Part shown: piece after piece, positions 1 to 20,803 of the stretch | Layout: each line of letters begins with the position of its first letter | Numbering within the stretch: the first letter of the stretch is position 1 | Source of the DNA: a virus | DNA: 20,803 bases | Direction: 5' to 3' (one strand) | IMG/VR virus record: IMGVR_UViG_3300034104_006708 | Location: 1 to 20,803 of that record | Program-made: the position numbers and the translations under genes | The notes under the pieces: generated by a model | The model's database searches: none | What the model saw: the letters and a program-made list of their open reading frames with translations, nothing else | Told to the model about the DNA's origin: nothing

Positions 1-66
1 TAAATAGCACTGTCTTCGTGACCAAAAACCTTTAACCACAAGTGAATTGCAGAAATTGCTAAAACG

Positions 67-396
67 CTATTTGCGAGCGCGTTTGCGAGGACTAGGAGCG
101 ACAGGTTCATTGATACTGGTAGTGGTGATGAATTTTTCAGCCAGCATTTCTACTCCTCGGAGACCGCAAAATCCCAGCAAAAATCCTGCGCCGTACCCGT
201 AATGAATGTCGCCTTCGAGGTGAGCGATTTTCAGAATGAGCGGCGTAATGTAGTTAGCGCTGGCAGCGCCGCCAATAAGCGAAGCAATGGTCTTAGTCAG
301 ATTTACGCCGGCCTGTTTGCTTGAGGTCAAGATTGCTCCTGCGAAACCAGCAATAAGAAGACCAAGATCAAGACCAGCATCGTCCTTGAGGTTCAT
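67..396 (-). CDS. Holin-like small membrane protein (109 aa)
   Basis: Probable phage holin or holin-like protein acting in the inner membrane. Residues 10-35 (GLLIAGFAGAILTSSKQAG) and about 38-57 are hydrophobic, a third weaker segment lies around 66-80, and the C-terminus is strongly basic (PRKRARK). The glycine/alanine-rich first segment followed by a short lysine-bearing turn and a second helix resembles the layout of phage holins that sit beside spanins. The start overlaps the stop of the lipoprotein gene by 4 bp (ATGA), so the two are probably translationally coupled. Its place in a lysis cassette supports the call, but no catalytic or diagnostic residues exist for holins. It could instead be another phage membrane protein. 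No complete gene is seen in the 66 bases between this stop and the window edge. Confidence 0.55.
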   Translation of the reverse strand: MNLKDDAGLDLGLLIAGFAGAILTSSKQAGVNLTKTIASLIGGAASANYITPLILKIAHLEGDIHYGYGAGFLLGFCGLRGVEMLAEKFITTTSINEPVAPSPRKRARK

Positions 397-644
397 CGGT
401 TCTGCGCCTGTTTAAGCGCGGCAACTGCGTTGAGGTAGTCCATTTCGAGCCGCTGAAAGCGAGCGGCTGAGTACCATTTCTGCGGCCCGGGAGCGGTGTA
501 AATTTGCCCCGCGTGCAGTTCAAGAACGTCCTGTGTCGGGGGATAAAGATAACGCGCTGGAACGCGCGAATCTTTCGCGCAACCTGTCAGCCAAAACATC
601 ATTGCCATCAGCGCGAGCTTTGAGAATTTGATTTTCCAGTTCAT
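393..644 (-). CDS. Phage lipoprotein, probable outer-membrane spanin (Rz1-like), 83 aa
   Basis: Small lipoprotein with a clear type II signal peptide: a basic start (MNWKIKFSK), a hydrophobic stretch (LALMAMMFWL) and the lipobox LTGC, with Cys22 as the lipidation site. The mature part is about 60 residues and carries a PP pair (RYLYPPTQD) early on, then a helical C-terminus. Size, lipobox and position next to holin-like genes fit an outer-membrane spanin subunit that helps fuse inner and outer membranes at lysis. The coding region overlaps the gene to its right by roughly 125-140 bp in another frame, as Rz and Rz1 do. An in-frame start five codons upstream (659) is possible, but the internal ATG gives a normal signal peptide. 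A lipoprotein spanin implies a Gram-negative host. Confidence 0.6.
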   Translation of the reverse strand: MNWKIKFSKLALMAMMFWLTGCAKDSRVPARYLYPPTQDVLELHAGQIYTAPGPQKWYSAARFQRLEMDYLNAVAALKQAQNR

Positions 645-741
645 CACAGTGGTTAGCAATGTCGCGTTCGAGCTCCCATGATGCGCGGCGGGCTTTGATT
701 TCGAGCCAGCTTTTAAGGATTTGCAGGAGGGTTAGAATCAT
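520..741 (-). CDS. Possible inner-membrane spanin-like coiled-coil protein (73 aa)
   Basis: Short protein with a hydrophobic N-terminal stretch (MILTLLQILKSWLEI) followed by a charged helix rich in Glu, Arg and Ala (about residues 16-60) that could form a coiled coil. Its 3' part overlaps the lipoprotein gene in another frame, the classic arrangement of inner and outer spanin genes. The N-terminal segment is short and interrupted by Gln and Lys, so it is a poor transmembrane helix and the spanin assignment is tentative. Its start overlaps the end of the next gene upstream (stop at 713) by about 29 bp. It could simply be an uncharacterised coiled-coil protein of the lysis module. Confidence 0.4.
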   Translation of the reverse strand: MILTLLQILKSWLEIKARRASWELERDIANHCDELENQILKARADGNDVLADRLRERFARSSALSLSPDTGRS

Positions 742-904
742 TCTTTTCCTTACGGAAGAAGTTCACTAGCCCAATTGCGCTTAGCCCGACAGACAAAATC
801 GCTTCCTGCAATTCGGGGTGCAGTTTCAATCCAACAGCAGTCAAAAGCGCAAAAATCCCTCTCCAACTGGAAGGCTCGCGTAACCGATTTAATAGGTATT
901 CCAT
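713..904 (-). CDS. Small membrane protein, holin-like (63 aa)
   Basis: The sequence opens MEYLLNRLREPSSWRGIF, continues into a hydrophobic helix (ALLTAVGLKLHPELQEAILSVGLSAIGLVNFF) and ends in a charged tail (RKEKNDSNPPANP). The pattern LREPSSW followed by a short GLxLxPELxEAI stretch and a membrane helix is common in small phage proteins annotated as holins or hypothetical membrane proteins. I place the start at the internal ATG at 904. The longer frame reaching 1060 lies inside the neighbouring gene and has no membrane-like character. Together with the 109-aa protein this gives two holin-like genes in one cassette, possibly a holin with an antiholin or pinholin. Confidence 0.5.
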   Translation of the reverse strand: MEYLLNRLREPSSWRGIFALLTAVGLKLHPELQEAILSVGLSAIGLVNFFRKEKNDSNPPANP

Positions 905-914
905 GCGCCCGAAA

Positions 915-1136
915 TTAATCACCTTGAGACAGCTCGTCCACAGTTTCATCGAATTTCTCAATTGCTTTCCTCTTGCGTTTCTTTTTAGCCAGCGCTGCCC
1001 GGGCCTCGCTATCGACGATGCCGCGCAACCCAAGTTCGGTCGTGTAAACGCCTCGATCAATGAGCCAACGCGTGCAAGCGCGGTTTACATCATTGAACAT
1101 TGGAACCTGTACTGGTTTTAGTCTTTCCTCTTCCAT
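915..1136 (-). CDS. Hypothetical basic protein downstream of primase-helicase (73 aa)
   Basis: Not recognised. Reads MEEERLKPVQVPMF at the start, has a middle section containing RWLIDRGVYTTELGLRG, a lysine/arginine cluster (KKKRKRK) around residues 51-57, and an acidic end (DETVDELSQGD). The start chosen overlaps the primase-helicase stop by 19 bp. A second ATG at 1100, just after that stop, is also possible and would give 61 aa. Neither has a clear Shine-Dalgarno sequence. The basic cluster hints at nucleic-acid contact, but nothing stronger can be said. Confidence 0.5.
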   Translation of the reverse strand: MEEERLKPVQVPMFNDVNRACTRWLIDRGVYTTELGLRGIVDSEARAALAKKKRKRKAIEKFDETVDELSQGD

Positions 1137-3283
1137 ACGCGGATGACTGCATGATTTTTTCCTCGGATTGAATGCGGTTCCCACCCCAGCGCCCGGAGCG
1201 CGGATCCCACTCGCAACTGTGAAATTCGGTCCTGCCGGGCTGGCGGGATTTCGAGGCCCCCTGCCAGAATTTCCGTCATGGTATACTGGCGATTGTCGTC
1301 CAGCCATGTTCGTAAGCAGTCCTCCCATGCGTCCCGGGGGCGCCGTTCGTCAGCCTCCGCGGCCGCTTCAACCGTTGGTACACTCCACCAACTTTCGCCA
1401 GCCCGAAACCGGTGCGCTGCCTCGGCAAACAACTGGTCCCGGTTTACGGCCAGCCATGCGGAATCGATCTGTCCGCATCGGACCGCCCAGAAGCGGCGGG
1501 CGCCAGTGTCGTCCCGCTGCCAATCGTCCCGATTTGTTGTGCCGGCAAACACTGACTGCCGCGGATGGTCCTCGGCATTGCGTCCGTACGGGGCGCGATA
1601 TCGGTCAACGCCGCAGGAGATGATCCCTTTGATGCGCTCGACCTCGGAACGATCGAACGAATGCATCTCGGAGATCTCGACAAGCCATGCCCCCTTCAGG
1701 ACCTGATAAAAGTCTTTTGTCGTGACGCTCTCATGGCACTCCGCGAACCATTCTCCGCCAAGGATCCGGAGCGCGCTTGATTTTCCAGTGCCTTGGGCGC
1801 CCTCGAGGATCGGCATGGTATCAACCTTGCACCCCGGCCGGTATGCCCGGGCGACCATCCCAAGCAAAAAGCACCGGCCAACCTCGGAATGGTACGGCTT
1901 GTCGTGCGCGCCAAAGCCATCTGCCAGCAACCGCTCGAGCCTAAATGTGCCATCCCACGTTAACGAGTTAAGCCACTCGGTGAGCTCATTCTTGCGCTGC
2001 TTGTAGGCGGTCAACTGTAGTGCCCCGTGCACCGTTTCCACGCTCATCCGCGGGCAGTAAATCTCAGCCTGAATTTGCCGGGTTAACCGGAGGTCGTCGT
2101 TGTCGGTCCATTCGCGGCGGTCCCCGTCCCAAGTTGTAAATATGCGCTCGCGAAAAGTGTCGTACCAGACTGCCCCGGAAAACCCGTCCCAGCGCTCGAG
2201 AATTCTGCATGCATTGTCGAGGTTTGGAATCGGGCCTTTCCCTTCCCCGGCCAACTCGAGGCCAAGGTGTCCCCACAATTCGACCCGGGATTGTAAGCCG
2301 GCGCCTTGAGCCGTGCGCTCAGCCTGCGCCTTTTCGTCGGTCGTCTGCGCCTCGTAAGCGGCCAGCCGCGGCTTTGCCCAAGTTACAAAAGTGTCGTAGG
2401 CCATGCCTTCGGCGGCAGCGTCCGCGGCGTCCCATTTGTCAGGCATCCCTGAGACGTCGATGATCTTCACGCTTGCGGCCCGATCCGACAGCAGGTCTGC
2501 AATGGTCTCTGCCGCCCGCACGCCGGCCTCGTCCGCGTCAGGCCAAATGATGACCTTTCTCCCGGAAAGCGCTGACCAGTCTACCTTGTGCACTGCCGCG
2601 GCGCCTCCGGGCCAAGTGACCGGCAAATAAACATGCCCGCAAATCCTCTTTGCCGCCTCGGCCGCTTTTTCGCCCTCCACAATCAGCACTGGCTTCCCGG
2701 GGTGAGCCGCCAATAGATCGAGCCCATAGAGCGGCCGCGGATCCGTAAAGCCCACCGATTGCCAATCGGATTTTTCTGCGTCCCAAGTCCAAGGGATGAA
2801 CTGTTTCCGGGCCCCCGGAGGTTCATGCCGCGTGATGTAGCCAATGATTGCGCCGCGCGCCGCGCGGTACTCGTACACCGCAACCGCCGGGCCATGACGG
2901 AAGTGGACAAATGAGGGGCGCGCCGCGTCCTCTGGGGGTAATTGTTGCACAACCTTTTTTGGGGGTTTTGGGGGTGCCGCCGGCACTGGTAGTCCTGCTG
3001 GAGGCGCATCGTACTGCCCGGACAATTGTTTAAATGCTTGGCCTTGAGTTAACGCGTGCTGCGCCGCGTATAGACTGATCAAATCGGCGCCGCCTTCATC
3101 GGTCGAGAAATCCTTCCAGACGCCTCGCTGCCAATTGATTGAGAGGCTATCTCCCTTTTCGCCGCTAACGCCTCCGACAACGAATTCTCCGCCAATAAAT
3201 TTTCCGTGCGGAAACCACTGTGGTAAAACGTCTTTTGCCCGGAAAAGCAACGAAGCGTTTAGACCTTTGAAATCGAGAGCCAT
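1118..3283 (-). CDS. Phage primase-helicase: TOPRIM plus D5/VirE-type ATPase (721 aa)
   Basis: Large replication protein expected to prime and unwind phage DNA. The N-terminal 100 residues resemble the start of phage primases (NWQRGVWKDFSTDEGGADLISLYA). A proline/lysine linker follows (about 97-115). A TOPRIM domain is shown by VLIVEGEKAAEAA (199-211) and VIIWPDADEAG (244-254), with the expected Glu and DxD acids. The C-terminal half is a VirE/D5-type ATPase: ELTEWLNSLTWDG (433-445), Walker A GAQGTGKSS (495-503), Walker B-like WLVEISEM (533-540), sensor-like AGTTNRDDW (580-588) and DDTGARRFW (591-599). No N-terminal zinc ribbon is visible. It is the fifth gene of the leftward replication operon. 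A short GGGGGTTTT repeat encodes part of the linker. Confidence 0.9.
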   Translation of the reverse strand: MALDFKGLNASLLFRAKDVLPQWFPHGKFIGGEFVVGGVSGEKGDSLSINWQRGVWKDFSTDEGGADLISLYAAQHALTQGQAFKQLSGQYDAPPAGLPVPAAPPKPPKKVVQQLPPEDAARPSFVHFRHGPAVAVYEYRAARGAIIGYITRHEPPGARKQFIPWTWDAEKSDWQSVGFTDPRPLYGLDLLAAHPGKPVLIVEGEKAAEAAKRICGHVYLPVTWPGGAAAVHKVDWSALSGRKVIIWPDADEAGVRAAETIADLLSDRAASVKIIDVSGMPDKWDAADAAAEGMAYDTFVTWAKPRLAAYEAQTTDEKAQAERTAQGAGLQSRVELWGHLGLELAGEGKGPIPNLDNACRILERWDGFSGAVWYDTFRERIFTTWDGDRREWTDNDDLRLTRQIQAEIYCPRMSVETVHGALQLTAYKQRKNELTEWLNSLTWDGTFRLERLLADGFGAHDKPYHSEVGRCFLLGMVARAYRPGCKVDTMPILEGAQGTGKSSALRILGGEWFAECHESVTTKDFYQVLKGAWLVEISEMHSFDRSEVERIKGIISCGVDRYRAPYGRNAEDHPRQSVFAGTTNRDDWQRDDTGARRFWAVRCGQIDSAWLAVNRDQLFAEAAHRFRAGESWWSVPTVEAAAEADERRPRDAWEDCLRTWLDDNRQYTMTEILAGGLEIPPARQDRISQLRVGSALRALGWEPHSIRGKNHAVIRVWKRKD

Positions 3284-3313
3284 AGCCGATGCTGTTGCAA
3301 AAAAGTCAACGCG

Positions 3314-3640
3314 TCAATCAGCGCTCACAAGTTTTTCAAGGTCGTCCACAGATCGGCAGACGCCGGCGATGCCGCCGCATTCCCTGATCATTTTTAAAAA
3401 GTCCGCTTGGAGAGGTCCAACGCGGCCGGTCTTAGACTTTACCTCTACCGCTAAAAATCTGCCGTCTCGCAACCGCAGGCCCCACAAATCGGCCGCTCCC
3501 GGGAAACCTGACCCTACCCATCTGCCGTCTGGAAGCTGATATTTGCCGGTCTGATAACGCCAAAGCCGCACCCCAAAGCGAGGTGCGGCCAGCATAATTT
3601 CAGATTGTATCCGAGATTCGGACGGATCAGAAGGGTTCAT
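3314..3640 (-). CDS. VRR-NUC domain nuclease (108 aa)
   Basis: Compact PD-(D/E)xK nuclease of the VRR-NUC type, a family found in phages and in FAN1-like enzymes and linked to branched-DNA processing. Catalytic features are GFPGAADLWGL (45-55, with Asp51), then FLAVEVKSKTGR (62-73, with Glu66 and Lys68), then the conserved glutamine in LQADFL (77-82). The length fits stand-alone VRR-NUC proteins. The start at 3640 overlaps the SSB-like gene stop by 14 bp. A longer in-frame extension to 3811 lies inside that gene and is not protein-like. In a replication operon it probably resolves or trims recombination intermediates. Confidence 0.85.
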   Translation of the reverse strand: MNPSDPSESRIQSEIMLAAPRFGVRLWRYQTGKYQLPDGRWVGSGFPGAADLWGLRLRDGRFLAVEVKSKTGRVGPLQADFLKMIRECGGIAGVCRSVDDLEKLVSAD

Positions 3641-3887
3641 TGGCGCCCCCTCGTCCGCCGCCAGAATTGCGGTCCTCGATGGCCCACATACTGCAAAGGA
3701 TGTCAGGTTTGCGTTCCTTGTTGGCAAGGTATTGGATTTCCATCGGAATAGTATGCGCCTTCCAAACAAAATACGGTCCTTTTTCGCCCATCCGAACTTC
3801 GCCAATCTCAAGGTACTTGCCCTTGGTTTCGCCTTGTTTGTTAGTGTATTCGCCTATGCGGATTGTGACTTTGTATTCTTCGCTCAT
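3627..3887 (-). CDS. SSB-like ssDNA-binding protein (86 aa)
   Basis: Short protein starting MSEEYKVTIRIGEYTNKQGE, with alternating beta-strand-like segments (KYLEIGEVRMGEKGPYFVW), then a glycine-rich linker (NSGGGRGG) and the ending ANEPF. The ending resembles the SSB C-terminal tip (acidic residue then PF) used to recruit partner enzymes. The fold is probably a small OB-like barrel. The assignment rests on this layout and on position between a helicase and a nuclease; no sequence search was possible. The start overlaps the helicase stop by 4 bp (ATGA), so translation is probably coupled. Confidence 0.6.
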   Translation of the reverse strand: MSEEYKVTIRIGEYTNKQGETKGKYLEIGEVRMGEKGPYFVWKAHTIPMEIQYLANKERKPDILCSMWAIEDRNSGGGRGGANEPF

Positions 3888-5296
3888 GTTAGTGTTTTTG
3901 GTTTCTTGTTGCGGGATTCCAAAATTTTATTGGCCCACGCAAGGGGCCAACGGTAGCCGCGTTTGCGTCCGAGATCAACAAGCGCTGCCAAACTTTTTGC
4001 TTCTCGTTGCTCGCGTAGGCGATCCGCGAAAGGCATTTTTGGACTACGCCCGCGCGCGACCTCGACGAGCGCACCGTCTTCGTCGGTTTTAATTTTCTGT
4101 GGTTGAGAAACAATAAGTGTTCCGCAAACAACGCAAGCAGTTGCGGTGCTTTTGTTAACAGCAAAGCATTTTTTGCATATCTTGACTGCAATAGCATCGT
4201 CTTTGTTTCGAGGTTTTTTCTTTTTGCCGGCAAGCGTCCACTCGCGCTCGTCGCAAGGCATTCCATGACGATCAACGTTGCCAACATGATCGAGGATGAT
4301 CGCGTGACTCTTCCCGGGGTAGGGGCGCAGTGCCCGGCCTACCTGTTGCAAAAACATGGTAAGCGACTGAGTTGGGCGCAGCAAAATGGCAACTTCAATT
4401 GCCGGCAAATCGAATCCCTCCGAGATCACGTTGCAGGAGCAAAGGATTTGCATTTTGTTTTCCGCAAAATCCCGGACCATCTGCGCGCGATCTAGTGCGT
4501 GCATGGTCCCGGTCAACGTGCCGGCTTTGTGCCCTCGCCGCTCAAATTCAGCCGCCACTTCTCGGGCGTGCGCAACGGTGATGCAAAAGACAACTGCTCG
4601 TTTCCCGGCGGCATGTTGCTCGTAATGGTCAACCGCATTGCCGGTGATTTTGGGTTTGTTAACCGCGAGCTCAATGTCGCTCTGCTTAAAGTCCCCGGCG
4701 ACTGTGCGAATGCCCGCAGTGCTGAATTGCGTTGGCGGGCGGAAATAACGGTAATCAGACAGGTGCCCGGCCTGCATCAGTTCTGACGATTGAGGGCCGA
4801 GAACCAATTCAGCAAAGCATTCCCCCAGACCTTCACCGGACAGGCGAGCCGGCGTTGCTGTAACGCCGATGCGATACGCGTTCCCGGCCCAGTTCAGGAC
4901 TGTGCCCCACGTTGTCTTGGCAACGCAATGATGCGCTTCGTCGATGATTACAAAATCCGGGAGCGGTAATTTGTGCAACCGGCGCGCTGCCGAAAACACG
5001 CTTGCGACAATCACCCGGGAGCTTGTCTTATGCTCTCCCGGAGCGCACAGGTCATGCTGTACTCCAAATGCAGTCAATGTTGAGCTGACCTGCTGCAACA
5101 GCTCGCTCCGGTGAACTAAAATTAAAGTTCGTTTTCCCCGGGCCGCGGCGCTCGCGACCATGTAGCAAAAAATGACTGTTTTTCCGCCGCCGGTAGGCAG
5201 CACCATTACGGCACTGCGATTGCGGCTGAGCGCTTTTCTGGTTCGCGCAAGGAGATCCTGTTGATAATCACGCAGTTGCAGTTTTTCCGAGTGCAT
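3884..5296 (-). CDS. Superfamily 2 DEAH-box DNA helicase with C-terminal zinc ribbon (470 aa)
   Basis: ATP-dependent DNA helicase of the phage type related to the UvrB/RecG/Rad25-like group. Motifs in order: Q-like LRDYQQDLL (8-16), Walker A PTGGGKT (34-40), Ia LILVHRSELLQQ (58-69), DEAH box VIIDEAHH (116-123), motif III TATPAR (146-151), motif V SEGFDLP (292-298) and motif VI QQVGRALRPYPG (317-328). Residues 374-391 hold two Cys pairs (CKKC and CVVC), a probable zinc ribbon, followed by a basic tail. The ATG at 5296 lies inside the 3' end of the HTH gene. It is needed because the Q motif begins only seven residues later. It likely opens forks or origins for the primase-helicase downstream. 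Confidence 0.9.
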   Translation of the reverse strand: MHSEKLQLRDYQQDLLARTRKALSRNRSAVMVLPTGGGKTVIFCYMVASAAARGKRTLILVHRSELLQQVSSTLTAFGVQHDLCAPGEHKTSSRVIVASVFSAARRLHKLPLPDFVIIDEAHHCVAKTTWGTVLNWAGNAYRIGVTATPARLSGEGLGECFAELVLGPQSSELMQAGHLSDYRYFRPPTQFSTAGIRTVAGDFKQSDIELAVNKPKITGNAVDHYEQHAAGKRAVVFCITVAHAREVAAEFERRGHKAGTLTGTMHALDRAQMVRDFAENKMQILCSCNVISEGFDLPAIEVAILLRPTQSLTMFLQQVGRALRPYPGKSHAIILDHVGNVDRHGMPCDEREWTLAGKKKKPRNKDDAIAVKICKKCFAVNKSTATACVVCGTLIVSQPQKIKTDEDGALVEVARGRSPKMPFADRLREQREAKSLAALVDLGRKRGYRWPLAWANKILESRNKKPKTLT

Positions 5297-5517
5297 TTTT
5301 GTGTGCTAGTGTATTCGCCGAAAAGAATTTCCTCATAGGTGAGCTTTATTCCCGCGGTTTCGGCGGCAATCAAGATTGCCTTTTCCCGTTTTTTAGGGAT
5401 GTAACCCTGCCCTCGCTTCCACCTGGAAATTGCTGATGGAGAGAGGTTTATTGCTGATGCAAGTTTGCGAACTCCCCCAAAGCGATGAGTGACCCATTCG
5501 GCCGGCGTGCGATTCAT
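5206..5517 (-). CDS. Cro/CI-family HTH regulator (103 aa)
   Basis: N-terminal helix-turn-helix DNA-binding protein similar in layout to Cro-like phage repressors. GVRKLASAINLSPSAISRWKRG (starting at 15) supplies the helix-turn-helix, and a short helical region follows to about residue 66. The last roughly 30 residues overlap the helicase start by 91 bp and are Cys/Arg-rich, unlike a normal Cro tail. They may be dispensable, or the reading frame may once have ended earlier. It is the first gene of the leftward replication operon and sits at the divergent control region. It probably binds the imperfect palindrome at 5521-5537. Its ATG lies only about 8 bases downstream of a candidate -10 box, so its transcript could be nearly leaderless. 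Confidence 0.75.
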   Translation of the reverse strand: MNRTPAEWVTHRFGGVRKLASAINLSPSAISRWKRGQGYIPKKREKAILIAAETAGIKLTYEEILFGEYTSTQKCTRKNCNCVIINRISLREPEKRSAAIAVP

Positions 5518-5520
5518 GCT

Positions 5521-5552
5521 GTTGACATTACGACAACAGGCAAAATCGTCAA
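5521..5552 (-). promoter_or_regulatory. Candidate leftward early promoter with overlapping operator
   Basis: On the minus strand a -35-like TTGACG (5552-5547) is followed, after 16 bp, by a -10-like TAATGT (5530-5525). An imperfect palindrome, GTTG-9-CAAC (5521-5537), covers the -10 region and is a plausible operator for the adjacent HTH protein. The region 5518-5622 separates the leftward replication genes from the rightward recombination genes. A rightward promoter must also lie here; a TTGACA occurs at 5522-5527 but has no good -10 at normal spacing. Confidence 0.4.
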
Positions 5553-5622
5553 GTTCAGTCGTTTATGTAGCCCACATCTTTTCCTTGCTGCCCACGCCGG
5601 CTCATGCTTTATTGGCGGTCCT

Positions 5623-6558
5623 ATGAGTACTACTACACACAAAAGCGAGCACATTAATCCAGTTAACAAAAACGATTGGTTGGCTTTACGCCGACAGGAT
5701 GTAACCTCGACTGAGGTTCCAGCCTTGTTTGGTGCAAGCCCGTACAAAACGGCGTTTGGTCTTTGGCAGTCCAAGCGGCCAACCTACGTTGAGGAGCCGT
5801 TTGAGGAAACCAACCGCATCAAGTGGGGCACTCGTCTACAAGACGCGATTGCCCTCGGCGTTGCGGAGGATCAGGGGTGGAACGTTCGCCGGCGGGGCGT
5901 TTATTCCCGGATCCCGGACCTCCGTCTCGGCGCCTCGTTTGATTTCGAGATCCTTACCCACCCTGATGGCCCGGGTATCTTGGAGATTAAGAACGTCGAT
6001 TACCTACAGTTTAGAGACAAGTGGAGCGACAACGATGGTGTCATCGAAGCGCCGGCTCACATTGAGCTTCAGTTGCAGGCCCAGTTGCTTGTGTCCGGTC
6101 GGGCATGGGGCGCAATCGTCGCACTCGTCGCCGGCAACGAACCGCGGATCGCGATTCGCAAAGCATCAGCCGAGGTCCACGCTGGCATCGAGAGCGCAGT
6201 CAGTGCTTTTTGGGAGTCTCAGCGCAACGGCATTGCTCCGGATCCTGACTGGGCAGCGGATGGCAAGTATCTGCGCCAGCTTTACGCCCACGCAGTTCCC
6301 GGGAAGGCAGTCGTCAGCGAAGACCCTGCGCTCGATGAACTGGTCGCCCAGTATCGGCACCTGAGCTCCGAGATCAAAAGTCTCGAAGACCTCAAGGAGG
6401 CAGCGCGCAATCAGATTTTGGCGTCGATTGGTGACGCTGAAAAAGTGCTTGGCAACGGATGGTCGATTTCGGCCGGCGTTGTTGAGTCCAAAATTGTCCC
6501 GGAATACGTCCGGGCATCGTATCGCGGGTTCCGGGTCAACGTTAAGAAAGCAAAGTAA
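5623..6558 (+). CDS. YqaJ/lambda-exonuclease-type recombinase nuclease (311 aa)
   Basis: Exonuclease of the YqaJ viral recombinase family, which resects double-strand ends to give single-stranded DNA for annealing. Visible signatures are the N-terminal LALRRQDVTSTEVPALFGASPY segment (from residue 20), a conserved WGTRLQDAIA (68-77), the metal-binding Asp in GASFDFEI (103-110), the catalytic ExK in GILEIKNVD (118-126) and the helix AHIELQLQAQLLVSG (145-159). The C-terminus (from about 235) is a coiled-coil-like extension. I use the ATG at 5623; the frame is open further upstream to 5485, but that part crosses the divergent promoter region. It is followed directly by the ERF annealing protein, its usual partner. 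Confidence 0.88.
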   Translation: MSTTTHKSEHINPVNKNDWLALRRQDVTSTEVPALFGASPYKTAFGLWQSKRPTYVEEPFEETNRIKWGTRLQDAIALGVAEDQGWNVRRRGVYSRIPDLRLGASFDFEILTHPDGPGILEIKNVDYLQFRDKWSDNDGVIEAPAHIELQLQAQLLVSGRAWGAIVALVAGNEPRIAIRKASAEVHAGIESAVSAFWESQRNGIAPDPDWAADGKYLRQLYAHAVPGKAVVSEDPALDELVAQYRHLSSEIKSLEDLKEAARNQILASIGDAEKVLGNGWSISAGVVESKIVPEYVRASYRGFRVNVKKAK

Positions 6559-6574
6559 ACACACACACACATAT

Positions 6575-7303
6575 ATGCAATCATCCGATTCAGTAGCAAA
6601 GTTGGCTGGCGCTCTTTCAAAAGCGCAGGGCAAATTCAAAGCAGCAACCAAGGATGCGGTGAACCCGCATTTCAAAAACCGGTACGCCGATCTTGCGTCC
6701 ATTTGGGACGCAATCCGTGAGCCGTTGTCCAGCAATGGACTGGCGGTCGTGCAGGGCGCCGAGACGTCAGGCAAAGAGGCGTTAGTCACCACAACGCTTA
6801 TCCATGAGTCGGGCGAGTGGGTGCAGACTAGCATCGGGATCCCGATTACCAAACCGGACGCGCAGGGCGTTGGCAGCGCTATCACCTACGGGCGCCGGTA
6901 CGGACTAACCTCGCTCGTTGGCATCACCCAAGACGACGACGATGGCGAGACTGCTGTTGGCCGCGGCGGCGGGTACAGGTCCGTGATCAAAGGCGGCAGC
7001 GGCGGCGGTCCCGGGTCTGCACCCAACGGAGTGCCCGGGCTGACAGACGTTGTCCACGCGTTGCAAGGCGCCGGCAACCTCGATACATTAAAAGCAGTTT
7101 GGGAGGACGCTCAGCAGTTTAGCAAGCACCCGGACTTCGCGCAGATTGTTAAAGCGAAGGACGAGGCCAAGGCGCGGCTTTCTACAGCGGTTCCCGCCCG
7201 GGTCACTCGGGTTGTGAAAAACGCAAAGCCATTGCCTGACCTGACTGCTGAGCCTGTTCTCCCGGGCGAGCCAATCAACGAAGACGACATTCCCTTCGCA
7301 TGA
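6575..7303 (+). CDS. ERF-family single-strand annealing protein (242 aa)
   Basis: Single-strand annealing recombinase of the ERF family, which pairs complementary strands made by the neighbouring exonuclease. Family hallmarks are NPHFKNRYADLASIWDAI (30-47), the following PLSSNGLAVVQ and the signature GSAITYGRRYGLTSLVGI. A glycine-rich linker follows (GGGYRSVIKGGSGGG), then a small C-terminal helical region. The protein ends EDDIPFA, very close to the SSB C-terminal tip, suggesting it can dock on SSB-interacting host enzymes. The start is the ATG at 6575, preceded by a CA-repeat leader without a Shine-Dalgarno sequence. The stop overlaps the next ATG (ATGA). Confidence 0.9.
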   Translation: MQSSDSVAKLAGALSKAQGKFKAATKDAVNPHFKNRYADLASIWDAIREPLSSNGLAVVQGAETSGKEALVTTTLIHESGEWVQTSIGIPITKPDAQGVGSAITYGRRYGLTSLVGITQDDDDGETAVGRGGGYRSVIKGGSGGGPGSAPNGVPGLTDVVHALQGAGNLDTLKAVWEDAQQFSKHPDFAQIVKAKDEAKARLSTAVPARVTRVVKNAKPLPDLTAEPVLPGEPINEDDIPFA

Positions 7304-7479
7304 AGCTAATCTCGTCCAAAGAGGCAGCGGCGGTCCTCGGGATATCCCCGGGGACCCTCGAGAACTGGCGGACGCGAGGCTACGGTCCTCCGTACGTCAA
7401 ATATTCAAACTTAGTAAAATACGAACTAGGAGCAATTTATGAATGGATCGAAAATCGGCGGAAGACTGGCAAAAATTGA
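7300..7479 (+). CDS. AlpA/excisionase-like winged-helix protein (59 aa)
   Basis: Small DNA-binding protein of the MerR-like excisionase/AlpA type. It opens MKLISSKEAAAVLGISPGTL, then ENWRTRGYGPPYVKYSN, and ends LVKYELGAIYEWIENRRKTGKN split over two helices. The order SKEAAAVLGIS, TLENWRxRGxGPPYVK, VKYxLxxIxEWI is the standard layout of these proteins. It overlaps the ERF gene by 4 bp (ATGA) and the next gene by 41 bp. It could be a recombination directionality factor, suggesting a temperate ancestry, or a transcriptional regulator. No integrase is visible in the window. Confidence 0.8.
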   Translation: MKLISSKEAAAVLGISPGTLENWRTRGYGPPYVKYSNLVKYELGAIYEWIENRRKTGKN

Positions 7480-7705
7480 GCGCGAGTTGTTTGCGCGTCA
7501 GCTTTTTGTCTCGAGCGCAAGGCGCAACAGTTTTGCGGCAGCACTGGCAGTCTTTGCCGGCGCCGCGGGGCTTGTCGCGTTTGACGTTTGGGTGCTTAAA
7601 AACGTAGTGCAGACAACCGGAGAGGGCGTTTTGATTGTTGCGCTTGCCGCGGCAAACATTCTAGTCTTTACCCGCGCGGCTGAGATAGTAAATCGCGGCC
7701 AATAG
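7439..7705 (+). CDS. Small two-helix membrane protein (88 aa)
   Basis: Hypothetical inner-membrane protein. After an amphipathic basic N-terminus (to about residue 30) there are two hydrophobic segments, SFAAALAVFAGAAGLVAFDV (31-50) and about 63-77 (GVLIVALAAANILVF). The start has a good Shine-Dalgarno sequence (AGGAGC about 5 bases upstream) and lies inside the preceding gene. It is the last gene of the rightward recombination operon and is followed by a strong terminator. The function is unknown; a superinfection or membrane-associated role is possible but not shown. Confidence 0.65.
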   Translation: MNGSKIGGRLAKIERELFARQLFVSSARRNSFAAALAVFAGAAGLVAFDVWVLKNVVQTTGEGVLIVALAAANILVFTRAAEIVNRGQ

Positions 7706-7724
7706 AGCGTTGTTTGTCTCCATG

Positions 7725-7760
7725 AAAAAGCCCGGCCGGGATTACTCGGTCGGGCTTTTT
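7725..7760. terminator. Bidirectional intrinsic terminator
   Basis: Perfect arms AAAAAGCCCG (7725-7734) and CGGGCTTTTT (7751-7760), extended inward by further pairs around GCCG and CGGT, give a long GC-rich stem with a small loop. A T-run follows on the plus strand (CTTTTTGTTTTGAT) and the matching A-run serves the minus strand. It lies between the converging rightward recombination operon and leftward accessory operon and should stop transcription from both sides. Confidence 0.92.
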
Positions 7761-7781
7761 GTTTTGATAGGGGACGGGTTT

Positions 7782-7976
7782 TTAGCGCACGCAAATGCGA
7801 TAGTCCGCGGAGCTTAGGCCAAGGTCTTTCGCGGCCTCCCGGGCCTCATTCAGCGACAATCTGGAAGCCCACTCGAGTTTTGTGACCCAGTAAGCTTTTA
7901 CGCCGCTGAGCGTTTCTTCAAACAGTAAATACAGCCCGGTATCCCGGTGCTGCACGCGGTGCGCTTTAGGATGCAT
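7782..7976 (-). CDS. Hypothetical protein (64 aa)
   Basis: Not recognised. It begins MHPKAHRVQHRDTGLYLLFEE, has a central WVTKLEWASRLSLNEAREAA, and ends DYRICVR. It is soluble, with mixed strand and helix character; the LNEAREAAKDLG stretch looks helical. A GTG five codons upstream (7991) is an alternative start. The gene overlaps its upstream neighbour by 11 bp and ends just beside the bidirectional terminator, so it is the last gene of the leftward accessory operon. Confidence 0.55.
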   Translation of the reverse strand: MHPKAHRVQHRDTGLYLLFEETLSGVKAYWVTKLEWASRLSLNEAREAAKDLGLSSADYRICVR

Positions 7977-8238
7977 TTTCAATTCGTTCACGGGTTATGG
8001 GGGCGCGATATTTGTATTTTGGGAACGCTTTCAAAAACGCCTGCCATGTTTTTTGAGCGACCGCAAAGTGGTCGATGCTTTTGCCTTCTTTTATTGGCAA
8101 GACAAAATCGCGCGTAAAGTCAGTCGCAATCTTTTGGCAGGCAAGCATTCCATTTAAATCGTGCGCTTGATAAGGCGCGCGGCAGACCGGGCATTTTTCC
8201 CGGTCCAGTTCGTACAGGTCAAAGTCCCAGTCGGTCAT
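7966..8238 (-). CDS. Hypothetical protein with one CxxC (90 aa)
   Basis: Not recognised. The N-terminal part contains KCPVCRAPYQAHDLNGMLAC (15-34), with Cys16, Cys19 and Cys34 plus His26, which could bind one zinc ion. The rest is helical (FTRDFVLPIKEGKSIDHFAV, then WQAFLKAFPKYKY). It overlaps the flanking genes by 11-20 bp, consistent with a tightly packed operon. A small zinc-ribbon adaptor or nucleic-acid binding role is possible but unproven. Confidence 0.6.
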   Translation of the reverse strand: MTDWDFDLYELDREKCPVCRAPYQAHDLNGMLACQKIATDFTRDFVLPIKEGKSIDHFAVAQKTWQAFLKAFPKYKYRAPITRERIENAS

Positions 8239-8476
8239 GGTAGTCTAAAATGGCGTGAGCGTTTTCGAGTTCAACTTTCGGGATCTCAATGTCATTTTCG
8301 TTGGCGTATTCGATCATGGCATTCAGTTCCTGCAAGCTAAGGCAAAAAATAAACGGAGCCATTGGTTCGTCCCAATGCGTCTCCGCAAATGTATGCAACA
8401 GGCGCTCAAAGTGGCGCTGAAACGGACTTTGTTTATAGATCCGCTTTAGCTGGGTTTGGAATTTTTGTTCAGTCAT
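8219..8476 (-). CDS. Hypothetical protein (85 aa)
   Basis: Not recognised. A soluble, mainly helical, acidic protein starting MTEQKFQTQLKRIYKQSPFQ, with FERLLHTFAETHWDEPMAPF in the middle and a LSLQELNAMIEYANEND helix. It overlaps both neighbours by 8-20 bp. The ATG is preceded by CAACTCGACC rather than a Shine-Dalgarno sequence, the same A/C-rich start context used by other genes of this operon. Confidence 0.58.
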   Translation of the reverse strand: MTEQKFQTQLKRIYKQSPFQRHFERLLHTFAETHWDEPMAPFIFCLSLQELNAMIEYANENDIEIPKVELENAHAILDYHDRLGL

Positions 8477-8675
8477 GGTCGAGTTGATCGAGTGCGCTCA
8501 GGACTCCGCGGATTGCTTTAGCCCGGATTTCCCGGGCCTCGCGAACTGCATCGGTCGTCATGCGCGTTGCCTGCGCCTGCGCCCGGGCGATGATGTCATC
8601 GGCAATGCGCTGAGCGTCTGCAATGAGCTCCCGGGCGCGCGCAAGGCTTTGCTCGTAGGTTTCGTTGTCGCTCAT
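8469..8675 (-). CDS. Hypothetical coiled-coil protein (68 aa)
   Basis: Almost entirely helical, rich in Ala, Arg, Glu and Asp: SLARARELIADAQRIADDII, then ARAQAQATRMTTDAVREARE. The regular heptad-like spacing suggests a coiled coil or oligomerisation helix. The ATG at 8675 overlaps the upstream stop by 4 bp (ATGA). The frame is open further upstream but only as a shadow of the neighbouring gene. The function is unknown. Confidence 0.58.
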   Translation of the reverse strand: MSDNETYEQSLARARELIADAQRIADDIIARAQAQATRMTTDAVREAREIRAKAIRGVLSALDQLDHD

Positions 8676-9178
8676 AGCAATTCGGATGGGTAGCCGCTGA
8701 ACGCGGTGCCGCGGACGTTTGCGAGCAATTCGGCAAAGTTGCCAAACTCGAATTGAGAGCGGTTCTCCCGAATGTAGCGGATCCGGTCCTGAACCCGGTA
8801 GCAGTCTGCCCAGACGCGCTGAGCCTCGTCCCATTCGCGTTGCGAGAAATCTTCCTCGTCGAGGACCGGGTAGTCTTCGAGCGCATTGCGGATCTCAACT
8901 GCGCGCTCATAAACCTCGGTGCCCTCGCGCACGCCGAGAAATTCAATCCAACCGCAGGCCCAATGGCCGATGCGTACGATTTCAACGTCATCTGACTCGC
9001 CTCCAAGCTCAGCCAGCGCCGCGTCCCAGTTGGACTGGGTCAGGACATCGGAATCGCGGTTGCGCGCCAGCAATAGGCCCCAGCCGCGCTCTGGCAGGGT
9101 GCCGGCAAAGTTCTGTGGTCCGTCCCAAGCGGTAGGGCTGGCAACGGCGTCTCGAAGTGATGGTAGTGTATTTTTCAT
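8672..9178 (-). CDS. Hypothetical acidic protein (168 aa)
   Basis: Not recognised by family. It begins MKNTLPSLRDAVASPTAWDG and includes RGWGLLLARNRDSDVLTQSN, ESDDVEIVRIGHWACGWIEF and VLDEEDFSQREWDEAQRVWA. The WACGWIEF segment followed by YERAVEIRNALEDYPVLDEEDFS is typical of phage proteins of unknown function seen in accessory operons. It is soluble and acidic, probably alpha/beta. The leader reads AAAAAACACTAAC immediately before the ATG, with no Shine-Dalgarno sequence. Confidence 0.7.
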   Translation of the reverse strand: MKNTLPSLRDAVASPTAWDGPQNFAGTLPERGWGLLLARNRDSDVLTQSNWDAALAELGGESDDVEIVRIGHWACGWIEFLGVREGTEVYERAVEIRNALEDYPVLDEEDFSQREWDEAQRVWADCYRVQDRIRYIRENRSQFEFGNFAELLANVRGTAFSGYPSELL

Positions 9179-9179
9179 G

Positions 9180-9404
9180 TTAGTGTTTTTTGTAGCTGAG
9201 ATTGTTTTCCCGGCACCATGCCGCAACGGCGGCAGCGAATCCAAGAATGTCGTCGAAGTTGTTATCAATGCCCAGCAGATCGGGCCGCGGAGTGTCTTGG
9301 GGAGACAGTCTCCTCGTCCAATACGCCGGCGATTCAATGTCCGGAGTTTGAGTTACAACCCGGTGCAGTTCGGGGTCAGGTCGATAGGGGAATTCGTCGC
9401 GCAT
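9180..9404 (-). CDS. Hypothetical protein (74 aa)
   Basis: Not recognised. The N-terminal half is proline-rich and probably extended (MRDEFPYRPDPELHRVVTQT, then RRLSPQDTPRPDLLGI). The C-terminal half is one helix (FDDILGFAAAVAAWCRENN). The start at 9404 follows the upstream stop by one base (TAACATG); another in-frame ATG at 9419 would overlap that gene. The next gene starts one base after its stop, again in a TAACATG context. Confidence 0.55.
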   Translation of the reverse strand: MRDEFPYRPDPELHRVVTQTPDIESPAYWTRRLSPQDTPRPDLLGIDNNFDDILGFAAAVAAWCRENNLSYKKH

Positions 9405-9405
9405 G

Positions 9406-9771
9406 TTATTTGCCCCCATAGATTGCTGCATCGACCTTGCTAATGTCAGTCGCGAAAAGCCGCGCCGCACGCACCAGCGCGTCATAGTGCGAGTCCGCCC
9501 AAATAACCGCTTCCCGGGGCGCGTAGAGATGCGAGACCTTGTATTGCAAAAAATCCTCGGCCGGCTCAAAAAACAAGACGAGGTTCTGTTTGCGCCAGCG
9601 AAGCTCGATGACGTCCCCGGCCCGGGTAATGAGAGCCCGGTCAGTCAAGCCGTACTCGCGGCGCACTGCGCGCAGTGCTGTTGGTTTGTCGCCGGCGATT
9701 ACGCCGCGGCGCACCCATGAGTAGTTGGGTTGGTCGCCAAATGTGTCAGTCAGTTCGTATTTCCATTTCAT
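9406..9771 (-). CDS. Hypothetical protein (121 aa)
   Basis: A soluble protein opening MKWKYELTDTFGDQPNYSWV, an opening I associate with small phage proteins of unknown function. It contains basic LRAVRREYGLTDRALITRAG, strand-like DVIELRWRKQNLVLFFEP, and the helical C-terminus SHYDALVRAARLFATDISK. The leader contains ACAAACTGATACACGACC directly before the ATG and is the end of the first linker repeat. No function can be assigned. Confidence 0.68.
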   Translation of the reverse strand: MKWKYELTDTFGDQPNYSWVRRGVIAGDKPTALRAVRREYGLTDRALITRAGDVIELRWRKQNLVLFFEPAEDFLQYKVSHLYAPREAVIWADSHYDALVRAARLFATDISKVDAAIYGGK

Positions 9772-9853
9772 GGTCGTGTATCAGTTTGTGGTTGGTGGAG
9801 CGGAAGTGCTCCCTGCTACGCCCCGGGGACCGGGGCGCAGATGGGAACGTTTA
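9772..9853 (-). repeat. Two-hairpin linker repeat, copy 1
   Basis: Fills the whole gap between the stop of the 90-aa gene and the start of the 121-aa gene. In the sense direction it reads stop, CGTTCCCATCTG, hairpin 1 (arms CTGCGCCCCGG and CCGGGGCGTAG, 3-nt loop), CAG, hairpin 2 (GGAGC-6-GCTCC), then a G-poor leader ending CTGATACACGACC before the ATG. The pyrimidine in the 3' arm of hairpin 1 is T here, giving a G-U pair in the leftward transcript. Confidence 0.9.
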
Positions 9854-10123
9854 ACGCACCGTGAGCTCGATGTCGTCAATGTAATGTTCGGCGATCTCAT
9901 GCCAATTAATTCGAGCCACTGCGCCCGCAAATAAATCAGCCGCCAGCCCGGTTGCTGGCGTTTCGTTTGTTTCGTGAAATATTTCTTCGAGCCGCACGGC
10001 TAGCGCGGCGATTGCGGCTTCCTTGGATTCGGCCTCGATTTCTTCAATCGGGCATTCATCCCACCAAAGGGGGATGAGCCAAGTCTCGCGGTTTGTCCAG
10101 CCGTTGTATTTTTCGTCATTCAT
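9851..10123 (-). CDS. Small acidic phage protein of the YNGWTNRETW type (90 aa)
   Basis: Begins MNDEKYNGWTNRETWLIPLW, a hallmark of a widespread family of small phage proteins of unknown function that start with a (Y)NGWTNxETW motif. The rest is acidic and helical (ECPIEEIEAESKEAAIAALA, then LAADLFAGAVARINWHEIAE), ending DDIELTVR. It lies between linker copies 1 and 2: its stop codon opens copy 1 and its start follows copy 2. Family membership is by recognition only and the function is unknown. Confidence 0.75.
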   Translation of the reverse strand: MNDEKYNGWTNRETWLIPLWWDECPIEEIEAESKEAAIAALAVRLEEIFHETNETPATGLAADLFAGAVARINWHEIAEHYIDDIELTVR

Positions 10124-10206
10124 GGTCGTGTATCAGTTTGTGGTTAGCGGAGCGGAAATGCTCCCTGCTGCGCCCCCGGGGGCCGGGGCGCAGACGGGAA
10201 CGCTTA
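10124..10206 (-). repeat. Two-hairpin linker repeat, copy 2
   Basis: Same module between the 222-aa and 90-aa genes. Hairpin 1 has 3' arm GGGGCGCAG, giving a full C-G pair where copies 1, 4 and 5 have G-U. Hairpin 2 keeps the GGAGC/GCTCC stem while its loop differs by one base from copy 1. The leader before the ATG is nearly identical to copy 1 (CACAAACTGATACACGACC). Confidence 0.9.
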
Positions 10207-10872
10207 GCGCAAGGCGGTCAACAAGCCGTTGTCCGGATTGATGCGCGTCAGCGGCGCTGCAAGCTGAACGATTGCCGCAAACGCGGCCTCCGGGGCCACA
10301 AACGGTACGCTAGCCCGGTTAAGGCCTACGTTTTGATGGTCCTCGATGACCTCGAGCACCGCGGCCGCAAACGCGGCAAGATTCGCTTGCGTTGGCGCCG
10401 CCGCCGATGCCGGCGTGGGTGCCGGCGTGGGTGCCGGCGTGGGTGCCCCGCCTGAGGTTTTTTGAGCGTCAGCGAGCGCTGCGCTGGCGGCTTCTGCCGC
10501 GTAGGCGTGTGCACTTACAAAAGTGCCGCCGCGCACAACGCGCACGGTGCCTTCGTAAGTCGGCTGGAGGTGATAGCCGCGATCACGCAAGTGGTGCAGG
10601 TCCTCAAGAGCCCGGGCAATGTAGCCAACGATTTCGCTGGGACTGTAAGCTTGGAGAACAATGCCGCCGCCTCCGTAGGATTTGGCTTTGTACCGGCGCC
10701 CGCCGAACTTTAGTGCCCGGCCAAGGGCAATGACGTAAAGCCGGCTGGGGTCATGCTGCCCGATGGCAAGCTGCTCTTCGGTGCTCAGCCATTGGGTGTA
10801 GTGGGTGATCCAACGGGAGTTTCCGTTGCGGTCAGCGGGGGCGCGGAGGATGTTGTCGATGGCGGTGATCAT
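10204..10872 (-). CDS. Hypothetical protein with (PTPA)n linker (222 aa)
   Basis: Two-part protein. Residues 1-120 form a mixed domain with WITHYTQWLSTEEQLAIG, LYVIALGRALKFGGRRYKAK, AYSPSEIVGYIARALEDLHH and YEGTVRVVRGG. A flexible linker follows (APTPAPTPAPTPAS, from three perfect 12-bp repeats at 10409-10444). A second, Ala-rich helical region runs to the C-terminus (ANLAAFAAAVLEVIEDHQ, then EAAFAAIVQLAAPLTRIN). No known family is recognised. It sits between linker copies 2 and 3. The leader is AACAAACTAAAAAACTAAT before the ATG, with no Shine-Dalgarno sequence. Confidence 0.68.
   Translation of the reverse strand: MITAIDNILRAPADRNGNSRWITHYTQWLSTEEQLAIGQHDPSRLYVIALGRALKFGGRRYKAKSYGGGGIVLQAYSPSEIVGYIARALEDLHHLRDRGYHLQPTYEGTVRVVRGGTFVSAHAYAAEAASAALADAQKTSGGAPTPAPTPAPTPASAAAPTQANLAAFAAAVLEVIEDHQNVGLNRASVPFVAPEAAFAAIVQLAAPLTRINPDNGLLTALR
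10409..10444. repeat. 12-bp tandem repeat inside coding sequence
   Basis: Three perfect copies of GCCGGCGTGGGT (plus strand). They encode the PTPA linker of the 222-aa protein in the leftward frame. Probably a slippage-prone linker with no separate role. Confidence 0.9.
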
Positions 10873-10958
10873 ATTAGTTTTTTAGTTTGTTGGTTTGGGT
10901 GGAGCGGAAGTGCTCCCTGCTGCGCCCCCGGGGGCCGGGGCGCAGACGGGAACGCTTA
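10873..10958 (-). repeat. Two-hairpin linker repeat, copy 3
   Basis: Occupies the gap between the 80-aa and 222-aa genes, beginning at the stop codon. Hairpin 1 matches copy 2 (GGGGCGCAG arm) and hairpin 2 matches copy 1. The leader part is the most diverged copy (CCAACAAACTAAAAAACTAAT before the ATG), but it stays A/C-rich and G-poor. Confidence 0.88.
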
Positions 10959-11198
10959 GCGGGCGTGGGCAACGAGACCGGGCTGAAAATACGCGACTAG
11001 CCTGTCACTGTCCCAGCTTGTGAACGTGTAAACGTAGAAATCGTCGGGCAAGGTCAAGACTTTGCCTTGGATAGCCCGAACGTCTTCCCAGCCGTTGGGG
11101 ACGGGAACAATAAGCAGCGGGCGCCCATTCCAATTTGTTGAGCGTTGAACTGGCAGTAACGTGCGGTTGTTAACGGTTGCGGTAGCTTGAGTTGTCAT
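10956..11198 (-). CDS. Hypothetical protein (80 aa)
   Basis: Soluble, strand-rich small protein. It starts MTTQATATVNNRTLLPVQRS, followed by WNGRPLLIVPVPNGWEDV, a central VLTLPDDFYVYTFTSW, and ends YFQPGLVAHAR. No family is recognised. The ATG at 11198 is chosen because it follows an A/C-rich leader (CTAACCACTACACGAAC) like its neighbours; upstream in-frame codons lie in the intergenic repeat and the next gene. The stop codon begins linker copy 3. Confidence 0.62.
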   Translation of the reverse strand: MTTQATATVNNRTLLPVQRSTNWNGRPLLIVPVPNGWEDVRAIQGKVLTLPDDFYVYTFTSWDSDRLVAYFQPGLVAHAR

Positions 11199-11223
11199 GT
11201 TCGTGTAGTGGTTAGAATTTGAG

Positions 11224-11266
11224 ACTGAGCCGCCATTTAAGCATGGGCTGGCGTGGGTGTCAATGG
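11224..11266 (-). repeat. Second linker type, copy A
   Basis: About 43 bases closely matching 12761-12803, with roughly four fifths of positions identical by eye. It includes the last codons and stop of the 270-aa gene and the following intergenic bases (sense: CCCATGCTTAAATGGCGGCTCAGT in two parts). It lacks the two hairpins of the main linker family. The other copy stands next to no intact equivalent gene. Confidence 0.7.
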
Positions 11267-12049
11267 GTTTCCGGTGACCCACTTTGTCGGCCGCTTGTAA
11301 AACCCGAACGCCGGGTCTTTGGCGCTCACTTCCACGGTCGCGCTGAAGCTTACCTCGGCGCCTTTGACGGTGCCGGCCGGGGCAGTGCCCCAGACCTTGC
11401 ACCCGCTCGCGAGTTGAATGAGCGCCTTGGTGATGTCCTTGGCGCCGCGCGTGTAGGGGTCAGTCTGCACGCGAGTCGAGAGGACTGTCCCGGCGAGCGT
11501 CTGCTTGCCGGCAGTAAGCCCGCCGGTGAGGCTGGCCCGGTAAGCGAGGTCGCGTTTGTGCAGGCTTACCAAAAAATCGATCTGCTTTTCGGACAGGGCA
11601 CCCCGGGAGCGCAGCTTTGTCGCAATGTCCTTGGCCGTATCGTTCACCCCGGTTTTGGCCCAATCCAAAGCCGCGATCACCTCGGTGCTGGCGGTTGCCC
11701 GGAACGCGCGCTCCCGGCGCTCGCTGGTGACGCGCTCACCCAGAGCAACGGTCGCCCGGGCGATGTCTTTGAGCAGCGGCTGGAGGCTTTCGATCTTCTC
11801 GGCGCAGGCGCGGCCGACAGGCCAGAAGGTCCCGGTGGGCAGGTGCTCGATCACCGAGGTCCATGAAATCGACCGGCCGCAGCAGGCGCACCGGTTTTCG
11901 AGTTTCGAGTTGGTTGCTTCGTAACGCTCGTACGAAGCCGTGTTGCGAACCGAGACCTCGAAGTTCTCGTACCCGGTGTCATCTTTGCCGTAGAAATAAA
12001 CGATTGCGGCGACAGTCAGTTCGTGGATTGGGGCGGATTTGATTTTCAT
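11237..12049 (-). CDS. Phage zinc-site protein with KVWG...FGFYKRPTK module (270 aa)
   Basis: Hypothetical phage protein with three parts. Residues 50-85 form a probable zinc site: ENRCACCGRSISW (Cys54, Cys57) and VGRACAEKIESL (Cys82), with His69 as a possible fourth ligand. Residues 90-170 are helical and include the LSEKQIDFLVSLHKR motif (152-166), seen in phage proteins with this zinc site. Residues 183-256 are strand-rich: LAGTVLSTRVQTD, GCKVWGTAPAG, EVSFSATVEVSAKDPAFGF and YKRPTKW. I recall this last module from other phage proteins, where an OB-like nucleic-acid or metabolite-binding role is suspected but not proven. It is the largest gene of the accessory operon. Confidence 0.72.
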   Translation of the reverse strand: MKIKSAPIHELTVAAIVYFYGKDDTGYENFEVSVRNTASYERYEATNSKLENRCACCGRSISWTSVIEHLPTGTFWPVGRACAEKIESLQPLLKDIARATVALGERVTSERRERAFRATASTEVIAALDWAKTGVNDTAKDIATKLRSRGALSEKQIDFLVSLHKRDLAYRASLTGGLTAGKQTLAGTVLSTRVQTDPYTRGAKDITKALIQLASGCKVWGTAPAGTVKGAEVSFSATVEVSAKDPAFGFYKRPTKWVTGNPLTPTPAHA

Positions 12050-12137
12050 ATTCGTGTATCAGTTTGTGTTGGTTTAAGCGGAGCGGAACTGCTCCCTGCT
12101 ACGCCCCGGGGGGCCGGGGCGCAGACGGGAACGGTTA
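12050..12137 (-). repeat. Two-hairpin linker repeat, copy 4
   Basis: Fills the gap between the stop of the 119-aa gene and the start of the 270-aa gene. Hairpin 1 has arms CTGCGCCCCGG and CCGGGGCGTAG with a 4-nt loop. Hairpin 2 has its loop changed (GGAACT) but an intact stem. The leader is CCAACACAAACTGATACACGAAT, nearly the same as copies 1 and 2. Confidence 0.9.
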
Positions 12138-12494
12138 AGCCTTTTTGAGTGCGTTGCGGTCCGTTGCCACTGTTGTTCTAGTGAGCGTGACGTACGCTGC
12201 TGGTTGCCTGCCGCCAGATTCCTCGTCTTCCGGAAGTCGGACGGTGACAAACGTTTCGTTGAACGATTCAACGCGGCCGTAATTGAAAATGCCGAACAAA
12301 TTGCGCCAGTAAACAAGTTGGTCGAGTCTGAGCGGTGCCGGCCGCTTGATTTGCTCGAGATCTGCAATCTCCCGTTCGGAAAGCGGGTAGCGAATTTCGT
12401 CAACGGCGCCGTGATGCGCGTTGACTGAGTGCCAGATGCCGTCGATTTGCGCGACAGGGCCGGTTGCGGTATTGCGGAGGTTGGTGATTTTCAT
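12135..12494 (-). CDS. Hypothetical protein (119 aa)
   Basis: Soluble protein that looks like a small beta-barrel with a helical insert. It starts MKITNLRNTATGPVAQIDGI and has WHSVNAHHGAVDEIRYPLSE, an acidic helix (REIADLEQIKR), then strands LVYWRNLFGIFNYGRVESF and NETFVTVRLPEDE. The final part is ATDRNALKKA. I do not recognise a family. It is flanked by linker copies 4 and 5, and its leader (ACTAGAAAACTGAT before the ATG) lacks a Shine-Dalgarno sequence. Confidence 0.65.
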   Translation of the reverse strand: MKITNLRNTATGPVAQIDGIWHSVNAHHGAVDEIRYPLSEREIADLEQIKRPAPLRLDQLVYWRNLFGIFNYGRVESFNETFVTVRLPEDEESGGRQPAAYVTLTRTTVATDRNALKKA

Positions 12495-12580
12495 ATCAGT
12501 TTTCTAGTTTGTGTTGGTTAGCGGAGCGGAAGTGCTCCCTGCTACGCCCCGGGGGGCCGGGGCGCAGACGGGAACGCTTA
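12495..12580 (-). repeat. Two-hairpin linker repeat, copy 5
   Basis: Rightmost copy, between the 48-aa and 119-aa genes. Both hairpins are intact and hairpin 1 is identical to copy 4. The leader reads CCAACACAAACTAGAAAACTGAT before the ATG. The stop codon of the 48-aa gene forms the edge of the repeat, as in the other copies. Confidence 0.9.
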
Positions 12581-12724
12581 GCGGCGGTGCCGGATGGACA
12601 GCACAAACTGAATGTACCGTTTTGCTGTTGGGTGAGTGGCGGCTTGAGCCAAGGCCCATTGCAGACTTTCGATTTTCCAATCTCCGTAGAGGTTGATGGC
12701 TTCGGTTTTTTCGCGAGGTGTCAT
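12578..12724 (-). CDS. Hypothetical small protein (48 aa)
   Basis: Starts MTPREKTEAINLYGDWKIES and continues LQWALAQAATHPTAKRYIQF before a basic tail (VLSIRHRR). It is probably two helices. It is supported by its position: its stop codon begins linker copy 5 exactly as for the other cassettes, and its ATG follows an A/C-rich leader (CAACAAAACCAAATCACACC). It is the first gene of the leftward accessory operon. No function can be proposed. Confidence 0.6.
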   Translation of the reverse strand: MTPREKTEAINLYGDWKIESLQWALAQAATHPTAKRYIQFVLSIRHRR

Positions 12725-12760
12725 GGTGTGATTTGGTTTTGTTGATTGAAACGAACTAAC

Positions 12761-12803
12761 ACTGAGCCGCTATTAAAGCATGGGTCGGCGTGGGCCGCAA
12801 TGG
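12761..12803 (-). repeat. Second linker type, copy B, possibly a relic of a lost gene end
   Basis: Matches 11224-11266. In the leftward sense it ends with a stretch similar to the last codons and stop of the 270-aa protein, but no intact gene lies upstream of it. This suggests a cassette was lost, leaving its 3' end and linker. Confidence 0.55.
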
Positions 12804-12811
12804 AAATCTGT

Positions 12812-12840
12812 GTCATAATTTGTAAATGCCGCAATGCCAG
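12812..12840 (-). promoter_or_regulatory. Weak candidate promoter for the leftward accessory operon
   Basis: On the minus strand CTGGCA (12840-12835) and TATGAC (12817-12812) are separated by 17 bp, upstream of the first accessory gene. The matches to -35 and -10 consensus are partial, so this is only a candidate. A promoter is expected here because the operon begins at 12724. Confidence 0.3.
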
Positions 12841-12849
12841 GCACTTACG

Positions 12850-12954
12850 TTAAACAAACGTTTTACCGGGAGTAAATTTGTCACTCCCATTTTCTGCGGC
12901 ACCGCCTTTACCGCCTTTACCGCCTTTTGACCGGCCGGTTAAGAAAATTGTCAT
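12850..12954 (-). CDS. Possible 34-aa ORF, inverted partial copy of the 14196 gene start
   Basis: Reads MTIFLTGRSKGGKGGKGG then AAENGSDKFTPGKTFV. Its first 18 codons and the following bases align with the start of the rightward gene at 14196 (MTVFSYGWNKGGKGGKGG). Both have the same 27-base spacing between the ATG and the 9-bp repeat. It may be a truncated duplicate or a relic. The frame is open further upstream to 13119, but that part is made of 9-bp repeats encoding PKTPKTP and PKPPKPP runs. Expression is uncertain. Confidence 0.3.
   Translation of the reverse strand: MTIFLTGRSKGGKGGKGGAAENGSDKFTPGKTFV
12901..12927 (+). repeat. 9-bp tandem repeat array A1 (ACCGCCTTT x3)
   Basis: Three perfect head-to-tail copies of ACCGCCTTT. 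The reverse-complement unit forms a matching array at 14223-14249, so the two arrays face each other across about 1.3 kb. The array encodes (KGG)3 in the leftward frame. Confidence 0.92.
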
Positions 12955-12970
12955 CACGCATTTTTGCACG

Positions 12971-13056
12971 CCGGGTTTCGGGGGTTTTGGGGGTTTTGGA
13001 GTTTCGGCTATGCGGCCCGGTGAATTGTCCGGGGTTTTGGGGGTTTTGGGGGTTTC
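12971..13056 (+). repeat. 9-bp G-rich repeat arrays (GGGGGTTTT type)
   Basis: Two clusters of 9-bp units. 12980-12997 holds two perfect GGGGGTTTT copies, with degenerate copies on each side (CCGGGTTTC before, GGAGTTTCG after). 13030-13056 holds three units (CGGGGTTTT, GGGGGTTTT, GGGGGTTTC). A shorter two-unit version lies in the primase gene at 2961-2978. The G-runs could form G-quadruplex-like structure on the plus strand. Confidence 0.88.
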
Positions 13057-13109
13057 GTCGCCCGGGCACTTCCTTTTTACAAAATCGGGGTAAAACGGAA
13101 GGCAAGCAA

Positions 13110-13214
13110 ATGCCTGCACGCCACATAGTTAATCCTAAACACAAGTGCGGCAACGATTTACCGGAGGCATGGCAGCATCGGCCCAAAAGCCGCCGCAAAC
13201 ACAAGGAGCTCTGA
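13110..13214 (+). CDS. Possible small basic ORF (34 aa)
   Basis: Reads MPARHIVNPKHKCGNDLPEA then WQHRPKSRRKHKEL, strongly basic. The ATG is preceded by GGAAGG at about 8 bases, and the stop overlaps the next ATG (TGATG) with a good AAGGAG upstream. These coupling signals are the only support. It lies in an otherwise repeat-filled region, so it may be chance. Confidence 0.3.
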   Translation: MPARHIVNPKHKCGNDLPEAWQHRPKSRRKHKEL

Positions 13215-13285
13215 TGTTTACGCAAAACGCTGGCCGGGAACGTGGGTTGGCAGGAGGCAGCGTGGAAACCGCGGTGCGCGTGTAA
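13214..13285 (+). CDS. Possible leader-peptide-sized ORF (23 aa)
   Basis: Short frame MFTQNAGRERGLAGGSVETA followed by VRV. It has a good Shine-Dalgarno sequence (AAGGAG, 6-7 bases before the ATG) and a TGATG overlap with the previous small frame. Its stop lies inside the first TGTAATGC repeat. A leader peptide is conceivable; a chance frame is equally possible. Confidence 0.22.
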   Translation: MFTQNAGRERGLAGGSVETAVRV

Positions 13286-13552
13286 TGCATCTCCGGGGGG
13301 CCTGTAATGCTTAGAAGCATTACACGCAAGTCGTTGATAGAGAGCATTGTAATGCTTGTAATGCTTGTAATGCTTCTTTTAATGAAAAGTATCTATGACA
13401 TTGGTAAACCCCTGTAGCGCAGTAGGGTATCCGTGCAGTTTTCCGGAAAGTCTTTGAAAATCGAAAAAGAAGCATTACAAGCATTACAATGTTGAATGCC
13501 AACGTGTTACGTTGTTTTTGAGAAGCATTACAGAAGCATTACAAGCATTACA
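13281..13552. repeat. Iteron-like array of TGTAATGCT / AGCATTACA, possible origin or regulatory centre
   Basis: Ten exact 9-bp units plus one near copy. Order: TGTAATGCA (13281), TGTAATGCT (13303), AGCATTACA (13316), TGTAATGCT x3 in tandem (13348-13374), AGCATTACA x2 in tandem (13471-13488), AGCATTACA x3 (13524, 13535, 13544). The units at 13303-13324 form a near-perfect palindrome with 10-bp arms and a 2-base centre. The direct copies on the left and inverted copies on the right flank an AT-leaning core of about 96 bp (13375-13470), which also holds a small hairpin (CCCT-10-AGGG). This pattern fits a replication origin or a multi-site operator. The stretch 12725-13591 otherwise holds only doubtful small frames. 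Confidence 0.85.
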
Positions 13553-13591
13553 AAGTTGCCTTTTGGTAAACGCGGGGCACCCTTGTGTCAT

Positions 13592-13867
13592 ATGAGACAA
13601 CCTGCATTCATCGAGTCTATGACCTGTTTTAAGTTTGAAAACGGGGCGCAAGTCAGATTCTGGGCTGAGCTTCCTGCTATAAATGCTGGAAGACAGGAGT
13701 TTATCGATTCTTTGATTGATGGGTTCAAAAAGAGTTTACCGGCTGAACCGCAGTTCTCCTCGGATGAGCTGGCGTTAAGTTTAATGCAATTTCACGAATC
13801 CATTACTGCTGTGGAAGTAGTTAATAAACAAGGAAATGGAGTTGTTTTGTACGCGCAATGGCCGTAA
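13592..13867 (+). CDS. Hypothetical protein (91 aa)
   Basis: Starts MRQPAFIESMTCFKFENGAQ and continues VRFWAELPAINAGRQEFIDS. It then has a helical region (LIDGFKKSLPAEPQFSSDEL) and ends VVLYAQWP. It is a small soluble alpha/beta protein with no recognised family. A second start at 13619 (MTCFKFENG) is possible. The upstream sequence contains the repeat array and no clear Shine-Dalgarno sequence. Its stop overlaps the next gene by 10 bp, so it likely heads the rightward packaging operon. Confidence 0.58.
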   Translation: MRQPAFIESMTCFKFENGAQVRFWAELPAINAGRQEFIDSLIDGFKKSLPAEPQFSSDELALSLMQFHESITAVEVVNKQGNGVVLYAQWP

Positions 13868-14199
13868 AGAAAAAGAGGCTGACAAAGAAGGCTGAGCCAA
13901 GCGTTGAGCCTAAGAAACGCGGCCGGCGCAAGGGTGTCCCGAACAAGATCACAGGGGACATCAAGAAGGCGCTTGCCCGGGCGTTTAAACGTGTTGGTGG
14001 GGTCAAGTACCTCGAGGCGCTTGCGAACTCCGATCCACGCACGTTCTGCACGCTGCTCAGCAAGATCGTCCCGCAAGAGCGAGAGCCCTCGGCCGCGGAA
14101 GCCGGCGCCGGCGGGCCTACCATCATCAAACTGATCACTCGAGTGCCCGCGAGCCCGGAGCAACCCGGGGTGCTGCGACTTGTGAGCGAAGAGCTATGA
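13858..14199 (+). CDS. Small terminase-like DNA-binding protein (113 aa)
   Basis: Basic N-terminus (MAVKKKRLTKKAEPSVEPKK) followed by RGRRKGVPNKITGDIKKALA (21-40), AFKRVGGVKYLEALANSDPR (42-61) and TFCTLLSKIVPQE. The KGxPNKxT...GGxxYLxxLAxxDPxxFxxLLxKxxPxE pattern is found in proteins encoded just upstream of large terminases in phages and is a plausible small-terminase or DNA-recognition protein. The C-terminus (about 80-113) is Pro/Gly-rich and probably flexible. It lies about 0.6 kb upstream of the large terminase. Confidence 0.6.
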   Translation: MAVKKKRLTKKAEPSVEPKKRGRRKGVPNKITGDIKKALARAFKRVGGVKYLEALANSDPRTFCTLLSKIVPQEREPSAAEAGAGGPTIIKLITRVPASPEQPGVLRLVSEEL

Positions 14200-14531
14200 C
14201 AGTTTTTTCGTATGGCTGGAACAAAGGGGGTAAAGGCGGCAAAGGCGGTGAAAACATGAGTGACGAGAACAAGCGACTGCGCGAGCAGCTTGAAACCTAC
14301 AAGCAGGTCTGTGCCGAGGGGGCAAGCGTGATGGACGCACTGCGCCGGCGGATCCTTGAACGCACGCCCGATGACCGCAACCAATACCCCGCGGACCGGG
14401 CAGTACTGCTGGACGCGGACCGATGGCTCAGCGCGGCATACCGGGCGTACATGCGTGACAAAGAAGCGCTCGAGCGTGACAGAAGTGCCGGCATCCCTGA
14501 CAAAGTGAGCGAAATCTCTGACATAAATTGA
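14196..14531 (+). CDS. Hypothetical helical protein with (KGG)3 N-terminus (111 aa)
   Basis: Starts at an ATGA overlap with the previous stop. The N-terminus is MTVFSYGWNKGGKGGKGGEN, encoded partly by three 9-bp repeats (14223-14249), followed by a helical domain (MSDENKRLREQLETYKQVCA, ALRRRILERTPDDRNQYPAD, RWLSAAYRAYMRDKEALERD). An internal ATG at 14256 would give a normal protein without the repeat-coded leader. The first 18 codons have an inverted homologous copy at 12954-12901. The function is unknown; a packaging accessory role is only inferred from position. Confidence 0.6.
   Translation: MTVFSYGWNKGGKGGKGGENMSDENKRLREQLETYKQVCAEGASVMDALRRRILERTPDDRNQYPADRAVLLDADRWLSAAYRAYMRDKEALERDRSAGIPDKVSEISDIN
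14223..14249 (+). repeat. 9-bp tandem repeat array A2 (AAAGGCGGT type x3)
   Basis: Units AAAGGGGGT, AAAGGCGGC, AAAGGCGGT in tandem, the reverse complement of the array at 12901-12927. It lies within the start of the 111-aa gene and encodes (KGG)3. Confidence 0.88.
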
Positions 14532-14548
14532 CATTCACTGACATAAAT

Positions 14549-14764
14549 ATGGGGATGTGGGATCATAAGCCTCTGGCTGAAGTATTTGCAACGTTACGCA
14601 AAAACATTGCGGTAGTGTTCAACGCGGAACTCGAACGCACCAACGGCGACCGGGGCAAAGCGTGGGCGAAGAGTGATGCATGGGCGCTCAACGCCTTTGC
14701 TGAGCTTGGCCTGCACAATCACCCGGAGATGCGGCGCGCCCGCGGGGAGGCGCCTCATGCCTGA
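14549..14764 (+). CDS. Hypothetical protein upstream of terminase (71 aa)
   Basis: Reads MGMWDHKPLAEVFATLRKNI, then AVVFNAELERTNGDRGKAWA, with a helical tail ending EMRRARGEAPHA. The ATG at 14549 is favoured; a TTG at 14528 or an ATG at 14555 are alternatives. Its last codons overlap the terminase start by 8 bp and supply the strong Shine-Dalgarno sequence GGGGAGG for it. No family is recognised. Confidence 0.55.
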   Translation: MGMWDHKPLAEVFATLRKNIAVVFNAELERTNGDRGKAWAKSDAWALNAFAELGLHNHPEMRRARGEAPHA

Positions 14765-16067
14765 GATTGAAGCGGATATTGGGTATCACCCGCGGTCATG
14801 GCAGGTCGAATGCCATACCGGGCTCAAGCGGTTCTCGGTTCTGGTTTGCCATCGGCGCGCCGGCAAGACGGTCATGGCCGGCGTGACGTTGCTGGATGCG
14901 GCTGGCATCACGACGAAATCGATGGCCCGGTACGTCTATCTGGCGCCGTTCCTGAAGCAGGCCAAAGCGGTCGCTTGGGGTCCGTACCTCAAGCCGCAAT
15001 TGCAGAAGATCCCGGGCGTGAAGATCAACGAGAGCGAGTTGTGGGGCGAGTTGCCGAACGGCGCCCGGATCTCGGTGTATGGCGCTGACAACCCGGACGC
15101 GCTTCGTGGGCTGTACATCGACGGCATTGTTATTGATGAGGTCGCGGATATGAAACCGGAGGTCTGGGGCCAAATCATCCGCCCGGCGCTCGCGGACCGG
15201 AATGGCTGGGCGTTGTTCATCGGCACGCCCAAAGGCCCGAACCTGTTCTCGGAGGTGTACCACAAGGCCCGGAAAGATCCGGATTGGTACACGCGACTCT
15301 ACACCTACCGGGACACTGGGTGCATCAGCCCGGAGGAGATCGAGCTCATGCGAAAGACCATGACCGAAAACCAGTTTCGGCAGGAGATGCTCTGCGACTT
15401 TGACGCATCGAGCGATAATCAGCTCATCACCATCGATGTCGCGCACGCTGCTGCCGGCAAACACATTGCCGAGGCCGAATTCGAGTACGCGCCCCGGATC
15501 CTCGGGGTCGATGTCGCCCGGTACGGCGGTGATCGAAGCGTGATCTTTGGCCGGCAAGGCTTGGTATCATTTGATCCCAAGATCTACACGATGATCGACA
15601 ACATGAGCTTGGCCGGAAAAGTGGCTGAGCACTGGGTCGAGTGGCAACCGGATGCAGTGTTCATCGATGCCGGCCGCGGCGAAGGCGTGATCGACCGGTT
15701 GAGGCAGCTAGGGTTCAATCCGATCCCGATCGATTTCGGTGGTCGCCCCAACAAACCCACGTTCGCGAACCGGCGCGCTGAAATGTGGTGGGAGATGGCC
15801 GATTGGCTACGGTCCGGGGCGAGCATCCCGGATATCACGGAGCTCAAGATCGATCTGTGCGGGCCAACGTACAGCTACGCGAACGCGGCCGGGAAGCTCG
15901 AGCTCGAGAGCAAGGACCAGATGCGGAAGCGCGGCATGAGCAGTCCGGACCTTGCCGATGCGCTGGCGCTGACTTTCGCGCATCCGGTTGCAGTGACGCG
16001 CGGACCGGGAGCACTGATCACGATGCACACTGATCGAGCAAGGACAGAATATGACCCATATGCCTGA
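14757..16067 (+). CDS. terL: Large terminase subunit (436 aa)
   Basis: ATP-driven DNA packaging motor and headful or end-cutting nuclease. ATPase motifs are Walker A-like HRRAGKTV (32-39), Walker B GIVIDEVAD (123-131) and coupling motif FIGTPKG (154-160). The RNase H-like nuclease has ILGVDVARYGGDRS (248-261), VFIDAGRGEGV (301-311) and SSPDLADALALTF (395-407), carrying the expected aspartates (about 252, 304, 401). The length is somewhat short for large terminases but both domains are present. The start at 14757 overlaps the previous gene by 8 bp and has GGGGAGG about 7 bases upstream. The nuclease motif order suits the phage terminase_6/GpA-like groups; I do not assign a subgroup. Confidence 0.95.
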   Translation: MPEIEADIGYHPRSWQVECHTGLKRFSVLVCHRRAGKTVMAGVTLLDAAGITTKSMARYVYLAPFLKQAKAVAWGPYLKPQLQKIPGVKINESELWGELPNGARISVYGADNPDALRGLYIDGIVIDEVADMKPEVWGQIIRPALADRNGWALFIGTPKGPNLFSEVYHKARKDPDWYTRLYTYRDTGCISPEEIELMRKTMTENQFRQEMLCDFDASSDNQLITIDVAHAAAGKHIAEAEFEYAPRILGVDVARYGGDRSVIFGRQGLVSFDPKIYTMIDNMSLAGKVAEHWVEWQPDAVFIDAGRGEGVIDRLRQLGFNPIPIDFGGRPNKPTFANRRAEMWWEMADWLRSGASIPDITELKIDLCGPTYSYANAAGKLELESKDQMRKRGMSSPDLADALALTFAHPVAVTRGPGALITMHTDRARTEYDPYA

Positions 16068-16554
16068 CGATACGACACTTATACAGACTCACAACGACGA
16101 AGAATACGTTATGTCGGTGCTCGAGACCATCGGCCGGCAAATCGAGGCCGGGAAGATCAACTACGATGAGGTCGAGCGGATGCTGCTGAGCAACCAATCT
16201 CCCGGGGTCCGGGCGGACATTGGGCTGACGCATCACTTCTGTAACGGGGTGTACATGAGAGAGATGTTTGCGCCCGCGGGATCACTCATGCTTGGGCACG
16301 CCCACTCTGAAAAAGCGCTCAACATCGTCCTGAAAGGGTGCGTTAGGATGTTTGCAGACAACGTTTTCAAGGAAGTCCGCGCCCCTCAAGTACTTGTGTC
16401 GGAACCGCACGTTCGGAAGCTTGGCTACGTTGTGGAAGACTTGACTTGGATAAATGTGATTGCCACAGAGACGACCAATGTCGAAGATATTGAAAAGCGA
16501 TTTATCATCAAATCGCCCACTTATGTTGATTGGGAAACCTCGAAAATAATTTAG
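16051..16554 (+). CDS. Cupin-fold phage protein (167 aa)
   Basis: Small beta-barrel protein of a type often found in phage structural regions. Residues 60-150 carry the cupin layout: THHFCNGVYMREMFAPAGSL (60-79), the metal-site-like GHAHSEKALNIVLKG (82-96, His83, His85, Glu87) and, after a strand, SEPHVRKLGYVVED (117-130, His120). The N-terminal 50 residues form a helical arm. The start overlaps the terminase stop by 17 bp and has a Shine-Dalgarno sequence (AAGGA). The role is unknown; a head or connector structural function is inferred from position only. Confidence 0.65.
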   Translation: MTHMPDDTTLIQTHNDEEYVMSVLETIGRQIEAGKINYDEVERMLLSNQSPGVRADIGLTHHFCNGVYMREMFAPAGSLMLGHAHSEKALNIVLKGCVRMFADNVFKEVRAPQVLVSEPHVRKLGYVVEDLTWINVIATETTNVEDIEKRFIIKSPTYVDWETSKII

Positions 16555-16556
16555 TT

Positions 16557-16901
16557 ATGTCATTCGTCGCGGCGGCAATCATTGTTGGAACAGCAGTCAG
16601 TGCTGGCGTTTCCATTTACAATCAAAAGAAGCAGCAAAAGATTGCTCAAGATCAAATGGACCAGCAGCGCGCGATGGCAAACGAGCAGGTGCGAATGGAA
16701 GAGGAGAAGGTGCAGGGCAGTGCTGTTCGATCTGCGAATCGACAAGAGAAACAGGCGCTGGGCGCCTATGGTAGGCGCGATCAAATTGGAGTGGGCGGGC
16801 AAGGCATGGATTTGCTGACCGGAGGCGGCACGCTTGGAGGCGGCATGACGCTTGATGAGGCCGAAGAACAAAGGAAGCGCAGCACTTTGCTTGGATCGTA
16901 A
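16557..16901 (+). CDS. Small membrane-anchored coiled-coil protein with LLG tail (114 aa)
   Basis: First of four consecutive small proteins with a shared plan. It starts with a hydrophobic helix (MSFVAAAIIVGTAVSAGVSI), then a long Gln/Glu/Arg-rich coiled coil (YNQKKQQKIAQDQMDQQRAM, then MEEEKVQGSAVRSANRQEKQ), then a glycine-rich region (GMDLLTGGGTLGGGMTLDEA) and ends KRSTLLGS. A hydrophobic N-terminus followed by coiled coil is typical of internal virion (ejection) proteins such as T7 gp14-like proteins. The codons of the LLGS end lie 5-14 bases upstream of the next ATG. Confidence 0.55.
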   Translation: MSFVAAAIIVGTAVSAGVSIYNQKKQQKIAQDQMDQQRAMANEQVRMEEEKVQGSAVRSANRQEKQALGAYGRRDQIGVGGQGMDLLTGGGTLGGGMTLDEAEEQRKRSTLLGS

Positions 16902-16903
16902 TT

Positions 16904-17326
16904 ATGGGATTTTTTAAGAGCATAGCCAAAGCTTTCAAAAAGGCCACTAGCTGGGTTGGTGATCGGTTTGAGAACACGCTCAAGCTAGTTACCGGGCAGA
17001 TCGGGCCGGCCGCGGCAATTGGCAATGTGGCGTCTGCGCTTGGATTGGTAAGCCCGGTTGCGGCGGTGCAGGGAATGGCAAAGCAAGGTGAGGCTGAGCG
17101 CGGCGAGTTAGAGGGCGTGCGAAACGAAAGTTTGCTCACTTCAAAGAACTACGATCAAAGCCGCGTGATGGACGAAAACACGGTGCGTCGAGGATTGCGG
17201 ACAAGCCCGGGGCAGTACCCGGGATCCGGAACAAAGAACGTGATGCTTTCAGGTTCAGAGCAAGAGCAGGATATGCTTGGAGAAATGGAAAGACGCCGCG
17301 GGCAAGGAACGCTGCTAGGAGGCTAA
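16904..17326 (+). CDS. Small amphipathic-start protein with LLG tail (140 aa)
   Basis: Second of the set. The N-terminus is amphipathic (MGFFKSIAKAFKKATSWVGD), followed by an Ala/Gly/Val-rich stretch (GPAAAIGNVASALGLVSPVA) that could insert in a membrane. The C-terminal region reads RGLRTSPGQYPGSGTKN, VMLSGSEQEQDMLGEM, and ends GQGTLLGG. The LLGG codons contain AGGAGG, which is the Shine-Dalgarno sequence for the next gene. It probably belongs to the virion interior or an ejection complex, inferred from layout and position between terminase and portal. Confidence 0.55.
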   Translation: MGFFKSIAKAFKKATSWVGDRFENTLKLVTGQIGPAAAIGNVASALGLVSPVAAVQGMAKQGEAERGELEGVRNESLLTSKNYDQSRVMDENTVRRGLRTSPGQYPGSGTKNVMLSGSEQEQDMLGEMERRRGQGTLLGG

Positions 17327-17327
17327 A

Positions 17328-17615
17328 ATGGGCGTCTTTGAAGCAATCACCGCCATCATGTCTTACCCGACAACAGGGAGTCAGGGAATGGACCCTAGAT
17401 TGCTACAGGCAGCACAAATGCTTTATCCGCAAAAAGCAATGGAAGAGCAAATGTCTGCTTACGACACTGCGATGCCTCAAGGCAGAAAAACTCGAAGGCC
17501 ACAGTATTCTGGCGGACTAGCAACGCAAGAAAGGTACTCCAAGCTCGATGAAAGACAGATGCTGCTTGGGTCTATGGCGGACGGAAGTAATTCGGAAATG
17601 TTACTGGGGAACTAA
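17328..17615 (+). CDS. Small LLG-tail protein, paralogue 1 (95 aa)
   Basis: Third of the set and clearly related to the next gene. It starts MGVFEAITAIMSYPTTGSQG; a helical middle (LLQAAQMLYPQKAMEEQMSA) leads to TRRPQYSGGLATQERYSKLD, then ERQMLLGSMADG and the ending SEMLLGN. The paired segments RPQYSGG, KLDERQMLLGSM and MLLGN match the following protein closely. The start has AGGAGG about 5 bases upstream, inside the previous LLGG codons. Confidence 0.58.
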   Translation: MGVFEAITAIMSYPTTGSQGMDPRLLQAAQMLYPQKAMEEQMSAYDTAMPQGRKTRRPQYSGGLATQERYSKLDERQMLLGSMADGSNSEMLLGN

Positions 17616-17906
17616 ATGGACTTTTTCAGCGTACTTTCAAAAGCATTTACGCAGATCCATCCGGTGATCTTCGAGGCCGCATTTGCCCCTGAGAAAATTC
17701 AAGAGCGAATCGATCAGACTGCCGCGGCAAAGCAGGCTGAGACAGGCGCCGGTGGATCATCTGCCCCGCGAGGCATGAGAAATCAAAAGCCACAATACAC
17801 CGCAGGACAGGGGTCTTCCGTGACAAATTACAAGCTGGACGAAAAGCAAATGATGCTTGGATCCATGATTAACGGTGGCAATTTAAGCATGTTGCTAGGG
17901 AACTAA
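17616..17906 (+). CDS. Small LLG-tail protein, paralogue 2 (96 aa)
   Basis: Fourth of the set. It starts MDFFSVLSKAFTQIHPVIFE, a likely amphipathic helix like the second member; the middle is Ala/Glu-rich, then RNQKPQYTAGQGSSVTNYKL, DEKQMMLGSMINGGN and LSMLLGN. The last 40 residues align with paralogue 1 without gaps beyond a few residues, so the pair probably arose by tandem duplication. It starts immediately after the previous stop, with GGGGA as Shine-Dalgarno sequence. No function is known. Confidence 0.58.
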   Translation: MDFFSVLSKAFTQIHPVIFEAAFAPEKIQERIDQTAAAKQAETGAGGSSAPRGMRNQKPQYTAGQGSSVTNYKLDEKQMMLGSMINGGNLSMLLGN

Positions 17907-17909
17907 AAA

Positions 17910-19559
17910 ATGGAAACGAAACGACAGAGACTCGAGCGGATGCGGAATGCTCTCAGGCGCGAGCGCGAATCGTTCATGCCGCATTGGCGTGATCTGTCGG
18001 ACTATGTGCTTCCACGCCGCTCGCGATTCACGCTTTCAGAGCGAAACCGCGGTGATCGCAAAAACCAAAAAATCATCGATTCAACTGCAACGCTTTCGGC
18101 TCGCAATTTGCAAGCCGGGATGATGTCCGGGCTCACCTCGCCGGCGCGTCCTTGGTTCCTGCTTTCGACTCCTGACCCGGAGCTTGCAGAATTCGGCCCG
18201 GTGAAAATGTGGCTGGACGATGTAAGCCGGCGAATGCGGACGATCTTTTTGAAGTCGAATTTGTACAACGCGCTGCCGCTGCTTTACGGCGACGAAGGCG
18301 TGTTTGGCACTGCCGCGATGGCGGTGCTCGAGGACGACATTGACGTTATCCGATGCCATACGTTTCCGATTGGGCAGTATTGCTTGTCGCAGAACTCCCG
18401 GCTTTCGATTGATACGTTCCTGCGCGAGTACAGCATGACTGTGCGCCAGTTGGTGCAGCAGTTCGGCAAAGACAACGTGAGCAAGCGCACGCGCGACCTT
18501 TGGCAGAACGGAAACTACGAGGAGTGGATTGACGTTGCCCATATGGTGATGCCTAACGAGGACTACAACGAGGGCAAGTTGTTGGCTAAGTTCAAAAAGT
18601 ACGCTTCGATCTACTGGGAGGTTGGCGCGGATGAGGACGAGCAGCTTTTGGCTCAGAGTGGATTCGATGAATTTCCGATAATGGCCCCGCGCTGGTCGAT
18701 CACCGGCGAGGATGTTTACGGGATGTCCCCGGGAATGGACGCGCTTGGCGACATTAAGCAACTCCAAGCGATGCAACGAAGGATGATTCAAAGCATCGAC
18801 AAAATGGTAAATCCGCCGATGACTGCACCTATGTCGTTGCGGAACCAGAAAGCATCGTTACTTCCCGGGGACATCACCTACGTTGACGGGAATCAGGGGC
18901 AGGCCGGGTTTAAGCCGGCGCACGAAGTGAAGATGCCGCTTGGCGAATTGCAAGTGCTGATCCAGCAGACATCTCAGAGAGTTCAAAAGTGTTTTTACGA
19001 AGACCTTTTCTTGATGCTCGCCAATTCGGATCGCAGGCAGATCACCGCGCGCGAGATCGAGGAGCGGCATGAGGAAAAGCTGCTCATGCTTGGCCCGGTG
19101 CTCGAGCGCCAAAACGAAGATCTGTTGGATCCGCTGATTGACCGGACGTTTGCGATCATGTTGCGCCGCGGATTACTGCCCCCGGCGCCCCCGGAAATTG
19201 CTGGTCAAGACCTCAAAGTCGAGTACATCAGCATCATGGCGCAGGCGCAGAAGCTTGTTGCCACTGCCGGCATTGAGCGGTTTGTGGGATTTGCCGGAAA
19301 CCTCGCGCAAGCGTATCCGGAAATCCTTGATAAGATCGATATGGATCAAGTCGTGGATGAGTACGGTGATATGCTTGGGGTGCCGCAAAAGATTGTGCGC
19401 CCGGACGAAGTAGTTGCCGCAATCCGCCAGCAACGAGCAGAGGCAGCACAGCGCCAGCAGATGGCAGACAATTTAGCGCAGGCCGCGCAAGGGGCAAAAC
19501 TCTTGTCCGAGGCCGACACAACTCGAGAATCAATGCTCAGCAGAGCACTAGGACAATAG
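17910..19559 (+). CDS. Portal protein, T7 gp8-type head-to-tail connector (549 aa)
   Basis: Dodecameric portal expected at the head vertex through which DNA is packaged and ejected. It shows the family hallmarks: METKRQRLERMRNALRRERE, the HWRDLSDYVLPRRSRF segment (25-40), KIIDSTATLSARNLQAGMMS (54-73), GLTSPARPWFLLS (74-86), then FDEFPIMAPRWSITGEDVYG and SPGMDALGDIKQLQAMQRRM, ending in a Gln/Ala-rich C-terminal tail (AQRQQMADNLAQAAQGAKLL). Length is normal for this family (about 500-560). Podovirus-type morphology is inferred from this family. Its last codons (CTAGGACAA) contain the AGGA Shine-Dalgarno sequence of the next gene. Confidence 0.93.
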   Translation: METKRQRLERMRNALRRERESFMPHWRDLSDYVLPRRSRFTLSERNRGDRKNQKIIDSTATLSARNLQAGMMSGLTSPARPWFLLSTPDPELAEFGPVKMWLDDVSRRMRTIFLKSNLYNALPLLYGDEGVFGTAAMAVLEDDIDVIRCHTFPIGQYCLSQNSRLSIDTFLREYSMTVRQLVQQFGKDNVSKRTRDLWQNGNYEEWIDVAHMVMPNEDYNEGKLLAKFKKYASIYWEVGADEDEQLLAQSGFDEFPIMAPRWSITGEDVYGMSPGMDALGDIKQLQAMQRRMIQSIDKMVNPPMTAPMSLRNQKASLLPGDITYVDGNQGQAGFKPAHEVKMPLGELQVLIQQTSQRVQKCFYEDLFLMLANSDRRQITAREIEERHEEKLLMLGPVLERQNEDLLDPLIDRTFAIMLRRGLLPPAPPEIAGQDLKVEYISIMAQAQKLVATAGIERFVGFAGNLAQAYPEILDKIDMDQVVDEYGDMLGVPQKIVRPDEVVAAIRQQRAEAAQRQQMADNLAQAAQGAKLLSEADTTRESMLSRALGQ

Positions 19560-19562
19560 CAT

Positions 19563-19844
19563 ATGGCAAATCGGAATCCTCTTTACATCAACGATGGCGC
19601 GAACACGGTTATTCGCGACACAGTCACTCAGCCGGAGCGCGCGGCCGCGGTTACACCAAGCGACTCTACTACGTTTGAACCTTCGACGCTCTACGTTGCC
19701 GGCACTGGCGCGATTAGCGTTGAAACTCCCGGGGGTGACGTTGTTCTGTTCAGCGGCGTTGTCGGATGGTTCCCGGTGAAAGTGGTCAAAGTGCGCGCGA
19801 CCGGTACGACTGCGACAGGCATCGTGCGTTTGTTCAATACTTAA
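19563..19844 (+). CDS. Spike-base/decoration-like protein (93 aa)
   Basis: All-beta small protein: ERAAAVTPSDSTTFEPSTLY, VAGTGAISVETPGGDVVLFS, then GVVGWFPVKVVKVRATGTTA ending TGIVRLFNT. The order TPSD...LYVxGTGxIxVxTxGGDxVxFxxVxxxxxPVxVxxVxATGTTATxIVxLF is typical of small phage proteins annotated as spike-base or head-decoration proteins. In this position it may form part of a head fibre or tail spike base. A single-copy structural role is inferred, not shown. Confidence 0.6.
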   Translation: MANRNPLYINDGANTVIRDTVTQPERAAAVTPSDSTTFEPSTLYVAGTGAISVETPGGDVVLFSGVVGWFPVKVVKVRATGTTATGIVRLFNT

Positions 19845-19845
19845 A

Positions 19846-20049
19846 ATGCCATCACTTTCCCTCGAGTCTGCAACGGATTGTATGCCGGTGATGAAATTCA
19901 CCGGAGGAGGGGGAGTTGTCACGCCGGCAAATGACCTTGATGGCGGGATTGCATCATCAGCTTCTTTCACGATTACTGCTGATGGCGGAATTGCAACAAC
20001 CACAACATTTTCTATAGACTACAACGGCGGAAACGCACAATTTACCTAA
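19846..20049 (+). CDS. Hypothetical small beta-rich protein (67 aa)
   Basis: Low-complexity, strand-rich protein: MPSLSLESATDCMPVMKFTG, then GGGVVTPANDLDGGIASSAS, then FTITADGGIATTTTFSIDYN. Two similar segments, GGIASSASFTITADGG and GGIATTTTFSIDYNGG, form an internal repeat suited to a fibre or spike. The start is one base after the previous stop, without a clear Shine-Dalgarno sequence. It probably belongs with the spike/fibre genes around it. Confidence 0.5.
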   Translation: MPSLSLESATDCMPVMKFTGGGGVVTPANDLDGGIASSASFTITADGGIATTTTFSIDYNGGNAQFT

Positions 20050-20052
20050 TCT

Positions 20053-20803
20053 ATGCCAGACAGAATTAGACCTCGCGGAGATACGGCGGCAAACTGGACT
20101 TCTGCAAATCCGGTTTTGCAAGAGCGTGAAATCGGGATCGAGACAGATACGCGCCGATACAAAATCGGGGACGGCACTACTGCGTGGAATTCGCTTTCCT
20201 ACAATCAAATTGGAGATCGGTATTACACAACGAGCGCCACAAGCCAATCAATCACCAACGGCGCAAAAACGTTTACGGTTTCAGCCGGGCTGGCATACAC
20301 GCCGCAGCAGGCAATTCAGATTGTTTCGACGGCATCCCCAACAAACCATATGCACGCAACAGTGACATCCTATTCTGGGACTACACTTGTTGTGAACGTT
20401 GATAAACACACCGGATCCGGGACCTTCTCGAGCTGGACAATTAATGTTGGCGGGGTAAGTGGAGCAACCGTTCCGCTTTCACCTGATCCTACTGGGGTAT
20501 ACGGAAGCGCTGCTCAACTTGCGTCATTGACAGTTAACAATCTTGGCCAAGTTACAGCAGCTTCAGCCGTTGCGTTTACTGCTTCGAATATTCAAGCTTT
20601 TGCTGCTAGTGGAACATGGACAAAGCCGTTAAACGCAAAACGTGTAAAAGTTGAATTAATTGGGGGCGCGGGCGGGGGCGGAAGCGGGGCAGTAACTTTT
20701 GGATCGCTAGTACCTGGCGGGGGAGGGGGAGGTGGGTCTGGTGCGTTTACACTAATTGAATTTCCTGCTGATTTTTTACCTGCCACTGTTTCAGTTACTA
20801 TTG
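20053..20803 (+). CDS. Fibre/tropism protein, Mtd-N-like start, glycine-rich end (partial, at least 250 aa)
   Basis: Open from the ATG at 20053 to the window edge with no stop. The N-terminus (MPDRIRPRGDTAANWTSANP, VLQEREIGIETDTRRYKIGD, GTTAWNSLSY) matches the trimeric N-terminal module found in phage tail and head fibres (major tropism determinant N-like). Residues 60-150 are Ser/Thr-rich strands. From about 190 the protein shows GTWTKPLNAKRVKVELIGGA followed by runs of glycine (GGGGSG, GGGGGGGSG), the glycine-rich fibre domain. Because it directly follows the portal and precedes any visible capsid gene, a head-fibre role is as likely as a tail fibre. Confidence 0.8.
   Translation, partial: MPDRIRPRGDTAANWTSANPVLQEREIGIETDTRRYKIGDGTTAWNSLSYNQIGDRYYTTSATSQSITNGAKTFTVSAGLAYTPQQAIQIVSTASPTNHMHATVTSYSGTTLVVNVDKHTGSGTFSSWTINVGGVSGATVPLSPDPTGVYGSAAQLASLTVNNLGQVTAASAVAFTASNIQAFAASGTWTKPLNAKRVKVELIGGAGGGGSGAVTFGSLVPGGGGGGGSGAFTLIEFPADFLPATVSVTI

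Follow-up and report, generated by a model that had tools for sequence, protein, structure and literature searches.

Structured intergenic RNAs with competing arms at phage stop codons, possibly sites of transcript cutting

The leftward operon and its repeated module

The window (the whole stretch of DNA that was analysed, 20,803 bp) is an entire virus contig. Its genes include a podovirus-type portal, a terminase, a VapE-type primase and a helicase, and it is a podovirus-like phage as judged by the portal protein. A leftward operon extending from 12,725 to 9,406 is made of small genes whose functions are unassigned, and a repeated module (copies w5 to w1) is found at five of its six junctions (Table 1). 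At the sixth junction there is no module; a promoter-like repeat (D10), common to this junction and the head of the operon, is found there instead. The operon-head copy of this repeat was not called in a sigma-70 scan of the window, and the same scan called no promoter after any of the modules w1 to w5.

Table 1. Positions of the modules, genes and other features of the operon and the window
Feature	Position	Strand	Remarks
Promoter-like repeat D10, operon head	12761..12803	-	by position and shape
Module w5	12520..12580	-	80.5 bits (covariance model)
w5 stop codon TAA	12580-12578	-
w5 arm A	12575-12570	-
w5 hairpin 1	12567-12542	-
w5 arm B	12539-12534	-
w5 arm C	12527-12523	-
AC-rich leader without Shine-Dalgarno	12495..12522	-	between w5 and ATG of 12135-12494 gene; outside module
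Gene between w5 and w4	12135..12494	-	119 aa, no known function; homologue in contig 3300042691_026652
Module w4	12077..12137	-	from stop codon of 12135-12494 gene; 78.2 bits
Gene after w4	11237..12049	-	270 aa, PHROG 4750, no known function
Promoter-like repeat D10, second copy	11224..11266	-	at the sole operon junction without module
Sixth junction	11202-11236		no module
Gene before w3	10956..11201	-	81 aa, no assigned function; no module at its own upstream junction
Module w3	10898..10958	-	from stop codon of 10956-11201 gene; 79.6 bits
Gene between w3 and w2	10204..10872	-	222 aa, TreK-like domain
Module w2	10146..10206	-	from stop codon of 10204-10872 gene; 79.1 bits
Gene between w2 and w1	9851..10123	-	90 aa, DUF7249
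Module w1	9794..9853	-	from stop codon of 9851-10123 gene; 77.1 bits
Gene after w1	9406..9771	-	121 aa, no assigned function
Standard U-tract terminator	7725-7760

The initial annotation had described five intergenic gaps as near-copies of one unit running exactly from the stop of one gene to the start of the next. All five are present on the minus strand, with 63 of 88 columns invariant and a mean identity of 88%, and all five run from a TAA stop to an ATG. A 28-base core occurs five times in the window with zero mismatches (0 occurrences in 100 shuffles). The pyrimidine position singled out in the same description is occupied by C in two copies and by T in the other three, and the resulting G-C or G-U pairing exists solely in the leftward RNA. 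The description had also counted a G-poor leader as part of the unit. Leaders in the window are C-rich and G-poor, but AC-rich leaders without a Shine-Dalgarno sequence also precede genes that have no module, and the leader does not belong to it. Among all copies considered below, most leaders are AC-rich and have no Shine-Dalgarno sequence, whilst the copy in contig L152 has one.

Two mutually exclusive folds

In the sense RNA, the order of elements is stop codon, arm A (GTTCCC), an unpaired GU, hairpin 1 (strands CUGCGCCCCGG / CCGGGGCGYAG), an unpaired CA, arm B (GGGAGC), a loop, arm C (GCUCC), the leader and the AUG. The module had been read as two independent hairpins, but arm B pairs with arm A, and its GGAGC doubles as the left strand of hairpin 2. 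A:B pairing lengthens hairpin 1 into a stem of about 20 bp (17 or more pairs) with a small 2x2 internal loop, whereas B:C pairing constitutes hairpin 2; the two pairings are mutually exclusive, so that A and C are rivals for B in every copy. By folding, the long stem formed by A:B and hairpin 1 is more stable than the hairpin 2 form. A:B together with stem 1 folds as an irregular stem of ~20 bp with an internal loop in 16 of the 18 copies and is shortened in L295 and L301, where A:B is weak as one pair is lost. When arm A was masked, or when the downstream piece (the RNA beyond the supposed cut at the internal loop) was folded alone, B:C formed in all 18 copies, the register being the usual one in 16 and shifted in L295 and L301.

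Homologues and covariation

The alignment contains 18 copies from 11 contigs or contig groups, namely the window and ten other phage contigs or groups. In the related contig 3300042691_026652, whose portal and primase are 94% and 80% identical to those of the window phage, three sequence-divergent copies are present, each at a stop codon. A hairpin 2 pattern retrieved one copy each in L152 (77.7 kb), L267 (19.6 kb) and L268 (64.4 kb), and a hairpin 1 pattern combined with covariance model scoring retrieved copies in L297 (two copies), L292, L299, L321, L295/L311/L323 and L301. In a model search of whole contigs, the copies in these last loci scored 50-76 bits, compared to a background of up to 34 bits for chance palindromes in bacterial genomes. 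Pattern and covariance model searches of phage contigs recovered homologues in which pairing is kept through changes on both sides of the stem.

In the 18-row alignment (A3), 94.1% of cells pair and two-sided changes are seen at 9 of 17 pairs; its covariation score is 0.464, compared to a mean of 0.151 for shuffled alignments and 0.07-0.14 for slid structures. B:C pairing is kept in 11/11 rows of alignment A2, with two compensatory pairs. In copy R1 of L095, arm B is GGGAACCC and arms A and C are altered to match; in copy R2, arm C is CCTCC; L295 and L301 have GGGACGGC as arm B, with A and C matching. Permutation of the arms between copies lowers the pairing energy (p about 5e-5 for B:C, about 0.01 for A:B). 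Cells of stem 1 contain 16 G-U compared to a single A-C, which indicates selection on the gene-sense RNA strand. The suggestion that the module is a functional RNA on the gene strand is borne out by both the covariation and this wobble bias.

The pattern-found copies have bases that are fixed by construction: CCCRTCTGC and GYAGCAGGGA in six contigs, and hairpin 2 bases in three. The constancy of the flanks of the internal loop is therefore partly built in, since some copies were found with patterns that fix those very bases. This constraint does not extend to the upper stem, to the outer pairs of A:B, to the remaining hairpin 2 variants or to how far the stop codon lies from stem 1.

The modules are a structured RNA family, common to unrelated phages and without a match in Rfam here: the Rfam 15 covariance models gave nothing above chance on the modules of the window, L292, L321, L297, L299, L268, L267, L295, L152, L008 and L301. 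A twister-sister match in L152 (7621-7683) lies within a reading frame and was judged to be due to chance. An exact-pattern scan of viral contigs with the core of the window gave zero matches, and the operon and two modules, when compared by blastn with 50,697 phage records, gave nothing meaningful. No convincing module was found in the other relatives L012-L019 and L086-L093. A pattern scan of bacterial genomes returned 49 matches, all poor by the model, the best being a partial one of 23.7 bits that was judged a chance match. When the model was run against 399 genomes from the Gallionella order and then against 392 from the L118 phylum, the latter search having no positive control, a single match was returned, a plain long palindrome; an earlier Gallionella match was of the same kind. 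L118 is a Phycisphaerales genome.

Hammerheads in the slot of the module

All copies lie in gene orientation and nearly all at stop codons. For 16 of the 18 copies, the distance from the start of the stop codon to stem 1 is 11-16 nt, mostly 13; the exceptions are L152, where it is 25 nt, and L321, which has no stop codon there.

An Rfam scan of the module-bearing loci detected two type II hammerheads in L268, on the strand of the module, with scores of 30.8 and 26.7 bits, i.e. below the Rfam hammerhead cut-off of 37 bits. The L268 gaps contain complete-looking cores (GGCC-GAAAC-stem III-GUC-stem I-CUGACGA-(U)GGCC) located 0-4 nt after stop codons. A descriptor search added a third L268 hammerhead, in which a single pair at the foot of stem I is mismatched, and another hammerhead in the portal-related phages L012, L013 and L019, spanning stop to start; of the approximately 3.2 Mb of loci searched (3.17 Mb, some overlapping), no other part gave a match to this descriptor. 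A match in the L267 contig was discarded as it has no CUGANGA core. In L268, hammerheads therefore take up the slot between stop codon and leader at three junctions, and the module takes it up at a fourth. The modules themselves gave zero matches to the type II hammerhead descriptor and to RF02276, whereas the neighbouring L268 gaps do match. The parallel is one of position and rests mainly on this one phage.

A candidate intercistronic cutting element

Three roles had been suggested for the module: RNA processing, insulation that equalises expression of the cistrons and a homology block for cassette swapping. RNA processing is now favoured because hammerhead ribozymes occupy the same slot in a module-bearing phage. 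What has been observed are the folds, their conservation and their position; the cut, its agent and any benefit are inferred. We consider that the module most likely is an intercistronic RNA-cutting element that would convert a long phage transcript into single-gene messages, with a probability of roughly one in two.

The proposed sequence of events is as follows. The long stem made of A:B and hairpin 1 would form first in the nascent RNA. An endonuclease, either RNase III or a phage enzyme, would then cut at or near the internal loop; cutting by the RNA itself appears less likely. Hairpin 1 would stay with the upstream message as a 3' cap, and on the downstream message B would move from A to C, so that the two pieces may separate. 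B:C would be left as a 5' hairpin on the downstream message, ahead of the open AC-rich leader.

Alternative explanations

The main rival, which has most evidence in common with cutting, is a ribosome-sensing switch. A ribosome at the stop codon would cover arm A and favour B:C, A:B would form when no ribosome is present, and the two shapes would set transcription, decay or the start of the next gene with no obligatory cut. The near-fixed distance of 11-16 nt from stop codon to stem 1 corresponds approximately to the footprint of a terminating ribosome; also in favour are the competition of A and C for B in all copies and the pairing of the stop codon with the loop of hairpin 2 that is seen in the free fold of several copies. 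On the other hand, hairpin 2 is not followed by a U-run, neither fold hides or exposes a conserved ribosome site (a Shine-Dalgarno sequence being absent from most leaders), and the hammerheads found in the same slot are left unexplained. We regard this explanation as rather unlikely. Both could hold, as a terminating ribosome over arm A would shield the cut site.

Alternatively, the module could be a DNA repeat that is mobile or prone to recombination (REP/BIME-like, or acting as a homology block in gene swaps), with the RNA fold as a by-product. Several properties of its distribution would fit. Firstly, copies within a phage are alike, and the L268 copy is nearer to those of the window than are the copies of L095, the closer relative of the window. 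Secondly, the genes on both sides are mostly unrelated between copies, as the initial annotation had noted for the window, and presence of the module is uncoupled from gene families: genes with a module in front have homologues without one in another phage (window 9406 gene, 9406..9771, whose homologue in contig 3300042691_026652 has no module in front, and L008 10574; window 8672 gene and L268 10898). Thirdly, L292 and L299 have the upstream gene and the module in common (about 81% identical DNA) and differ in their downstream genes, which provides one clear example of cassette swapping. A pure DNA repeat is argued against by the preference for G-U over A-C, which points to selection on the RNA strand, by the uniform gene orientation with nearly all copies at stop codons, and by the upper stem of L292 and L299, which has been rewritten yet still pairs. 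We consider a DNA repeat improbable.

A terminator or attenuator between cistrons, either intrinsic without a U-tract or Rho-dependent and helped by the C-rich leader, would account for strong GC-rich hairpins right after stop codons, for C-rich, G-poor leaders and for the TTTT that follows hairpin 2 in L152. However, four T in the eight bases after arm C are seen solely in L152 and L292, the other 16 of 18 copies having 0-3, whilst the window carries a real U-tract terminator elsewhere (Table 1) and none of its modules was called as one. That the module is not a simple terminator had been anticipated from its lack of a U-tract. The absence of called promoters after w1 to w5 is a further argument against termination there, and neither the conserved internal loop nor the competing arms are needed for it. 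Termination at the module is unlikely.

Doubtful, too, is the idea that the module represents a previously undescribed class of small self-cleaving ribozymes, a stand-in for the hammerhead in the same operons, in which the conserved internal loop would be the active site and the B-to-C swap would make the cut irreversible. Stop-codon read-through or ribosome bypass was rejected: in four of the five window copies the frame beyond the stop is closed no later than the next start, and the last codons before the module are unrelated.

If the module is indeed cut, several consequences follow. The known phage routes from long early transcripts to single-gene messages are RNase III sites and, it is thought, hammerheads; a new, widely shared RNA family that brings its own strand swap and lies at a near-constant distance from the stop codon would be a third solution. 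It would also represent a compact, transferable part for separating genes within an operon. As hammerheads and the module are found at different junctions of one phage, the purpose of intergenic self-cutting RNAs would become directly testable.

Comparison with known systems

REP/BIME elements of bacteria are dispersed imperfect palindromes that follow genes and have a conserved stem mismatch. The module resembles them in each of these respects; in contrast to them, it was found here in phage contigs only, always in gene orientation and at a near-fixed distance from the stop codon. Integron attC sites were also considered, and alignment inspection revealed no pair of RYYYAAC / GTTRRRY end boxes, the conserved ends of the module being TAANCGTTCCC and GCTCC.

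The SAS/ESAS elements of cluster K mycobacteriophages (PMC3203893) are, like the module, repeated intergenic inverted repeats of a non-structural region, with unrelated neighbours and a single orientation. They lie at the start codon and include a Shine-Dalgarno core, and their inverted repeats give no support for RNA pairing, whereas the module lies at the stop codon and covaries as RNA. The 13-bp SAS/ESAS sequence GGGATAGGAGCCC, found 3-7 bp before the start codon, is absent from the modules, and those of the window end about 25 nt before the ATG.

The standard substrate of RNase III, T7 R1.1, lies between genes 1.0 and 1.1 of the early region and is a stem of 60 nt interrupted by an internal loop (PMC6121014). 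The predicted fold of the module likens it to sites of this type, as both measure about 60 nt, form a long stem with an internal loop and lie between genes of one transcript. The module differs in having flanks and a stop distance that are conserved across phages, and a third arm capable of displacing the outer helix.

Clustered type II hammerheads (RF02276) of phages and prophages have been interpreted as a means of dividing long transcripts into mRNAs for single genes, and cutting was demonstrated for tandem sets (PMC3088659). Like the module, they are found between phage genes, at the stop codon, on the same strand and, in L268, in the same slot. The plan is also alike: an outer helix, a hairpin kept upstream, a cut and a hairpin kept downstream, the cut being putative in the module. 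The module has neither the GAAA, CUGANGA and cleavage-triplet core of the hammerhead nor its Rfam match, and in the module, unlike in the hammerhead, the outer helix and the second hairpin use a common strand and are mutually exclusive.

Repeats and hammerhead ribozymes

A promoter-like element with the pattern TTGC..CCCACG..CATGCTTTAAT is repeated at three gene heads in the window, where it was not called by a standard sigma-70 scan; similar stretches occur near 1660, 2845 and 7670 in L095, a module-bearing relative. The cluster of AAGCATTACAAGCATTACAA repeats is perhaps a control or replication region, and the GGGGGTTTTGGGGGTTTTGG repeats are G-quadruplex-like. Two adjacent small genes share an end stretch reading KLDEKQMMLGS..MLLGN, and the 71% identity of these ends suggests that the pair arose by tandem duplication.

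Three putative type II hammerhead ribozymes with apparently complete cores are located between accessory genes of L268 (IMGVR_UViG_3300034104_004892, a 64 kb phage contig), each at a stop codon. In L012, L013 and L019, phages related to the window through the portal protein, a type II hammerhead occupies precisely the interval between two genes, with the stop codon of the first at one end and the ATG of the second at the other.

Coordinates of repeats and hammerheads
Feature	Genome	Position	Remark
Promoter-like repeat	window	5573-5618, 11224-11266, 12761-12803	
GGGGGTTTTGGGGGTTTTGG repeats	window	12969-13063	in or close to small leftward reading frame (89 aa)
AAGCATTACAAGCATTACAA repeats	window	13324-13560	direct and inverted, dense; between divergent genome halves
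Small-gene ends	window	17540-17616, 17831-17907	
Type II hammerhead	L268	7564-7620	minus strand
Type II hammerhead	L268	7945-8005	minus strand
Type II hammerhead	L268	10513-10570	reverse-complement positions
Type II hammerhead	L012	3330-3381	also in L013, L019
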